53,675 bases of DNA from a virus. Both the position numbers and the translations under genes were made by a program. Where the stretch lies: positions 1-53,675 of the IMG/VR virus record IMGVR_UViG_3300009180_000052, one strand, 5' to 3'. Shown here piece after piece: positions 1 through 53,675 of this stretch. Within the stretch, counting starts at the first letter, position 1. Every line of letters starts with the position of its first letter. The notes beneath the pieces are model-generated. The model saw only the letters and a list, made by a program, of their open reading frames with translations, did no database searches and was not told the origin of the DNA.

Positions 1-3000
1 ATACCCATCTGCATAAGACATTACAGATGCTAATACTGAACTTGCAGCACCACTATTGTTTGCAGTTATTATACCACCTGCAGTTACACTACTAGAGAAT
101 GTAGCAGCACCTGTGGATGCTATGGTAAGAGCAGTAGTTGGGTTTGCACCATTGCCAATGCCAAATGTTATTTGACCATCAGTTAATCCAATTACCGAAC
201 TTCCATATCCTACATAATCTCTTGCAGTACCATTCCAATTGAATGATAATATTGAAGCATCTCCACTTGTTGGGACTCCAAATCTATGCTTTGCACCATT
301 CCAACCCGAAGGTGTCAATGAATAAGTTAAATTTGTTCCTGTACCTGTTGAAATATCTAATGCACCTGTTAAAGTTCCACCTGTTAATGGTAGGTAACCA
401 CTTAACGCACTTCCATAATTAGGAATATTCAATGTTGCACCTACCAATGTTGCAGCACCTGAAGTGCCTGTTGTTGTAAGACTAAGGGTGGCTTGTTTAT
501 TATTAAATGTACTCCAATCCGCACTTGATAATGCACCTCTATTTGTTGCACTTGCAGTTGGTACATTTAAAGTAATTACAGGAGTTGTAGTACTTGTTGC
601 AACTGTTGAACTTAAATCCGTTCCACTTGTTCCTATTGTTAAAGCAGCAACACTTGTAACTGTTCCTACACCACTACCACCTACTAATGCTATTGTTCCA
701 CTTGCATCAGGGAATGTAAATGTTCTATTAGCTGTTAATGTTGCTGAATTTAATAAAATAATATTAGTAGTACCAAAACTTATACCTAAAGCAGTATTTA
801 CTGCAAATAATGAAGTATAACCTGTACCCGTAAATCCTGCACTTGAATATTGTTTAAATTCTAATGCAATACCTGTAGCACCATTATCCGTAATAATATT
901 GTTAGTAAATGTCTTTGAACCTCCTATTGTTTGAGAGCCTGCTGTTATTAAACCTCTATTTGTAGATGATGCAGATGGTATATTTAAAGTTATAACAGGA
1001 GTTGTTGTACTATTAGCAACAGTACTTGTTACATCCGTTCCACTTGTTCCTATTGTTAAAGCAGCTACGCTTGTAACCGTTCCCACACCCGAACCGCCAA
1101 CTAAAGCCAATGTACCACTTGTATCAGGAAAAGTGTAAGTTCTATTTGCACTTAATGAAGAACCTGATAATATAGCTACTTTTGTACTGCCACCAAAATA
1201 TATACTTAAAGAATCAGTTGCTATTGATGTTAATGAAATATATCCAACCCCACTTATCGATGCAGATGTTGCAATTTCAATATTTAATGAATTAGCAGTG
1301 GTACTTGATTTATTAACTATTATACCTTTATTATATTGTAAATTAGAAGTTAAATTATAAACACCTAAATCAACATTTGCTGTAGCCCCTGTATATGGCA
1401 CGTAGCCTGTTAAAGCAGAACCATAATTAGGGATATTCAAAGTAGCACCTACTAAAGTTGCTGCTCCTGAAGTGCCTGTTGTTGTTAATGTTAAGGCGTT
1501 TTGTTTATTATTAAATGTTGTAAAATCAGTAAATGATACCCAACCACTAACAGTAGTTGATGCTTGATTAATATTAAAAACACCTGTTGTGTTATTATAT
1601 AATAATGGACCAATAACTGATAAAGAAGTTAAAGCAATATAGTTAGAACCATTTGTTATTTGGTTGTTGTTTGTGGGGATTGTTATAACACCTGTTGCAG
1701 AGTTGTAAGCACCGATACCTGCTGCAAATGATAAGGCTAATCTTGACCTTGTATCAGTATAATATAAATTTGTGACTCCTTCAGAAATATTGTCAGTAGT
1801 TAAACTAACAGCACCTGTCTGTCCGTTCACACTTATAACAGAATCTGTGTTATCAACCTTCTGCCATACGCCACCATTAAATATAGCCCAATCCCCCACT
1901 TGCCAATCAGTAATTCCATTAAGGTTTGTATTACCCGCAACTGAAACAATGTAGTAATATCCTTGCGTACCAACTGAACTTGTTAATGTAGGCGTGTTGG
2001 TAGATGCGTTCCACGTTCCTTGATATATTGACCCACCAATAAGTCCATTAATTTGATTCTGTAACTTACCAAATGCTGTAAGCATTGTGTCAGTAGCAAG
2101 CACTGTTCCTCCTGTGATATTAACACCGGTAAGAATCTTAGCTGTTACTGATGCGTTGTTTAATGTTACTGCTGTCGCTCCCGGACCCGTGCCCGTAGCC
2201 TCACCCGTAAGAGAGGTAATATAACTTCCCGCTGCTTGTTTATTATTAAAAGTAGTCCAATCAGTTGAACTTAAATATCCTGCCTGACTACCACTTGACT
2301 GTTGAATTGTAAGGTTTGGCGTAGACCCACCGCTTGAAAATAAAGGAGACGTAGCTGTAACTCCACCTACCTTAGTATTAAATGTGGACCAATCAGCAGC
2401 ACTTAAAGCACCACGATTAGCAGCACTTGCTGTAGGTACGTTTAATGTAATTACAGGAGTTGTTGTTCCTGTAGCTACAGATGAACTTAAATCAGTCCCT
2501 GTCGTTCCTAATGTTAATGCAGCTACCGATGTAACTGTACCAACACTCCAACTTCTATCTGCACTTAAGTCATAAGCAGTACCATTGATAGTCAATTGTC
2601 TACTTGTAGGTACATATCCACTTAAAGCAGACCCGTAATCAGGAATATTTAAAGTATTTGAAATTAATGTAGCTGCACCACTTGAACCCGTAGTTGTAAG
2701 AGTTATTGTTGCCTGCTTATTATTAAATGTATTCCAATCTGTTGAAGAAAGGTATCCATTAGTTGATGCTCCTGATTGACTAATGGTAAAGACACCCGTA
2801 GTGTTATTATATGACAATGGAGCCGTAGCACTAAGTGAACCCAATACAATATATGCACTTGAGTCAACACTACCATCAGCTTTTAAAAATTGACCTGATG
2901 TTCCGCCATTTTTAATTAAAGAAGCAGCCGTTAAATTATATATCCCTAAGTCAACATTCTGAGTTGCTCCCGTATAAGGCACGTATCCTGTTAAAGATGG

Positions 3001-5124
3001 AAATGTTTGAAGTGCTCCCGTTCCATCAATATATTGAAGTGTATTCCCCGACCCTGTAATAGCGATTGTGCCATTTGAAGTCAATGGTGAGTTTGCAACA
3101 CTAAACGCTGATGGCATACTTACCCCAACTGATGTTAGTCCCGTATCAATATCAGACCAACTTGCAGTAATTGTGCCACCATCTTGTTGGTTAAGTGTTA
3201 ATGTCTTTGTTGCTGTACCCGTAACTGCAGCACTTACAATTGAATCATTGTATGCTGTATTCCAATTAGCTGAGTTGTCAGTAATATATGAAATAACACC
3301 GGCAACAGATTTAACTAAACCCGTGCCGCCTAAAAATGGTTGCTTACCATTAAATGTGTTCCAATCAGTACTACTTAAATAACCATCTTGAGTAGTATTT
3401 GCTACTTGAATAGCAAATGCTCCTGTAGTATTGTTATAAGTTAACGGAGATGTCGCACTCAATGATACTAATGTAATATATCCTGCTCCATTTAATATCT
3501 GACTATTGTCAGTTGGTATTGTAATTACCCCTGTTGTACCATTGTACGCTCCTGAGCCTGCCGCAAATGAAAGTGCCGCTCTTGCTCTTGAGTCTAAGTA
3601 ATATAAATTTGTTGCTCCTTCCGGTATGTTGTCAGTCGTAAGACTTACCGCTCCAACTTGTCCATTGACAGAAGTAACTAAGTCTGTATTGTCTACTTTG
3701 TTCCACGTAGAGCCATTAAATATTGCCCAATCACCTACCTGCCAATCAGTAATACCATTTAAGTTAGTATTTCCTGCTACATCTACAATATAATAATATC
3801 CTTGCGTACCTACACTACTTACTAAAGCAGGTGTGTTAGTAGCTGCATTCCATACGCCTTGGAATTGAACACCGCCAATTAATCCATTGATTTGATTTTG
3901 TACTTTACCAAAAGCTGTTAAAATACTATCCGAAGAAGTTATTGCACTTCCTGTTATGCTTAATCCTGTTAAAAGTTTTCCTATTACAGCAGCATTACTA
4001 AGTATAACTGATGCTGCTCCCGGACCCGCACCTGTAGCTTCGCCTGTTAACGAAGTGATATAGTTGCCTGCCGGTTGCTTACTGTTAAATGTCAACCAAT
4101 CAGTACTTGATAGGTATCCATCTAAGCTACTGCTTGATTGTTGTATTGATATGTCAGGATTAACGCCTCCTGTTGAAGACAATGGAGTTGTCGCTGTAAC
4201 AGATGAAACACCTGTAGCAAGCGTCCAAGACCTATCTGCTGCTAAATTATAAGTAACACCATTAATCGTAAGCGTCCTTGTTAGTGGTACACCACCAAGC
4301 CCTGACAATGTATAGTTAGGAACATTAATTGTAGCCCCAACAAGAGTTGACGCTCCACTATTTCCCGTTGTTGTTAAACTTATAGCAGTTTGCTTGCCAT
4401 CAAATGTTATCCAATCAGCACTTGATAAATATCCATTCTGAGAAGCATTTGCTTGCTGAATACTAAATACGCCTGTGCCTGAGTTGTATAACAAAGGTGA
4501 CGTAGCACTATAAACAGGTAAATTTATCCATCTAACTCCCGTTACATTTGAAGATAATACCTGATTATTTGTTCCAACTGAACTTAGTCCATCTCTCAAC
4601 GTCCCAAGCAAAGTAAGGCTTGTAGAAATAGTAGATGTTAATAAAGCTGCGTTGTTAGCACTTAAGTTACCTGTTAATATTATATTATTTACAGCCGTAT
4701 TGCCCGATGTCAAAACTTGTTGTAAGTCAGGTATAACCGTTGGAATAGTGTACCACTCTACTTGAGTTCCGGTGCTTCTTAATATCTGACCGGCTGTTCC
4801 TACTGAGTTTAATCTATCGTATAAACCACCGGTAATATGAGTATCACCTGTTAAAAAACTATCTAAAATAGTTGCAGTATCTGTTACCTCAAGATATGTT
4901 GTAAATATTGTGCCATTCAAGATAATATCCTGAGTTGCGGTATTGCCAAAGTCCAATACTCCTTGTAATGTATTTCCCGGAATATTAGGGATGAACAAAT
5001 TCAATAACTCACTTAACGTAAAGTTGTATGTTATATCCTCGGGGTCTCCGCCCACGCTTGTACCTACTAACTTATCAGCTAATTTGGGTACAGGGACAAC
5101 TTCGTATATACTAATCTTTGACAT
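1..5124 (-). CDS. Giant repetitive tail fibre/tip protein, 3' end beyond the left edge
   Basis: An open frame runs from the ATG at 5124 to base 1 (1708 codons) without a stop, so the C-terminus is outside the window. The protein is rich in Ser, Thr, Gly and Asn and is built of recurring fibre units. One is a GYLSSTDWxTFNNKQ motif seen many times, another a GTVTSVAALTIGTSGTDLSS motif followed by TPVITLN. A larger block with TDWQVGDWAIFNG resembles carbohydrate-binding segments of phage fibres. The N-terminus (MSKISIYEVVPVPKLADKLV) is shared with the short gene just upstream and probably anchors the fibre to the virion. A role in host-surface binding is inferred from composition, repeats and position next to the lysis genes. 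Plus-strand frames inside it are shadows. Confidence 0.85.
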   Translation of the reverse strand, partial: MSKISIYEVVPVPKLADKLVGTSVGGDPEDITYNFTLSELLNLFIPNIPGNTLQGVLDFGNTATQDIILNGTIFTTYLEVTDTATILDSFLTGDTHITGGLYDRLNSVGTAGQILRSTGTQVEWYTIPTVIPDLQQVLTSGNTAVNNIILTGNLSANNAALLTSTISTSLTLLGTLRDGLSSVGTNNQVLSSNVTGVRWINLPVYSATSPLLYNSGTGVFSIQQANASQNGYLSSADWITFDGKQTAISLTTTGNSGASTLVGATINVPNYTLSGLGGVPLTRTLTINGVTYNLAADRSWTLATGVSSVTATTPLSSTGGVNPDISIQQSSSSLDGYLSSTDWLTFNSKQPAGNYITSLTGEATGAGPGAASVILSNAAVIGKLLTGLSITGSAITSSDSILTAFGKVQNQINGLIGGVQFQGVWNAATNTPALVSSVGTQGYYYIVDVAGNTNLNGITDWQVGDWAIFNGSTWNKVDNTDLVTSVNGQVGAVSLTTDNIPEGATNLYYLDSRARAALSFAAGSGAYNGTTGVITIPTDNSQILNGAGYITLVSLSATSPLTYNNTTGAFAIQVANTTQDGYLSSTDWNTFNGKQPFLGGTGLVKSVAGVISYITDNSANWNTAYNDSIVSAAVTGTATKTLTLNQQDGGTITASWSDIDTGLTSVGVSMPSAFSVANSPLTSNGTIAITGSGNTLQYIDGTGALQTFPSLTGYVPYTGATQNVDLGIYNLTAASLIKNGGTSGQFLKADGSVDSSAYIVLGSLSATAPLSYNNTTGVFTISQSGASTNGYLSSTDWNTFNNKQATITLTTTGSSGAATLISNTLNIPDYGSALSGYVPTSRQLTINGTAYDLSADRSWSVGTVTSVAALTLGTTGTDLSSSVATGTTTPVITLNVPTASAANRGALSAADWSTFNTKVGGVTATSPLFSSGGSTPNLTIQQSSGSQAGYLSSTDWTTFNNKQAAGSYITSLTGEATGTGPGATAVTLNNASVTAKILTGVNITGGTVLATDTMLTAFGKLQNQINGLIGGSIYQGTWNASTNTPTLTSSVGTQGYYYIVSVAGNTNLNGITDWQVGDWAIFNGGVWQKVDNTDSVISVNGQTGAVSLTTDNISEGVTNLYYTDTRSRLALSFAAGIGAYNSATGVITIPTNNNQITNGSNYIALTSLSVIGPLLYNNTTGVFNINQASTTVSGWVSFTDFTTFNNKQNALTLTTTGTSGAATLVGATLNIPNYGSALTGYVPYTGATANVDLGVYNLTSNLQYNKGIIVNKSSTTANSLNIEIATSASISGVGYISLTSIATDSLSIYFGGSTKVAILSGSSLSANRTYTFPDTSGTLALVGGSGVGTVTSVAALTIGTSGTDVTSTVANSTTTPVITLNIPSASSTNRGLITAGSQTIGGSKTFTNNIITDNGATGIALEFKQYSSAGFTGTGYTSLFAVNTALGISFGTTNIILLNSATLTANRTFTFPDASGTIALVGGSGVGTVTSVAALTIGTSGTDLSSTVATSTTTPVITLNVPTASATNRGALSSADWSTFNNKQATLSLTTTGTSGAATLVGATLNIPNYGSALSGYLPLTGGTLTGALDISTGTGTNLTYSLTPSGWNGAKHRFGVPTSGDASILSFNWNGTARDYVGYGSSVIGLTDGQITFGIGNGANPTTALTIASTGAATFSSSVTAGGIITANNSGAASSVLASVMSYADGY

Positions 5125-5137
5125 CCGCTATAAAATT

Positions 5138-5407
5138 TTAAACGTGAACTATCTTCAAAGCATCTCCTGTTCTGTAAATTTGTCCTACTGCCAAACCTCC
5201 GGCAACAGCAGCAGCATTATCTGCATAAATTGGGACACTTCCTATTATAATAGTTGAAGCACTAAAATTTGCGGAAAATAAATTTAATAGCTGCTGTAAC
5301 GTAAAATTATAAGTGACATCCGCAGGAACACCATCAATGCTTGTTCCTACAAGTTTGTCTGTTAGTTTTGGTACCGCAACAACACTATATGAATTAATTT
5401 TACTCAT
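5138..5407 (-). CDS. Short protein sharing the tail-fibre N-terminal anchor
   Basis: 89 residues. Residues 1 to about 50 (MSKINSYSVVAVPKLTDKLV, then a TYNFTLQQLLNLF segment) match the first 50 residues of the adjacent giant fibre at roughly two thirds identity. The remainder is different and ends in AGGLAVGQIYRTGDALKIV, a glycine-rich C-terminal motif seen at the end of many small phage structural proteins. It sits 13 nt upstream of the fibre gene and overlaps the preceding gene by 8 nt, so it is cotranscribed. It may be a minor fibre or adaptor that competes with or caps the same docking site. The function is inferred. Confidence 0.75.
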   Translation of the reverse strand: MSKINSYSVVAVPKLTDKLVGTSIDGVPADVTYNFTLQQLLNLFSANFSASTIIIGSVPIYADNAAAVAGGLAVGQIYRTGDALKIVHV

Positions 5408-5642
5408 TTTTTTCTTGTTCTTTTTGGGTTACTTCGCCCGTTTGCATATTAATTACTGAATCAGCACCATACTTCTCAATAAGAATCTTCTCATTGTTGG
5501 TAAAGGCTTCAACAATACTATGTGCTTGTTTGATTAACCCTTGTTTTTGTAATTCAAGTTCACCAAGACCTATTTTAATCTTAGTGTACTCTGCTGAACC
5601 TGTCTTAATAAAGTCTAATTCTTCTGCTGTTAAATTTGCCAT
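5400..5642 (-). CDS. Small helical phage protein
   Basis: 80 residues, charged and probably helical (LTAEELDFIKTGSAEYTKIK, then a region rich in Lys, Glu and Gln), with no signal peptide or membrane segment. It is the first gene after a clear TAnnTTTG promoter and has the leader ATCAAATCAAATGG. It overlaps the following short fibre-related gene, which suggests a role in tail or fibre assembly, such as a chaperone or structural linker. I do not recognise a named family. Confidence 0.7.
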   Translation of the reverse strand: MANLTAEELDFIKTGSAEYTKIKIGLGELELQKQGLIKQAHSIVEAFTNNEKILIEKYGADSVINMQTGEVTQKEQEKNE

Positions 5643-5665
5643 TTGATTTGATTTTTTAATTTATA

Positions 5666-5673
5666 CAAATATA
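5666..5673 (-). promoter_or_regulatory. Bacteroidota-type -7 box (TATATTTG)
   Basis: On the minus strand TATATTTG lies 23 nt upstream of the ATG at 5642, followed by TATAAATT and the AATCAAATCAAATGG leader. It matches the TAnnTTTG consensus of Bacteroidota. No clear -33 TTTG is visible. It should drive the fibre genes separately from the lysis cassette. Confidence 0.6.
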
Positions 5674-5687
5674 GTAAATAAAAATTA

Positions 5688-6143
5688 TCATTTTAGGAGA
5701 TACTTTCTGCCAAACCATATCCCTATTGGAATCAAAAGCAACCACAAAAACACAAAATAGTTTGCTTTTTTGTCGACCTTCTTCTCAAAACCTTTAGCCT
5801 TAATGTCCTTCTTGACGGAAATGGTATTCTCAGACGACTTAGATACAGTAGATTTTGAAGAATCTACTATGTGTCTTCGTGTTTTCTTAAGCCTAACTGT
5901 CGCATTGAAGTACTGCTTACCATCAATTACTAATGGCTTAGCTGTATCAATAGGGACTATCTCAATCTCATCAATGTCCTCTTTAATAGAAATAGCGTTC
6001 TGCTGTACAGAAACGCTATCCTTTTTTTCGACAGCCGTGCTGTCAATATGTGTCTCTACTTGTGTCTTGGTAACCATTACCTTCCTTGAGGCACAAGAGA
6101 ATAGTAAGAAACTAAGTAATATTAGTATAAGATGTTTTACCAT
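5688..6143 (-). CDS. Unimolecular spanin (u-spanin)
   Basis: 151 residues with the bipartite layout of a u-spanin. An N-terminal lipoprotein signal has a lipobox ending LLFSC at residue 17, and a C-terminal transmembrane segment lies at about residues 128-147 (FVFLWLLLIPIGIWFG). The middle is periplasmic and rich in Ser, Lys and Val with beta and coiled-coil character. Such proteins tether outer and inner membranes and fuse them in the last step of lysis of Gram-negative hosts. It overlaps the upstream endolysin by 32 nt, the expected position in a lysis cassette. The leader is AATCAAATCAAATGG. Confidence 0.85.
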   Translation of the reverse strand: MVKHLILILLSFLLFSCASRKVMVTKTQVETHIDSTAVEKKDSVSVQQNAISIKEDIDEIEIVPIDTAKPLVIDGKQYFNATVRLKKTRRHIVDSSKSTVSKSSENTISVKKDIKAKGFEKKVDKKANYFVFLWLLLIPIGIWFGRKYLLK

Positions 6144-6576
6144 TTGATTTGATTGCTTTTAAAATTTGACCCCTGTTTTTACCTTCACTATAAGAAACGT
6201 GAACCCAATCAGGATTCTCTTCACTACCAAACTCCCAAATTAATTGGTCAAACTCCAAGTTATTTTTGATATATTCAAAGACCATCTTGTTAGTTACTCC
6301 ATTTGGAGTGCCATCCATATCAATGTCAATTGCTTGACCTTTGCAGTGCTGAGATGTAGCTGACCCACCAATACACTTATTAAGTTCAGTAGACCTGTAT
6401 CCACTTGAAATGTGAATTGGGCATCTAAAATTTGCTCTAATAGGCTCGAAAACCTTCTCTGCTAATTCCTTAAAATTTGCAATATGCTCATCTGTAGGCA
6501 TATTACTAATACCATTACGTTTTGCTGATTCGCTTCTGATTAACTCAGACAAATCTAAATGTTCGCTGATTTTCAT
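6112..6576 (-). CDS. Endolysin, peptidase M15 family
   Basis: 154 residues, the normal length for a single-domain M15_3 (D-Ala-D-Ala carboxypeptidase-like) phage lysin. The zinc ligands are visible: SGYRST, then SQHCKGQAIDID (His and Asp), and WVHVSY (His) near residue 128. It would cleave peptide crosslinks of peptidoglycan. There is no signal peptide, so release depends on the holin encoded directly upstream; stop and start abut at 6576. The spanin follows. The identification is firm from motifs and context. Confidence 0.92.
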   Translation of the reverse strand: MKISEHLDLSELIRSESAKRNGISNMPTDEHIANFKELAEKVFEPIRANFRCPIHISSGYRSTELNKCIGGSATSQHCKGQAIDIDMDGTPNGVTNKMVFEYIKNNLEFDQLIWEFGSEENPDWVHVSYSEGKNRGQILKAIKSNGKTSYTNIT

Positions 6577-6842
6577 TATTCTTCTTTTTTAGTATCTGTT
6601 CCTTTAAATCCTTTTACAAGGGTTGTTACTGACTCAATGGTTGTAAGACCTAATGCCACAGCACTAAGTGCAAACGTTGCCCATACAAGTGAATCTGCCG
6701 GAGCAAAATTACCTGTAGTCTTTGAGTTGTCATACAAAGTATAAAATAGTACAAACGCACCAATTATACCTACTAATCTCTTGCTTGATGTTCCGCTTTC
6801 TGAGGAAAAAAATCCTGAAAGCCATACAAAAATCTTTTTCAT
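6576..6842 (-). CDS. Holin-like membrane protein
   Basis: 88 residues with two hydrophobic segments, about residues 24-38 (LVGIIGAFVLFYTLY) and 50-68 (SLVWATFALSAVALGLTTI), and a charged C-terminus (DTKKEE). Size, topology and position next to the endolysin fit a class II holin that opens the inner membrane. Holins are too diverse for assignment by sequence alone, so the call rests on topology and context. Confidence 0.75.
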   Translation of the reverse strand: MKKIFVWLSGFFSSESGTSSKRLVGIIGAFVLFYTLYDNSKTTGNFAPADSLVWATFALSAVALGLTTIESVTTLVKGFKGTDTKKEE

Positions 6843-7199
6843 TTATTCGTTATTTGTAGTGTCAACTTTAGTCTTACCCCAAAAACTCTTCTTCTCTTTA
6901 ATCTGAATAGTGTCGTGTATGTATATTGTATCTATTCTAACTTTTATTCCACTAATCTCACTAATCTCGTTTTTAAGGTCTTTAACTTCTTCCTTTAATG
7001 TTACAATTTTATTAATTGTTTGAGAAACAATTCTTTTTTCTTTAGCCTCAGCTTTGGAATGTACTTTTTTAAAAGTGCTTTGATTTTGTTTTGCATTATC
7101 AATTAGTTTATTAAACTCAGCATCTTTCTGCTGCTCAGCATTTTGTTGTTGAGCGGTTAAAGTACAACCTGTTAAAAAAAGAAAAATTAAGTATCTCAT
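6843..7199 (-). CDS. Lipoprotein with coiled coil, possible second spanin-type component
   Basis: 118 residues. The N-terminus is a lipoprotein signal with lipobox LFLTGC (Cys12). The rest is a long charged coiled coil (NKIVTLKEEVKDLKNEISEI) followed by a basic tail. Its start overlaps the stop of the upstream membrane protein as TAATG, so the two are translationally coupled. The pair of inner-membrane coiled-coil protein plus outer-membrane lipoprotein resembles a two-component spanin. A u-spanin is already encoded 0.7 kb downstream, so this may be redundant or do something else. Confidence 0.65.
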   Translation of the reverse strand: MRYLIFLFLTGCTLTAQQQNAEQQKDAEFNKLIDNAKQNQSTFKKVHSKAEAKEKRIVSQTINKIVTLKEEVKDLKNEISEISGIKVRIDTIYIHDTIQIKEKKSFWGKTKVDTTNNE

Positions 7200-7492
7200 T
7201 ACTTAATGTTTTGAATTTTACCTAATTGCTCTAACGTGCTCAATTTTGACGTAGCTGCTGCTAATGACGAGTCAGTCCTTCTAAGTGTAATTTGCATTAT
7301 CTCAACCTTACCCTCTAACTTCTCTACCTTTACATTTTGAGATACTATTTGCTCTTTAAAAGTAGACTTAACGTCTATGTATAGGTACGATATTGCTATC
7401 AATACCAAGAATAACGTAGCTACAATTGGATTTTTCGCAAATGTTTTGAAGTCCATTATACTCGTTACAGGATTTAGGTTTTTAACTGCCAT
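7199..7492 (-). CDS. Single-pass membrane protein with coiled coil
   Basis: 97 residues. A transmembrane segment at about 24-40 (PIVATLFLVLIAISYLYI) is followed by a coiled coil (VEKLEGKVEIMQITLRRTDS). Predicted topology is N-in with a periplasmic coiled coil, as in inner-membrane spanins. It is coupled by TAATG to the downstream lipoprotein, supporting a functional pair. No family name can be given. Confidence 0.65.
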   Translation of the reverse strand: MAVKNLNPVTSIMDFKTFAKNPIVATLFLVLIAISYLYIDVKSTFKEQIVSQNVKVEKLEGKVEIMQITLRRTDSSLAAATSKLSTLEQLGKIQNIK

Positions 7493-7503
7493 AGTTGTAT
7501 TAT

Positions 7504-7635
7504 TTATCGTCCTTGACCTCTATATTGTTTCTTATAAAGTTTACTTGTCTTGGTCTTGCTCGTTTGTGTCTTTGCCGCAAGTCCCCTTTTTTTTGGCTTG
7601 CTAATATAAGCATTGCCACTTGTTGCTTTTGCCAT
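7504..7635 (-). CDS. Small basic peptide (43 residues)
   Basis: The frame reads from ATG at 7635 to TAA at 7504. The product is very basic (SKPKKRGLAAKTQTSKTKTS and LYKKQYRGQGR), about one third Lys or Arg, with no acidic residues. It fills the gap between the genes on either side exactly. Lys/Arg-rich peptides of this kind are frequent in late regions of Bacteroidota phages and may bind DNA or RNA or be packaged in the head. The function is unknown. Confidence 0.7.
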   Translation of the reverse strand: MAKATSGNAYISKPKKRGLAAKTQTSKTKTSKLYKKQYRGQGR

Positions 7636-7637
7636 TC

Positions 7638-8216
7638 CTAATTCTTTTTAAAATTTGGTACAACTGTTCCTACAGGATAAGTTGCTCCTAATGGTGCCTG
7701 CGTAACAGACGTCATTCCGGGAATCACTCTAACTGCTTTATCTAATGGAAATGCTGACTCATTAATAGGACCCTCACACTCTGCAAGCGTTACGCCATTT
7801 ACTTTCTTAGGTAATATCTTACAAGGCATACACCACATATTACTCATTCCACCACCCGGTTCATTTGTTACAACAAAAGTACGGTTTTGTGTAGGTGCGG
7901 TTTTCCAACTTGGTGCTTGAACTACTGAGTCGTAATACCAAAACAATGACCATACAGTTTTTGCTGTTCCGTCAGGAGTAATAGTTGGATTGCTAATCAA
8001 ATATGTATTTACAACAGAAGGACCATCTAATACAGGACAAGTTGCAATTCCTTTTAAGAATTTCTTGCCAAGCACAACTATAGAGTCTTTTGTTGCCTGC
8101 GTTGCACTTGCTCCACAATAAGCAAACTTACCAACTACAATTGCTAATCCTTTTTCTTGAGCAAATCCAATAGTTGTTAAACCTAATAAGAATAATATCC
8201 CAAGTAATTTTTTCAT
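7638..8216 (-). CDS. Secreted protein of unknown function
   Basis: 192 residues with a clear Sec signal peptide (KKLLGILFLLGLTTIGFAQ, cleavage probably after GFA). The mature part has five cysteines in about 170 residues, including CMPCK, so disulfides are likely in the periplasm. It lies between a membrane coiled-coil gene and the small basic peptide. A phage-encoded periplasmic protein might act in lysis, superinfection exclusion or envelope modification; the sequence does not decide. I do not recognise a family. Confidence 0.7.
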   Translation of the reverse strand: MKKLLGILFLLGLTTIGFAQEKGLAIVVGKFAYCGASATQATKDSIVVLGKKFLKGIATCPVLDGPSVVNTYLISNPTITPDGTAKTVWSLFWYYDSVVQAPSWKTAPTQNRTFVVTNEPGGGMSNMWCMPCKILPKKVNGVTLAECEGPINESAFPLDKAVRVIPGMTSVTQAPLGATYPVGTVVPNFKKN

Positions 8217-8221
8217 TGCAT

Positions 8222-8515
8222 TTATTTTTTAACTATAAATTCAGTAATAACTTTTAATGCTCCGAGTCCAACCAATGTAACCAATGCATAGAAGTAAGAC
8301 TTATATCTTTTTAGTTCTGTCTTTACATCAGATAACTGCTTCTTTACTTCTTTAAACTCACTTATTAAACCATTTGAATCTTTGTCAATGGGATTGCCGG
8401 CTAAAAGTGTATAGACATCTTTAAGCATAGCTTTCATCTCAGCCATATTGCCCTTAATGGACTCTAATTCGTCTGCCATAATATCAAGTCTGCTATTTTC
8501 TTGGTTGCTCATCAT
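8222..8515 (-). CDS. Coiled-coil protein with C-terminal membrane anchor
   Basis: 97 residues. A long amphipathic coiled coil (MADELESIKGNMAEMKAMLK, then VKKQLSDVKTELKRYK) is followed by one C-terminal transmembrane segment (YALVTLVGLGALKVITEFI). This layout resembles XhlA-type haemolysin/holin accessory proteins. It probably works with the neighbouring membrane proteins in lysis. The call is inferred from topology and context. Confidence 0.6.
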   Translation of the reverse strand: MMSNQENSRLDIMADELESIKGNMAEMKAMLKDVYTLLAGNPIDKDSNGLISEFKEVKKQLSDVKTELKRYKSYFYALVTLVGLGALKVITEFIVKK

Positions 8516-8525
8516 AGTAGTTGAA

Positions 8526-9011
8526 TTACCAAAGTGCGTTAATAAGAGTTGCTGTAGTACCTGTTGCTTTAACTTTTAAAACTTGTACAGGTAAAACTGT
8601 TCCAATTGGAGTAGCGTTAAATGTAACATCATCACCACCAATAGTAGTAACTGCAACATTACCTGCACCACCAATAAATAAGAAAGCACCCGTATTACCA
8701 AGACCTGTTTGAGGTGATTGTTGGTAAATTCTGAATGTTTGACCTCCTGTTGGAAAAATGTTGGCATTTAAGGTAAGTTGAGTTTGACTATCAACAGTTA
8801 CTACTGTTGCTGCTGTTGATGCAGAAATATTATAAACAACATCACCTGTTTTTACATTGTCAAAAATAAAATCACCTGTAACGGTAATTAATTTATTTGT
8901 TACAACACTTGTATTAGCACCTGTATGTATAAGATACGGAGAAGGTACTACTGCGTTATCCGAAGGAATAACCGCCAATGCTCTTGAAAAAGTTGTTTTA
9001 AAAACTGACAT
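8526..9011 (-). CDS. Beta-rich virion protein (decoration or spike-like)
   Basis: 161 residues, beta-rich, with almost no charged residues after the first 20. Residues about 34-95 form a domain with a TSVVTNKLI...F...GDVVYNI...T.LTLNANIF pattern. The same pattern occurs as an insert in the adaptor gene ending at 48288. No signal or membrane segment is present. A capsid-decorating or tail-surface role is plausible. It stands next to small structural genes, and the exact role is unknown. Confidence 0.6.
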   Translation of the reverse strand: MSVFKTTFSRALAVIPSDNAVVPSPYLIHTGANTSVVTNKLITVTGDFIFDNVKTGDVVYNISASTAATVVTVDSQTQLTLNANIFPTGGQTFRIYQQSPQTGLGNTGAFLFIGGAGNVAVTTIGGDDVTFNATPIGTVLPVQVLKVKATGTTATLINALW

Positions 9012-9016
9012 ATTTT

Positions 9017-9190
9017 TTATTTTTTATCTTGATAAGGAAATGCTCTATTTAATGCGTCTCTTCTTGCCTTGCATCCACAATCTTTTCCTGTAACCTTAGT
9101 TATAGCTTCAGCAACTTTTTTAATTCCTGTTATAGTTGTAATTTTCTCAATTGTGTCTCCAAGACCTTTGCTTTTATTTTGTTGCTCCAT
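9017..9190 (-). CDS. Small Cys-containing phage protein (GKDCGCKxRRDALN type)
   Basis: 57 residues from the ATG at 9190. That start is preferred over an in-frame upstream one because it has the AATCAAATGG leader and avoids overlapping the previous gene. The C-terminal motif TGKDCGCKARRDALNRAFPY is a recurring feature of small proteins in phages of Bacteroidota and marine phages. The Cys pair plus basic residues suggest metal or nucleic-acid binding. The function is unknown. Confidence 0.7.
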   Translation of the reverse strand: MEQQNKSKGLGDTIEKITTITGIKKVAEAITKVTGKDCGCKARRDALNRAFPYQDKK

Positions 9191-9200
9191 TTGATTAGAT

Positions 9201-9491
9201 TTAATATTTGCCTTTACGACCTTTAGGATTACTTGTTGTTGAACCACCCGGTCCTGCCCATAAGTTTTTGCAAGCCCAATACCTTGGAGTTAATTTATCT
9301 GTAGCTGTATCGCAACTATGTCTTGCTTTAAAACTTTTGCGAGCAGCAGCAGAGTAATTATTCCCATATCCCTTTGCTCCAAAGTGGAGGAGTTTCTCCT
9401 CCCCATTGGAACAGGCTTTAACCATCTTCTTTTTCCCCGGTCTATCCGAAGCAGTAGGACGGTTACATTGCATTTTTGACTTATCAGCCAT
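9201..9491 (-). CDS. Small basic phage protein with KSFKARH motif (DUF6321-like)
   Basis: 96 residues, basic. The KSFKARHSCDTATDKLTPRY segment followed by WACKNLW matches a short conserved phage domain (KSFRARH...LTPxYWxCK). That domain is common near virion genes in many unrelated phages and also as an extension of larger virion proteins. Its biochemical role is not known. The N-terminal half has MVKACSNGEEKLLHFG, also typical of the group. Confidence 0.7.
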   Translation of the reverse strand: MADKSKMQCNRPTASDRPGKKKMVKACSNGEEKLLHFGAKGYGNNYSAAARKSFKARHSCDTATDKLTPRYWACKNLWAGPGGSTTSNPKGRKGKY

Positions 9492-9508
9492 ATCTTAACA
9501 GTTTCTGA

Positions 9509-9531
9509 TTCTGTATGCTACGCACACAGAA
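9509..9531. other. Intergenic hairpin
   Basis: TTCTGT and ACAGAA arms plus TGC/GCA flank a TAC loop with one A-C mismatch. It sits between the stop at 9533 and the next start at 9491 on the minus strand. There is no T-run, so it is more likely an mRNA-stability or processing structure than a terminator. Confidence 0.4.
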
Positions 9532-9532
9532 A

Positions 9533-9715
9533 TTAGTTTCTAAAGTCTCTTCTTGAATGTCCCGGGTCTTGACGTTTGTCTTTTTCTTTTATCTCAGGAA
9601 TAACATATTCATCCTTTGGGGCTTTCGCCTTAGGAATTTCTGCTAATACCTCTTCAGAAATTTCAAGGTTGTCTTGAATAATTTCATCTTTTGATTTTTT
9701 TAATCCGTTTGCCAT
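9533..9715 (-). CDS. Small charged protein, unknown
   Basis: 60 residues, highly charged (KKSKDEIIQDNLEISEEVLA), ending in DPGHSRRDFRN. A similar GHxxRDFR ending occurs in other small phage proteins. No cysteine and no membrane segment. It is part of the run of short late genes between the lysis cassette and the chaperonin genes. The function is unknown. Confidence 0.6.
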   Translation of the reverse strand: MANGLKKSKDEIIQDNLEISEEVLAEIPKAKAPKDEYVIPEIKEKDKRQDPGHSRRDFRN

Positions 9716-9736
9716 AACTTTTTTTTTAAAAATTAA

Positions 9737-9913
9737 TTACATTGCTTTCTTAGTAGCACCTTTGCCTGCACCTTTGATAGGTCCTTTAGAAGGAACACCA
9801 CCTGTCATAGCTAATGGTTTTGCTTTTAATGCATTTTTAATTGAAGGAGCCACCGGTCCTGAAGGCATTTTCATTCTTGATGATGCCGGTAAGTTTGGAG
9901 TTGACTTTGCCAT
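9737..9913 (-). CDS. Small basic Pro/Lys-rich protein
   Basis: 58 residues, read from ATG at 9913 to TAA at 9737. The composition is Lys, Pro, Ala and Gly (SIKNALKAKPLAMTGGVPSK and GPIKGAGKGATKKAM), without acidic residues and probably disordered. Coding is supported by exact fit between neighbours and the same orientation. Possible roles are head-interior or nucleic-acid binding. The function is unknown. Confidence 0.6.
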   Translation of the reverse strand: MAKSTPNLPASSRMKMPSGPVAPSIKNALKAKPLAMTGGVPSKGPIKGAGKGATKKAM

Positions 9914-9933
9914 TTTTTTGTTTTTTATTTTTT

Positions 9934-10128
9934 TTATAATGATTGTAAACCTTGTAAGCCTTTAATACGAGTAAAGCTACTTTGTTTTGTATTTTTGTTC
10001 CTACCTATTCTGTCTTTTAACTTTTCTTTACCTTCTTGAATAGCTTTAATTTTTCTTGCTTGCTCATTCTTAAATGTAATAGCATCTAGTGTTTCTTGCA
10101 GGGTCTCTGCTTTTTTACCTTGTACCAT
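9934..10128 (-). CDS. Small helical basic protein, unknown
   Basis: 64 residues, Lys-rich and helical (ETLQETLDAITFKNEQARKI). It is the first gene after a minus-strand TAnnTTTG box at 10155-10162. It therefore leads the unit running toward the lysis genes. No family recognised. Confidence 0.6.
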   Translation of the reverse strand: MVQGKKAETLQETLDAITFKNEQARKIKAIQEGKEKLKDRIGRNKNTKQSSFTRIKGLQGLQSL

Positions 10129-10154
10129 AAATTAAAATTATTAACTTTACAGTA

Positions 10155-10162
10155 CAAATGTA
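10155..10162 (-). promoter_or_regulatory. Bacteroidota-type -7 box (TACATTTG)
   Basis: TACATTTG on the minus strand ends 26 nt before the ATG at 10128, giving a leader of about 20 nt. It lies in the divergent gap shared with the plus-strand winged-helix gene that starts at 10178, so that product could control it. Confidence 0.55.
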
Positions 10163-10177
10163 ATAAAATTTAATGAA

Positions 10178-10642
10178 ATGAAATCACCTCCTAGCGACTA
10201 CCTAAAATTTTGGCGGGTCATCCGTTATTATATGAAAGCAAAACACGGCTTAGGTCAAGCTGACTTAGACATTATCCTGTTCCTTTACTCAGAAAGCTAC
10301 TTTGGAAGAAAAGACTTTGACAGATTTGCCGAACTTGTAAGTTGGGAAGTAAATAGATTTGTTAGGCTACACCAAGAAGGGTGGATTGAAACGTTCAGAA
10401 AAGGGCGTGGACCTAGGAGCAGAGCCCTATACCAACTATCATTCAAGGCTACCCGTGTCGTACTTGACATCTATAGAAAACTAAATGGGGATGAAATCCC
10501 CACTAGCTTATCATCTAACCCTATGTTTTTAAAAAATGTCTCCTACAACGATAAAGTTTATCGCAATATGATTTTGGAAATGAATAAGTACCAAAAAGCA
10601 AAAAGGATAATAGCACGAACAGCTACAAAAGATGATGATTAA
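10178..10642 (+). CDS. Winged-helix DNA-binding protein (MarR-like fold), lone plus-strand gene
   Basis: 154 residues. The region LGQADLDIILFLYSESYFGR followed by EVNRFVRLHQEGWIETFRKG and RALYQLSFKATRVVLDIYRK reads as a helix-turn-helix plus wing of the MarR/PadR kind. Spacing of helices, the basic wing (RKGRGPRSR) and the terminal dimerisation-like helix all fit. It is the only plus-strand gene between 1 and 14 kb, divergent from a late promoter and convergent with groES (3' overlap of 4 nt). A role as regulator of late transcription is inferred. Confidence 0.65.
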   Translation: MKSPPSDYLKFWRVIRYYMKAKHGLGQADLDIILFLYSESYFGRKDFDRFAELVSWEVNRFVRLHQEGWIETFRKGRGPRSRALYQLSFKATRVVLDIYRKLNGDEIPTSLSSNPMFLKNVSYNDKVYRNMILEMNKYQKAKRIIARTATKDDD

Positions 10643-10896
10643 ATAACAACTACCACATCCCTCTCGGATATAATGGTATATTGAGCGTCATCAATCAGCA
10701 TCGTAAAACTATGTGCCTTATCGTAGTACAACTCATCACCTTCGTGAATAACACTTACGTCAGTGCCGGGGGCTATCACCATACCACGCTTGTAGCGTAA
10801 CTGATTGGTATCCTCACCTGACAAAATCAATCCCGACTCAGTCTTAATGTTTTCTTGAACGTCTTTAACAATCAAGTATTTGCCTATTGGTTTCAT
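10639..10896 (-). CDS. groES: Phage co-chaperonin GroES
   Basis: 85 residues, slightly shorter than bacterial GroES (about 95). Recognisable are GKYLIVKDVQENIKTESGLI at the N-terminus, the mobile-loop region (SGLILSGEDTNQLR), the KRGMVIAPGTD strand, GDELYYDKA, and the IISERDVVVVI C-terminal strand. It caps the GroEL-type ring encoded 0.5 kb upstream in the same orientation. Phage co-chaperonins assist capsid folding. The mobile loop lacks the usual IVL tripeptide, which may fit it to its own GroEL rather than the host's. Confidence 0.85.
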   Translation of the reverse strand: MKPIGKYLIVKDVQENIKTESGLILSGEDTNQLRYKRGMVIAPGTDVSVIHEGDELYYDKAHSFTMLIDDAQYTIISERDVVVVI

Positions 10897-10906
10897 TTGT
10901 TTTGTT

Positions 10907-11425
10907 TTATTTCCAATGATTATTGTCAGTCTCCCACCAAAAAGTTAAGTCCTCAGTGCTGTCGTTGTAATACTCACCTACATAGTTTGAGTTATACACA
11001 GACCCCACATTCTCAAACATTGCCACCGTGTATATGTCAGTGATACCCATATCTTTTAAATACTTATCTAAAAAAGTATAGTTACCACCTTTGATAACAC
11101 CTGCTTCAACCAATAATACCCTTTTGTTTTGCAGCTTATGCCCGTAAATAGCCATAATACTATTCAGTTCACCTAAGTATTTATCGTCCCAATGCTCGTC
11201 AGGATAGGGTACATCGACCCCAAATCCATCACAAATCTCACCATTTAAACTAAGTAAGTGCCTCAAAGTCTGACCAATTATAGACGAATAGTCTGTAGAT
11301 ACAGTTATGATAACCGTATTGTCAGCACTAAACCCATCTCTGCTTAACTCAGTAGCTATGTTATCTATCAAGAACTGCTCGTCATTGAACGATACGTTCA
11401 ATATTTTTTTATTGCTGTTGCTCAT
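10907..11425 (-). CDS. Phosphoribosyltransferase-fold protein within the chaperonin cassette
   Basis: 172 residues from the ATG at 11425, which is preferred because the upstream in-frame part lies within groEL. The segment KRVLLVEAGVIKGGNYTFLD resembles the PRPP-binding loop of type I phosphoribosyltransferases (hhhhDDhhTTG). However, the acidic pair is replaced by Glu-Ala and the Thr by Lys, so catalysis is doubtful. The N-terminal strand and helix (KKILNVSFNDEQFLIDNIAT) fit the Rossmann-like core. It overlaps groEL by 17 nt and precedes groES by 10 nt. Its link to the chaperonin is unexplained; it could be a substrate, adaptor or salvage enzyme. Confidence 0.6.
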   Translation of the reverse strand: MSNSNKKILNVSFNDEQFLIDNIATELSRDGFSADNTVIITVSTDYSSIIGQTLRHLLSLNGEICDGFGVDVPYPDEHWDDKYLGELNSIMAIYGHKLQNKRVLLVEAGVIKGGNYTFLDKYLKDMGITDIYTVAMFENVGSVYNSNYVGEYYNDSTEDLTFWWETDNNHWK

Positions 11426-13025
11426 AAGTACGTGCCATTGTAATGATTGCATTAGTGCTTAAAATAGTTACCGCTACACTGACAGCATTTTGTAATGCTG
11501 ACCTTGTAACTTTTAATGGGTCAATAACACCCATCTCAATCAAGTCACCCATCTGACCTGTCTTCAGATTATACCCGTGACCAACCGGAGTGCTGTCCTT
11601 GTACACATCACTTGGTTTAAGACCTGCGTTAGCCAATATCTGTTGGAATGGAGACATCAGTGCATTGCGAACAATAGCAACTGCTGCATCATACTCAGGA
11701 CTTTGACTTGGTCCTCCAATCTCAGCACTCTCATCAAGTAGTGCCTTGCCCGCACCCGGTAATATCCCTTCCTCAAGTGCAGACCTTACTGCACACACAG
11801 CGTCATCAACCCTGTCGTACAACTCTTTTTGCTCAAGGTCAGTCTGACCACCCACAAATATCACACCTATACCACCCGTAAGTGATGCAATACGCTCCAA
11901 CAAAAAGTCTTTGTCACCTTTCTTAGTCGCTTCTTTGTGTGCGTCCCACAACTGCTTAACCCTTTCGTCAACCATTTTCTCATCAGCTTTAGCTGTACTT
12001 CTGATAATAACAGTTTTGTCTTTGCCAACAATAACTTTACTTGCGTGACCCAAGTCACCATAGTTGATATGGCTTAAGTCATCACCCGTCTTCTCGCTAT
12101 AGTAAGTTGCACCTACACTAATTGCAATGTCCTGCATCAACTCGTGCTGCTTGTAGCCAAAATTTGGCGGAGGCACAGCCACCACTTTCAAATTCCCCTT
12201 AACTGAGTTTGCTGCAAGTGTATTTACCACGTTAGTGTTGCACGGAGAAATAATCAACAGCTTTTTTCCTTCTGATATAATTGGTTTCAACACATTCTCA
12301 ATCTGTAAAATATTAGCTATCTCAATGTCACACACCAAAACCATAGTGTCTTCAAAGACACACTCGTCTTTCTTTTGGTCGTTGATAAACATTGAACTCA
12401 AATACCCTCTGTCAAACTTTAACCCTTTAGTCGTCTCTGCATATGTCTCTGATGTTTGACTACGCTCAACCGTTACAATACCGGTCTTACCCACATCCTT
12501 ATAAACCTCTGCAATAATCCTACCTATCTCTCTGTCATTGTTAGCTGATAATGCCGCCACGTCCAATAGCATTGCACTACTAACCTTCTTTGCCTTACGT
12601 CTTAACTTCTCCACCACCTTATTGCTTATGTCCACCATATGTCTCAGTACCTCCGTTCTGTTCATATCATCTTTGATATGCTCAAGACCACCAAGTACCA
12701 ATCCCTCTGTCAAAACAATAGCTGTTGTCGTGCCATCACCCGCAGCGGTAGCTGTCTTGTCTGCCGCCTCTTTCATCATCTTAACCGCAAGGTTCTCTGA
12801 TGGGTCAATCAAGTCAATTGACTTAGCAACTGTTACACCATCCTTAGTAACTGTGATGCCGTGTGTGTGATGTGGACTCTCAATGAGCACCGTGTTACCA
12901 CTTGGTCCAAGAGTTGACTTAACAGCCTTTGACATCTTGATGACACCACTGATAAGTTTCTTTCTTCCTTCACTTCCGAACTGCAAATCCTTGGGTGAGT
13001 ACCCAATTCCTGATGTTTCTACCAT
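11409..13025 (-). CDS. groEL: Phage group I chaperonin GroEL
   Basis: 538 residues from the ATG at 13025. Diagnostic segments are KSTLGPSGNTVLIE, the ATP motif AGDGTTTAIVLTEG, DRGYLSSMFI, SLTGGIGVIFVGG, ALEEGILPGAGKALL and DPLKVTRSALQNA. Bacterial GroEL has EEG(V/I)(V/L)PGGG at the latter site. The C-terminus ends in TYEQQQ without the GGM repeats of host GroEL. An in-frame ATG at 13055 is rejected because the promoter box lies across it. It should form the folding chamber with the phage GroES. One copy of the 16-nt palindrome lies inside the gene. Confidence 0.93.
   Translation of the reverse strand: MVETSGIGYSPKDLQFGSEGRKKLISGVIKMSKAVKSTLGPSGNTVLIESPHHTHGITVTKDGVTVAKSIDLIDPSENLAVKMMKEAADKTATAAGDGTTTAIVLTEGLVLGGLEHIKDDMNRTEVLRHMVDISNKVVEKLRRKAKKVSSAMLLDVAALSANNDREIGRIIAEVYKDVGKTGIVTVERSQTSETYAETTKGLKFDRGYLSSMFINDQKKDECVFEDTMVLVCDIEIANILQIENVLKPIISEGKKLLIISPCNTNVVNTLAANSVKGNLKVVAVPPPNFGYKQHELMQDIAISVGATYYSEKTGDDLSHINYGDLGHASKVIVGKDKTVIIRSTAKADEKMVDERVKQLWDAHKEATKKGDKDFLLERIASLTGGIGVIFVGGQTDLEQKELYDRVDDAVCAVRSALEEGILPGAGKALLDESAEIGGPSQSPEYDAAVAIVRNALMSPFQQILANAGLKPSDVYKDSTPVGHGYNLKTGQMGDLIEMGVIDPLKVTRSALQNAVSVAVTILSTNAIITMARTYEQQQ
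12346..12361. repeat. 16-nt palindrome GTGTCTTYRAAGACAC, copy 1 (inside groEL)
   Basis: GTGTCTTCAAAGACAC. On the coding strand it encodes VFEDT. It is identical to the intergenic copies next to the ribozymes. Confidence 0.9.
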
Positions 13026-13052
13026 TTCATTAAGTTTAATTTTACTATTGTA

Positions 13053-13060
13053 CAAATATA
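13053..13060 (-). promoter_or_regulatory. Bacteroidota-type -7 box (TATATTTG) for the chaperonin cassette
   Basis: TATATTTG on the minus strand gives a predicted start near 13048 and a leader of about 22 nt to the ATG at 13025. It decides the groEL start, since the longer frame would begin inside the box. Confidence 0.65.
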
Positions 13061-13152
13061 GTCAATGCGTGGTATATTAACCACTATTTTAGAAAAATTT
13101 TTATTAACCAAGTATATATTTACCCGTTAGGGTTAAAATGATATTCTGTGTT

Positions 13153-13468
13153 ATGTCGGTGTCTATGTCGATATTTCACACATAAATGTCGGTTTATGAC
13201 GATTTTATGTCGGTTTAAAAAAAAACGACATTGACTTAAGTTAATTAGTACCAATGAGTTACACAGTTATCAGCATCTAAATGCCGATAATGCGGAAAAT
13301 TTTCCTATACTTCTATCTATATATTACTACTCTTCTTATTATTTTTATTACTCTATAATCTATTTAAAATCGACATTTTCGACATTAAAATAATAAAGTA
13401 TTAATAATCAATAAGTTAAAAAAATAAAATCGACATAAAATCGACATAAAAACTATACTAAAATGTCG
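13153..13468. repeat. Array A of CGACAT/ATGTCG repeats (candidate origin or operator)
   Basis: Eleven copies of the hexamer. As ATGTCG: 13153, 13165, 13186, 13207, 13463. As CGACAT: 13226, 13371, 13380, 13431, 13442. One more near-copy (ATGACG) is at 13197. An AT-rich tract of about 60 nt (13310-13370) lies in the middle. The stretch 13061-13485 has no supportable gene on either strand. Pairs spaced 9 nt (13371/13380) and 11 nt (13431/13442) are repeated in array B before the primase-helicase. Confidence 0.75.
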
Positions 13469-13485
13469 ATATTGACATTAATGGG

Positions 13486-13515
13486 CAAAAAGAAACCCAA
13501 CACGCTAATGTTGGG
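13486..13515 (-). terminator. Intrinsic terminator after the 13549 gene
   Basis: On the minus strand CCCAACA-TTAGCG-TGTTGGG is followed by TTTCTTTTT. It lies 33 nt past the stop of the gene at 13549-13779. Confidence 0.8.
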
Positions 13516-13548
13516 TCTGTCAAATGATACTATCCTAAGAGGGGTTCT

Positions 13549-13779
13549 TTAATCCATCTCAGGACCTTCCATCATCTCAGAACGAATGTTACCCAAGTAA
13601 ACAGCCTCAGCCATACGACTTACCTTCTCTGCATTATGCATAGCCTTCTTAACCTGTGCTGCCTTTTGGATTCCTGTCATACTGTTAGGACGATTGTTAA
13701 TCAACATACCATCCTCGATAGTTAAACCGGGACCGGCTTTCTTTTGCTGATAGATACTGTCTTGTAATCTAAGTTTCAT
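13549..13779 (-). CDS. Small helical basic protein, unknown
   Basis: 76 residues, Met- and Lys-rich, helical (TGIQKAAQVKKAMHNAEKVS), with an acidic tail (MMEGPEMD). It is a monocistronic unit with its own terminator and a promoter-like sequence with a palindrome upstream. It stands alone beside repeat array A at the transcriptional switch point. Position and autonomy suggest a small regulator, but no domain is recognised. Confidence 0.65.
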   Translation of the reverse strand: MKLRLQDSIYQQKKAGPGLTIEDGMLINNRPNSMTGIQKAAQVKKAMHNAEKVSRMAEAVYLGNIRSEMMEGPEMD

Positions 13780-13797
13780 AATAATTTTTTTTGAAGT

Positions 13798-13821
13798 TTG
13801 AAATATTTCAAGGTAAAGATA
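13798..13821 (-). promoter_or_regulatory. Promoter-like box with overlapping palindromic operator
   Basis: On the minus strand TATCTTTA (13814-13821) resembles TAnnTTTG but ends in A. Immediately downstream is the perfect 14-nt palindrome TTGAAATATTTCAA (13798-13811), where the transcript would begin. This is a likely operator for the 13549-13779 gene. Confidence 0.45.
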
Positions 13822-13851
13822 AGAAATTTATTAGATGGTTTTAGTGTTTGG

Positions 13852-14046
13852 GCTATATAGCGGTTTGGCGAAGCGAGCCGTCAACCGGAAGTGACATTTT
13901 TTTTAGGGGGTGGGGGTCTGCTTTCAAAATTTCCGTCCGATATTTTTGGCGTTTTGCTTAGCCACTACGTGCCTGCCTGCCTGCCTTACATTGCGTCCCT
14001 GCATCCTGCCTGCCTGCATCCCCTTTGCCATTGCCTGCATCCCCTT
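13852..14046. other. GC-rich structured intergenic segment with CTGC-type repeats
   Basis: No convincing gene. It contains the palindrome GCTATATAGC (13852-13861), a long imperfect hairpin with CGGTT/AACCG arms (13861-13887) followed by a T8 run (13897-13904), and a G-rich patch. It also has a C-rich tract at 13970-14046 made of CTGCCTGC and CCTGCATCC units. The GC content is far above the AT-rich surroundings. It could be a small RNA, a packaging signal or imported DNA. Confidence 0.4.
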
Positions 14047-14051
14047 CGTTA

Positions 14052-14067
14052 GTGTCTTTGAAGACAC
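14052..14067. repeat. 16-nt palindrome GTGTCTTYRAAGACAC, copy 2 (early control region)
   Basis: GTGTCTTTGAAGACAC, followed at once by a second small hairpin (AAAGCC/GGCTTT, 14067-14089). No hammerhead core is adjacent. Confidence 0.85.
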
Positions 14068-14199
14068 AAAGCCCTAAGAAAGAAGGCTTTATCCCCCTCC
14101 TATTAATATTAAACTTAAACATAGTACGGGATTATCGAAGCCTCAAGCCCTTTATTTGCAAGGGTTTGCGTATAAACAATAAAAAAAAGCAAATATTTA

Positions 14200-14230
14200 T
14201 TTGGTGGAATGGAGTAATAAACTATATTTG
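14200..14230 (+). promoter_or_regulatory. Main early promoter
   Basis: TTTG at 14200-14203, a 19-nt spacer, and TATATTTG at 14223-14230 match the Bacteroidota -33/-7 consensus in sequence and spacing. The transcript would start near 14235, about 34 nt before the first early gene. The upstream region 14068-14199 holds no supportable gene. Confidence 0.8.
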
Positions 14231-14268
14231 TGAAAGAATTAATCAAATAACAATCAAAATTTAAACAA

Positions 14269-14907
14269 ATGAGTCAATTACTATCAATCGAAACGGCTTT
14301 CTTAAGCCTGCCTCAAGTCAAGCAGGGCTTGAATTTGAGCGAAATTAGGAGCGTGCAAAGGACTATCACCAATGCCAAAAAGAAAAAATTTGAACAAACT
14401 ATTGCCTTGAGTAAGTTAGTTACTACGGCTGTAGATTGGTTTCAGTCGGAGGAAGGGCAAAGAGTTTGCACCGATGAGGGTATTGCTTGGAGCAATGAGG
14501 AGATTGGAAAGAAAGTTTTTGGATGGCAAAAAAGTTTTTTCTACAAAGTAGTGAAAGCAGGACGCCTACAGCCCGAGGTTATCGAGTCGTTCAATGTTAA
14601 GTGCAATGAGGTTGAGGCACAAGGTGAGGAGCCAAATAGAAGCCTTGAGGGTTTATTAAAGTTTGCAAAGCAGGTGGAATCGGGCACCAATGCAGGTGGA
14701 GAAGGCGGAGACGCTGAAAGCGGAGAAAGTGAAAGTGAGCCTCAAGTTGAAACACGTGTTGAAACCATTTTAACTTTCACGTACAAAAGCGAAGGCGGAA
14801 ACGTTTCAGTGAGAATCGATGCGAACGGCTTAGTAAAAACCACAAACAGCGATGAGCAAATCAGGGAGGCAATCGCTGTATTGAATTTCAGTTTACAAAA
14901 TAGATAA
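14269..14907 (+). CDS. First early protein, unknown function
   Basis: 212 residues. The N-terminal 130 residues are helical and basic (SVQRTITNAKKKKFEQTIAL, then EIGKKVFGWQKSFFYKVVKA, reminiscent of a DNA-binding helix pair). A Gly/Glu/Ser linker follows (about 135-160). The C-terminal small beta domain (TILTFTYKSEGGNVSVRIDA) may mediate oligomerisation. Being first behind the strongest early promoter suggests an early regulatory or host-takeover role. No family recognised. Confidence 0.7.
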   Translation: MSQLLSIETAFLSLPQVKQGLNLSEIRSVQRTITNAKKKKFEQTIALSKLVTTAVDWFQSEEGQRVCTDEGIAWSNEEIGKKVFGWQKSFFYKVVKAGRLQPEVIESFNVKCNEVEAQGEEPNRSLEGLLKFAKQVESGTNAGGEGGDAESGESESEPQVETRVETILTFTYKSEGGNVSVRIDANGLVKTTNSDEQIREAIAVLNFSLQNR

Positions 14908-14926
14908 CCACTTAAAATTTACCACT

Positions 14927-15805
14927 ATGAACGGAATCATTTATTCAACAACAGGAGAAAGTCGAAGGGGTCAAGTAGCAAGCTACCACTCAAAGCCTTC
15001 GCCATTATTTTTAAACAAAAGCAAACACGCTGTCGATATTGCAGGGCTTAAGCCCGCTCAACAACGTAGTGCAATCAAGTTTGAGGGTGGTGAGTATGAA
15101 TCGAAATTCACTATCGGGTTTGAGGTTGAGAAAAACCAATTAAGCCGTAATGCGGTGAGAGAGTATGAATTATTTTGTGGGTTTGAGCGTGATGGGTCGT
15201 GCGGATACGAAGCCGTTACCCACGTGCTCCCTTTGTTACCTGCAGGTGGGTGGAGGACAAAGGTTTACGATATGATGCACAAAGCCGAAAAGATTATCGA
15301 TGATAGGTTTAGCCCTTCTGATAGGAGATGCGGTGGTCACATCACCATAGCGTGTGAGGGGATGAGTGGTGATGCCTTGAGGGATGCCATCCGTAAAAAT
15401 TGCGGTATTATCCTTGCTCTATTCAAAAAGCGTGTTACTAACAGCTATTGCAGTTACAATAGCAGGATGCAAAATTCAACCGAGTCCACCAATTGGCACC
15501 ACAAGTACCAATTAGCCCTTGTAAAGGGTGGATGCCTTGAGTTTAGGGTTCCGTCTCGCTTTCAGTCAGTTAAGCAAATGATGAGGAGATATGAGCTAAT
15601 GTATGAGATTGTGAGCTACAGCATCGCAACGCCAAATGGCTCCCACGATGGCTTACTTAAGAAAATCAAGCCTATCATTGTTTCAATGTACAACGGCAAC
15701 GAGGATGACGCCAACGAGGTGTTGAGGTTATCAAAGTTATTCAGGGCGTACATTCTGAAAGGTGAGGTGCATCAAGATATTGCACCATACGTGAGAAACT
15801 ATTAA
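14927..15805 (+). CDS. Amidoligase family enzyme (COOH-NH2 ligase)
   Basis: 292 residues, the usual length of phage amidoligases. Conserved features are FTIGFEVEKNQ (strand with two acidic residues), FERDGSCGYEAVTHVLPLLP (family ExDGS..E.V), RRCGGHITIA (family CGxHhH) and CLEFRVPSRFQS. These ATP-dependent enzymes of glutamine-synthetase/ATP-grasp-like fold join carboxyl and amino groups. In phages and bacteria they co-occur with gamma-glutamylcyclotransferase and class II glutamine amidotransferase domains, exactly as in this operon (17612-18730). The substrate is unknown; candidates are cell-wall peptides, protein side chains or small peptides. A hairpin plus hammerhead ribozyme follows 8 nt after the stop. 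Confidence 0.82.
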   Translation: MNGIIYSTTGESRRGQVASYHSKPSPLFLNKSKHAVDIAGLKPAQQRSAIKFEGGEYESKFTIGFEVEKNQLSRNAVREYELFCGFERDGSCGYEAVTHVLPLLPAGGWRTKVYDMMHKAEKIIDDRFSPSDRRCGGHITIACEGMSGDALRDAIRKNCGIILALFKKRVTNSYCSYNSRMQNSTESTNWHHKYQLALVKGGCLEFRVPSRFQSVKQMMRRYELMYEIVSYSIATPNGSHDGLLKKIKPIIVSMYNGNEDDANEVLRLSKLFRAYILKGEVHQDIAPYVRNY

Positions 15806-15813
15806 TCACGAGA

Positions 15814-15837
15814 GGGAGTGTCTTCAAAGACACTTCC
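15814..15837 (+). repeat. Palindrome copy 3 within an 11-bp hairpin abutting ribozyme 1
   Basis: The palindrome GTGTCTTCAAAGACAC (15818-15833) is extended by GGGA/TTCC to an 11-bp stem (one G-U pair). Its last base touches the first base of hammerhead stem III. It lies 8 nt after the amidoligase stop and would be the 3' end structure of that mRNA after cleavage. Confidence 0.88.
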
Positions 15838-15888
15838 GCTGTCGGGGGATGGTTATCCTCCCTGATGAGTTCTAAAGAACGAAACAGC
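15838..15888 (+). ncRNA. Type III hammerhead ribozyme 1
   Basis: All three stems and the full catalytic core are present. Stem III is GCTGT (15838-15842) with ACAGC (15884-15888). The cleavage-site base is C15843, after GU. Stem I is GGGGGAT-GGTT-ATCCTCC (15844-15861). The core CTGATGA is at 15862-15868. Stem II is GTTC-TAAA-GAAC (15869-15880), then GAA (15881-15883) before A15.1. Predicted self-cleavage is between 15843 and 15844, in the gap between the amidoligase gene and the next short gene. Confidence 0.92.
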
Positions 15889-15908
15889 AACCACAAAAAT
15901 GTAATCAA

Positions 15909-16037
15909 ATGGAATCAGTAATCTACAACGGGATGACATTTCCCAACGAGCAAGCCCTTCACGAGTGGCGTCTTATTTTTGAGTTCGACTACTTTATGGA
16001 GCAAGCGGAACAAAATTTATTAATCAATCAAATCTAA
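15909..16037 (+). CDS. Small protein, 42 residues, unknown
   Basis: Read from ATG at 15909 (leader GTAATCAAATGG) to TAA at 16035. The product includes MTFPNEQALHEWRLIFEFDY and is acidic and aromatic. It begins 21 nt after ribozyme 1, so it would be first on the 5'-hydroxyl cleavage product. The leader motif supports translation. The function is unknown. Confidence 0.6.
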   Translation: MESVIYNGMTFPNEQALHEWRLIFEFDYFMEQAEQNLLINQI

Positions 16038-16041
16038 TCAA

Positions 16042-16146
16042 ATGGGACAAACAATTACAATCCTCGAGGCTGTAGCTATTAGCGTGATAACCATAGTGTT
16101 ATACGCCTTACTTAAATCTTTAATTGAACACTTTAAATCTAATTAA
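16042..16146 (+). CDS. Single-pass membrane micropeptide, 34 residues
   Basis: ATG at 16042 (leader AATCTAATCAAATGGG), TAA at 16144. Most of it is one transmembrane helix (ILEAVAISVITIVLYALLKS) with a basic C-terminal tail (HFKSN). It sits 2 nt before the next gene, so coupling is likely. It may be an early membrane effector. No family can be assigned. Confidence 0.6.
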   Translation: MGQTITILEAVAISVITIVLYALLKSLIEHFKSN

Positions 16147-16148
16147 CT

Positions 16149-16718
16149 ATGAGACAGATAACACGAGACATTGTGAACGCTTTTCAGAATAGCCGTTCAC
16201 TACGAATTGACAACAGCAGGACGGATGGTGAGAGTTTATGGCTATTCAACAATAAGATAGCAGAAATTAGGAGGGATGGCTTATGGATAACTAATGCAGG
16301 ATGGAAGAGCAGGACAACAAAGGAAAGATTGAACGGGCTTTCAGGTGTTCATATTCAGAGTGTCAGGGGCAATTGGTTCCTCAATGGCAGGGCTTGGGAT
16401 GGTGGATGGGTGCAGATGGATGCGTGGAATGATGGTGCTGAGTCAGTCCCTGAGGAGAATGTGCAGGAGCCTGAGTTCGATGTGACAAGCGAGTGGATGC
16501 CGGAGGGTTACAGCAAGCCGGTGTATGCGGTGTATCATACGTTATTGGAAGCAGGGTTGAGGGCGGTTGAGATATTGCTAAACGATGTCAATATACCAAC
16601 AAGAAGGGCGGAGTCAGATACTGATGGTGTGTACCGACCTAACTATTTTATAGTTGTACGTCCTGAGGATGTAGACAAGGCGGTTGAAAAGTTATCTGAG
16701 TATTATTGTCTTTCATAG
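16149..16718 (+). CDS. Two-domain protein with DUF2007-like C-terminus
   Basis: 189 residues. The N-terminal domain (about 1-95) has LWLFNNKIAEIRRDGLWITN and TTKERLNGLSGV, a pattern found in small phage proteins of unknown function. After an acidic linker, residues about 120-189 (VYHTLLEAGLRAVEILLNDV, then YFIVVRPEDVDKAVEKLSEY) resemble the small ferredoxin-like DUF2007 signalling domain. It lies between the amidoligase and the GATase-GGCT gene and ends in the same hairpin-ribozyme module as both. A role in the same pathway is inferred from that. Confidence 0.65.
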   Translation: MRQITRDIVNAFQNSRSLRIDNSRTDGESLWLFNNKIAEIRRDGLWITNAGWKSRTTKERLNGLSGVHIQSVRGNWFLNGRAWDGGWVQMDAWNDGAESVPEENVQEPEFDVTSEWMPEGYSKPVYAVYHTLLEAGLRAVEILLNDVNIPTRRAESDTDGVYRPNYFIVVRPEDVDKAVEKLSEYYCLS

Positions 16719-16737
16719 GTTCGGTAAATATACGTAT

Positions 16738-16761
16738 GGCGGTGTCTTTAAAGACACTGCC
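16738..16761 (+). repeat. Palindrome copy 4 within an 11-bp hairpin abutting ribozyme 2
   Basis: The perfect palindrome GTGTCTTTAAAGACAC (16742-16757) is extended by GGCG/TGCC to an 11-bp stem with one G-U pair. It ends directly against stem III of the ribozyme. Confidence 0.9.
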
Positions 16762-16812
16762 TCCGTCCCTAAGTGTATGCTTAGGCTGATGAGTCCCAAA
16801 GGACGAAACGGA
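16762..16812 (+). ncRNA. Type III hammerhead ribozyme 2
   Basis: Stem III is TCCGT (16762-16766) with ACGGA (16808-16812). The cleavage base is C16767, after GU. Stem I is CCTAAG-TGTATG-CTTAGG (16768-16785). The core CTGATGA is at 16786-16792. Stem II is GTCC-CAAA-GGAC (16793-16804), then GAA (16805-16807). Every stem differs in sequence from ribozyme 1 while pairing is kept, which is compensatory evidence for the fold. Cleavage is predicted between 16767 and 16768. Confidence 0.93.
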
Positions 16813-16855
16813 ATCTTAAACCGAAGGTTTTAAACCCTTCACTAAATCAAATCAA

Positions 16856-17035
16856 ATGGACACACAAGAACGGATGGAGTATTTGCAAGACGTAATCGAT
16901 AGATTATTGTACTTGAAAGGTGAGAAATTAACCGAGTATCAACACTACTTGGACGTATTGAAAGACGTTTATCCCATTGACGTAACAATGGAGAATGGTA
17001 TCAGAGTTTATCACACTAAAACCGAAAGCAAATGA
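16856..17035 (+). CDS. Small helical protein, 59 residues, unknown
   Basis: ATG at 16856 follows the leader AAATCAAATCAAATGG; TGA at 17033 overlaps the next ATG (ATGA). The product is helical and charged (MEYLQDVIDRLLYLKGEKLT) with a short C-terminal beta part (IRVYHTKTESK). It is first after ribozyme 2. The function is unknown. Confidence 0.65.
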   Translation: MDTQERMEYLQDVIDRLLYLKGEKLTEYQHYLDVLKDVYPIDVTMENGIRVYHTKTESK

Positions 17036-17322
17036 CAAGACCAAATGACGTGTGGGAGTGCTCAAGTTGTTCACGCCTGCAGGGACGCCACGATATGTGG
17101 TTTGAGGATAACCTTTGTGAAAGGTGCTACGAGAATCTACCGAGGTGTAGAGGATGCGAGACCAAAGACACGAAGGAGATAGTCGAAAGCAGATGTGACG
17201 CCTACGGCTACGGGACGGGAGATTGGTGCGACAAGTGTTATGACAGCGACAAGTATCCATATCGTAAGGATAGGTACTTCGACCCATCGTATGCAGGTGA
17301 GAGATTGGAGGATGATTATTGA
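17032..17322 (+). CDS. Zinc-ribbon protein
   Basis: 96 residues with four CxxC pairs (CSSC, CERC, CRGC, CDKC), consistent with two zinc ribbons. It is acidic outside the ribbons and ends in ERLEDDY. Start and stop overlap (ATGA) with the upstream gene. Zinc ribbons also terminate the GATase-GGCT protein encoded next, so it may act in the same complex or bind nucleic acid. No named family. Confidence 0.65.
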   Translation: MTRPNDVWECSSCSRLQGRHDMWFEDNLCERCYENLPRCRGCETKDTKEIVESRCDAYGYGTGDWCDKCYDSDKYPYRKDRYFDPSYAGERLEDDY

Positions 17323-17342
17323 AAACTTAAATCAAATCAGAT

Positions 17343-17504
17343 ATGGAAAGCCAACACTATTTTAAAATCTATTACGCTCAGGAGTTCGTTTGGTCAGTAG
17401 TCGCCCACACAAAGTGGGAGGCTATTGACAAAGCGTTCTGCAAATTCATCGGGGATTGCCCCCATTTAGAGCGTACAAAGTTCAAGGCAAAGAAAGTTTA
17501 TTGA
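17343..17504 (+). CDS. Small protein, 53 residues, unknown
   Basis: ATG at 17343 (leader AAATCAAATCAGATATGG), TGA at 17502. The product (KIYYAQEFVWSVVAHTKWEA, then FKAKKVY) is a compact alpha/beta protein with two cysteines. It is the last gene before a new promoter. The function is unknown. Confidence 0.6.
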   Translation: MESQHYFKIYYAQEFVWSVVAHTKWEAIDKAFCKFIGDCPHLERTKFKAKKVY

Positions 17505-17512
17505 AAAATAAA

Positions 17513-17544
17513 TTTGGCAATGTCTAAATTATGTCGTATCTTCG
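17513..17544 (+). promoter_or_regulatory. Early promoter for the GATase-GGCT gene
   Basis: TTTG at 17513-17516, a 20-nt spacer and TATCTTCG at 17537-17544, close to TAnnTTTG. The flank TGTCGTATCTTCGTT is almost the same as at the 20809 promoter. A leader of about 60 nt follows, with a small hairpin CTATG/CATAG (17572-17585). Confidence 0.6.
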
Positions 17545-17611
17545 TTCATTATCAGTTCATTAACAAGGGTTCTATGCCTTCATAGGTATTGCCCACAAAT
17601 CAATTTAGCTT

Positions 17612-18730
17612 ATGTGTGTAATCATTATCAAGCAGACAGGGAAAAAAGTTCCTCAGGAGGTTGCAAAGACCTCAGCACGAATCAATCCCCACGGATTGGG
17701 TATTGTATGGCTCGACACTTTCGAGGTAACGTATCACAAATCAGCAGAATACAAAGTATTGGAGACCGAAAGACCATTCATTGCTCACTTTAGATATGCG
17801 ACTATTGGTGCAGTCAACAAAGAGAACACGCATCCATTCAGATGCGGGAGCAACAAACAAGAGTGGCTTATGATGAACGGCACTATCAGAGCACTTGGTA
17901 ACTTCAAGAAGAGTGACTCAAAAGTATTAGCAGAGAACTTGGGCGAGATACCACGCCACAAATGGAAGAAGGAGTTAGAGCAGTATGAGTGCAGGTTCGT
18001 GTCAGTTAACACGCACAGCAGGACATACCAAATTTACAATAAAGAGTTGTGGACTCAAAGAGATGGCGTATGGTATAGCAAGGACAATGTCATTGAGGAC
18101 AATTTAATCGCTGTCTACGGCACGTTAAAGAAAGGGTACAGCAATTACCATAGCTATCTTAGTTCCTCCAAATTTATAGCCAAAGGCAACACGAAGAGCA
18201 AGTATCCGCTTGTCATCAGTGGACTACCTTACTTGATTGAGAAGAGTGGACAAGGTCATCACGTGGAGGTGGACATATTCAAAGTCAGTTCAGGTGTATT
18301 TGCTCAGTTAGATAGGTTGGAGGGTCATCCTGATTGGTACCGGAGGAAGCAGGTTGATGTGACTACTAAGAACGGAGTGCTTAAGTGTTGGATATACTTC
18401 AACATACGTGAGACAGCAGACGGCAAAGAGCATCATAAGACATACACGCAGAAGGCAAAGCCTTATAGTTTTTGGGAGAAGGAGGATGAGAAAGAGAGTG
18501 AAAAGTATGTAAGCATATTCAGTAACTACGGGTACGAGGAGCCGAAGAGTGTGTTCTTAACAAGTATATTGGATGAGGAGTGTGATGATTGTGAGTTTGA
18601 CATAGAGAATGAGAAGCCTATATGTGTCAATTGCTTTCACGATTTAGAGCACGATATGTTCGCAAATTATCATTGTAGTGGTTGCGATGAGTGGTTCACT
18701 GAGTCTGAGGTTTTACGATTCCGACCTTAG
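17612..18730 (+). CDS. Class II glutamine amidotransferase fused to gamma-glutamylcyclotransferase and zinc ribbon
   Basis: 372 residues, three domains. Residues 1 to about 165 are an Ntn-type class II glutamine amidotransferase: Cys2 nucleophile (MCVIII), IAHFRYATIGAVNKENTHPF and LMMNGTI. Residues about 168-280 are a GGCT/AIG2-like gamma-glutamylcyclotransferase with YGTLKKG and FAQLDRLEGHPDWYRR, including the catalytic Glu. Residues about 325-372 carry CxxC motifs of a zinc ribbon (CDDC, CVNC, CSGC). With the amidoligase this forms a predicted pathway: GATase supplies or removes ammonia, the ligase makes amide bonds, the cyclotransferase removes gamma-glutamyl groups. The fusion supports one pathway. 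A hairpin-ribozyme module follows the stop. Confidence 0.85.
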   Translation: MCVIIIKQTGKKVPQEVAKTSARINPHGLGIVWLDTFEVTYHKSAEYKVLETERPFIAHFRYATIGAVNKENTHPFRCGSNKQEWLMMNGTIRALGNFKKSDSKVLAENLGEIPRHKWKKELEQYECRFVSVNTHSRTYQIYNKELWTQRDGVWYSKDNVIEDNLIAVYGTLKKGYSNYHSYLSSSKFIAKGNTKSKYPLVISGLPYLIEKSGQGHHVEVDIFKVSSGVFAQLDRLEGHPDWYRRKQVDVTTKNGVLKCWIYFNIRETADGKEHHKTYTQKAKPYSFWEKEDEKESEKYVSIFSNYGYEEPKSVFLTSILDEECDDCEFDIENEKPICVNCFHDLEHDMFANYHCSGCDEWFTESEVLRFRP

Positions 18731-18741
18731 TCTTAGTCTTA

Positions 18742-18767
18742 GGGTGGTGTCTTCAAAGACACTGCCC
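18742..18767 (+). repeat. Palindrome copy 5 within a 12-bp hairpin abutting ribozyme 3
   Basis: GTGTCTTCAAAGACAC (18747-18762) is extended by GGGTG/TGCCC to a 12-bp stem with two G-U pairs. It touches stem III of the third ribozyme. Confidence 0.88.
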
Positions 18768-18819
18768 TCCGTATCGGGATGAGTTGTCCCGACTGATGAT
18801 TCTGAAAAGATGAAACGGA
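18768..18819 (+). ncRNA. Type III hammerhead ribozyme 3 (variant)
   Basis: Stem III is TCCGT (18768-18772) with ACGGA (18815-18819). The cleavage base is A18773 (GUA, permitted). Stem I is TCGGGA-TGAGTTG-TCCCGA (18774-18792). The core CTGATGA is at 18793-18799. Stem II is TCT-GAAA-AGA preceded by a U-U mismatch (18800/18811) where the family has G-C. GAA follows at 18812-18814. The weak stem II may make it slower than copies 1 and 2. Cleavage is predicted between 18773 and 18774. Confidence 0.8.
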
Positions 18820-18857
18820 AAATTTATTAAATTTAACAAACATTAAAACCACTAAAA

Positions 18858-19082
18858 ATGCAAGTATTTAAAATCAACACGACTGCTTGGGCGGAAGAAG
18901 ACTTCTACCTGATGACAACCTTAGACGAGGAGCAAATCAAAAAAATCATTCAGCCAATGGTCGACTACGAAAGGGCGAATGACATTATGTATGACAATGA
19001 CGACTACATATTTGAGTTGCAAAATGCTTATCCTAAAGCAACCATTGAGATGTATCAGGACTTTGATGTTATTTCATTTTAA
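18858..19082 (+). CDS. Small acidic protein, unknown
   Basis: 74 residues, acidic (MTTLDEEQIKKIIQPMVDYE, then YDNDDYIFELQNAYPKATIE). Compact alpha/beta pattern. It is first after ribozyme 3. Acidic early phage proteins of this size often mimic DNA or bind host enzymes, but nothing specific is visible. Confidence 0.6.
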   Translation: MQVFKINTTAWAEEDFYLMTTLDEEQIKKIIQPMVDYERANDIMYDNDDYIFELQNAYPKATIEMYQDFDVISF

Positions 19083-19092
19083 ACCAAGTAAG

Positions 19093-19260
19093 ATGAGAAA
19101 TAATATAAAAGTTTTTACGGGACTTATCTACTTTATTGGGTCGATGCTATATTTTTTTATAGTATCGGTACCGGTAGCTGTATTGGTGTACTTAGCTGTA
19201 CTTATAATTTATTTAATTAATCAAATCAAATCAATATGTCAAAAAATCACTACGAGATGA
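19093..19260 (+). CDS. Small membrane protein with two hydrophobic segments
   Basis: 55 residues from ATG at 19093. Hydrophobic stretches are VFTGLIYFIGSMLYFFIVSV and VAVLVYLAVLIIYLI, then a short basic tail (KSICQKITTR). The longer in-frame ORF starting at 18979 overlaps the previous gene and is rejected. It overlaps the next gene by 25 nt. It could be an early inner-membrane effector, for example superinfection exclusion. Confidence 0.55.
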   Translation: MRNNIKVFTGLIYFIGSMLYFFIVSVPVAVLVYLAVLIIYLINQIKSICQKITTR

Positions 19261-19550
19261 CACAGAGTGCTACGGCACAAATCGAAATCGACTTTCTTCG
19301 GGATGAGGTAAGGCGATTAAGGATACAATCGAAAGATGTTTCAGTGGCAAGGGAATTGCTCAAGCGTAATGGCTATTACGTTAACAACCTATGGACTACG
19401 GGAGATGTCACTCAGAACTACGATTGTAGTGATGAGGTGGCATACGAGGTGCTTGATAGAGCAATGCACAACGATGCTACAATGGAGCAAATCTTTCTTG
19501 CCATTGACGATGTGTGTGACGATTTAGAAATCAAAAAAATTAAAGACTAA
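19236..19550 (+). CDS. Conserved-looking early phage protein, unknown
   Basis: 104 residues. The leader AATCAAATCAAATCAATATG supports this start. The segment ARELLKRNGYYVNNLWTTGD followed by an acidic helical C-terminus resembles hypothetical proteins of other phages with an LKxNGYxVxNLW motif. Its stop abuts the next start (TAATGG). The function is unknown. Confidence 0.65.
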   Translation: MSKNHYEMTQSATAQIEIDFLRDEVRRLRIQSKDVSVARELLKRNGYYVNNLWTTGDVTQNYDCSDEVAYEVLDRAMHNDATMEQIFLAIDDVCDDLEIKKIKD

Positions 19551-19738
19551 TGGAAAGTAAAAAAATGCCTTTAGCGGTTAAAAAGCAAGTTGATGTGTAC
19601 TTTCTTATGCTCTATGAGTTTATGGGAGACTTTCAGGACAAGCTAACAAAGGAGTACGAGGCTATTCCAAAAAGAAAAAAGAAATTCAGCTATGAACAAT
19701 TCGTAGTTGCTGTATTCACTAATTTAATATTAAAGTAA
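19550..19738 (+). CDS. Small helical protein, unknown
   Basis: 62 residues, helical and basic-amphipathic (YEFMGDFQDKLTKEYEAIPK, then RKKKFSYEQFVVAVFTNLIL). It is coupled to the upstream gene by TAATG and to the downstream gene by a 1-nt gap. No family recognised. Confidence 0.55.
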   Translation: MESKKMPLAVKKQVDVYFLMLYEFMGDFQDKLTKEYEAIPKRKKKFSYEQFVVAVFTNLILK

Positions 19739-19739
19739 A

Positions 19740-19961
19740 ATGGAAAATGTAATTAATGGCACGCCAAAAGCCACGTTCTACCTGAACGAATTGGCATCAG
19801 AGATAGCAGACTTTGTTATCGAAAAAAAATATGAGAATACCGGAGTTGTAACTATGGTAGAGAAAAGGGGTGTAATGGTTTATAGTGGGCATATTCAGTA
19901 TGAGTATGACACAATCTATGACGAAGTATTTCAATATCTAACTAATAATCAAATCAAATAA
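19740..19961 (+). CDS. Small acidic alpha/beta protein, unknown
   Basis: 73 residues (TFYLNELASEIADFVIEKKY, then EYDTIYDEVFQYLTNNQIK). Charged, no cysteines, no membrane segment. Tightly packed in the early gene run. The function is unknown. Confidence 0.55.
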   Translation: MENVINGTPKATFYLNELASEIADFVIEKKYENTGVVTMVEKRGVMVYSGHIQYEYDTIYDEVFQYLTNNQIK

Positions 19962-19962
19962 A

Positions 19963-20121
19963 ATGGAAAATCAAAAAACAACAATCGAAGTAAACGTATG
20001 TTTTTACGTAGATGAGGTAACGGGTAAAAAAGTTTATGACTTTGAAGAGATGGCTGATGAGTTTGAGCAGAAGCTATCCGAGTTAGATGAAAGCGTAGTA
20101 GTAATGGTATCAATTCAATAA
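19963..20121 (+). CDS. Small acidic protein, 52 residues
   Basis: ATG at 19963 after AATCAAATCAAATAAAATGG, TAA at 20119. The product (TIEVNVCFYVDEVTGKKVYD, then a Glu/Asp-rich helix ADEFEQKLSELDESV) has alternating beta strands around an acidic helix. The leader is the same as for the next gene. The function is unknown. Confidence 0.6.
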   Translation: MENQKTTIEVNVCFYVDEVTGKKVYDFEEMADEFEQKLSELDESVVVMVSIQ

Positions 20122-20137
20122 AATCAAATCAAATAAA

Positions 20138-20533
20138 ATGGAAATCAAAATCATTCAAGGAGTAAAGCGAGAAGTCTTAGAAGATATTTTCGTAACAGCA
20201 TTAGAGGGAGGCAGTAACTATTGGTACTACCTACCTGAGGAGTCAATCAAAGCAATCCGTAAGGCAGTTCCTAAAGAGGAAGACCCGTACCTAAGCACAG
20301 CCATTTTAAAGGCTATTTTAGACCACGATGTAAAGGTGGCTATCAATGATGCCGAAGAGGAAGATGAGGTCATAGGCGTCATTACACGTGGCACTATGCA
20401 AGCACGATTGCAGTTGCTTGCAGAGAGCGAAAATAGATGGGCGTTGGAAAGGCATATAAAGGAAGAGGGTGATGGCGACTCAGCAGATGTGGTGTTCCAA
20501 TACCTAACTATGGGTGAGGTAGTTTATGGGTAA
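20138..20533 (+). CDS. Early protein of unknown function
   Basis: 131 residues, strongly acidic. The segment FVTALEGGSNYWYYLPEESI resembles a conserved phage protein type with an ALEGGSNYWY motif. The C-terminal half has KEEGDGDSADVVFQYLTMGE. It is often found next to replication genes in other phages, as here. No biochemical role is known to me. Confidence 0.65.
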   Translation: MEIKIIQGVKREVLEDIFVTALEGGSNYWYYLPEESIKAIRKAVPKEEDPYLSTAILKAILDHDVKVAINDAEEEDEVIGVITRGTMQARLQLLAESENRWALERHIKEEGDGDSADVVFQYLTMGEVVYG

Positions 20534-20560
20534 TTAATTAAAAATTTAAATTTAAAAAAA

Positions 20561-20782
20561 ATGGAGAAGTTTATTGACAGCGGAAGGTTTATACCAAGAG
20601 TGGTGTTCCTTGAAAAGAATCCAAATGAGCAGTTGCTTGACGATTGCACTGATGTGGTTCAGTATAGTGGAGGTGCATACGTACAAGTTTTAAAGTCAGG
20701 TGTATTTTATTTAGATGAGAGTTTCAGCAGTCGCTCGCTTGATGAAGTCGAGGTGAAATTGTTGGAAAAAATTAACAAATAA
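20561..20782 (+). CDS. Small protein, unknown
   Basis: 73 residues (FIDSGRFIPRVVFLEKNPNE, then VLKSGVFYLDESFSSRSLDE). Beta-rich N-terminus and a helical C-terminus. It ends the early cluster just before a promoter. No family recognised. Confidence 0.55.
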   Translation: MEKFIDSGRFIPRVVFLEKNPNEQLLDDCTDVVQYSGGAYVQVLKSGVFYLDESFSSRSLDEVEVKLLEKINK

Positions 20783-20808
20783 ATGAACGATATGTGAACA
20801 TATTGTCG

Positions 20809-20816
20809 TATGTTTG
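20809..20816 (+). promoter_or_regulatory. Bacteroidota-type -7 box (TATGTTTG) for the replication genes
   Basis: TATGTTTG within TTGTCGTATGTTTGTTG, close to the flank at the 17537 box. The predicted start is near 20821, which places the ATG at 20839 after an 18-nt leader and excludes the upstream in-frame ATG at 20794. Confidence 0.65.
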
Positions 20817-20838
20817 TTGTCTTAAATTAAATTATATT

Positions 20839-21141
20839 ATGAAGCACGATGTTTTCAATCAGTACGTAGAAAGGGTGTCAGACTTGTTTGGAATAAGCAA
20901 GGATGAAATCTTTTCTAAGTCGAAGAAGAGGGAGTTGGTAGATGCGAGGCATCTTGTGTACTACCTATGTTCAAAGAGACCTATGCAAGTTACCTATATC
21001 CAAAAGTATATGAACGAAGCGGGGTATGACATTAAGCACTCATCCATTATCCACGGAATCTCTGCGGTTGAGCAGAAGATTGCAGAAGACAAGGACTATG
21101 TCTCAGTGGTGAAGGAGGTGGAGAGGGCGGTTTTTATTTAG
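20839..21141 (+). CDS. DnaA domain IV-like DNA-binding protein
   Basis: 100 residues. VDARHLVYYLCSKRPMQVTY and IKHSSIIHGISAVEQKIAED match the helix-turn-helix and signature region of the DnaA C-terminal domain (ARQ..MYL ... DHSTV..A...I). The AAA+ domain of DnaA is absent, so it can bind DNA but not melt it by itself. It heads the replication operon behind its own promoter. The CGACAT arrays at 13.2 and 23.2 kb are candidate binding sites. It might instead block host DnaA boxes. Confidence 0.75.
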   Translation: MKHDVFNQYVERVSDLFGISKDEIFSKSKKRELVDARHLVYYLCSKRPMQVTYIQKYMNEAGYDIKHSSIIHGISAVEQKIAEDKDYVSVVKEVERAVFI

Positions 21142-21209
21142 TTCAATCAATCAAATCAAATACTTGCAGACTTTAGTCTGAAAGAACTTAATCAATCAAA
21201 TCAAATCAA

Positions 21210-21854
21210 ATGGAAAAGAAACTTCCGGTTTTTGAAAGGCTATCCGCCATCAACGTCAATGAGCACGTTGAAAAGAAAAGCAATCTAACTTATTTATCTT
21301 GGGCTTGGGCTTGGTCAAAAACAAAGACCGAGTGTCCTGATGCCACGTACAAAATCTTAGAGACTGAGTATGACGAGGCTCTTGGATTTATGTGCCACAC
21401 TAATGTAACCATCGAGGGCGAGACGCTTGAGATGTGGTTGCCGGTGATGGATGGTGCGAACAAGTCAATGAAGAAGATAGCGTATAGTTATAGCTCACGC
21501 TATGGCGATAAGCAAGTTGATTCTGCGACTACGTTCGACATTAACAAAACCATTATGCGTTGCTTAGTTAAGAACTTAGCGATGTTTGGGTTGGGGATTT
21601 ATATCTATGCCGGTGAGGATTTACCTGAGGGAGAGACACACTATAAGGCTGAGGCTCCTAAGAAGACAGCAGTTGCAACAGCAGATGGGTTGACTGACTT
21701 AAAGAAGGGTACTGACAATTGGGATGCGGTAATCAAGTACGTAACAGCTAACAAGTCTTTAGGTATTGAGAAGATTGGAGCACAAATTACACGCAAGTAC
21801 AAGGTGAGCCCTACATTAAAGAAAGAAATTGCTAACCTAATAACAGCATCGTAA
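21210..21854 (+). CDS. Single-strand annealing protein, DUF1071/Sak3-like
   Basis: 214 residues. FERLSAINVNEHVEKKSNLT followed by YLSWAWAWSKTKTECPDATY is the N-terminal signature of DUF1071 (Sak3) annealing proteins, with the KxLTYLSWAxAW motif. Later WLPVMDGANKSMKK and the FDINKTIMRCLVKNLAMFGL region also match. It anneals complementary strands in phage recombination. The stop overlaps the start of the PDDEXK exonuclease (TAATG), the classical recombinase-exonuclease pair. The leader TCAAATCAAATCAAATGG supports the start. Confidence 0.85.
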   Translation: MEKKLPVFERLSAINVNEHVEKKSNLTYLSWAWAWSKTKTECPDATYKILETEYDEALGFMCHTNVTIEGETLEMWLPVMDGANKSMKKIAYSYSSRYGDKQVDSATTFDINKTIMRCLVKNLAMFGLGIYIYAGEDLPEGETHYKAEAPKKTAVATADGLTDLKKGTDNWDAVIKYVTANKSLGIEKIGAQITRKYKVSPTLKKEIANLITAS

Positions 21855-22600
21855 TGGAAAAGCAAGTATCAGAAATTATAACGTTGCTCAGAGATGACAA
21901 CGAGTATTACAATGGGTATGGCAAGAACTATTTATCTAATTCAGATATTGGTGTGTTACTTAGCAATCCTCAGGACTTCGGTAAGGAGCGAGAAGACAAC
22001 AAAGCATTTATGGATGGCAGATACTTTCATCAGCTAATATTGGAGCCTGAGAAGGCAAAGGGTATGCCATCAGTAGACGTAAGTACACGTACTACTAAAG
22101 AGTATAAGGCATTCTGCGAAACCAATAACTTACCATTTTGTATGTTAAAGAAGGAGCAAGACGAGATTCAAAACCTTGTTAGTATTATCAACGGGAACAT
22201 TGCGTTCTATGATGAGATTTATAAAGCAGGTAATGAGTATGAGACTCCGGCAGTTGCAGAGATTCAAGGTATGATGTGGAAGGGGAAGGCTGACATTGTC
22301 ACTGACAATGCTGTGATTGACCTTAAGACTACGAGTGACATTCATAAGTTTAAGTACACAGCAAAGCAGTACAATTATGATTCTCAGTGCTATATTTATC
22401 AGGAGTTATTTGGTAAGCCATTGGTGTTCTACGTTATTGACAAAGGCACCGGAGTACTTGGTATTTTTAGACCAACAGAAGACTTTGTAAAAGGTGGCGA
22501 AATCAAAGTAGGCAAAGCAATTGAGGTGTATAACAAATACTTTAGTTCTAAGCCAACGGATGATATAGTGAACTACTACATTGACGAATATTTATTATAA
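21854..22600 (+). CDS. PDDEXK-type recombination exonuclease (RecE/YqaJ-like)
   Basis: 248 residues. KGKADIVTDNAVIDLKTTSD shows the D...(D/E)xK catalytic motif of the PDDEXK fold, here D...DLK. MDGRYFHQLILEPEK and YDSQCYIYQELFGKPLVFYV fit the RecE-like exonuclease group. It would resect DNA ends for the annealing protein encoded directly upstream. Length and order fit the family. Confidence 0.85.
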   Translation: MEKQVSEIITLLRDDNEYYNGYGKNYLSNSDIGVLLSNPQDFGKEREDNKAFMDGRYFHQLILEPEKAKGMPSVDVSTRTTKEYKAFCETNNLPFCMLKKEQDEIQNLVSIINGNIAFYDEIYKAGNEYETPAVAEIQGMMWKGKADIVTDNAVIDLKTTSDIHKFKYTAKQYNYDSQCYIYQELFGKPLVFYVIDKGTGVLGIFRPTEDFVKGGEIKVGKAIEVYNKYFSSKPTDDIVNYYIDEYLL

Positions 22601-22620
22601 TATTGCATCCCCCGAAGCAA

Positions 22621-22636
22621 GTGTCTTCAAAGACAC
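22621..22636. repeat. 16-nt palindrome GTGTCTTYRAAGACAC, copy 6 (before the tRNA-like gene)
   Basis: GTGTCTTCAAAGACAC, 4 nt upstream of the tRNA-like gene and 20 nt after the exonuclease stop. There is no extended stem and no hammerhead core. It could protect the exonuclease mRNA 3' end once the tRNA is cut out. Confidence 0.85.
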
Positions 22637-22640
22637 AGGG

Positions 22641-22749
22641 AGTCAGGTGGCGGAGTGGTAGACGCAACCGTTAACGGATAAGTTCGTGCAGACGTGTACC
22701 TACGGTGTTATATCCTAAACAAATACAGGTTCGATTCCTGTCCTGACTA
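22641..22749 (+). tRNA. tRNA-like gene, probably class II (Leu-like), irregular anticodon region
   Basis: A perfect 7-bp acceptor stem pairs AGTCAGG (22641-22647) with CCTGACT (22742-22748). A D-arm GCG-GAGTGGTAGA-CGC (22650-22665) and a T-arm ACAGG-TTCGATT-CCTGT (22725-22741) are canonical. The 59 nt between D- and T-arms are about 20 longer than in a normal class II tRNA. The only 5-bp anticodon-type pairing (ACCGT 22667-22671 with ACGGT 22702-22706, approximately) encloses a loop of about 30 nt. The G..GAGTGGTAGACGC D-arm is Leu-like and TAA occurs in the loop. It may be an intron-bearing, unusual or decayed tRNA. Confidence 0.6.
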
Positions 22750-22825
22750 CAACCAATTGTTAACTTAGCCTCAGAGTTTAATGATTGGTATAAATAGACT
22801 GAGGCAAACAATAAATTTAAACACT

Positions 22826-23125
22826 ATGGCACAAGATGAAAAAATCTTTGCAGACGGATTCTCATTTAAGAGAAACGAAAAAGCCCCCGACTTTGTAGTT
22901 GGGCGATTATCAATCAAGGCAGAAGATGGAGTAGCCTTCATCAGACAGCACGAGAAAGGTGGGTGGGTTAACCTCAACATTAAGACTGCACGCAGTGGCA
23001 ATCATTACGTTGAGTTGGATACCTACGAGCCAACACAAAGTGGGGCGAAGCCTCAGTCAGAACCTAAACCAAAGGCACAGCCTAAGGTAGAGGATGCCGA
23101 AGATGGCGATGAACTTCCATTTTAG
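22826..23125 (+). CDS. Small single-stranded DNA-binding protein
   Basis: 99 residues from ATG at 22826; the in-frame ATG at 22781 lies too close to the tRNA-like gene. The N-terminal 65 residues (FADGFSFKRNEKAPDFVVGR, then GWVNLNIKTARSGNHYVELD) fit a compact OB-like domain. A Pro/Lys linker leads to the acidic tip DAEDGDELPF, like the DDDIPF tail of SSB proteins that recruits partners. It follows the recombination pair and precedes the primase-helicase. It ends at a strong terminator. Confidence 0.75.
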   Translation: MAQDEKIFADGFSFKRNEKAPDFVVGRLSIKAEDGVAFIRQHEKGGWVNLNIKTARSGNHYVELDTYEPTQSGAKPQSEPKPKAQPKVEDAEDGDELPF

Positions 23126-23153
23126 AATTGACACCCATTTAGAAACAAGGATT

Positions 23154-23180
23154 GGGGGAGTGAAAACTTCCCCTTTTTTT
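23154..23180 (+). terminator. Intrinsic terminator of the recombination operon
   Basis: GGGGGAGT-GAAA-ACTTCCCC, an 8-bp stem (one G-U) with a GNRA tetraloop, followed by TTTTTTT. It lies 29 nt after the SSB-like gene. Confidence 0.9.
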
Positions 23181-23200
23181 GCCCCTAATCCGTGACGAAA

Positions 23201-23350
23201 ATGTCGATGTGTTTTCCCTATATTCTCTATAGGGGTTTTTATATTCTTTATTATTTTTTTAAATTAATAATTGAACTTAAAATCGACATAATCGACATAA
23301 GTATTAGTAATCAGATAGTTAGATAGTTTAAAACGACATAAAACCGACAT
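23201..23350. repeat. Array B of CGACAT/ATGTCG repeats with hairpin (candidate origin or operator)
   Basis: Copies are ATGTCG at 23201 and CGACAT at 23284, 23293, 23334 and 23345, the last 3 nt before the primase-helicase ATG. Pair spacings of 9 and 11 nt equal those in array A. A hairpin CCCTATA-TTCTC-TATAGGG (23216-23234) with a T5 run, and an AT-rich tract of about 50 nt, precede the pairs. No gene fits this gap. Confidence 0.75.
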
Positions 23351-23353
23351 AAG

Positions 23354-25777
23354 ATGGTACATAATGTGACGATATTCCAAAATATTAGAGACACTGACAC
23401 TCCATTCTTCCGAGACGTACACGTTATACTCGAGAGAATCAAGGAGGGAGCCGGTGCTACTAAGGACTTGGTGAAAAGAATAAGGTTGGAGAAGAGTAAA
23501 CCTGAGAGACAAGAATTAAAGAAAGGACTTCCGGCAATATGTTTCAGTGGTACATTTAATAAAAGAACAGACGTATCCATAATACAGCATTCAGGATTGA
23601 TATGTTTAGACTTCGATGGCTATACCAAGCAGAAAGAGTTATTGCACGACAAGGAGAACTTATCAAAGAACAAGTATGTGTTCTCAGTATTCATTTCCCC
23701 TTCGGGTAATGGTTTAAAAGTGTTGGTCAAGATTCCGGCAGATGCAGAGAATCACACGATGTACTTCAATAGCTTAGAAAAGTACTTTAATTCGGCTTAT
23801 TTCGACAAGACGAGCAAGAACCTCAGCCGAGTATGTTACGAGTCGTATGACCCTCTAATTGCGATTAATGAGAATAGCAGTATTTGGGATGTTATCGAGG
23901 AGCCTGAGTACACTGAGGTGAGTAGAACAAGAGACAAGGCAACCATACCCATCACGGATGAGAATAAGATTGTGGAGATACTTGTAAAGTGGTGGGAGAA
24001 AAAGTATCCTATGCACGAGGGACAACGTAATCAGAATACGTATGTGCTTGCGATGGCATTTAATGACTTCGGTATAAACAAGAGCCTTGCATCTTACGTT
24101 ATTAATCAGTTTGCTACGGAGGACTTTACACTAAGAGAGATTGGTGTAACCATTGACTCTGCATATAGGCATACAACAAACTTTGGTACTAAGTACTACG
24201 AGGATGAGGAGCGTATTAATACCATTAAAGCAAAGCTGAGGAGAGGTGTATCAAAAAAAGAAATTCGCATCCAATTGCAAGACTCCAACTTGGAGAGCGA
24301 GACTATTGAATCGGTGCTTAATAAGGTAGAGGAAGAGAATGAGATGCAAACCTTTTGGGACAGAAACGATAGAGGAGTTATAAAGGTGGTACACATACAG
24401 CTAAAGCAGTTTTTAGAAGACAATGGCTTTTACAAGTATTGCCCTGAGGGTGGTAAGAACTACATCTTTGTGAAGGTGACTAATAATTTAATTGACCACA
24501 CGTCTGACAAAGAGATTAAAGACTTTGTGCTTACGCACTTGTTGGAGTTAGATGACATTGGTGTATATAATTACTTCGCTGACAACACAAGATTTTTTAG
24601 AGAAGAGTTCTTGTCAATGCTGTCAACGATTGAGATTTATTTTATTGCTGATAGCAAGTACGCATCATACTTGTACTACAAGAATTGTGCTGTGAAGATT
24701 ACCAAGGATGGGGTAACAACGCTTGACTACTTGGACTTGGGAGGATACGTGTGGAAAGACCACGTGATAGATAGGAACTTTAACATTTGTAGTGTGACTG
24801 AGAGGTGTGACTTCAAAAAGTTTGTTAACAATATCAATGGAGGAGATGAGCCTCGAGTTAAAACAATGGAGAGTACGCTTGGATTTTTAATGCACGGGTA
24901 CAAGAACCTATCATTTTGTCCGGCTGTGATTCTGAACGATGAGGTAATTAGCGACAATCCTGAGGGTGGAACGGGTAAGGGACTACTTATGAACGCACTT
25001 AGTAAGATGAAGAAATTGGTTGTAATCGATGGCAAGTCATTTGCTTTTGAGCGTAGCTTCGCTTATCAGTTGGTGTCAGCAGATACGCAGATACTTTGCT
25101 TCGATGATGTGAGAAAACATTTTGACTTTGAGCGTTTGTTTTCTGCAGTTACTGAGGGGTTAACTTTAGAGAAAAAGAATAAGGATGCAATAAAAATTCC
25201 ATTTAGTCGTTCTCCTAAGATTGCTATTACAACGAACTATGCAATTAAGGGTGCCGGCAATTCATTTGCAAGAAGAAAGTGGGAGTTGGAGTTGCATCAG
25301 TATTATACCAAAGAGTTTACGCCACTTGATGAGTTTGGTAAGTTGATGTTTGGCGATTGGAACGATGAAGATTGGTGTGAGTTTGATAACTATATGATTG
25401 GTTGTTTAACGAACTATATCAAGACCGGACTTGTCAAGAGTAAGTTTGTGAACTTAAAGATTCGTCAGTTGTCAGCAGAGACTTGCCACGAGTTTATTGA
25501 GTGGTGTGGACTTGTTGATACGCATCAGAACAGAGAGGTGATGTTACAGACTGACACGAGACTTTATAAAAACGAGTTGTACTCAAACTTTGTGGATGAG
25601 TATCCTGACTACGGACCTCGAGGTAGGATGAGCGTGAGTCGAACCAAGTTCTATAAGTGGTTGATGGCTTATGGCGTTTACAAGGAGGGAGTGATGCCAC
25701 AGGAGGATAGAGACCAACAGGGTAGATGGATAATTATTAAAAGCAAACCTGAGGGGCTTGAAGAAGCACCTTTTTAA
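23354..25777 (+). CDS. Primase-helicase (VirE/BT4734-like N-terminus, SF3-type helicase)
   Basis: 807 residues. The N-terminal 200 residues have GLICLDFDGYTKQ and FISPSGNGLKVLVKI, the BT4734/VirE N-terminal family, an archaeo-eukaryotic primase-like domain common in Bacteroidota elements. A helical linker follows (about 200-330). The C-terminal AAA+ helicase has Walker A NPEGGTGKGLL (about 535), Walker B ILCFDDV (about 580) and sensor KIAITTNYAIKGAG (about 620), the DUF5906/SF3 pattern. It should unwind and prime at the phage origin. The gene begins 3 nt after the last CGACAT of array B, so initiator binding there would also block its expression. Confidence 0.88.
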   Translation: MVHNVTIFQNIRDTDTPFFRDVHVILERIKEGAGATKDLVKRIRLEKSKPERQELKKGLPAICFSGTFNKRTDVSIIQHSGLICLDFDGYTKQKELLHDKENLSKNKYVFSVFISPSGNGLKVLVKIPADAENHTMYFNSLEKYFNSAYFDKTSKNLSRVCYESYDPLIAINENSSIWDVIEEPEYTEVSRTRDKATIPITDENKIVEILVKWWEKKYPMHEGQRNQNTYVLAMAFNDFGINKSLASYVINQFATEDFTLREIGVTIDSAYRHTTNFGTKYYEDEERINTIKAKLRRGVSKKEIRIQLQDSNLESETIESVLNKVEEENEMQTFWDRNDRGVIKVVHIQLKQFLEDNGFYKYCPEGGKNYIFVKVTNNLIDHTSDKEIKDFVLTHLLELDDIGVYNYFADNTRFFREEFLSMLSTIEIYFIADSKYASYLYYKNCAVKITKDGVTTLDYLDLGGYVWKDHVIDRNFNICSVTERCDFKKFVNNINGGDEPRVKTMESTLGFLMHGYKNLSFCPAVILNDEVISDNPEGGTGKGLLMNALSKMKKLVVIDGKSFAFERSFAYQLVSADTQILCFDDVRKHFDFERLFSAVTEGLTLEKKNKDAIKIPFSRSPKIAITTNYAIKGAGNSFARRKWELELHQYYTKEFTPLDEFGKLMFGDWNDEDWCEFDNYMIGCLTNYIKTGLVKSKFVNLKIRQLSAETCHEFIEWCGLVDTHQNREVMLQTDTRLYKNELYSNFVDEYPDYGPRGRMSVSRTKFYKWLMAYGVYKEGVMPQEDRDQQGRWIIIKSKPEGLEEAPF

Positions 25778-25788
25778 ATTAAATCAAT

Positions 25789-25926
25789 ATGAAAAACTTT
25801 ATTAAAAAATTAAGATGTAAATTATTTCACAAGCATTATTGGGTATATAACAGGAATCCTTGGGGACAAAGATTCTATCATTGTTCAAAATGTGACCAAG
25901 CATTTATAATAAAGTCTAAAAAATAA
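25789..25926 (+). CDS. Small zinc-finger-like protein, 45 residues
   Basis: ATG at 25789 (leader AAATCAATATG), TAA at 25924. Basic; the ligand pattern is CKLFHKHYW then YHCSKCDQAF, a possible zinc knuckle. It lies between the primase-helicase and a set of small helical proteins. The function is unknown. Confidence 0.6.
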   Translation: MKNFIKKLRCKLFHKHYWVYNRNPWGQRFYHCSKCDQAFIIKSKK

Positions 25927-25929
25927 ACT

Positions 25930-26163
25930 ATGAGAACAGCAATGCAAGAAGTCTTGTTATTGGTAGAACAAATGTACAAAGACGCCAAATCAATAATGGT
26001 TGAATCTGCAATGAATGATGTAATAAACATAATAACGCAGGAAGGATTGCCAAAAGAAAAAGAGCAGATAATGAATGCTTTTAGTAGAGGCTTAGGTACA
26101 GAATTAAGTGATTGGGAAAATTCACAACAATATTATGATAGAACCTATAACCAAAACAAATAA
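25930..26163 (+). CDS. Small helical protein of the MKTAMQ...YNQNK group, member 1
   Basis: 77 residues. It starts MRTAMQEVLLLVEQMYKDAK, contains PKEKEQIMNAFSRG and ends in YYDRTYNQNK. Proteins of this plan (TAMQ start, EKEQI core, YNxTY end) are common in Bacteroidota phages and appear in multiple copies. The function is unknown. Its 3' end carries the first copy of the 22-nt gene-junction repeat. Confidence 0.65.
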   Translation: MRTAMQEVLLLVEQMYKDAKSIMVESAMNDVINIITQEGLPKEKEQIMNAFSRGLGTELSDWENSQQYYDRTYNQNK

Positions 26164-26166
26164 CTT

Positions 26167-26532
26167 ATGAAAACAGCAATGCAACTAATGTTAGAAGATT
26201 TAGAATTAAGATATAAAGTACTATCTAATGCAGAAATGCTACAAGCGTGTGGTGCAATAGAAGGAACTATTGACTATGCTAAATCTTTAATTATAAAAGA
26301 AAAAGAGCAGATAATAGATGCTATGGAAAAAACTGCAATGTATGTATCAGCGGCTTCATTAGATAAAGAAATAGGTAAAATGAATTTTGAAGATTTTTAC
26401 AACCAAACCTATAACCAAAAAATACCTGAACTTTTATATAAAGATGGTACTCCAATGAGAAAGGTTAAGCTAGGTAAAGAAGCTGAAGAATTACTAGATG
26501 AAGCAACTAAAAGATTTAACCAAAACAAATAA
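26167..26532 (+). CDS. Small helical protein of the MKTAMQ...YNQNK group, member 2
   Basis: 121 residues. It begins MKTAMQLMLEDLELRYKVLS and contains IKEKEQIIDAMEKTAMY and FYNQTYNQK. A 40-residue extension (YKDGTPMRKVKLGKEAEELL) ends again in FNQNK. The first 80 residues parallel member 1; the extension may be a second fused unit. Helical, no membrane segment. The function is unknown. Confidence 0.65.
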   Translation: MKTAMQLMLEDLELRYKVLSNAEMLQACGAIEGTIDYAKSLIIKEKEQIIDAMEKTAMYVSAASLDKEIGKMNFEDFYNQTYNQKIPELLYKDGTPMRKVKLGKEAEELLDEATKRFNQNK

Positions 26533-26535
26533 CCT

Positions 26536-26772
26536 ATGAAACAATGTACAGAAGAACAAGTAAATCGCTTAAAATATTGGAAGAACAATGCTGAAGAGGA
26601 TTATCTAACAACACCAATTAGTGTGTTAAAATATATTTCTGAACTTGAAAAATTAACACCAATAGAACTACCAAGTGATGAGGAGATAAGAATACAATTA
26701 CAATTCGCAACTAATGATTTTTATTGGGGTGCTAAATGGATGAAACAACATATACTTAACCAAAACAAATAA
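26536..26772 (+). CDS. Small helical protein ending in NQNK, member 3
   Basis: 78 residues (EEQVNRLKYWKNNAEEDYLT, then FATNDFYWGAKWMKQHILNQ). It lacks the TAMQ start but shares the NQNK end through the DNA repeat. FYWGAKWMKQHI resembles an ExxFxxGAKWMKxHI motif frequent in phage hypothetical proteins. It directly precedes the SF2 helicase. The function is unknown. Confidence 0.6.
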   Translation: MKQCTEEQVNRLKYWKNNAEEDYLTTPISVLKYISELEKLTPIELPSDEEIRIQLQFATNDFYWGAKWMKQHILNQNK

Positions 26773-26775
26773 CCT

Positions 26776-28227
26776 ATGATACAACGTACTTCAGGATATG
26801 ACAACAAAGCAATGTGGGAATACTGCGAGACGCTTAAGAATGTTGTGACCCAAACCAAAGAGGTAAAGTCAGGCAGAGGTAAAGCTGTAGAGATTAGAAA
26901 AGTTTTAAAGTATAATACTGATATGCAAACAATAGCAAACATCATTGATAGTGCAAAGCATTATAGAGAGTCGTATGAGGCAGAGGAGAAGGGTAAGGTA
27001 ATACTTAGGGACTATCAGGTTGATATTGTCAACAAGGGGTATAAGATAATCAGCCAATATAGATTCTTATACCTTGCTATGGAGGTGCGTACCGGTAAGA
27101 CGCTAACAAGTCTTGCTATAGCAAAGCTATGCGGAGTAAAGAATGTTTTGTTTATAACAAAAAAGAAAGCAATTAGTTCAATTGAAGCCGACTACACTGC
27201 GTTAGACACTAACTACTCCCTATGTGTTATCAACTATGAAAGCCTACACCTCGTTATGAGCGACAAAAAGTGGGATATGGTTATCTGCGATGAGGCTCAT
27301 AGTATGGGAGCATTTCCTAAACCAAGTCAAAGAAGTATATTGGTAAGAGAAGTTTTAAGAAGATGTCAGCCATTGGTGATTTTATTATCAGGGACACCAA
27401 CACCCGAGTCGTACTCACAGATGTACCATCAAGTGTATGGTATTTACTCAAATCCGTTTAGGGAGTTCCAAAACTTTTATAGCTTTTGTAAAATGTATGT
27501 CAATGTAAAGCAACGAAAGATTAATGGGTTATTTATAAATGATTATGGTGGTGGATTGGATACCATACTTAAAGCGATGGAGCCATACACGATTAACTAC
27601 ACGCAGGCAGAGGCAGGGTTTAAGGCAGAGACCAACGAAGACATACTCGAGGTTGAGATGAGTGAGTTGACTTATAAGATTATAAAAAAATTAAAGAAAG
27701 ATTTAGTTGTAGAAGGAAAAGAAAATATAATTTTAGCAGACACTCCTGTTAAGTTGATGATGAAAGTGCATCAGTTGTGCTCAGGAACAATTAAATTTGA
27801 GAATGGAGAGTCGATGATACTCGACTTGACTAAGGCTGAATTTATAAAGAAAAGGTTTAAAGGGTGCAAGATTGGAATCTTTTATAAGTTTAAGGAAGAG
27901 TATAACGCACTTAAAAAAGTATTCGGTGACGACTTAACTTCTGAGTTAAGTGTCTTCGAAGACACTGACAAGAGCATAGCATTGCAGATTGTAAGTGGAC
28001 GTGAGGGGATTAGTTTGAGGCAAGCTAAGTACTTGGTTTACTACAACATTGACTTTAGTGCTACGAGTTATTGGCAGAGCAAAGACCGGATGACTACAAA
28101 GGAGAGGCTTGAGAATCAAGTGTATTGGATTTTCTCGAAGGGTGGCATTGAACACGACATCTACAAGGCTGTCACAAAGAAGAAAGACTATACAATTAAC
28201 CACTTTAAGCAAGATTTTTATCTATGA
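26776..28227 (+). CDS. SF2 DNA helicase/ATPase (SNF2-like)
   Basis: 483 residues. Motifs in order: Q-like LRDYQVDIV, Walker A MEVRTGKTLTSL (about residue 100), motif Ia VLFITKKKA, Walker B VICDEAHSMG (DEAH), motif III ILLSGTPTPES, motif V IVSGREGISLRQAKYLV and motif VI SYWQSKDRMTTKER. The last two are the SNF2/UvsW-like arrangement. It may remodel forks or recombination intermediates together with the nearby nucleases. Palindrome copy 7 lies inside the gene. Its stop overlaps the next start (TATGA). Confidence 0.88.
   Translation: MIQRTSGYDNKAMWEYCETLKNVVTQTKEVKSGRGKAVEIRKVLKYNTDMQTIANIIDSAKHYRESYEAEEKGKVILRDYQVDIVNKGYKIISQYRFLYLAMEVRTGKTLTSLAIAKLCGVKNVLFITKKKAISSIEADYTALDTNYSLCVINYESLHLVMSDKKWDMVICDEAHSMGAFPKPSQRSILVREVLRRCQPLVILLSGTPTPESYSQMYHQVYGIYSNPFREFQNFYSFCKMYVNVKQRKINGLFINDYGGGLDTILKAMEPYTINYTQAEAGFKAETNEDILEVEMSELTYKIIKKLKKDLVVEGKENIILADTPVKLMMKVHQLCSGTIKFENGESMILDLTKAEFIKKRFKGCKIGIFYKFKEEYNALKKVFGDDLTSELSVFEDTDKSIALQIVSGREGISLRQAKYLVYYNIDFSATSYWQSKDRMTTKERLENQVYWIFSKGGIEHDIYKAVTKKKDYTINHFKQDFYL
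27950..27965. repeat. 16-nt palindrome GTGTCTTYRAAGACAC, copy 7 (inside the SF2 helicase)
   Basis: GTGTCTTCGAAGACAC, a perfect palindrome. It encodes VFEDT, the same peptide as the groEL copy, although the proteins are unrelated. Confidence 0.88.
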
Positions 28228-28349
28228 CACCAATAGAGGAAATATTTAAAGCATTAGAAACACTCAATCAAAATGACTTTATTGATTGGTTATTAATAAA
28301 CAAACAAGCACTAATTGAAAGAGCAACAAATACAATCAAAGAAGATTAA
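28224..28349 (+). CDS. Small protein, 41 residues, unknown
   Basis: ATG at 28224 overlaps the helicase stop; TAA at 28347. The product (MTPIEEIFKALETLNQNDFI, then DWLLINKQALIERA) is helical. It overlaps the VRR-NUC gene by 35 nt. Coding is supported by stop-start overlap. The function is unknown. Confidence 0.55.
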   Translation: MTPIEEIFKALETLNQNDFIDWLLINKQALIERATNTIKED

Positions 28350-28629
28350 AGAGTTAGAGGCTCAGGGCTATTACGTCATCAAACTTACAATGACAAACAA
28401 GAATGGAATACCGGACTTGCTTGCCATACCAAGGAATAGTGACGTGATATTTATTGAGGTCAAGGCAACGAATGGTAAGCTATCTAAGTTGCAAGAGTAC
28501 CGGTTAAAAGAACTACAAAACCACGGAGTAAAAGTGGAAGTATTTAAAGGAGAAGAAATCAAATCAAATGACAAAGAAAAAAGAAAAGTGGTACAAAGGA
28601 AAAGGGGCGATGCAGTTATTCAAAAATGA
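28315..28629 (+). CDS. VRR-NUC domain nuclease
   Basis: 104 residues. GIPDLLAIPRNSDVIFIEVK followed by ATNGKLSKLQEYRLKEL is the VRR-NUC catalytic core: Asp of PDL, then ExK in EVK, then GxLSxxQ. The first codon is TTG at 28315, with no ATG nearby in frame that keeps the fold, and it overlaps the preceding gene. Such small nucleases act as Holliday-junction or flap nucleases in phages. The C-terminal tail is basic. Confidence 0.82.
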   Translation: MKEQQIQSKKIKELEAQGYYVIKLTMTNKNGIPDLLAIPRNSDVIFIEVKATNGKLSKLQEYRLKELQNHGVKVEVFKGEEIKSNDKEKRKVVQRKRGDAVIQK

Positions 28630-28771
28630 GAACTTAATTAGAGAATATCGTTACACTGATACATATGACAGGAAAAGGATGTATAAAATATGGATGTCTG
28701 AAATTAAACCAAATGGGATAGACTGCTATGAATTAATCATCAAACCTAATATAGATGTAGATATTGACTAA
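28568..28771 (+). CDS. Small protein, unknown
   Basis: 67 residues, basic N-terminus (MTKKKEKWYKGKGAMQLFKN) and beta-rich rest (MYKIWMSEIKPNGIDCYELI). The start follows AAATCAAATCAAATG and overlaps the nuclease gene by 62 nt. The leader supports the start. The function is unknown. Confidence 0.55.
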   Translation: MTKKKEKWYKGKGAMQLFKNENLIREYRYTDTYDRKRMYKIWMSEIKPNGIDCYELIIKPNIDVDID

Positions 28772-28789
28772 AAATACTAATTTTGGAAT

Positions 28790-28984
28790 ATGGAAGACAA
28801 TGTTAATAGCGAAAATTCACGGGCACAACGTATCTGCTTTAGGGTACTTGAGCAACATTCGCTGTTGAATAACATATACGAAAATTTAGTAGATAGAGAG
28901 TTTTTATCTGCGGATAAAGATATTAGAAAATTAATCATAGACCTTAGACTAATATTAAAATCAATGGAAGATGATGACTTTTGA
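28790..28984 (+). CDS. Small helical acidic protein, unknown
   Basis: 64 residues, helical (SRAQRICFRVLEQHSLLNNI, then DIRKLIIDLRLILKSMEDDD). Overlaps the next gene by 14 nt. No family recognised. Confidence 0.55.
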   Translation: MEDNVNSENSRAQRICFRVLEQHSLLNNIYENLVDREFLSADKDIRKLIIDLRLILKSMEDDDF

Positions 28985-29387
28985 AACGGAGACAGACTTA
29001 ATCAGGGAGAAAAAAGCAATTGAACTATTCGTCAGCATCTTTGGAGGTTCATTTAAAAAACTAGACCCACAGGACATAGACTACAAGGTCTTTGATAAAG
29101 AGAAGAATCTAATAGCCTACGCAGAGGTTAAGGGTCGTATCCGTACAATGCACAACGCATACCCGCTTCCACTATCAGCAAGAAAGTTAGTTAAACTTAT
29201 AGACAAAAGAATTATGCCCGTACTTATATGGGCGTGTGAAGATGGTATCATCTACGGTAAAGCCAATAAATTACAAGGAGAGATTAAGTGGGGAGGGAGA
29301 CCTCCCCGTGAAAACTCATTCTCGGACTTAGAGATGATGGTGTACTATGATAAGCAAAAAGAACTTAAGTATGTTAGGTTCGTTTAG
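28971..29387 (+). CDS. PDDEXK-like nuclease
   Basis: 138 residues. DIDYKVFDKEKNLIAYAEVK has the D...ExK arrangement of PDDEXK nucleases. The rest (MPVLIWACEDGIIYGKANKL) resembles restriction-endonuclease-like proteins of unknown specificity. The start could also be the second Met at 28974. It is the last early gene and overlaps the convergent gene at 29374-29535 by 14 nt. Together with the exonuclease and VRR-NUC it makes three nucleases in this region. Confidence 0.65.
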   Translation: MMTFETETDLIREKKAIELFVSIFGGSFKKLDPQDIDYKVFDKEKNLIAYAEVKGRIRTMHNAYPLPLSARKLVKLIDKRIMPVLIWACEDGIIYGKANKLQGEIKWGGRPPRENSFSDLEMMVYYDKQKELKYVRFV

Positions 29388-29535
29388 CTTCTTTTTTCTT
29401 TATAATCTTTTCTTGCTTTAGCATTGCAGCAGTTGGCTTCTTTCCACTACCTGCATTAGCACGGATGTTATCCCACAAACCACGCTTTGATGTAGAGCCA
29501 TCGGCTCTCTTAATCATTTTTAAACCTTCTTTCAT
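29374..29535 (-). CDS. Small basic protein, GLWDNIRANAGSGKKPT type
   Basis: 53 residues, ATG at 29535, stop at 29374. MIKRADGSTSKRGLWDNIRA then GSGKKPTAAMLKQEKIIKK matches a recurring basic phage peptide (GLWxNI...GSGKKPTxxMLxQEKKI) found among late genes. Very basic, possibly packaged or DNA-binding. It is the last gene of the right-hand late unit. Confidence 0.7.
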   Translation of the reverse strand: MKEGLKMIKRADGSTSKRGLWDNIRANAGSGKKPTAAMLKQEKIIKKKEAKRT

Positions 29536-29546
29536 ACAATTTATAT

Positions 29547-32500
29547 TTAATTTTTACCAAATTTACTTGTTCCAAATCCACCTTTACTTTTACTTTGCGT
29601 TCCACCAAATCCTGAAGAGCCAAATCCTTTTTTAGATTTAGGAGTATAGTCATACATCTCATCTTTCATTGCTCTCTCCAAGCTATCTTTTGTTTTCTTA
29701 ATAGCTTTTTCTGCTTGCTTTGCATCAAAGTCAACAGCGTCAGGTCCGAATGTTCTATACCAAAGGTCGTAATCATAACGTTTCATATCCTCTTGGTTTT
29801 TAAATCCTTGAAGTTTTTCAGATTCAACTTTCTTTTTATCTCCTTTAGTCTTCTCAGCTTTCTCAAGGTCTTTATACATATCTTTCATTACAGCCTTACG
29901 AATATCTTTATACAAAGGAATAAGACCTGCATTACCTAATACCTCAAGAGGAACCCTTACCTTAAGTTCTCTTTCACTCCTCGCAATAGCTTCTTCTTGT
30001 ACTTTTTCTTTCTCTGTTGCTTTTTTAAAGATAAGAGCAGCAGTATTTAATGCAGGTGTATAAGAACCTCCCATATTCATAAGCAGTTTACCTAAATCTG
30101 TTTGTCTGCTATCGTCTCTTGGTATTAATGTATAAGCAATACCGTCTTTATACGGGTCATATTCTCCCTCTCTTAAAAAATCAAGGTATTTTTCATTTGC
30201 TTCTTCTATTCCATAGTTTAATACATTTTTAATAGCATTACCAAAGTCTCTTCCAATCAACAATGAACTAAATGCAGAAGCGAATGCTTGACCAAGTTTC
30301 TGCATAAATGACTTTTCTGTTTCAGGCTCATCATCATCAAAGAATAATCCCATAAGACCTGTGCCCATCATTTGAAGAACTAATCCATACAAAACCATAC
30401 GTGTTGCAACCGCTCCAAGAACAGCACCACCTTGTTCCTTAGTCAGTGAACCGTTACCAACCGCTGCATTAATAGCTGTACGTGCTGTAACGTATTCAAA
30501 TATCAAGAACTTTGTCATAAAGTTATTGAAGTTATTAAATGCTTTTAATGAAGAACTTTGGTCAGGCTTTACAGTTCCCTTTAAGATTCCCATAAATGGA
30601 TTGTCTGTAGCTCCAACCATTACAGACCTTTCATCTGCAAGCTCGGTAGCTTTATCAAGAGCCTCTTTATTTTCTTCCATATATGCCTCATCATTTGCTG
30701 CAATCTTATCAAAGTCAACTTCTTTGCCTGTTATATTTAAAAATTGATTAGCAAATGCTCCAAACCACATAGGTCTCATAGTAACCTTATCCGGTGTAGA
30801 TATTAAAGCATCAGCCTGAAGCTCAACTGCATTAACATATTTCTTACCGGATAAGTTATAAATCTGCTGAATTTTATTTTTTACAGGATTTTTTGATACA
30901 GCACCTCTAATACCGCTTGCTTGACCTAATATTGATGTATCGACTAATCTTCCTGATAATGTATCTGTAGGGAATATTCTATTAGTTTGTTTACTTTTTA
31001 AGTTCTCCATTATCATAGGAGCATCAGAAGACATAATAACACCTCTGTATTTTACACCTGTAGCAAGTGCTTTAGGGTCACTAATTACTGCAAAGCCAAT
31101 GTTTGAACTTAACTCAGATATAAACCTACTTGTTCCTGCAAGTACTGCACGGTATCCTTGTCTGCTTATATAATCAGAAGCTATATCAAAAAATGAATCT
31201 TGAGTAAATGTATTTGTCAATAATCCTTCAATAGTTTCTTCAAATGCAGCATTGATAGCATTTATTATTTGTCTTTTTTCTTTAGGCACTCTTCCTTTGC
31301 TTTCTAAATTAGCAATGGTGCCATTGATTGTCTTACGAGCTGTACGTATTGGTCTTGTTAAATTGTAATCCATCAATACAAACTTAGCACCACGCTGAGC
31401 ACTTGCAAATACGTCAAAGTTCAATGGAGATACTTTACCTGTTCTCGCTATCAAAGACTTTGCTTTAGTAGATGGTCTCATCGCATTGTTATACTCAGTT
31501 ACAAACGCACTGCCTGATGTTAAATCATTTGGCTGATACTCGTGTAATACATTCAAGTGCACATAGTTATTCAATGGGTCAATCCTATCACCACGAATAA
31601 TAGCTGCAGTAAATTCAGCCTTCTCTCTTAGTGATTCGTTTATACCACGAATATCTTTAATGGCATCTTTCTCAGCTTGATTAAATGAATTATACAATTT
31701 TTCGTTGTCAATGTTGCCATCAGGAGCAAATTCATTAAGTATTTTTTGCAGCATTTCTGCGTCACGTTCTCCAAATCGAGACTTGCCTGCGTCAATATGC
31801 TTGATGGTAGCTTTTAAATACTCAGATGCAGGATTTACTTCTTTATTCCCTTTGTTAGATTCAAATTCAAGCTGAACCATATAGGTCATCATCTTAAACT
31901 TAGACATTGTTGTCTTATTTGGGTCAAGTTTAAATGACTTTGAAACTTTTTGCTCTGCTTTCTCTAATATGTTTTGAACTCTATTTAATTGATTTTTAAA
32001 TATAGCAACAGCTTTTGCAGGCTCATTGAATAATGAATTAAATATTTCTTTCGTTTTAAAGTTTCCAAATAATTGGTCAATATAAAATAAAGGGTTTCTT
32101 CTAATCATTTCTAACACACCTGTTCTTCCTTGCATTGCAACTGCAGCTTTTACTTTTGAATACAACTGAGAAAACTTATACATCTTGCCTTTCTCAACAG
32201 CGTTAGTTAAAACCTTATCATTATTAATTCCATCTAACTTCTCTAACATTATTTCTCCGTAGTGAGGTAAGTAGTTATTGTTAATGTTATCAATAACTTT
32301 AAGCAGGTTTTTTAATTCAGTATTGGTTAAGCCATCTACTGCGTCAGTACCAATAAGTCTGCTTAATTCTTTTACTGTATCTCTTTCATCTTTAGTAGAA
32401 AGACCGGAGCCATCAATAGTAGATTTTTTTACTGCATCAGTTAGTTCTTTTCTTTCTGTCGCTAATTCATCTTCAGTAAGTTCAGTCTCTTCAACCTGAG

Positions 32501-35500
32501 GAGCAATGTCCTCTTTATATTTACGCATAGTCTCTGCTTCCTTCTCGTCAATCTCTTTACCGTCAAGCATTTTTTTAATTGATGCTGCGTAGTCTAACTC
32601 GTCATCTTTAAATACTTTATTCTCAGAAGCATTGAATCTATCAGCTAACTCATCAGCTTTTGACTGCTCGTTGTCAATCTCATCAAGAATTGCTTGAACA
32701 TCTTTAGTCACTGCAGACTTCTCGTCAAGCGTAAGCACTGCTTGTCTTGCACCAAACATATCAACTAATTCTAAGTAACGACCAAGATATTCATTAGGTA
32801 TAAGTGTTGGGTTCATCGAAAATAATTGATTTAATTTTCCAACTAAACCATCAGCAATACCAATCTTTGTAACAATATTTTTCTTAGCCATCTTTAATTT
32901 ACTCTTAGCTACGTCAATCTTATCAGCATACTCTGCGTTTGCAAATACTTTAGCCATATAGTCAACAAAGTTTGACACTGAAATCTCATTAAGCATATTT
33001 ACTTTGCCAAATCTTGATACAATATTAGCGGCTTGGATTGATGTAATCTTTCCTTTTGATGCCATTTCTCTAATATCCTTAGCTAATTCCTTAGCTGCAT
33101 CTCTTGATAAGTCTCTAATTTGCTTGATGACAAGCATCTTTTCTTCTCTTGATATATTGGTAATATCTTTTAATGCACCAAGTACACGCCCAATTGACAC
33201 GGCACGCTTGGCACTAACTCCCATTTTAAGCCTACTCTCACGCTCCATTATCTTTTTCTGTGCATCATTACTCTCTTTATAAATATCTGAGTTTCTAATA
33301 AACGTATCTAAGTTAGATACTATCTTAGCGTCAGCTATATTTCTTGATTTTTGACGTGCAATTAACTCATCAGCCTTTACCATTAATGCATCATACTGAG
33401 ATTGAATAGGAGAAATTTGACTAATGGCATTGATACCATCAATTACATCACGACTATTTACATTATTATCTTTGGCGACTCTTTTAATTGCATCTTGCAA
33501 TACAACACCTGCATCAACCAATACCTTAATTGCCTTAATGATGGTCTTCATTATGGGCAATGCTATATTTACACCAAGATTTTCTTTTTCAAACTTGTCA
33601 ATATCCTTAATTACTTGGTCAAGGCTGTTTGAGATTTTCTTTAATGTAGTTTTATCGTTAGGGTCTAATGCAAGTAAATCATCTAATGCACCTGTTACTT
33701 GTTCTTCCACTGTAGGCTGAGCCTTTGCTTTAGCTTTAGCTTTTTTAGCTTCAACTTTAGCTTTTTCTTTAGCTTGCTTCTTTTGCTCTTTATCAAATTC
33801 TTTCTTCTGAATTTTATTATTCTTGTCAGCAAGTGCTTGCTTGGCTTCTCCTAATGTCTCAAATCCATCAAAATTAATCTCATTACCATCAATATCTGTT
33901 GCAGTAAATGAGAATATTTTATCTTCATCAGTAAGTTTCGTTATTGTTCCAATAGGTTCACCATCTATATTACGTGCTTCAACGGTAAGTGATGAGATAT
34001 ATGTTACAGTTCTTCCGCTATCAGTGTCTTTTTCATCTTCAATATAGTCTATTGCGTTGTCTTTTGTAAACGCATCATTCTTAACATCAGACACTTTCAT
34101 AGGAACAAACTGCTCTTCTTCTATCATAAGTACAGCTTCAGCTTGAACAGGTTTATAATCTATTAAAGATTGTGGAGCCTTACCATTATTGCCTACGTCC
34201 CATTGTGATTTATCAGCAGCATCTACATTATTTTTAAATGCTTCTACATCATTCATAAATGATTCAGCAAGTGTAGACTTTGGATTGGTAAATCCATCGT
34301 AGTATAAGTCGCTTAATCTTGCAGCCTCATCTCTTAAAGTATCATCTACATTGGTATCTCTTTGAATCTCGTAAAAATAATGACCAAGCCCATCAGGGAT
34401 ATTCCATCCAAGACGAGCACGTACTGCATCTAATTTTTGTTTGGCTGTAGCTTTTTGTTTTTCATTTCCGGTAAATCCTTTGATACCATCCTTAGCCAAG
34501 TAGGCTTCATTGGTAATCACTTGAATTTCTGCAATCGTACCATTAGATGTACGAATCTCAATAAGTCTTTTTGGATAACCTAAGTCTGTAGTCTCGGTAA
34601 TTCTTCTTACTCCTGTATCACCCGGATACTTCTTGTCAATAATTTTAAATACTTTGTCAGCATTAGCGTCAGTATCTACTACTATATTTACACGTGAGCC
34701 ATCACCAAGTTTTTCGGTAAATGCATTATACCACCTGATAGCTTTAACAGATGCACGCTCGGCACGTTTGATTGGGAATGGAGATATGGATGCATCAACT
34801 TTAGAGATAGCATCTTGAGCGATACCCTCTACCTCAGCCTTAGCGTCTTCGTAAAGTTTTTTATTTGCCTCAAATGTACGTTGTACAACGGGCTGTACCT
34901 TTTTAATTAAATCGTTAAATCTAGTTTGGTCTTCAGGAGATAATTTTTTGCCTTCTTTTTGTAAGTCTATTTCTTTTTGACGTAAGTCAGCAAGTTCAAC
35001 TGCAAGTGTTTCTACTTTTGTGGTTGATTCTTGGAACGCTTTAAGAACGTCACTCCTATCGTATTGTCTTGTTTGGTCATCGGTGCCTTCATTGGTTGCT
35101 CCTTGGTAAGAAGATTTCTTGATGCGAATGTCGAGCGAGCCATTTCCATTGCTTCCGAATACGGAAAAGACAGCGTTTTCTGTTGATTCAAGTCTTGATT
35201 TGTAATCTCTTTTTCGTTCTTCATATTGTTCATCTTTAGTTAAATTAATATCTTGGTCTTGCGTAAAAATTACTGATACCTGAAGTTCATTATTATTTAT
35301 ATTAAATGCACTAATACCATTGTTTTCTAACTCTACAGACAGGTCTGACAATTGTTCGTCAGTTATTGGTTCAGCAAATGTATAAATAATTTGTGGATAA
35401 TTAGTTAATCCATTACTATCTTTTTCAGAAAGAGGTGTATTTATTTTGCCATCAACCCATTCATCGTGCAACTCTGATTCAGTTTCTAATATAAATGCAT

Positions 35501-37955
35501 CTTGAGAATACTTCTCTGCAAAGTCAAATAATAAATCGCTTAACTTTTTAGTATCAGCCTGAGGACTAACTGACAAAGTCATATTGAACGATGGTTCAAA
35601 CTTCTTATCCCATAAACCACGCTTAGTATCTTTAAACTGAACAGCCACACCATCCACTTGTGCAACTGAGTCGATAATCTCCTGCTTGGTATCATTTAAT
35701 ATTTGAGTCTCCGCAGTTTTTATTTTAGCAAGAACTTTAGGGTCTTTCTTTTTAGCGTATTGCTTAACAAGTTTATCATAGTTCAATGACAACTTCTTAA
35801 TCCTTTCAGTAATTGGACTAAATCCACGCACTGTAGCCGGAGTAATAAGGGCAGAGACGTCTCTAACAAACTTAGGTGCTTGTGTCTTTGAAGACACTTG
35901 CTGTGATTGTTTCCATTTCTTAAACCCTTCTATATCTGCTTTATTACCTAAGATATGAATTTGTTCGCTATTTGGTACTGAATATATCTTTTCCCCACCC
36001 ATTACCTCACTTGTTGTTCCATCTACTCCTTCATTCAAAACAAATCCTTCTCCTAAATTATTTACATTAAGAATAACCGGATATAAATTTTCTCCATATT
36101 GAACGTTATCTTTTGTTTTAGAAAAATCAAAAAGATTACCTGTTTCTTTATTTCTTTTGGTATCATCAAACTCTTCAAACTTTTCATTGCTTCTATGATA
36201 TACTATGTCTTTTACTTTGCTATTTGGAAATATAGATTTAAGATAATTTGCATATTCTTGTTCAGTTCCTATATCTGATAAATTATTATTAGTATTGTGA
36301 ACCTCTTTAATTGGTGGCGTTACTTCTTGCGTCCCACTTTCAGGAGCGACTTCTTGGGTCCCTGTGGCAGCGACTTCAAGTCCTTGGTCTCCTTCGACCA
36401 CTTGCTGCAATCCCACTTCGGGTTGTTCTGTGCGTAGCACGCTTTCATCTGTTGTTTGTTCTTGAATGGCATCTTGTTCTGTTTTAATTGGTTTACCAAT
36501 AACTTTATATGTAGTAGGTTTATATGGGTCTTCAGGCTCTACCTCTTCAACTGAAAACTCAATCTTTTTATATGTACTTGAAAGGTTTTTAATTATACCT
36601 TCTGCTTGTTCTTTAGTTATATCATCCTGTGCAAGTTCAAGATTCCCGTCAGTAGATTCCATAAAATTATACTCTGCACTACCATAAGCTAAAGTCCTTG
36701 GCTTAGATTGCTCAAGAATATTAATAGTTTCTACAAACTTTTTATTGTTAGAATCTACTTGCTCTACTTTCCCTTTTACATCTTGTATTGACTTATCTAA
36801 CTGCTCTTTTTCCTCTGTTGTTGTAGCCCTTGCTCTTCTTCCTAATAAAGCCGTAAGCACACCATTCATTATTGCACCAACAGTTCCGCCAACTGCAGAA
36901 GCGTTACCAACACCGTCAAGTATTTCTTTTGTCGTACCATAAATTTGATTGGCACTTACATTCTCATATATATTCTGAATACCTTCAGTGATGGCTTCTT
37001 CGGAACCGCCAATAACCGCTCTTTTTAAAATTTCAACTCCTTTATTCCCTACCAACGCCCTGTCTAATCTCTTAAACAACCCGTCTACAGGAAGCATTTC
37101 TATTGGGTAGGAAACCAACGCATTTTGAATAGCATAAGTTAATGCTTCATTTTCTGTAGCCCCTTCATTTTTAGCTTGCTCATAAGATGGTGCAGCTACT
37201 TGAGAAATTGTTAACGCACCTTGAGGCGTAGCCATTCTTGATGCCAACCCCTTACCATAGTTTATAACTGACTCAAGTTTTGTTCCTTTCTTTGCTGCAG
37301 CCATAGCTACTGTTTTGGCTCCTCCTGCTGTAAATCCTGATAGAATAATTGGAACCATTTCACCAATAGCCTTTGCAGTTTGTCCCCAAAAACCACTTGA
37401 AATATCTTTATCCGTTGGGATTACTTCATCTAATAATTTTTTGTATTCTTGAGCACCCTTGTATATGGTAAACTTTGAAGCATCGGACTCTTCTACTGCT
37501 CCCGTCTTGGCTATTAAATTTTTTATTCCTGCAGTTGCTATTGATGCTGTTTCTAAAACATCTGCAGGGAATTTAACCGCACCCTTTCCTGCCGTCTTAA
37601 GTAAATCTCCTACAATATACCCAACGCCCTTACCTTCAAACTCGTCTGCGGGCTTATATTCTTTTGTTCTTTGCAAACCCGTCATCCCCATTGGACCAAC
37701 AATAACTGTTTCAGTAGGTTTTTGTGAAGCCAAAGAACCATTTGCCAAAGGAGATTCCGTACCGACTTTTTTTTTACCAACTAAAGATGAAAAGTCATCA
37801 GGCGTTTTTTGGTAACCTTTTTCTTTTACGTATGAATACATATCGTTAAAGACTTCATTATCGCTATGAAGTAACTGAACAAACTCTCCTTTACTTTTTG
37901 CATAACCTTTTGAGACTGCTCTACTATATAAGTCATCAATTACTTGTTCGTCCAT
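29547..37955 (-). CDS. Giant polyvalent/ejected virion protein with ART-like and RelA/SpoT-like segments
   Basis: 2802 residues. The first 60 residues hold two copies of a short motif (LYSRAVSKGYAKSKGEFVQL and MYSYVKEKGYQKTPDDFSSL). Residues about 555-675 resemble the ART domain of polyvalent proteins (VYHRSNEKFEEF, YPVILNVNNLGEG). Residues about 1060-1200 resemble a RelA/SpoT-type nucleotidyltransferase (IKRAERASVKAIRWYN, then TIAEIQVITNE and GHYFYEIQRD). A Lys/Ala-rich stretch follows near 1390. The second half is helical with one strongly hydrophobic patch near 2515-2535. Such proteins travel in the virion and enter the cell with the DNA. Position beside internal virion proteins supports this; enzyme activities are inferred. 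Confidence 0.72.
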   Translation of the reverse strand: MDEQVIDDLYSRAVSKGYAKSKGEFVQLLHSDNEVFNDMYSYVKEKGYQKTPDDFSSLVGKKKVGTESPLANGSLASQKPTETVIVGPMGMTGLQRTKEYKPADEFEGKGVGYIVGDLLKTAGKGAVKFPADVLETASIATAGIKNLIAKTGAVEESDASKFTIYKGAQEYKKLLDEVIPTDKDISSGFWGQTAKAIGEMVPIILSGFTAGGAKTVAMAAAKKGTKLESVINYGKGLASRMATPQGALTISQVAAPSYEQAKNEGATENEALTYAIQNALVSYPIEMLPVDGLFKRLDRALVGNKGVEILKRAVIGGSEEAITEGIQNIYENVSANQIYGTTKEILDGVGNASAVGGTVGAIMNGVLTALLGRRARATTTEEKEQLDKSIQDVKGKVEQVDSNNKKFVETINILEQSKPRTLAYGSAEYNFMESTDGNLELAQDDITKEQAEGIIKNLSSTYKKIEFSVEEVEPEDPYKPTTYKVIGKPIKTEQDAIQEQTTDESVLRTEQPEVGLQQVVEGDQGLEVAATGTQEVAPESGTQEVTPPIKEVHNTNNNLSDIGTEQEYANYLKSIFPNSKVKDIVYHRSNEKFEEFDDTKRNKETGNLFDFSKTKDNVQYGENLYPVILNVNNLGEGFVLNEGVDGTTSEVMGGEKIYSVPNSEQIHILGNKADIEGFKKWKQSQQVSSKTQAPKFVRDVSALITPATVRGFSPITERIKKLSLNYDKLVKQYAKKKDPKVLAKIKTAETQILNDTKQEIIDSVAQVDGVAVQFKDTKRGLWDKKFEPSFNMTLSVSPQADTKKLSDLLFDFAEKYSQDAFILETESELHDEWVDGKINTPLSEKDSNGLTNYPQIIYTFAEPITDEQLSDLSVELENNGISAFNINNNELQVSVIFTQDQDINLTKDEQYEERKRDYKSRLESTENAVFSVFGSNGNGSLDIRIKKSSYQGATNEGTDDQTRQYDRSDVLKAFQESTTKVETLAVELADLRQKEIDLQKEGKKLSPEDQTRFNDLIKKVQPVVQRTFEANKKLYEDAKAEVEGIAQDAISKVDASISPFPIKRAERASVKAIRWYNAFTEKLGDGSRVNIVVDTDANADKVFKIIDKKYPGDTGVRRITETTDLGYPKRLIEIRTSNGTIAEIQVITNEAYLAKDGIKGFTGNEKQKATAKQKLDAVRARLGWNIPDGLGHYFYEIQRDTNVDDTLRDEAARLSDLYYDGFTNPKSTLAESFMNDVEAFKNNVDAADKSQWDVGNNGKAPQSLIDYKPVQAEAVLMIEEEQFVPMKVSDVKNDAFTKDNAIDYIEDEKDTDSGRTVTYISSLTVEARNIDGEPIGTITKLTDEDKIFSFTATDIDGNEINFDGFETLGEAKQALADKNNKIQKKEFDKEQKKQAKEKAKVEAKKAKAKAKAQPTVEEQVTGALDDLLALDPNDKTTLKKISNSLDQVIKDIDKFEKENLGVNIALPIMKTIIKAIKVLVDAGVVLQDAIKRVAKDNNVNSRDVIDGINAISQISPIQSQYDALMVKADELIARQKSRNIADAKIVSNLDTFIRNSDIYKESNDAQKKIMERESRLKMGVSAKRAVSIGRVLGALKDITNISREEKMLVIKQIRDLSRDAAKELAKDIREMASKGKITSIQAANIVSRFGKVNMLNEISVSNFVDYMAKVFANAEYADKIDVAKSKLKMAKKNIVTKIGIADGLVGKLNQLFSMNPTLIPNEYLGRYLELVDMFGARQAVLTLDEKSAVTKDVQAILDEIDNEQSKADELADRFNASENKVFKDDELDYAASIKKMLDGKEIDEKEAETMRKYKEDIAPQVEETELTEDELATERKELTDAVKKSTIDGSGLSTKDERDTVKELSRLIGTDAVDGLTNTELKNLLKVIDNINNNYLPHYGEIMLEKLDGINNDKVLTNAVEKGKMYKFSQLYSKVKAAVAMQGRTGVLEMIRRNPLFYIDQLFGNFKTKEIFNSLFNEPAKAVAIFKNQLNRVQNILEKAEQKVSKSFKLDPNKTTMSKFKMMTYMVQLEFESNKGNKEVNPASEYLKATIKHIDAGKSRFGERDAEMLQKILNEFAPDGNIDNEKLYNSFNQAEKDAIKDIRGINESLREKAEFTAAIIRGDRIDPLNNYVHLNVLHEYQPNDLTSGSAFVTEYNNAMRPSTKAKSLIARTGKVSPLNFDVFASAQRGAKFVLMDYNLTRPIRTARKTINGTIANLESKGRVPKEKRQIINAINAAFEETIEGLLTNTFTQDSFFDIASDYISRQGYRAVLAGTSRFISELSSNIGFAVISDPKALATGVKYRGVIMSSDAPMIMENLKSKQTNRIFPTDTLSGRLVDTSILGQASGIRGAVSKNPVKNKIQQIYNLSGKKYVNAVELQADALISTPDKVTMRPMWFGAFANQFLNITGKEVDFDKIAANDEAYMEENKEALDKATELADERSVMVGATDNPFMGILKGTVKPDQSSSLKAFNNFNNFMTKFLIFEYVTARTAINAAVGNGSLTKEQGGAVLGAVATRMVLYGLVLQMMGTGLMGLFFDDDEPETEKSFMQKLGQAFASAFSSLLIGRDFGNAIKNVLNYGIEEANEKYLDFLREGEYDPYKDGIAYTLIPRDDSRQTDLGKLLMNMGGSYTPALNTAALIFKKATEKEKVQEEAIARSERELKVRVPLEVLGNAGLIPLYKDIRKAVMKDMYKDLEKAEKTKGDKKKVESEKLQGFKNQEDMKRYDYDLWYRTFGPDAVDFDAKQAEKAIKKTKDSLERAMKDEMYDYTPKSKKGFGSSGFGGTQSKSKGGFGTSKFGKN
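35882..35897. repeat. 16-nt palindrome GTGTCTTYRAAGACAC, copy 8 (inside the giant virion gene)
   Basis: GTGTCTTTGAAGACAC. Here the coding strand reads VSSKT, a different frame from the VFEDT copies, which shows that the DNA or RNA element rather than a peptide is conserved. Confidence 0.88.
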
Positions 37956-37966
37956 TTTTTCAATTT

Positions 37967-39754
37967 TTATTTGTTACCGTAATCAACCCCACCACCACCT
38001 GAACCACCTGCCGGTGCTCCATTAACTTTTATAAATTGTTCAAGGTCTGCTTTTGCTATTGCAGCTTCATCTTTCTTTAAGTTTGCATTATAAGTAAATT
38101 TCTGACCATTTGGTGCAGTAACTTCAACATCATTTCCAAAAGGACCTCCCATATCGGTTACTTTAAAAGAAGGACCCAATAAACTTTGTAATGATTTAGT
38201 TGACGGTCCTGACCTTACGGTAAACAATTCAGGCAGTATATTTACTACAGGAGCAATTCCTCCGCCTCCTGTTCTTGTAGCTTTAACGTCTTTTAATTGC
38301 TCTTTTGTTAATGCACCATATCCACTTCCGCCACCACCTGCTTTTACAGCTTCATTTCTATCTGTTACTCCGTGAAGTTCTGTTCCTATAGCAGCAAAAT
38401 CATATATGCTAATAGGTTTACCACTTGCGTCAATCATTGGAATATCTCTATTCTTTTTAGAGTCAGCATACGTAAGTTTAACACGACCCGGAGTGCTTAC
38501 ATCAATACCAAGTAACCCTAAACTCTGAGCATTTGGAGTACCTAATAATATATCTGCTGCTGCTTGCTTTTCAGCCGCTGTTTTGCCTGTATATAATTGA
38601 TTCCAAGCACCTACTGCAGCTTTCCCTGCTTTTCTAGCATCTGCTCTCTCATATTCATATTGAGATGGCTGTCTTGGTTGTGGAGCAAATCCTCCTAAGT
38701 CAACCTCTACTTTGCTATCCATTTTAGCTAACAATTGAGTCTTAACCCAATCCTTAGCTTCTTGTTCTTGTGCTTTATAATGAGCACCTGATTCATCTAA
38801 TATACCAAGACCTGTGCTTGGATTTATTTTTAAAAGCAATTTGCTTGGGTCTTTTTTAGCTAACTCTTTATCATACGTAAATGATGTACCATCATAATTA
38901 CCTACCTGCATTGTAAGTACAGATGATAAATGATATGGGTCTGCAAAATAAGACTTTACAGTTTCATCTACTGCTTTATTAAATTTATCTACATCATCTT
39001 TAAATTGAGGATATTTTGCAGAATCTATTGCTCCTCCTGTTAGTTTTGTAATGCTTCCTGCTTTTGTTTGAGTTGCAATTTCTTGTAATACTTTTATTCT
39101 ATTTCCTAAAGTTTTAACAGTGCTATTCATTGCCTCTTCAACTTTAAAAGCGGGTATATTTGTTAATATTTTTCCCCTAATAACATTAACAGGAACTACA
39201 TCATTGGTTAATCTCATTACACCCTGATTGTTTGGGTCAGGTTCTAATATACCAACATTTACAACTCCTGTTGCAGGGTCAATTACGGCTTTTGATTTTG
39301 AAAAATCACCAAATCCCTCAACTGATGCCATATTAGCACCTGTTAATGGTTGAAATTCTCCGGTTTGAACACCTTCCATTTTTTGTCTATAATTCTCTTG
39401 ATATAGTTTTTGTAAATCAAATAACGTATTTGTTCCGTCTATATAGTTTTGTCTTCTTAATGTATAATCCTGCAACTTCATTTTACCCGACTTTAATAAC
39501 TTGGTATCAATCATTTGCTGCTCCATCATAGAATGAGCATAGTCATTGGTAAACTTATTAGCATCTTGAAATTGACCTTGAGGAGCATTCTGTAAAGTTT
39601 GCTGAAACTCACGTGTTGATTTATCAATTGCAGCTTTCTTTTCTTCACGAATCTTTACTTCGTCAGCAAGCATATCAGAGATACCCTTCCCTATTTCAGC
39701 CCAATTGACCTGACTGTCCGCACTTCGTTCTGCATATTTATAATATGTTGCCAT
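37967..39754 (-). CDS. Large internal virion or tail protein
   Basis: 595 residues. Helical N-terminal 130 residues (SDMLADEVKIREEKKAAIDK) lead to mixed alpha/beta with glycine-rich stretches (AGGGGSGYGALTKEQLKDVK and a GGSGGGGVDYGNK end). No signal peptide or catalytic motif is visible. It lies between the alanine-rich internal protein and the giant ejected protein, the slots of T7 gp15/gp16-like internal core proteins. The role as an ejection protein is inferred from order and size. Confidence 0.6.
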   Translation of the reverse strand: MATYYKYAERSADSQVNWAEIGKGISDMLADEVKIREEKKAAIDKSTREFQQTLQNAPQGQFQDANKFTNDYAHSMMEQQMIDTKLLKSGKMKLQDYTLRRQNYIDGTNTLFDLQKLYQENYRQKMEGVQTGEFQPLTGANMASVEGFGDFSKSKAVIDPATGVVNVGILEPDPNNQGVMRLTNDVVPVNVIRGKILTNIPAFKVEEAMNSTVKTLGNRIKVLQEIATQTKAGSITKLTGGAIDSAKYPQFKDDVDKFNKAVDETVKSYFADPYHLSSVLTMQVGNYDGTSFTYDKELAKKDPSKLLLKINPSTGLGILDESGAHYKAQEQEAKDWVKTQLLAKMDSKVEVDLGGFAPQPRQPSQYEYERADARKAGKAAVGAWNQLYTGKTAAEKQAAADILLGTPNAQSLGLLGIDVSTPGRVKLTYADSKKNRDIPMIDASGKPISIYDFAAIGTELHGVTDRNEAVKAGGGGSGYGALTKEQLKDVKATRTGGGGIAPVVNILPELFTVRSGPSTKSLQSLLGPSFKVTDMGGPFGNDVEVTAPNGQKFTYNANLKKDEAAIAKADLEQFIKVNGAPAGGSGGGGVDYGNK

Positions 39755-39756
39755 AG

Positions 39757-40596
39757 TTAATTTCTTTTACCGTATATATCAAAAGGATTGTTATACGTAG
39801 ATGGATTATAAAATCTAAAATCTTGTTGTTTTTGTAAATAAAGAGGCATTGGGGCTTGATAACCTTGAAAAGGTGCTTTAGCAGATGCTCCTATTGGACT
39901 AATATTAGCAGGCTGAAGATTTGGATTAATAGTCTGAGGAGCAGCAGGCATAGTTAAATTTGCTTTAGGCATATATTCGGGCTGTCCTAGTGATGTAGCA
40001 CTTACGCCACTTACATCGGCTGCACCTGCACCATACAATGGAAGAGCAGCGGCTGCTTGTTTTGCAAAACTTGTTATCCCTTGCACGCCTTGTTCTATTG
40101 ATTGTGCTCTTAATCTTTCTGCATTTGCTGCAGCTAATTGAGCACCTTCTACTTCGCCTAAATCTAATTGAACACCAACATCACGTAAACGACTTTCTTC
40201 CGCTAATTGTTTGTTTTCTAATGCCATCATCTCTTGACCCATAGCTGTTCTAACTCCTGCTTGTCCTTGTTGTTGTGCTAATTGAACACGACCCGCTGTT
40301 GCAGCAGCACCTCTTTCACTCTCTACGCCTGCTTGAATAGCTTGAGCACCCTGAGCCAACAATGCTTCTCTTTCTAATTCGTATGGTTCTTTTTTTATGC
40401 CTTGTGCAGCATAAAAGTTTGTTTCTAATTTTTTACGTGCATTAGCCATAGCCTCATCAGCATCTTTTTCAGCTTGACGCTGTGCTTTTTTTTGCTTGCC
40501 TGCCTGAACAAATGACATTGTAGTTGTAGCTGCCGTTGCTGCCAAACTTGTAGCTGCTGCTATTGTTGCTGCTGTTGCTGCTGTTATTGCTGCCAT
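39757..40596 (-). CDS. Alanine-rich internal virion protein (T7 gp14-like)
   Basis: 279 residues. An Ala/Thr-rich hydrophobic N-terminus (TAATIAAATSLAATAATTTM) is followed by a long coiled coil (KQKKAQRQAEKDADEAMANA and many Glu/Gln/Ala repeats) and a Pro-rich C-terminus. This plan is typical of gp14-type internal virion proteins that insert in the outer membrane during DNA ejection. The context with two large proteins downstream fits. Confidence 0.68.
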   Translation of the reverse strand: MAAITAATAATIAAATSLAATAATTTMSFVQAGKQKKAQRQAEKDADEAMANARKKLETNFYAAQGIKKEPYELEREALLAQGAQAIQAGVESERGAAATAGRVQLAQQQGQAGVRTAMGQEMMALENKQLAEESRLRDVGVQLDLGEVEGAQLAAANAERLRAQSIEQGVQGITSFAKQAAAALPLYGAGAADVSGVSATSLGQPEYMPKANLTMPAAPQTINPNLQPANISPIGASAKAPFQGYQAPMPLYLQKQQDFRFYNPSTYNNPFDIYGKRN

Positions 40597-40597
40597 A

Positions 40598-41008
40598 TTA
40601 TAATTTTTTTATCATTTCTGTTGTGTAATTATCTCCTTTTTCATAGCCTAATTCCTGATACGTATTTATAAGACTTTCGTTTTTTATTAATGCATAAATA
40701 TATTTATTGCCTGCCGTCTTGCATATATCTGTTAATGCTGATACCAATAACTTAATGGCGTCTTTTCTTTGTGGCTTCTTAGTATATTCCTTGTTCGATA
40801 TTATCCAATCTACCCAAGCTACCTTTGAATTAGTGATATACATAAACCCTGCACAAACCGGAACCTCATCATCTAAAACCATTATCCCTCCCTTACCATC
40901 ACGAGGAAGAAAATCTCTTGGAGGAGCACTCCATCCCCAATCTTTCCACCATCCTACAAGTATCTCATCGTAGTCTGTTTCGTTCAGTTCTCGTATATAT
41001 AATTCCAT
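40598..41008 (-). CDS. GNAT-like N-acetyltransferase
   Basis: 136 residues. Strand one LYIRELNETDYDEILVGWWK, then GGIMVLDDEVPVCAGFMYIT, the RKDAIKLLVSALTDICKTAG helix at the acyl-CoA site, and the NESLINTYQELGYEKGD C-terminal part are typical of GNAT folds common near phage tail genes. The pyrophosphate-binding R/Q-x-x-G-x-G/A loop is weak (KPQRKDA), so activity is uncertain. A perfect -7 box ends 7 nt before the ATG, giving an almost leaderless mRNA. Confidence 0.7.
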   Translation of the reverse strand: MELYIRELNETDYDEILVGWWKDWGWSAPPRDFLPRDGKGGIMVLDDEVPVCAGFMYITNSKVAWVDWIISNKEYTKKPQRKDAIKLLVSALTDICKTAGNKYIYALIKNESLINTYQELGYEKGDNYTTEMIKKL

Positions 41009-41015
41009 ATTCTTA

Positions 41016-41023
41016 CAAAGATA
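41016..41023 (-). promoter_or_regulatory. Bacteroidota-type -7 box (TATCTTTG), leaderless geometry
   Basis: TATCTTTG on the minus strand is 7 nt from the GNAT ATG, so the transcript would start within about 3 nt of the start codon. It would also drive the internal virion genes downstream. Confidence 0.55.
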
Positions 41024-41029
41024 TTAAAT

Positions 41030-41803
41030 TTAAGGAAAACTTTTCATAACATCTGACTGCACCGCAAACAACTCAACTTTACTTGTAGAAGTGTTTGATA
41101 GTGTAAATGTACAATAATGTCCTAACACCCCGTGAGACTCAGCTACTGAGTTTTTAATGTACAAGAAAAACGCATCTTGTATTGGTATAGGTGTTGTTCC
41201 TGAAATTGTGCTATCTATAGTAAGTTGATTGATTGCATTTGGCGTGTCAATAGTTATTGCTGTTACCTTACCCGCAAGTATTGGTGTCACATAAGGAGAT
41301 ACTGAATAGTACAAATAGTCCCCAATACTAATAATGCTTCCTATTTCTACAGCAAACTTAACTATAACAGCCACGCCTGAACCCGTTACTTGGTAGCTTT
41401 TACCAATACCATTAACACTTCTAAGTGCAAGTTCGCCAACTGAGTCGTTTCTTATAAACGCAAAAAAAGCAGCTTCCTTTTTTGAAAACCAATTCACGTC
41501 TATAAATCCTGAGTACTGTAAGTCTGTCTCTAATGTCGCAGCCCAAGCAGCATCCCCTTGTATGTTAATGGTCTTAAATAGCTTGTTTTCAAGGGGTGCT
41601 GTGTTAAATACACTTTGTATAGACGAAGCCGTAAAAGTGCCGTAGAATGTGTTCCTATTAGCATTTACGTTATGTCTGTAAAGATTACCACCTTTGAACG
41701 TGTAAAAATAGTTGTTCATCCCTATCATAAAGTCAGGATTGTAAGAGTAGAAGGATACCCATCCCCCTACTAAATCGCTATATGATAATGTATAATTTGA
41801 CAT
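41030..41803 (-). CDS. Probable tail/virion structural protein
   Basis: 257 residues, beta-rich, aromatic and Asn/Ser-rich (FYTFKGGNLYRHNVNANRNT and IGDYLYYSVSPYVTPILAGK), like tail-associated proteins. No enzymatic motif. It sits between the DPGDG-repeat protein and the GNAT gene. The exact role is unknown. Confidence 0.55.
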   Translation of the reverse strand: MSNYTLSYSDLVGGWVSFYSYNPDFMIGMNNYFYTFKGGNLYRHNVNANRNTFYGTFTASSIQSVFNTAPLENKLFKTINIQGDAAWAATLETDLQYSGFIDVNWFSKKEAAFFAFIRNDSVGELALRSVNGIGKSYQVTGSGVAVIVKFAVEIGSIISIGDYLYYSVSPYVTPILAGKVTAITIDTPNAINQLTIDSTISGTTPIPIQDAFFLYIKNSVAESHGVLGHYCTFTLSNTSTSKVELFAVQSDVMKSFP

Positions 41804-41812
41804 AGTTATTTA

Positions 41813-42439
41813 TTAGCAAGTTACATAATTTGTAAGTTCTCCTGTAGCGTCAACTTCTCCTGCATAGTTTGTAGTACCATTTGTAAATTTACGCCATCCC
41901 ACACCACCAACATAAGGAGTTGTTAAAGCCAAATCGGTATAAAAAATCATTGTAACAATTGGAACCGTATATCCCGGTAGTGCATAAATAGTAACTGATG
42001 GGCTTCCTGTAGTGCAGGCAAGAATCGATGAACCTGTTGCAAATGAATCAATAGTATATACCTCAGGATTACAAGCACTCTCACACCCTTCTAATGTAGC
42101 ATATGTTCCGCTACCATCTCCCGGGTCAACGCAAACTCCGTCTATACAGTTGTATGACTCACCTGAACCACATACCGCTTGGCAAGCCACTAATGTTGCA
42201 TATGTTCCGCTACCATCTCCCGGGTCTGTACAAGTTCCTTCAACACAGTTATACGAAACGCCATCACACGCAGGGCAAGTTTGTTGTGGTAATAAAACAC
42301 ACCCAACCTGCTCTCTTGTAATTACTCCATCTGAATAGAATCCATCCGCAGCACAAGTTGCTAGTGTGCTATTTGTAAACACGGCAGTTGCCGAACCAAG
42401 TGATGGTGCATTTAAATAATATACTGAACTTGTTGCCAT
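41813..42439 (-). CDS. Tail protein with two Cys-rich DPGDG repeats
   Basis: 208 residues. Two near-identical repeats (YNCVEGTCTDPGDGSGTYAT and YNCIDGVCVDPGDGSGTYAT, each followed by L..C...C) carry four cysteines each and may form small disulfide knots. The N- and C-terminal parts are beta-rich. The DNA of the repeats is almost identical (about 42094 and 42190). A third repeat occurs in the neighbouring 1630-residue protein. Likely surface-exposed and host-contacting; this is inferred. Confidence 0.6.
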   Translation of the reverse strand: MATSSVYYLNAPSLGSATAVFTNSTLATCAADGFYSDGVITREQVGCVLLPQQTCPACDGVSYNCVEGTCTDPGDGSGTYATLVACQAVCGSGESYNCIDGVCVDPGDGSGTYATLEGCESACNPEVYTIDSFATGSSILACTTGSPSVTIYALPGYTVPIVTMIFYTDLALTTPYVGGVGWRKFTNGTTNYAGEVDATGELTNYVTC

Positions 42440-42458
42440 TTTTTATATTTTATTTTAA

Positions 42459-45400
42459 TTATACAGGACAAGTAGGTGGTGTTACATTCTGTGCAGTTAG
42501 ATTTACTAATCCGTGAACAGGGGTTGGGCTAACTAAATAGTCCTCATAACCCTCTACGTTAGTAATCTCTCCACTTGTAAATATTGTTCCGCCACCTATT
42601 ATATCACATAAGTTAAATTGTATAATGTTTCCTGAACCTGACACCCACTCACCACGGATGGTGTAAGGTAACTCGCTTATCAATGGATATATTGTTCCAC
42701 TTTGAGCACTTCCTGCTGTAGATGTTACGCTTAATATTTGAGACATCACGTTATTATATATCGTTAATGCTCCACCTGATTGCTGACCAACGTTCCAATC
42801 TAATGTAACCGTTGTTGGTGCAGCACAATTGGCTTCACAAGACTCTAAGTTATCATACGTTCCTGTTCCATCTCCCGGGTCTATACAATTACCATCAATG
42901 CAATTATATGAAATAGGGGATAATTCACAACCACAACAAGCATCTTCTGTATTTAAATTTGAATAACATAGTTCTACAGCTACTGAAGACCTAAAATCCC
43001 ATACTAAATACAAATAAGTTTGAAGAGCAGGCACCGTAAAGTTTGCATAATTATTACTGCCACCACCTTGATTAGGCGTAGCAATTGTTGTTAATGCTAA
43101 CAATGAATTTATGTTTGCCGTAGTATTGTTATATAAAGTATTGCTAACAAGATATCTAAATTTATCGGTAGCAGGGTTAAACACAAAAGTATCAGTAGCA
43201 AGTTTATTTGAAATCAAACTCATTGTGCTTCCTGCAGGAGGGAAACCACCCGTACCTACATAATTTGTTGTTATATTATATAACGATACAAGCGGATTCG
43301 TTGTTCCACTAGCAAATGTCACAAATGTTGATTGTAATGGAGATGTAAATGAACCACTTACATACCTATACTGACTATTAATGGTTTGACCTGAATCATA
43401 ATCATTAGTAAGTACAATTTGAACAATACTTAATGATGCAGCTTGAACACACTCTACCTCTACGCTTAATGTAATATCGCCTATATAAGTTATTACAAGA
43501 GTTACAGTTTCTACTGATACATTATTCTTATTAAAAGTCAACGTACCACTTGTAGTAACTACTCCTGTAGAATAAGCTATTGCATTGTAAGTCGCCACTA
43601 TTTGGAAATTACCACTTGCACTTATTGAAGAAACAGTATAGTTAATGTCTGTGTTTCCTACAGTTGGACCTAAGTCAACGCAATAAGTTGTTGTTGCACT
43701 TGTAGCAGATGACAATGTAAATGTCTGAGTAATACCACAATTTATACACTGAGGATTTGATGGTATAGCGATAGTGTTACTTGTTAAAACATACTCATTC
43801 ATATAAGGGTCAAAACCACCAAGTTTTTGAGTATTAAAAGATTCATTAAATGTATCTCTAAACCAAGTCCTCATATTCATTTCAGACACAACTTTTAGTT
43901 CCTCACTAGAATATGAAGTTCCACGTAGTTGGATAACAGCCCCACGCTTTACGTCAGTAAAATATCTATCGTATCCCCATTGAATATAACTCTCAGGATT
44001 AAAACTAATACCATACTTTTCGCTACGAGCAATCTGTGTGCCTAATACCTCAGGAACTGAAGCCACAACACCACCGCCCGTAGAGTCTGACAATAAATTT
44101 TTATCAGCTAATACGTATGAAATCTTATCTTCTTGTAATACAAGGACGTCCGTTTGTCTTCCGTCTAATATAAATATCTCTCCAAAAGATGGCTCACAAA
44201 CTTTATAGTTAAGCAACCCTAAATTAAATTCATTTAATTTATTTACGTTTGACTCAGCACTATATATGCCACTATATGTAATATCAGCAAATCTATCTGC
44301 TGCCTTATAGTCTTGAGCGGAAACGCTTGTCACTCTGTTTCCAAAGTTAAAAGAGTTCCCAATGATTGAGTCACGAATCTTATAACTCTCTGCCCCGTTT
44401 CCAAATGCAAAACAATTAAAAAACTTAGTATCAATTATAGCAGATGTACCTGCTCCTATATTTTGGTTTTGGATGTTACCCATATGGTTACCACCCGTAA
44501 TAGCAAAAGACATTTCATTTTCAAAAAATACATCAGGAAGAGCGTCAGTTGGTTCTGTTTCAAATATTAAATTCTTTTCAGAACGGAATACGGTAATATT
44601 AACCTCAACATTAGAAGCACGTGAACCGGGGAAGTTAATTCCCGGACAACTTCTAGTGCCTGTTATCATTAAATACAATTCATTCGTTGTCGGATTCCTG
44701 TAAAATTGATAATAGTTAATTCCACCATCAGTAGGAACTACGGGATTTCCCGTGCCCGCAACAAATGTATTTTCAGGTATAGCATCTCCACAAGAAGCAT
44801 ATCTAAGACCATCATCTAAAAATTGCTCTATATTATCTCCAACAAACCAATCATACATATTATCATATGTAGTTGAAGAAACAAGTGTTTTTTCTAAAGT
44901 ATTTGTTCTCTCTTCACACTGACATCCGCTACCATTTCTAAATTGTTTTATATCTAATACAATTCTGCTTCCTGCAGGAACTGTGTAATCAGAAAACTCC
45001 CAAGTTGGATGAGCAGGGTCGAATCCTGCTGTTTGAGCAGTATTCATTGGATAATCTAAAATAGGGAAAGTACCCGGTCCAATTGGTCCCGGACTTGCCG
45101 CTCTTGCTGTTTTTTTACCCGGAGCAATAATAGCATTCTCATCTTGAACTGTATTAAAGCTATTTGGGTTTATTTTCATATAAACTCCCGCAGGAATTGG
45201 TATAAATACTGAAGGGTCTAATTCAGTTGGTATTTCAATAAAGTCTGACGCTTGAGAGGACTTCTCAAGAACAGTTGCATATACGCAAGATGATGTTGCT
45301 CCACTTGAATCAGCTTTCACAATTAATCTATCTCCTGCTTCTACCTTTCTTGCATTCTCTCCTTCTAATAAAAAGTATGCATTGTTGGTTAAAGGGTCTT

Positions 45401-47351
45401 GGAAGAATATGCTACAATAAATTGTCTCATAATTCTCTTGGTCAGGTTTTATTACAAACTTATACCTAGTAGCCCATCCCGGAGGTTTTTGAGTAGCAGG
45501 TATTGTTACTTTGATTGAATTTTTAAATGCAGACAATCCACAAGGAACGTGCTCTGTATTATTAGGACTAACAAGAGCAGTTGATGCTCTATTAAACTCA
45601 TCCATATAAACTATACCAATCTCATAATCACGATTGCTATGTAAACTCTGAGGATTAGCTACTTCTTGAAAAGTAGCCTCTGCTAGAACAACTTGATAGT
45701 ACTCATAAAAAGTTTGAGTAGGGCTAGGTACATTATTAACAAATTTTTGTGCAATAAATTGGAATCCAATCCAATTACTGCTTGGGCTTGTTACAATACC
45801 AATAGGTTGTGCAACTGCACTTATACCACTTCCTATAGCTGTATTTGAATCTAAAGTATTTGGCAACAAGCAGTTAACTGAATCAGTAAATGTTGTTCCT
45901 GTACAAGCGGTTGCAAATGATTGAATGTTTGCTGATGTACCAACTGCAGTTTGAAACTCTACACTTGTCGCTAATGCATATACAGATGTGTACGTTTTAG
46001 TTAAAAAAAATGAAAAGTTTAAACTTACGTCAGTAGTTTCTTGTGTAGGGAATGGAGTTTGACCTGAAAATTGAGCGTGCTCAATTGTTACTGCCAAACT
46101 AACAGCAGAACCTGCAACTAAATTTTGACCTGTTAAATCAAATGAAACTATTGAACTTGGAACACTTACGCTTCCGTCAATATTATAATTTCCTGTTGAA
46201 GTAGCATCATTTATATTAGAATTACCAATAGGTAATGAAACCAAATCAGTAGTATATTCAAACTTAACGGGAACACCATATTGGTCTACCAAATCGTATC
46301 CTTCAATGTAATTACCATACATCAATCTATTTCCCATAATAGTCTGAGCCTTAGCGTATCTAGGTACGTTATCATACAATCTTAATAATTCAGACTCAGA
46401 TAGTATTGTAAATATTTTACTATTGGTAAATATATATTGGTATTCTGTATTATTTGCAAGACCTAAGTTAGCCTTGTCAAGTTTTTCAATAACTTTTATA
46501 ACAGTACCATCTGCTCTTTTAAATAGCAAATCAACACCAACTACAAGAGAACTTCCTGAGTTATATGTAATTCTTGCTGAGTTGCAGAAGTTGGTCATAC
46601 CCTCATTTAAAAAACTCTCAGTACTAAAACTAAACGCATTAGGTACAAAAGCAGGTTGAGACCACTGAGATGTAGCACTATACTCTCCGTCAATATATTT
46701 GTATCTATAAGCAAAACAAATAAATCTTGTAGTTAAAAAATTCTCCTGTCCATTAGTTACAATAGGCTCTACATCAGGAGATTCTACCGGTGGCTTCTTA
46801 ATCACAAGCAAAGATTCTGCTGTAAATTGGTCTATATTAGATACGGGGTTAGCGTAATTTCTATTGGTATTTATAAATCTAGGTGCATTGTAGTCATCCG
46901 TAAAAAACAATAAATCGTTTAATATATTTACACCCGTAATCAAATAACTTGGGTTAAAGTTTAACACAGTATTAACGTTTGCACCATCGTTAATGCTTAT
47001 TACGTGATAGGTTAATATGTTGGTAAAAACGTTAAAAGAAACAATTAGGTCAAGTTTACCTGTAGCACCTACCGGGAAAGCTGAGTCGTGAACAAACCAA
47101 TATATGGTTTCATTTGCACTATCCTCAATTGCACCGATACATCTTGCTGATGAACTAAGAGATGTTCCATTATATTTTAATGTAGTAAGAGAAAGATTAC
47201 CTTTTGTATTCTCTATTACTCCCATCTCAGCGTTCTCGGTTGAACCCATCCTAATATTCATAGCGTCAACATACTCACCCTCAGGAAGCAAACGTTCGTC
47301 TACTACCTTATTCATTCTACCTGCTATGAAGTTTCTTGTAAAATTTGCCAT
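42459..47351 (-). CDS. Large tail stabilisation/hub protein (P22 gp10-like N-terminus)
   Basis: 1630 residues. NFIAGRMNKVVDERLLPEGE followed by YVDAMNIRMGSTEN is the N-terminal signature of phage stabilisation proteins (P22 gp10/crAss-like tail hub). That region reads as beta-propeller (NETIYWFVHDSA, LLFFTDDYNAPRFINTN). The long C-terminal half is beta-rich with fibre-like segments and ends after one Cys-rich repeat, YNCIDGNCIDPGDGTGTYDN. It plugs the portal vertex and holds tail appendages. The order after two adaptor proteins is as expected. Confidence 0.78.
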   Translation of the reverse strand: MANFTRNFIAGRMNKVVDERLLPEGEYVDAMNIRMGSTENAEMGVIENTKGNLSLTTLKYNGTSLSSSARCIGAIEDSANETIYWFVHDSAFPVGATGKLDLIVSFNVFTNILTYHVISINDGANVNTVLNFNPSYLITGVNILNDLLFFTDDYNAPRFINTNRNYANPVSNIDQFTAESLLVIKKPPVESPDVEPIVTNGQENFLTTRFICFAYRYKYIDGEYSATSQWSQPAFVPNAFSFSTESFLNEGMTNFCNSARITYNSGSSLVVGVDLLFKRADGTVIKVIEKLDKANLGLANNTEYQYIFTNSKIFTILSESELLRLYDNVPRYAKAQTIMGNRLMYGNYIEGYDLVDQYGVPVKFEYTTDLVSLPIGNSNINDATSTGNYNIDGSVSVPSSIVSFDLTGQNLVAGSAVSLAVTIEHAQFSGQTPFPTQETTDVSLNFSFFLTKTYTSVYALATSVEFQTAVGTSANIQSFATACTGTTFTDSVNCLLPNTLDSNTAIGSGISAVAQPIGIVTSPSSNWIGFQFIAQKFVNNVPSPTQTFYEYYQVVLAEATFQEVANPQSLHSNRDYEIGIVYMDEFNRASTALVSPNNTEHVPCGLSAFKNSIKVTIPATQKPPGWATRYKFVIKPDQENYETIYCSIFFQDPLTNNAYFLLEGENARKVEAGDRLIVKADSSGATSSCVYATVLEKSSQASDFIEIPTELDPSVFIPIPAGVYMKINPNSFNTVQDENAIIAPGKKTARAASPGPIGPGTFPILDYPMNTAQTAGFDPAHPTWEFSDYTVPAGSRIVLDIKQFRNGSGCQCEERTNTLEKTLVSSTTYDNMYDWFVGDNIEQFLDDGLRYASCGDAIPENTFVAGTGNPVVPTDGGINYYQFYRNPTTNELYLMITGTRSCPGINFPGSRASNVEVNITVFRSEKNLIFETEPTDALPDVFFENEMSFAITGGNHMGNIQNQNIGAGTSAIIDTKFFNCFAFGNGAESYKIRDSIIGNSFNFGNRVTSVSAQDYKAADRFADITYSGIYSAESNVNKLNEFNLGLLNYKVCEPSFGEIFILDGRQTDVLVLQEDKISYVLADKNLLSDSTGGGVVASVPEVLGTQIARSEKYGISFNPESYIQWGYDRYFTDVKRGAVIQLRGTSYSSEELKVVSEMNMRTWFRDTFNESFNTQKLGGFDPYMNEYVLTSNTIAIPSNPQCINCGITQTFTLSSATSATTTYCVDLGPTVGNTDINYTVSSISASGNFQIVATYNAIAYSTGVVTTSGTLTFNKNNVSVETVTLVITYIGDITLSVEVECVQAASLSIVQIVLTNDYDSGQTINSQYRYVSGSFTSPLQSTFVTFASGTTNPLVSLYNITTNYVGTGGFPPAGSTMSLISNKLATDTFVFNPATDKFRYLVSNTLYNNTTANINSLLALTTIATPNQGGGSNNYANFTVPALQTYLYLVWDFRSSVAVELCYSNLNTEDACCGCELSPISYNCIDGNCIDPGDGTGTYDNLESCEANCAAPTTVTLDWNVGQQSGGALTIYNNVMSQILSVTSTAGSAQSGTIYPLISELPYTIRGEWVSGSGNIIQFNLCDIIGGGTIFTSGEITNVEGYEDYLVSPTPVHGLVNLTAQNVTPPTCPV

Positions 47352-47352
47352 T

Positions 47353-48276
47353 TTATTTTATTTGCTTGTCCATACCTCTCATATTCATTAAGAGTCTACC
47401 GGGATGAATGTTACTGATTCTTATTTTAGCATTACTTAACAAAGCCTTTCTTTTTTTACGAGAACGGGCAACAATATATTCTTGGACACCAAGTTTAGAA
47501 CTAAGTATCTCATATTCAACTGCTGCATAAATATATGCTTCAAATAACTTATTTACCGTAATCAAAGAATTGTCTCCCTGCTCCATACCATCAGACACAT
47601 ACTCAAGAATACAAGACAACCCCGACATCGATGAGTCAAAGTTAATAACTCCTGACTTTCTATCAATATTAAAAGTAGGATTAAAATTTGCAGTCTCTGT
47701 ATTTAGTCCATATGCCGCCCCAATGTTTGCTTCAAAATACCACATCCCATCGTAGTTCCATCCTAACTGCCCATTATATTGATTACCTTGATTAAGGTAA
47801 ATACTCTTTTTTGTTTTAGCTAATCTCTCCAAGTCAATAGTTGAGTATTGTGGAGATAAAGCATTCCCGTATTGGTCAAATAAAATACGACCCGTATTGT
47901 CTTGAAGATAAGCCTTAGATGAAAGTGTTTGAATATTCTCGGTTAAAGGTCTAAGCCAACCATCTTTGTATAAAGATACACGCACCCAATTGACATAGTC
48001 AGAAGGTAAAATAAATCTTAATGTGTCAGGAACAGTTAACTCTAATACTTTAATTTCTTTAAAAGCATCATAATTTAATTCCTGAATAGCACGCTTTGCG
48101 TGAAATAATATTTTATAACGTTCTTCGTTATTAACTAAAGAATGGTTTCCTGCATACATCAATAAGAAGTTATTGACTATGTCAGTTAGGCTAATGAATT
48201 GATAAGACCCCCAATTGGCGTCCTCAGGTACTACACCTCCATTCTCGTAATATTGATACTGTGATATATATGCCAT
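47353..48276 (-). CDS. Head-tail/tail adaptor protein
   Basis: 307 residues. YISQYQYYENGG, DANWGSYQFISLTDIVNNFL and NNEERYKILFHAKRAIQELN form a pattern widespread in short-tailed phages of aquatic Bacteroidota and crAss-like phages. Members occupy a ring below the portal. The middle is beta-rich and the C-terminus basic (RSRKKRKALLSNAKIRI). It lies between the first adaptor and the gp10-like protein. Confidence 0.7.
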   Translation of the reverse strand: MAYISQYQYYENGGVVPEDANWGSYQFISLTDIVNNFLLMYAGNHSLVNNEERYKILFHAKRAIQELNYDAFKEIKVLELTVPDTLRFILPSDYVNWVRVSLYKDGWLRPLTENIQTLSSKAYLQDNTGRILFDQYGNALSPQYSTIDLERLAKTKKSIYLNQGNQYNGQLGWNYDGMWYFEANIGAAYGLNTETANFNPTFNIDRKSGVINFDSSMSGLSCILEYVSDGMEQGDNSLITVNKLFEAYIYAAVEYEILSSKLGVQEYIVARSRKKRKALLSNAKIRISNIHPGRLLMNMRGMDKQIK

Positions 48277-48287
48277 ATCTTAAATTT

Positions 48288-49226
48288 TTATGGATTTTGT
48301 TCTTGTTGTTCTTTCGCCATACTAAATTGTGTAACCTCAGTCTCACGAATAGATACACCACAATACTGAAGAATCCTTGTAATTAACTTATATTCATCTT
48401 CAGGAGGCAGTTCAAAGTCTTGATAATCATTTTGAGATTGGTCAAACACCGGCTCACCATTAGTAAGTGTTATATATGTCCATTTTGGAACTGCAGGATA
48501 CCTAAAATAGGTTGATTCTACTTGCCCCTTATTACTTATAGTTGTAGGATAAAAAGTCAATTCTGAGCCTTGTAATGCGTAAACAGGGAACTCATTTGTT
48601 GGTTGCGTTAAATTTGAATTAACCAACAACGTAAGTTTATTATTAATTACCTTTTCCGCTTGAACATTAGTAGATGAAGAAAAAACTCCATAAGAGTTTG
48701 CAGAAGCTAAAAATATATTTGAGTCTAATGCTAATACGGTATTACTAACTACTGATGTTACGGTAGATACTAAGCCTGTTGTTATGTTAGTAACAACGTC
48801 ACCTGCTGAAATATCATCTGATAAAAATGTAGCAGTACTATCAACTAACTGACTACTAACTACGGATGTATTTGTTCCTGTTTTCAATGTAACCGGTCTA
48901 CACTTAACGTCCAATAACATATAAGTATAATAACCTGTTGTCGCAGGAGTAGGCATTGAGAATTTGTTAGCAGCTATTTTTGTTAAATAGTCTGTTCGTA
49001 GAAAATATTCTAATACTTCTGCTGTTGGTTGTTCCATATCAGCATAGTCTACACCCGACAATCGAGCATTTTCTGCATTTATAACCTTATTGTAACTATT
49101 AAAATACTCCTCATAAATTTCCATCTGTGCATTTTGAGCATACAGATTGAAATCAGAAGGAGAGATATATCCATAGTTGTTCTTATTCAACACAGACAAT
49201 ACCGCATTTCTTACTGAGTTTATCAT
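48288..49226 (-). CDS. Head-tail adaptor (ring) protein with beta insert
   Basis: 312 residues from ATG at 49226, chosen because a -7 box lies at 49240-49247, inside the longer frame. Helical N- and C-terminal parts (YISPSDFNLYAQNAQMEIYE, then EDEYKLITRILQYCGVSIRE) resemble gp4/adaptor proteins. Residues about 115-180 form a beta domain (TSVVSSQLVD...GDVVTNI...TVLALDSNIF) also found in the gene at 8526-9011. Confidence 0.65.
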   Translation of the reverse strand: MINSVRNAVLSVLNKNNYGYISPSDFNLYAQNAQMEIYEEYFNSYNKVINAENARLSGVDYADMEQPTAEVLEYFLRTDYLTKIAANKFSMPTPATTGYYTYMLLDVKCRPVTLKTGTNTSVVSSQLVDSTATFLSDDISAGDVVTNITTGLVSTVTSVVSNTVLALDSNIFLASANSYGVFSSSTNVQAEKVINNKLTLLVNSNLTQPTNEFPVYALQGSELTFYPTTISNKGQVESTYFRYPAVPKWTYITLTNGEPVFDQSQNDYQDFELPPEDEYKLITRILQYCGVSIRETEVTQFSMAKEQQEQNP

Positions 49227-49239
49227 TAGTTCTTTTTTA

Positions 49240-49247
49240 CAAATATA
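49240..49247 (-). promoter_or_regulatory. Bacteroidota-type -7 box (TATATTTG) for tail genes
   Basis: TATATTTG ends 14 nt before the ATG at 49226. It lies directly behind the terminator at 49250-49280, so tail genes are re-initiated here. Confidence 0.6.
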
Positions 49248-49249
49248 CA

Positions 49250-49280
49250 TAAAAAAAAGAGGGCACAATCAGTACCCTCT
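49250..49280 (-). terminator. Intrinsic terminator between head and tail genes
   Basis: On the minus strand AGAGGG and CCCTCT arms (49258-49263 and 49275-49280) are followed by TTTTTTTT. It lies 33 nt after the stop at 49314. Confidence 0.85.
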
Positions 49281-49313
49281 CTAACCTATCAATCTATCAA
49301 TAACCAAATATAT

Positions 49314-50057
49314 CTACGACAAAGTTGCTTCTAACATTTTTAGCGAATCTATGCCTTCATCACTTTGTAAGAAATGGGCTACCATACTAAAAGGGTCTTC
49401 TCCAAAAGGAACCGACAACATCTTCTTTTTATTAGTAGCTGTATTAAACCATACTTCTTTCTCGCCATTTCTTAATACCAATAACTTGTTTTCAAAAAAT
49501 GTACGGACTTTGGCTTGGAATTTTAATTCAGGGTCATTCAATATATTTAAAAACTCTCTTGGGTCTCTTTTAGCAAATACCAATATATCACGCTTTAACT
49601 CAGCAGTAGATACGGTAGATGGGTCTTTACCAAACATCACTCTTGTTAGAGTTTCAATTTGGTCAAGTGTAAGCTGACGAGCCTCCACTAAGGCATCAAC
49701 TTCAATGTTTAAATCTTCAACCTCAGCACTTGCGTCTTTCTCTTTGTCTATTTCAACAAAAATATTGCCATTTAATGGATGGTAATGTAAAAACTGCTGT
49801 AGTACGGGGTTTGTTCTTGGCACTCTTAAGAACCCATCTTCAAAGATGATTGGTTCAATAATAGCATTCCCATCTTGTTCGTCCTCGAAAGGAGACTTCT
49901 GATTTATGGAATACCTAAGAGCACGGTTTTGGTTGTTTTTCTCGTCAAACCACATTAGTGGGAATCGAGGATGGTTTCTTGACGCTAACGTATATGATAG
50001 CGGATTACCTATTTTTAATCTGTAAACTTTATCTACAGAAGATATAACTTTTGACAT
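49314..50057 (-). CDS. Head-associated protein, unknown
   Basis: 247 residues. N-terminal beta part (VYRLKIGNPLSYTLASRNHP, FPLMWFDEKNNQNRALRYS), a central acidic helix (DLNIEVDALVEARQLTLDQI) and a C-terminal compact region (REFLNILNDPELKFQAKVRT). Similar proteins follow the capsid gene in other short-tailed Bacteroidota phages. It has its own transcription unit limits: terminators lie on both sides. It may be a capsid cement or portal-associated protein. Confidence 0.55.
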   Translation of the reverse strand: MSKVISSVDKVYRLKIGNPLSYTLASRNHPRFPLMWFDEKNNQNRALRYSINQKSPFEDEQDGNAIIEPIIFEDGFLRVPRTNPVLQQFLHYHPLNGNIFVEIDKEKDASAEVEDLNIEVDALVEARQLTLDQIETLTRVMFGKDPSTVSTAELKRDILVFAKRDPREFLNILNDPELKFQAKVRTFFENKLLVLRNGEKEVWFNTATNKKKMLSVPFGEDPFSMVAHFLQSDEGIDSLKMLEATLS

Positions 50058-50085
50058 TTTTATAAGATTTAATTTGATTTAATTT

Positions 50086-50118
50086 AAAAAAAGGAGAGTG
50101 TCTTTGAAGACACCCTCC
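50086..50118 (-). terminator. Capsid-gene terminator built on palindrome copy 9
   Basis: GTGTCTTTGAAGACAC (50098-50113) is extended by GGAG/CTCC arms with one mismatch and followed on the minus strand by TTTTTTT. It lies 18 nt after the capsid stop. It shows that this palindrome can work as a terminator stem. Confidence 0.85.
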
Positions 50119-50136
50119 AATTATATTTACCACCTA

Positions 50137-51555
50137 TTATCCATAACGGAATAACACGAAGTTGTTAGCACCCAAGGTACATACGCAACGCTCAGAAAGG
50201 AAGTTAACCTCCATTGCATCTAAGTCGCTTGTAGCGGCACCACCGGCAGAACCTGTAATCCAAGTCTTGTATCTGCGGTCTTCAGCTTCAGAAGCACGGT
50301 AACGAACGTGTAAGAAAGGACGCTTAGCATTCTTTCCCATTATTTGGTCGTACACTGAAGTAGAACCTGCAGGAACCATTAAACCTGTAATAGTACCGGT
50401 TGCAGTTGCAGCAGCACTGCTTAAACCACCACGCATTGTTGGGTCATTTAAGTATTTCCAATCAGACTTGTAGAAATCATAACCTCTACGGAATCCTGTG
50501 AAACCTAAATTTAACGCCATATCAACATCGTTATCGAAAAGACCGTATGAAGCTGATTGAGAAGCACTACCTGCGGTATAGCCATTCAATTGAGCCAACA
50601 TATTGTCAATATCGAAACTCAATCCACGATTTACGAATACTACGTTCTCTTCGATAGCACCTTGCTTATCTAAACGAGAAACGATAGAATCCCAATCAGA
50701 TAAAGTTGTTGGAGTACCACCACCCCAAACGTTACCACGATTGTTTACAACGTAGAAAATACCTTGAGAACCAATAAAGCCTGCAGTTGCAGCACCTGAA
50801 GCAGATGCAGCGGGAACAGCTTCAATCATTGAAGTCTCTAAGTAATCTTCAAAACGTAAACGAGTCTCGTGCTCTGATTTCAAATACCACAAGTAACCTG
50901 TAGCACCGTTCTCAGTAGTAACTTCAACCCAACCGATTTGAGCCATATCTGAACCATTAACCGCATACTTATCTTTAATGATAATAGGGTTGTTGCTGTA
51001 GATATCATCTTCTGATTCTAATGAACCAACCATTCCGTTAGTTCCTTTCTTAAACTCAGAACCATAAATGAATACGGTACAAGCTGTAGAAACAGCGAAT
51101 GCTTGACCTGCAGTCTCGTAGTAAGCTACTGTGAAAGTAGTTGCTGAAGGAACTGCAGTTACGATAGCCTTGTTGAAAACACCTGTTGAGTTGTTTTGAA
51201 TCATCAACGTTTGTCCAACACGAATAGCGATATAAGTCACACCACTATCAGCCACAGTAAAAGTAGCTGTTGAAGCTGCTGCTGCTGCTGCTGAAGTACA
51301 ACTTGTGTACTTAATGTGTAAACGTCCTTGTTCTGCCCATTTGATTTGGTCAGAATTAGAAGGCATCTCTGCTCCTACCATACGTAAGAAAGATGCGATT
51401 GTTCTATTACCATAACGCTCAAATTCTTTCTCATAAGTATCAGGAAGATACTGATTTAAGAAGTCGAAGTTGGTAATGTAGTTTGTTTGTAAGGCTACCT
51501 GTTCTGCAGAAGGCTGCAGGGCGAAGGTAGGGTTACTTAAAAGTGCACTTGCCAT
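50137..51555 (-). CDS. Major capsid protein
   Basis: 472 residues. LQTNYITNFDFLNQYLPDTY, YEKEFERYGNRTIASFLRMV and GRLHIKYTSC are typical of HK97-fold capsid proteins of crAss-like and related short-tailed phages. Residues about 85-170 are an Ala/Thr/Val-rich inserted beta domain (ATFTVADSGVTYIAIRVGQT). The C-terminus FLSERCVCTLGANNFVLFRY is conserved in the group. It is preceded by scaffold and portal genes and followed by a strong terminator, as expected for a highly expressed product. Confidence 0.85.
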   Translation of the reverse strand: MASALLSNPTFALQPSAEQVALQTNYITNFDFLNQYLPDTYEKEFERYGNRTIASFLRMVGAEMPSNSDQIKWAEQGRLHIKYTSCTSAAAAAASTATFTVADSGVTYIAIRVGQTLMIQNNSTGVFNKAIVTAVPSATTFTVAYYETAGQAFAVSTACTVFIYGSEFKKGTNGMVGSLESEDDIYSNNPIIIKDKYAVNGSDMAQIGWVEVTTENGATGYLWYLKSEHETRLRFEDYLETSMIEAVPAASASGAATAGFIGSQGIFYVVNNRGNVWGGGTPTTLSDWDSIVSRLDKQGAIEENVVFVNRGLSFDIDNMLAQLNGYTAGSASQSASYGLFDNDVDMALNLGFTGFRRGYDFYKSDWKYLNDPTMRGGLSSAAATATGTITGLMVPAGSTSVYDQIMGKNAKRPFLHVRYRASEAEDRRYKTWITGSAGGAATSDLDAMEVNFLSERCVCTLGANNFVLFRYG

Positions 51556-51574
51556 TTTTTTTAAATTTTATTGT

Positions 51575-52660
51575 TTATATTTTTTTTATACTGCGTATTT
51601 TCAGGTTTCGTCCTGAATCAGGGTTTAACGCTTTCACCTGCATTCCATTCGTTGATTTGCTAACCTCGGGTGCTTTACGCTCTGACATATTGATGTTTTT
51701 GGTTTTACGCATAACATCTTCAGTAGCATCAGATAACCCTTGTTCATAAAAGAATTTAGCAAATTTGTCAGGATGCATTGCTATCGACAATGACCTATGA
51801 TAGCCTGCTGCGTCTTTCATCAAACCTTGCCCATCTAAGAACTTGTTAATAAAGTTCTGTGGTGTAGCTTGGTTCTTTTTCAACTCACTAGCGTCTCCGG
51901 GAGCAAACGTGAACTTCTTGTCATTAACATTGAACTCAAAACCTTTGAACTCTCCGCTAAAAACATCGTTCGTCTTTTGGTCAAACCATTGACGTTTACG
52001 ATTGTTCTCCTCTTCTATGGTCTTTGCCTGTTGGGTATATTGCTTATAGCTGTCGTATATTTCTTTCTCCTCATTTGGAATAAATGCCGTTCTTGACTCA
52101 AGGGGCATTTTATATTGTTCCTTTTGGGAAGTGAAATATTTCTTGGCTTCAGCAAGAACTTTCTTTTTTGCGATTTTTGCCTTTTTAACGGTTGACTCAT
52201 CATCTAAATCAGTGTCAAACTTGTACTCATCCATTAACGTCTCAATGTCATCACTATCAAGACCTTCCTGTGTGGAAGAAAGGTATTCTTTAAGGAGTTG
52301 GTCAGGACTCATTGTATCAAAGTCTTTATTTAACTTTAAAAAATCGTCAAACCCACGTCCCGTATCCTTTTTGTATTTCATATAAGCAGCTACATCTTCA
52401 GGCAATTGCTCAGCTTCTTTACGCTCAGCTACCAATTCATCCAATGAATTTATCTGCTTATTATATCTCTTACCAATATATGAAAGAACATCTTCATCCT
52501 TTAAATCAACACCTGCAGGTACGGGGTCTATTATAACCTCTTTATCTGCTTCATTATTTTCTTGACTTAACGAATCTTCGTGTTTATCAAGTAACTGCTT
52601 CTCTACTTCTTGAACACTTTTTGGTTCAAGCATTTCTACGGCTCTAACTTTATATTCCAT
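51575..52660 (-). CDS. Probable capsid scaffolding protein
   Basis: 361 residues, strongly acidic N-terminal two thirds with helical Lys/Glu segments (VEKQLLDKHEDSLSQENNEA, DDIETLMDEYKFDTDLDDES) and a basic C-terminus (ALNPDSGRNLKIRSIKKI), the polarity of scaffolds that bind capsid through a basic tail. It lies between portal and capsid genes. The leader ATCAAATCAAATGG and a -7 box precede it. Assigned by composition and position. Confidence 0.72.
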   Translation of the reverse strand: MEYKVRAVEMLEPKSVQEVEKQLLDKHEDSLSQENNEADKEVIIDPVPAGVDLKDEDVLSYIGKRYNKQINSLDELVAERKEAEQLPEDVAAYMKYKKDTGRGFDDFLKLNKDFDTMSPDQLLKEYLSSTQEGLDSDDIETLMDEYKFDTDLDDESTVKKAKIAKKKVLAEAKKYFTSQKEQYKMPLESRTAFIPNEEKEIYDSYKQYTQQAKTIEEENNRKRQWFDQKTNDVFSGEFKGFEFNVNDKKFTFAPGDASELKKNQATPQNFINKFLDGQGLMKDAAGYHRSLSIAMHPDKFAKFFYEQGLSDATEDVMRKTKNINMSERKAPEVSKSTNGMQVKALNPDSGRNLKIRSIKKI

Positions 52661-52680
52661 TTGATTTGATTTTATTTATA

Positions 52681-52688
52681 CAAAAATA
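52681..52688 (-). promoter_or_regulatory. Bacteroidota-type -7 box (TATTTTTG) for scaffold and capsid
   Basis: TATTTTTG then GTATAAATAAAATC and the ATCAAATCAAATGG leader, nearly the same cassette as at 5666. One CGACAT hexamer lies at 52700-52705, just upstream of the box. Confidence 0.6.
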
Positions 52689-52706
52689 GATAAAAATTTC
52701 GACATT

Positions 52707-53675
52707 TTAACGAGGCTCAAATTCAGCTAAATCAAAACCATCCAAGCTATCCTCATTTGATTCAAAACTTATTGGAGGTAGATTGTTCTTCCTTTGATTA
52801 ATTAATTTAGATTGTTCTGTATTTTGTTGGCTAATTCTTTTGGCTTTAGCATCTTCTTTTGTCTGCTCTCTAGTATTTATATTACTTGTCTCCATACCAC
52901 GAAGCTGCAAATTATAATCAAACTCCTCACGCATTAGATAAGATTTCATCTCTGCTTCTTTCTCCATTTTTTGAATATCAAAAGCTACCTCTGCTTGTTT
53001 AATCTGCATCTTAGACCTTGTCTCCAAGTCAATCTTCTGCATTGCAACCTGTCCTGCCATTTCTTGAGACTTTAATTGTTGCTGAGCAATCATTGCTTGC
53101 TTCTGCATTTCATTCTTCTCTAAACGCTCTTGAGTCTTAATACGCTTCATCTTTAATAATTGATTAGCAAGTTTAATGTTGCGAATCTCACGTATGTCAA
53201 TTGCGTCTTCAAGGTTAATGTCACCTTTAGACAATGCCATTTGGATATTGCCTTCTAATTGTGCTTTTTGCTCTTCATCAGGTGAAACCTCAATGAATAT
53301 ACCAAAGTCATAAATATATAAGTCTTTAATCTCGTCTAATATAGATACATTGTATTTACCAATTTGATTAGCAAACTCATCTTTAAAGTCAGCATATTGC
53401 AAAATGTCTGCAACTCTATAAGTTAAAGCCTCTGCTAATGAACGATAAACATACAAAGAACCATCAAGTATATGTCTTGTAGCAGTATTTGAGTTTAATG
53501 CAGCCATCTTTTGCAGACCAACTAATGAGTTAGGGTCAGGATTAGAGCCATCTCTCGCTTCGTTAAGACCGGTCACAGACCTAATCATATCAACGTAGTG
53601 GTTCATATTAGTAATCAACATCTGCGTTTTAGCAGCACCTGAGTTAGAGTTTAACTGAGTGATAGGCACTCTTGC
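52707..53675 (-). CDS. Portal protein, C-terminal part (5' end beyond the right edge)
   Basis: The frame is open to the last base; the GTG at 53669 is probably internal (preceding codons read Ala-Arg), so only the last 322 residues or so are seen. GLNEARDGSNPDPNSLVGLQ followed by KMAALNSNTATRHIL is characteristic of portals of crAss-like and related phages. The long coiled coil (KRIKTQERLEKNEMQKQAMI onward) forms the portal barrel. It forms the DNA entry vertex. The terminase should lie to the right of the window. Confidence 0.82.
   Translation of the reverse strand, partial: ARVPITQLNSNSGAAKTQMLITNMNHYVDMIRSVTGLNEARDGSNPDPNSLVGLQKMAALNSNTATRHILDGSLYVYRSLAEALTYRVADILQYADFKDEFANQIGKYNVSILDEIKDLYIYDFGIFIEVSPDEEQKAQLEGNIQMALSKGDINLEDAIDIREIRNIKLANQLLKMKRIKTQERLEKNEMQKQAMIAQQQLKSQEMAGQVAMQKIDLETRSKMQIKQAEVAFDIQKMEKEAEMKSYLMREEFDYNLQLRGMETSNINTREQTKEDAKAKRISQQNTEQSKLINQRKNNLPPISFESNEDSLDGFDLAEFEPR

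What the first reader, a model, noticed from the sequence alone, without database searches (positions are those of the whole stretch)
1..5407. Short protein with the same N-terminal anchor as the giant fibre
About 50 N-terminal residues are shared between the 89-residue product at 5138-5407 and the >1700-residue fibre, while the rest differs. Both start MSKI and keep VPKL.DKLVGTS and TYNFTL..LLNLF. This could give two alternative occupants of one docking site, a capping peptide or a donor for fibre exchange by recombination.
Basis: seen in the sequence. Interest (0 to 1): 0.55.

Follow-up and report, generated by a model that had tools for sequence, protein, structure and literature searches.

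The report
Shaftless mini-fibre paired with giant fibre
Next to its giant tail fibre gene this phage keeps a tiny second gene whose protein has the same mounting end as the fibre but, instead of a long shaft, only a short end piece that also finishes fibre-like proteins in other phages and in bacteria, so it is probably a small second occupant of the fibre's mounting sites.

Summary
The 89-aa product (5138-5407, minus strand) and the fibre (1-5124, cut by the contig end) share their first ~50 residues (34/53 identical, E 8e-20). The pair is no local accident: 39 of 39 viral loci found with the fibre anchor alone carry the short gene 11-16 nt upstream, and it is under purifying selection (dN/dS ~0.2). 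The cap sits on unrelated anchors in other phages, often beside a longer fibre with the matching anchor, and ends fibre-like proteins in Bacteroidota genomes. Best reading: a shaftless mini-fibre (anchor plus end cap) that docks on the same kind of site as the giant fibre. Recombination donor is not supported: the two anchor sets do not mix and show no gene conversion. Not shown: presence in virions, trimerisation, docking partner. AlphaFold models were poor, the cap is not detectably a T4 foldon, and some capped proteins lie beside giant fibres without a matching anchor. New variant of the known theme of paired receptor-binding proteins.

The parts
5138..5407 (-). short gene, 89 aa: anchor + linker + C-terminal cap
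   Evidence: 39 of 39 relatives found by the fibre anchor carry it upstream of the fibre; dN/dS 0.20
5264..5407 (-). anchor of the short protein, residues 1-48
   Evidence: 34/53 identity to the fibre N-terminus
5141..5236 (-). C-terminal cap, residues 58-89 (VPIYADNAAAVAGGLAVGQIYRTGDALKIVHV)
   Evidence: profile match to the C-terminus of unrelated short proteins, 32 columns, probability 99.3%, E 2.2e-20; C-terminus of fibre-like proteins in bacterial contigs
1..5124 (-). giant tail fibre, N-terminal 1708 codons, runs off the contig
   Evidence: PHROG tail families phrog_31460 and phrog_13892; four relatives chosen for S74-like C-termini carry Peptidase_S74
4981..5124 (-). anchor of the giant fibre, residues 1-48
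5125..5137 (.). 13-nt gap between short gene and fibre; in relatives 11-16 nt and all three frame offsets, so no conserved frameshift fusion
5400..5642 (-). 80-aa ORF directly upstream, overlapping the short gene by 8 nt; part of the conserved neighbourhood
   Evidence: a loose motif of this ORF found within 400 nt upstream in 38 of 39 relatives

Best explanation
The short gene encodes a shaftless mini-fibre. Its first ~48 residues are the same mounting domain as on the giant fibre; its last ~32 residues are a C-terminal end cap that also ends fibre-like proteins elsewhere; between them is only a ~10-residue linker. Both proteins are made in tandem from one gene cluster and dock on the same kind of tail site. 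The giant fibre does the long-range host contact; the mini-fibre fills other sites as a plug or short-range tip. Shown: shared anchor, module make-up, conserved pairing, selection, lack of exchange. Inferred: docking in the virion, that the cap closes or trimerises the protein, and the plug or short-tip role.
For: Shared anchor E 8e-20. Short gene directly upstream in 39 of 39 loci recovered with the fibre anchor alone. Exactly two anchor copies, one short and one long frame and no third, in 15 of 16 long records (nearly all chosen because a locus with cap or pair was known there). dN/dS 0.20 whole, 0.23 anchor, 0.18 cap. The cap is shared with an otherwise unrelated short-protein family (99.3%), whose anchor profile matches that of the fibres beside it (96.3%, E 2e-9), while anchors A and B are unrelated (0.4%). 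Cap-ended ORFs with a neighbour over 100 aa whose N-terminus matches: A 32 of 38, B 18 of 32, C 4 of 4, other 1 of 15 (weak), against 13 of 614 other adjacent ORF pairs. In two of the A cases without adjacent match (L232, L241 has none over 100 aa adjacent) a 1398- or 1247-aa fibre with the anchor lies upstream with two or three ORFs between. The anchor carries 649/898-aa proteins in L023/L024. In cultured Flavobacterium phage elemoF a 157-aa and a 398-aa protein with this anchor type lie in tandem. The partner is upstream instead of downstream in L133, L232 and L241, against a leader-peptide role.
Against: No virion proteomics for any phage with this short gene is known to me or was found. 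In the cultured relatives elemoF and phi38:1 the co-anchored proteins are not annotated as structural proteins (phi38:1 gp087 is 'putative tail protein' by similarity). In the parts searched of Maribacter phage Panino and Cellulophaga phi18:3 I found no such pair (best anchor hits E 0.55 and 0.34). AlphaFold2 models are poor (mean pLDDT 43.9 and 44.3). The cap has no detectable relation to the T4 foldon or to a solved structure. In family B, 14 of 32 capped proteins with a neighbour gave no N-terminal match, and 8 of these 14 lie directly before a 905-2329-aa protein with another N-terminus (MNVLP.IL.YG..G): there a large neighbour does not share the anchor. In family A, L245 shows no anchored partner in the 14 kb held. 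In family C the cap ends 710-765-aa proteins, so the cap does not by itself mark a shaftless protein. Four relatives have only one anchored protein.
Confidence: 0.52

Rival explanations
1. The short protein is itself a short-range receptor-binding protein: the cap is the binding tip, and giant fibre and mini-fibre act at two stages of adsorption, like long and short tail fibres.
For: Some co-anchored partners carry a small extra domain (elemoF gp34; family B middle part, which matches the end of a tail-protein family, phrog_25268).
Against: The cap is strongly conserved across anchors and on bacterial fibre-like proteins, whereas receptor-binding tips usually vary; it is under purifying selection.
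Confidence: 0.2
2. The short protein is an assembly factor or adaptor: it loads the site or gives a second docking place for another protein, like the truncated anchor proteins of some Klebsiella phages.
For: Anchor-only truncated receptor-binding proteins are modelled in KP32 and KP34 relatives (PMC6872550, passages read). The short gene lies just before the fibre in 39 of 39 loci. Eight family-B capped proteins lie before giant proteins with another N-terminus.
Against: In that system the second protein docks by a different, shorter peptide; here both carry the same anchor. No Pfam match other than S74 reached its cut-off on four related fibres.
Confidence: 0.17
3. Spare anchor for fibre exchange by recombination (donor cassette).
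For: Shared sequence at the same end of neighbouring genes; the short anchors of the window's subgroup lie nearest the fibre clade in the tree (98/86).
Against: Fibre anchors of the 31 pairs form one clade; no own-pair excess in protein or third-position identity; in 4300-5700 no direct repeat of 16 bases or more and only weak inverted repeats.
Confidence: 0.04
4. Decaying duplicate or leader peptide without own function.
For: Small size and position just upstream of the fibre.
Against: Length 87-89 codons and cap intact in 39 of 39 loci, dN/dS 0.2, variable frame offset, reversed order in L133, L232 and L241.
Confidence: 0.03

Closest known systems
Dual receptor-binding proteins of podoviruses, anchor-branch systems (E. 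coli G7C; Klebsiella KP32 and KP34 groups; PMC6872550)
   Same: Two tail proteins per phage, one of which may be reduced to little more than its anchor.
   Different: There the second protein hangs on the first through a short peptide of its own; here both share one ~48-residue anchor, and the reduced one carries a conserved end cap.
Fibre genes with a common N-terminus in cultured flavobacterial podoviruses (elemoF gp34/gp33; Cellulophaga phi38:1 gp085/gp087)
   Same: Same anchor type and two proteins per phage; adjacent in elemoF, one gene apart in phi38:1 (gp085 by eye only).
   Different: Their partners are 157-976 aa; no cap was seen on them. In phi38:1 a T4-type foldon follows the anchor of gp085.
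T4 fibritin (wac): anchor plus C-terminal foldon
   Same: Idea of a short protein with an N-terminal mount and a small C-terminal module (role of the T4 foldon recalled).
   Different: Cap and foldon are not detectably related (profile probability 0.2%).
Cap-ended fibre-like proteins of Bacteroidota genomes (e.g. Chryseobacterium lathyri, Epilithonimonas hungarica, Spirosoma validum)
   Same: Same C-terminal cap, in several after NVGIGTT..SKLQV shaft repeats.
   Different: Signal-peptide-like N-termini (by eye), no phage anchor seen, mostly full-length shafts.

Membership tests
Anchor-branch dual receptor-binding proteins (G7C, KP32) | two tail proteins encoded together | tested here: met
   39 of 39 loci carry both genes; that both are tail proteins is inferred
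Anchor-branch dual receptor-binding proteins (G7C, KP32) | first protein has a T4gp10-like docking domain | tested here: inconclusive
   Pfam on four related fibres: no gp10-like domain, only Peptidase_S74 above its cut-off; the paper used HHPred, not available here
Anchor-branch dual receptor-binding proteins (G7C, KP32) | second protein attaches by a distinct conserved peptide instead of the anchor | tested here: not met
   both carry the same anchor, 34/53 identical
Fibritin / foldon proteins | C-terminal module homologous to the T4 foldon | tested here: not met
   profile comparison with the phi38:1 foldon probability 0.2%; PDB profile search without relevant hit
Fibritin / foldon proteins | C-terminal module holds three chains together | not testable with these tools
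   no multimer prediction; monomer models poor
S74-type trimeric tail fibre (giant protein) | C-terminal Peptidase_S74 chaperone | tested here: inconclusive
   the window's fibre is cut by the contig end; present in four of four related fibres given to Pfam, which I chose for S74-like C-termini; by eye several other complete relatives end otherwise
Fibre-exchange cassette | crossover repeats and mixing of variants among relatives | tested here: not met
   window 4300-5700: no direct repeat of 16 bases or more, weak inverted repeats only; no mixing or conversion

The most novel reading that the evidence does not exclude
Bacteroidota-type phages use a general two-protein mounting system: a constant mini-fibre (anchor plus universal end cap) and a fast-changing long fibre compete for the same tail sites, and their ratio sets how many long fibres a virion carries. 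The system has been built on at least three anchors (A and B unrelated by profile, C not compared), each time joining the local fibre anchor to the same cap, which also ends bacterial fibre-like proteins.
Probability: 0.2. Interest if true: 0.7.

Novelty: new variant of a known kind. Interest (0 to 1): 0.5.

Why it matters
Paired receptor-binding proteins are known, but a strictly conserved partner reduced to mount plus end cap, repeated on unrelated mounts, is a different design. If the two compete for sites, phage fibre number would be set by a second gene, which gene removal and virion proteomics can test. The cap is an unannotated module (no Pfam match for the short protein; only weak PHROG matches) that links phage fibres with bacterial fibre-like proteins and would help annotate at least 304 viral contig stretches.

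Tried and rejected
AlphaFold2 of short A (A2, 18 rows) and short B (A4, 19 rows) gave mean pLDDT 43.9 and 44.3. In the weak models the cap has a short helix in both, followed by a hairpin only in short A.

Cap as a T4 foldon relative: suggested by eye, not supported by profile comparison or by the PDB profile search (three weak partial hits to unrelated proteins). PDB profile searches with whole short A and short B found nothing relevant.

tblastn of P0001, of a 31-aa consensus of the cap and of the family-C anchor in cultured phage records found nothing. The family-B protein matched in ten records, by its middle part in nine and by its cap only in EBPR podovirus 1.

Leader peptide, frameshift fusion, decayed duplicate and recombination donor were considered and rejected or marked down. 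My first automatic count of short genes gave 32 of 39 because the pattern was too strict; the seven others (L063, L066, L070, L082, L085, L096, L097) show the ORF in the same output, and a looser pattern gave 39 of 39.

In the small clusters one pairing (a 58-aa protein, L219) rests on a 7-residue match and is not counted as support. In the control one pair (L264) itself involves a cap-ended fibre and several are spurious frames, so 13 of 614 is an upper figure; its smallest ORF was 60 aa against 45 in the test.

Literature: seven searches (two of them returned nothing). Of PMC6872550 I saw passages, of PMC13288928 passages; all other papers were seen only in listings. I found no description of the short gene or the cap in these searches, which cover open-licence PMC papers only.

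Full report
What is there. On the minus strand the genes run: an 80-aa ORF (5642-5400), the 89-aa short gene (5407-5138, overlapping it by 8 nt), a 13-nt gap, then the fibre (5124 to beyond base 1). BLASTP finds 34/53 identities over residues 1-53, E 8e-20, and nothing significant after that. The window is a 53,675-base virus record. Its ORF at 50137-51555 (a virion structural protein by PHROGs; the matching gene is annotated structural / major capsid protein in Cellulophaga phage Calle_1) matches 85 records: 68 Flavobacterium, 15 Cellulophaga, 1 Maribacter phage and one environmental genome (MW202828, Podoviridae sp., 67.7% identity). A portal family match fits. So this is a podovirus-like phage, probably of Bacteroidota.

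The rest of the short protein is not random. A scan with P0001 gave 57 viral loci. In 22 (L001-L022) nearly the whole short protein is matched. In L023 and L024 only the anchor is matched, on 649- and 898-aa proteins. In L026-L057 only the C-terminal part is matched, and in L025 (residues 10-89, 43%) the protein belongs with them. That C-terminal piece, here called the cap, mostly ends ~130-aa proteins with a different N-terminus (family B). Profile comparison of short A with short B aligns only the cap: 32 columns, probability 99.3%, E 2.2e-20.

The pairing is conserved. Using the first 70 residues of the fibre alone as query I recovered 39 loci. In 39 of 39 a gene of 87-89 codons, counted from the MxKI start, with anchor and cap lies 11-16 nt upstream; they make 31 distinct pairs. 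All three frame offsets occur (17, 13, 9), so a conserved frameshift fusion is excluded; a loose motif of the 80-aa ORF lies upstream in 38 of 39. Of 16 long records searched with an anchor profile, 15 have exactly two copies (one frame of 89-107 aa, one of 313-2851 aa) and one, a family-C record (L265), has one; most of these records were chosen because a pair was known there, so the new fact is the absence of a third copy. Each of 8 records searched has one cap.

Exceptions. In L023, L024, L136 and MW202828 an anchored protein of 544 (cut) to 898 aa stands with no capped short gene directly before it. In L023 and L024 its anchor resembles the short type by eye. In L133 the order is swapped: a 1230-aa fibre, then the short gene. 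In its relatives L232 and L241 the anchored fibre (1398 and 1247 aa) also lies upstream, with two or three ORFs between; in L249 an anchored 237-aa ORF lies 5.7 kb upstream; in L245 no anchored partner was seen in 14 kb; L222 starts inside a fibre-like ORF. These cases argue that the anchor can mount a full protein and that the short gene is not a leader.

Selection and history. For 32 short/fibre pairs including the window's, dN/dS of the short gene is 0.20 (326 of 496 comparisons with usable dS), 0.23 for the anchor, 0.32 for the linker and 0.18 for the cap; for the first 70 fibre codons it is 0.08 (166 comparisons). In a tree of 67 anchor rows the fibre anchors of the 31 pairs form one clade (100/98) and no short anchor falls inside it. 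Only 48 columns were available, the root is by midpoint, the L133 pair lies outside with MW202828, and the short anchors of the window's own subgroup lie closest to the fibre clade (98/86). The short anchor of a phage is no nearer to its own fibre (0.555) than to another's (0.553; 25% of 2000 permutations as high), and third positions at conserved codons agree (0.488 and 0.487). There is no sign of gene conversion or exchange.

The same plan on other anchors. In family B the short protein's N-terminus (MRTAAICPTCA..) matches that of the giant fibre that follows it in many loci (MSVICAANPCP..): profile probability 96.3%, E 2e-9. Anchors A and B are not related (0.4%). In family C (MAIKFSQF.. 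or MANIKFSQF..) a 710-765-aa protein that ends in the cap lies beside another fibre with the same anchor. Of 106 distinct cap-ended ORFs from the viral loci (19 N-terminal clusters), 89 have a neighbour over 100 aa within 60 nt. The neighbour's N-terminus matches in 32 of 38 in A (43 ORFs), 18 of 32 in B (40 ORFs), 4 of 4 in C and 1 of 15 of the rest (a weak 7-residue match); 55 of 89 in all. Among 614 other adjacent ORF pairs in the same loci 13 did so. Against the plan: of the 14 family-B cases without a match, 8 lie directly before a 905-2329-aa protein with another N-terminus. Very small cap proteins with yet other N-termini exist: 58, 60 and 64 aa in L219, L280 and L279 and 63 aa, gp23 of EBPR podovirus 1.

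The cap outside phages. A genome scan with the cap profile gave 25 loci. I examined 24 (L187 left out as a second C. lathyri locus); 19 of 24 have an ATG ORF that ends in the cap, one of them (L197) in a shortened cap; in 4 no ATG ORF was found and in L188 the frame runs on. Many start like secreted proteins (by eye; no signal-peptide tool was run) and several carry NVGIGTT..SKLQV repeats just before the cap. Named strains include Chryseobacterium lathyri, C. culicis, C. jejuense, Epilithonimonas hungarica and Spirosoma validum. The cap therefore looks like a general C-terminal module of fibre-like proteins.

Cultured relatives. I read parts of five phage records (24-50 kb each; one, MW202828, is an environmental genome). 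In Flavobacterium phage elemoF, gp34 (157 aa) and gp33 (398 aa) lie in tandem with this anchor type (HMM E 1.6e-17 and 1.7e-16; the HMM was built with these two included). In Cellulophaga phi38:1, gp087 (443 aa) matches the anchor at E 6.5e-4 and gp085 (976 aa) only by eye (E 8.2). In gp085 the anchor is followed directly by a T4-type foldon (E about 1e-4 to fibritin entries). MW202828 has one anchored protein. Maribacter phage Panino and Cellulophaga phi18:3 gave no significant anchor. So two co-anchored proteins occur in part of this wider group, and in the window's lineage one of the pair is reduced to anchor plus cap.

How it most likely works. The anchor mounts both proteins on the same kind of tail site; the cap closes the short one. 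The giant protein is a tail fibre: PHROG tail families, and four related fibres chosen for such C-termini carry an S74 chaperone. The mini-fibre then either plugs spare sites or gives a short tip. Docking, trimerisation and presence in virions are inference. The structure predictions were too poor to help, the cap found no relative in the PDB and is not detectably a foldon.

Comparison. The nearest described theme is the pair of receptor-binding proteins in podoviruses such as G7C and KP32, including versions in which one protein is truncated to its anchor (PMC6872550, passages). There the second protein hangs on the first by another peptide, while here both use one anchor and the small one has a conserved end cap. 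I therefore call this a new variant of a known kind. In seven literature searches I found no description of it. After the final recount I lowered the main confidence from 0.55 to 0.52 and the novel case from 0.22 to 0.20, and raised the adaptor rival from 0.15 to 0.17, because of the eight family-B neighbours without the anchor.

Noticed in passing
L202:22185-25115 (Cellulophaga phage phi38:1 gp085): Fibre in which a T4-type foldon (residues 49-71) follows the N-terminal anchor directly, i.e. a trimerisation module at the mounting end.
   Followed up: partly
L175-L199 (e.g. L186 Chryseobacterium lathyri, L184 Epilithonimonas hungarica, L192 Spirosoma validum): Secreted-looking bacterial fibre-like proteins end in the same cap as the phage proteins; L179 (Omnitrophota MAG) has three in tandem.
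   Followed up: partly
L223, L225-L227, L237, L238, L244, L257: Family-B capped proteins directly before 905-2329-aa proteins that start MNVLP.IL.YG..G and do not share the anchor.
   Followed up: no
L058:5902-6093 (EBPR podovirus 1 gp23): 63-aa protein: short N-terminus, glycine run, then the cap.
   Followed up: no
L048:13237-16090: Three tandem proteins with similar N-termini (MAIPSRQIGWST..LLWQISKQLERLT in the first two) that then diverge, another co-anchored set.
   Followed up: no
window 21428-21628: 201 bases about 75% identical to the Sak-like single-strand annealing gene of Lactococcus phages, a distant match for a Bacteroidota-type phage.
   Followed up: no
window 1-5124, fibre residues ~392-515 and a later copy: The fibre holds an internal duplication of a ~110-residue module; PHROG families match it in two stretches.
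   Followed up: no
window 29547-37955: 2802-aa protein on the minus strand with only one strong family match, of unknown function (phrog_32588).
   Followed up: no
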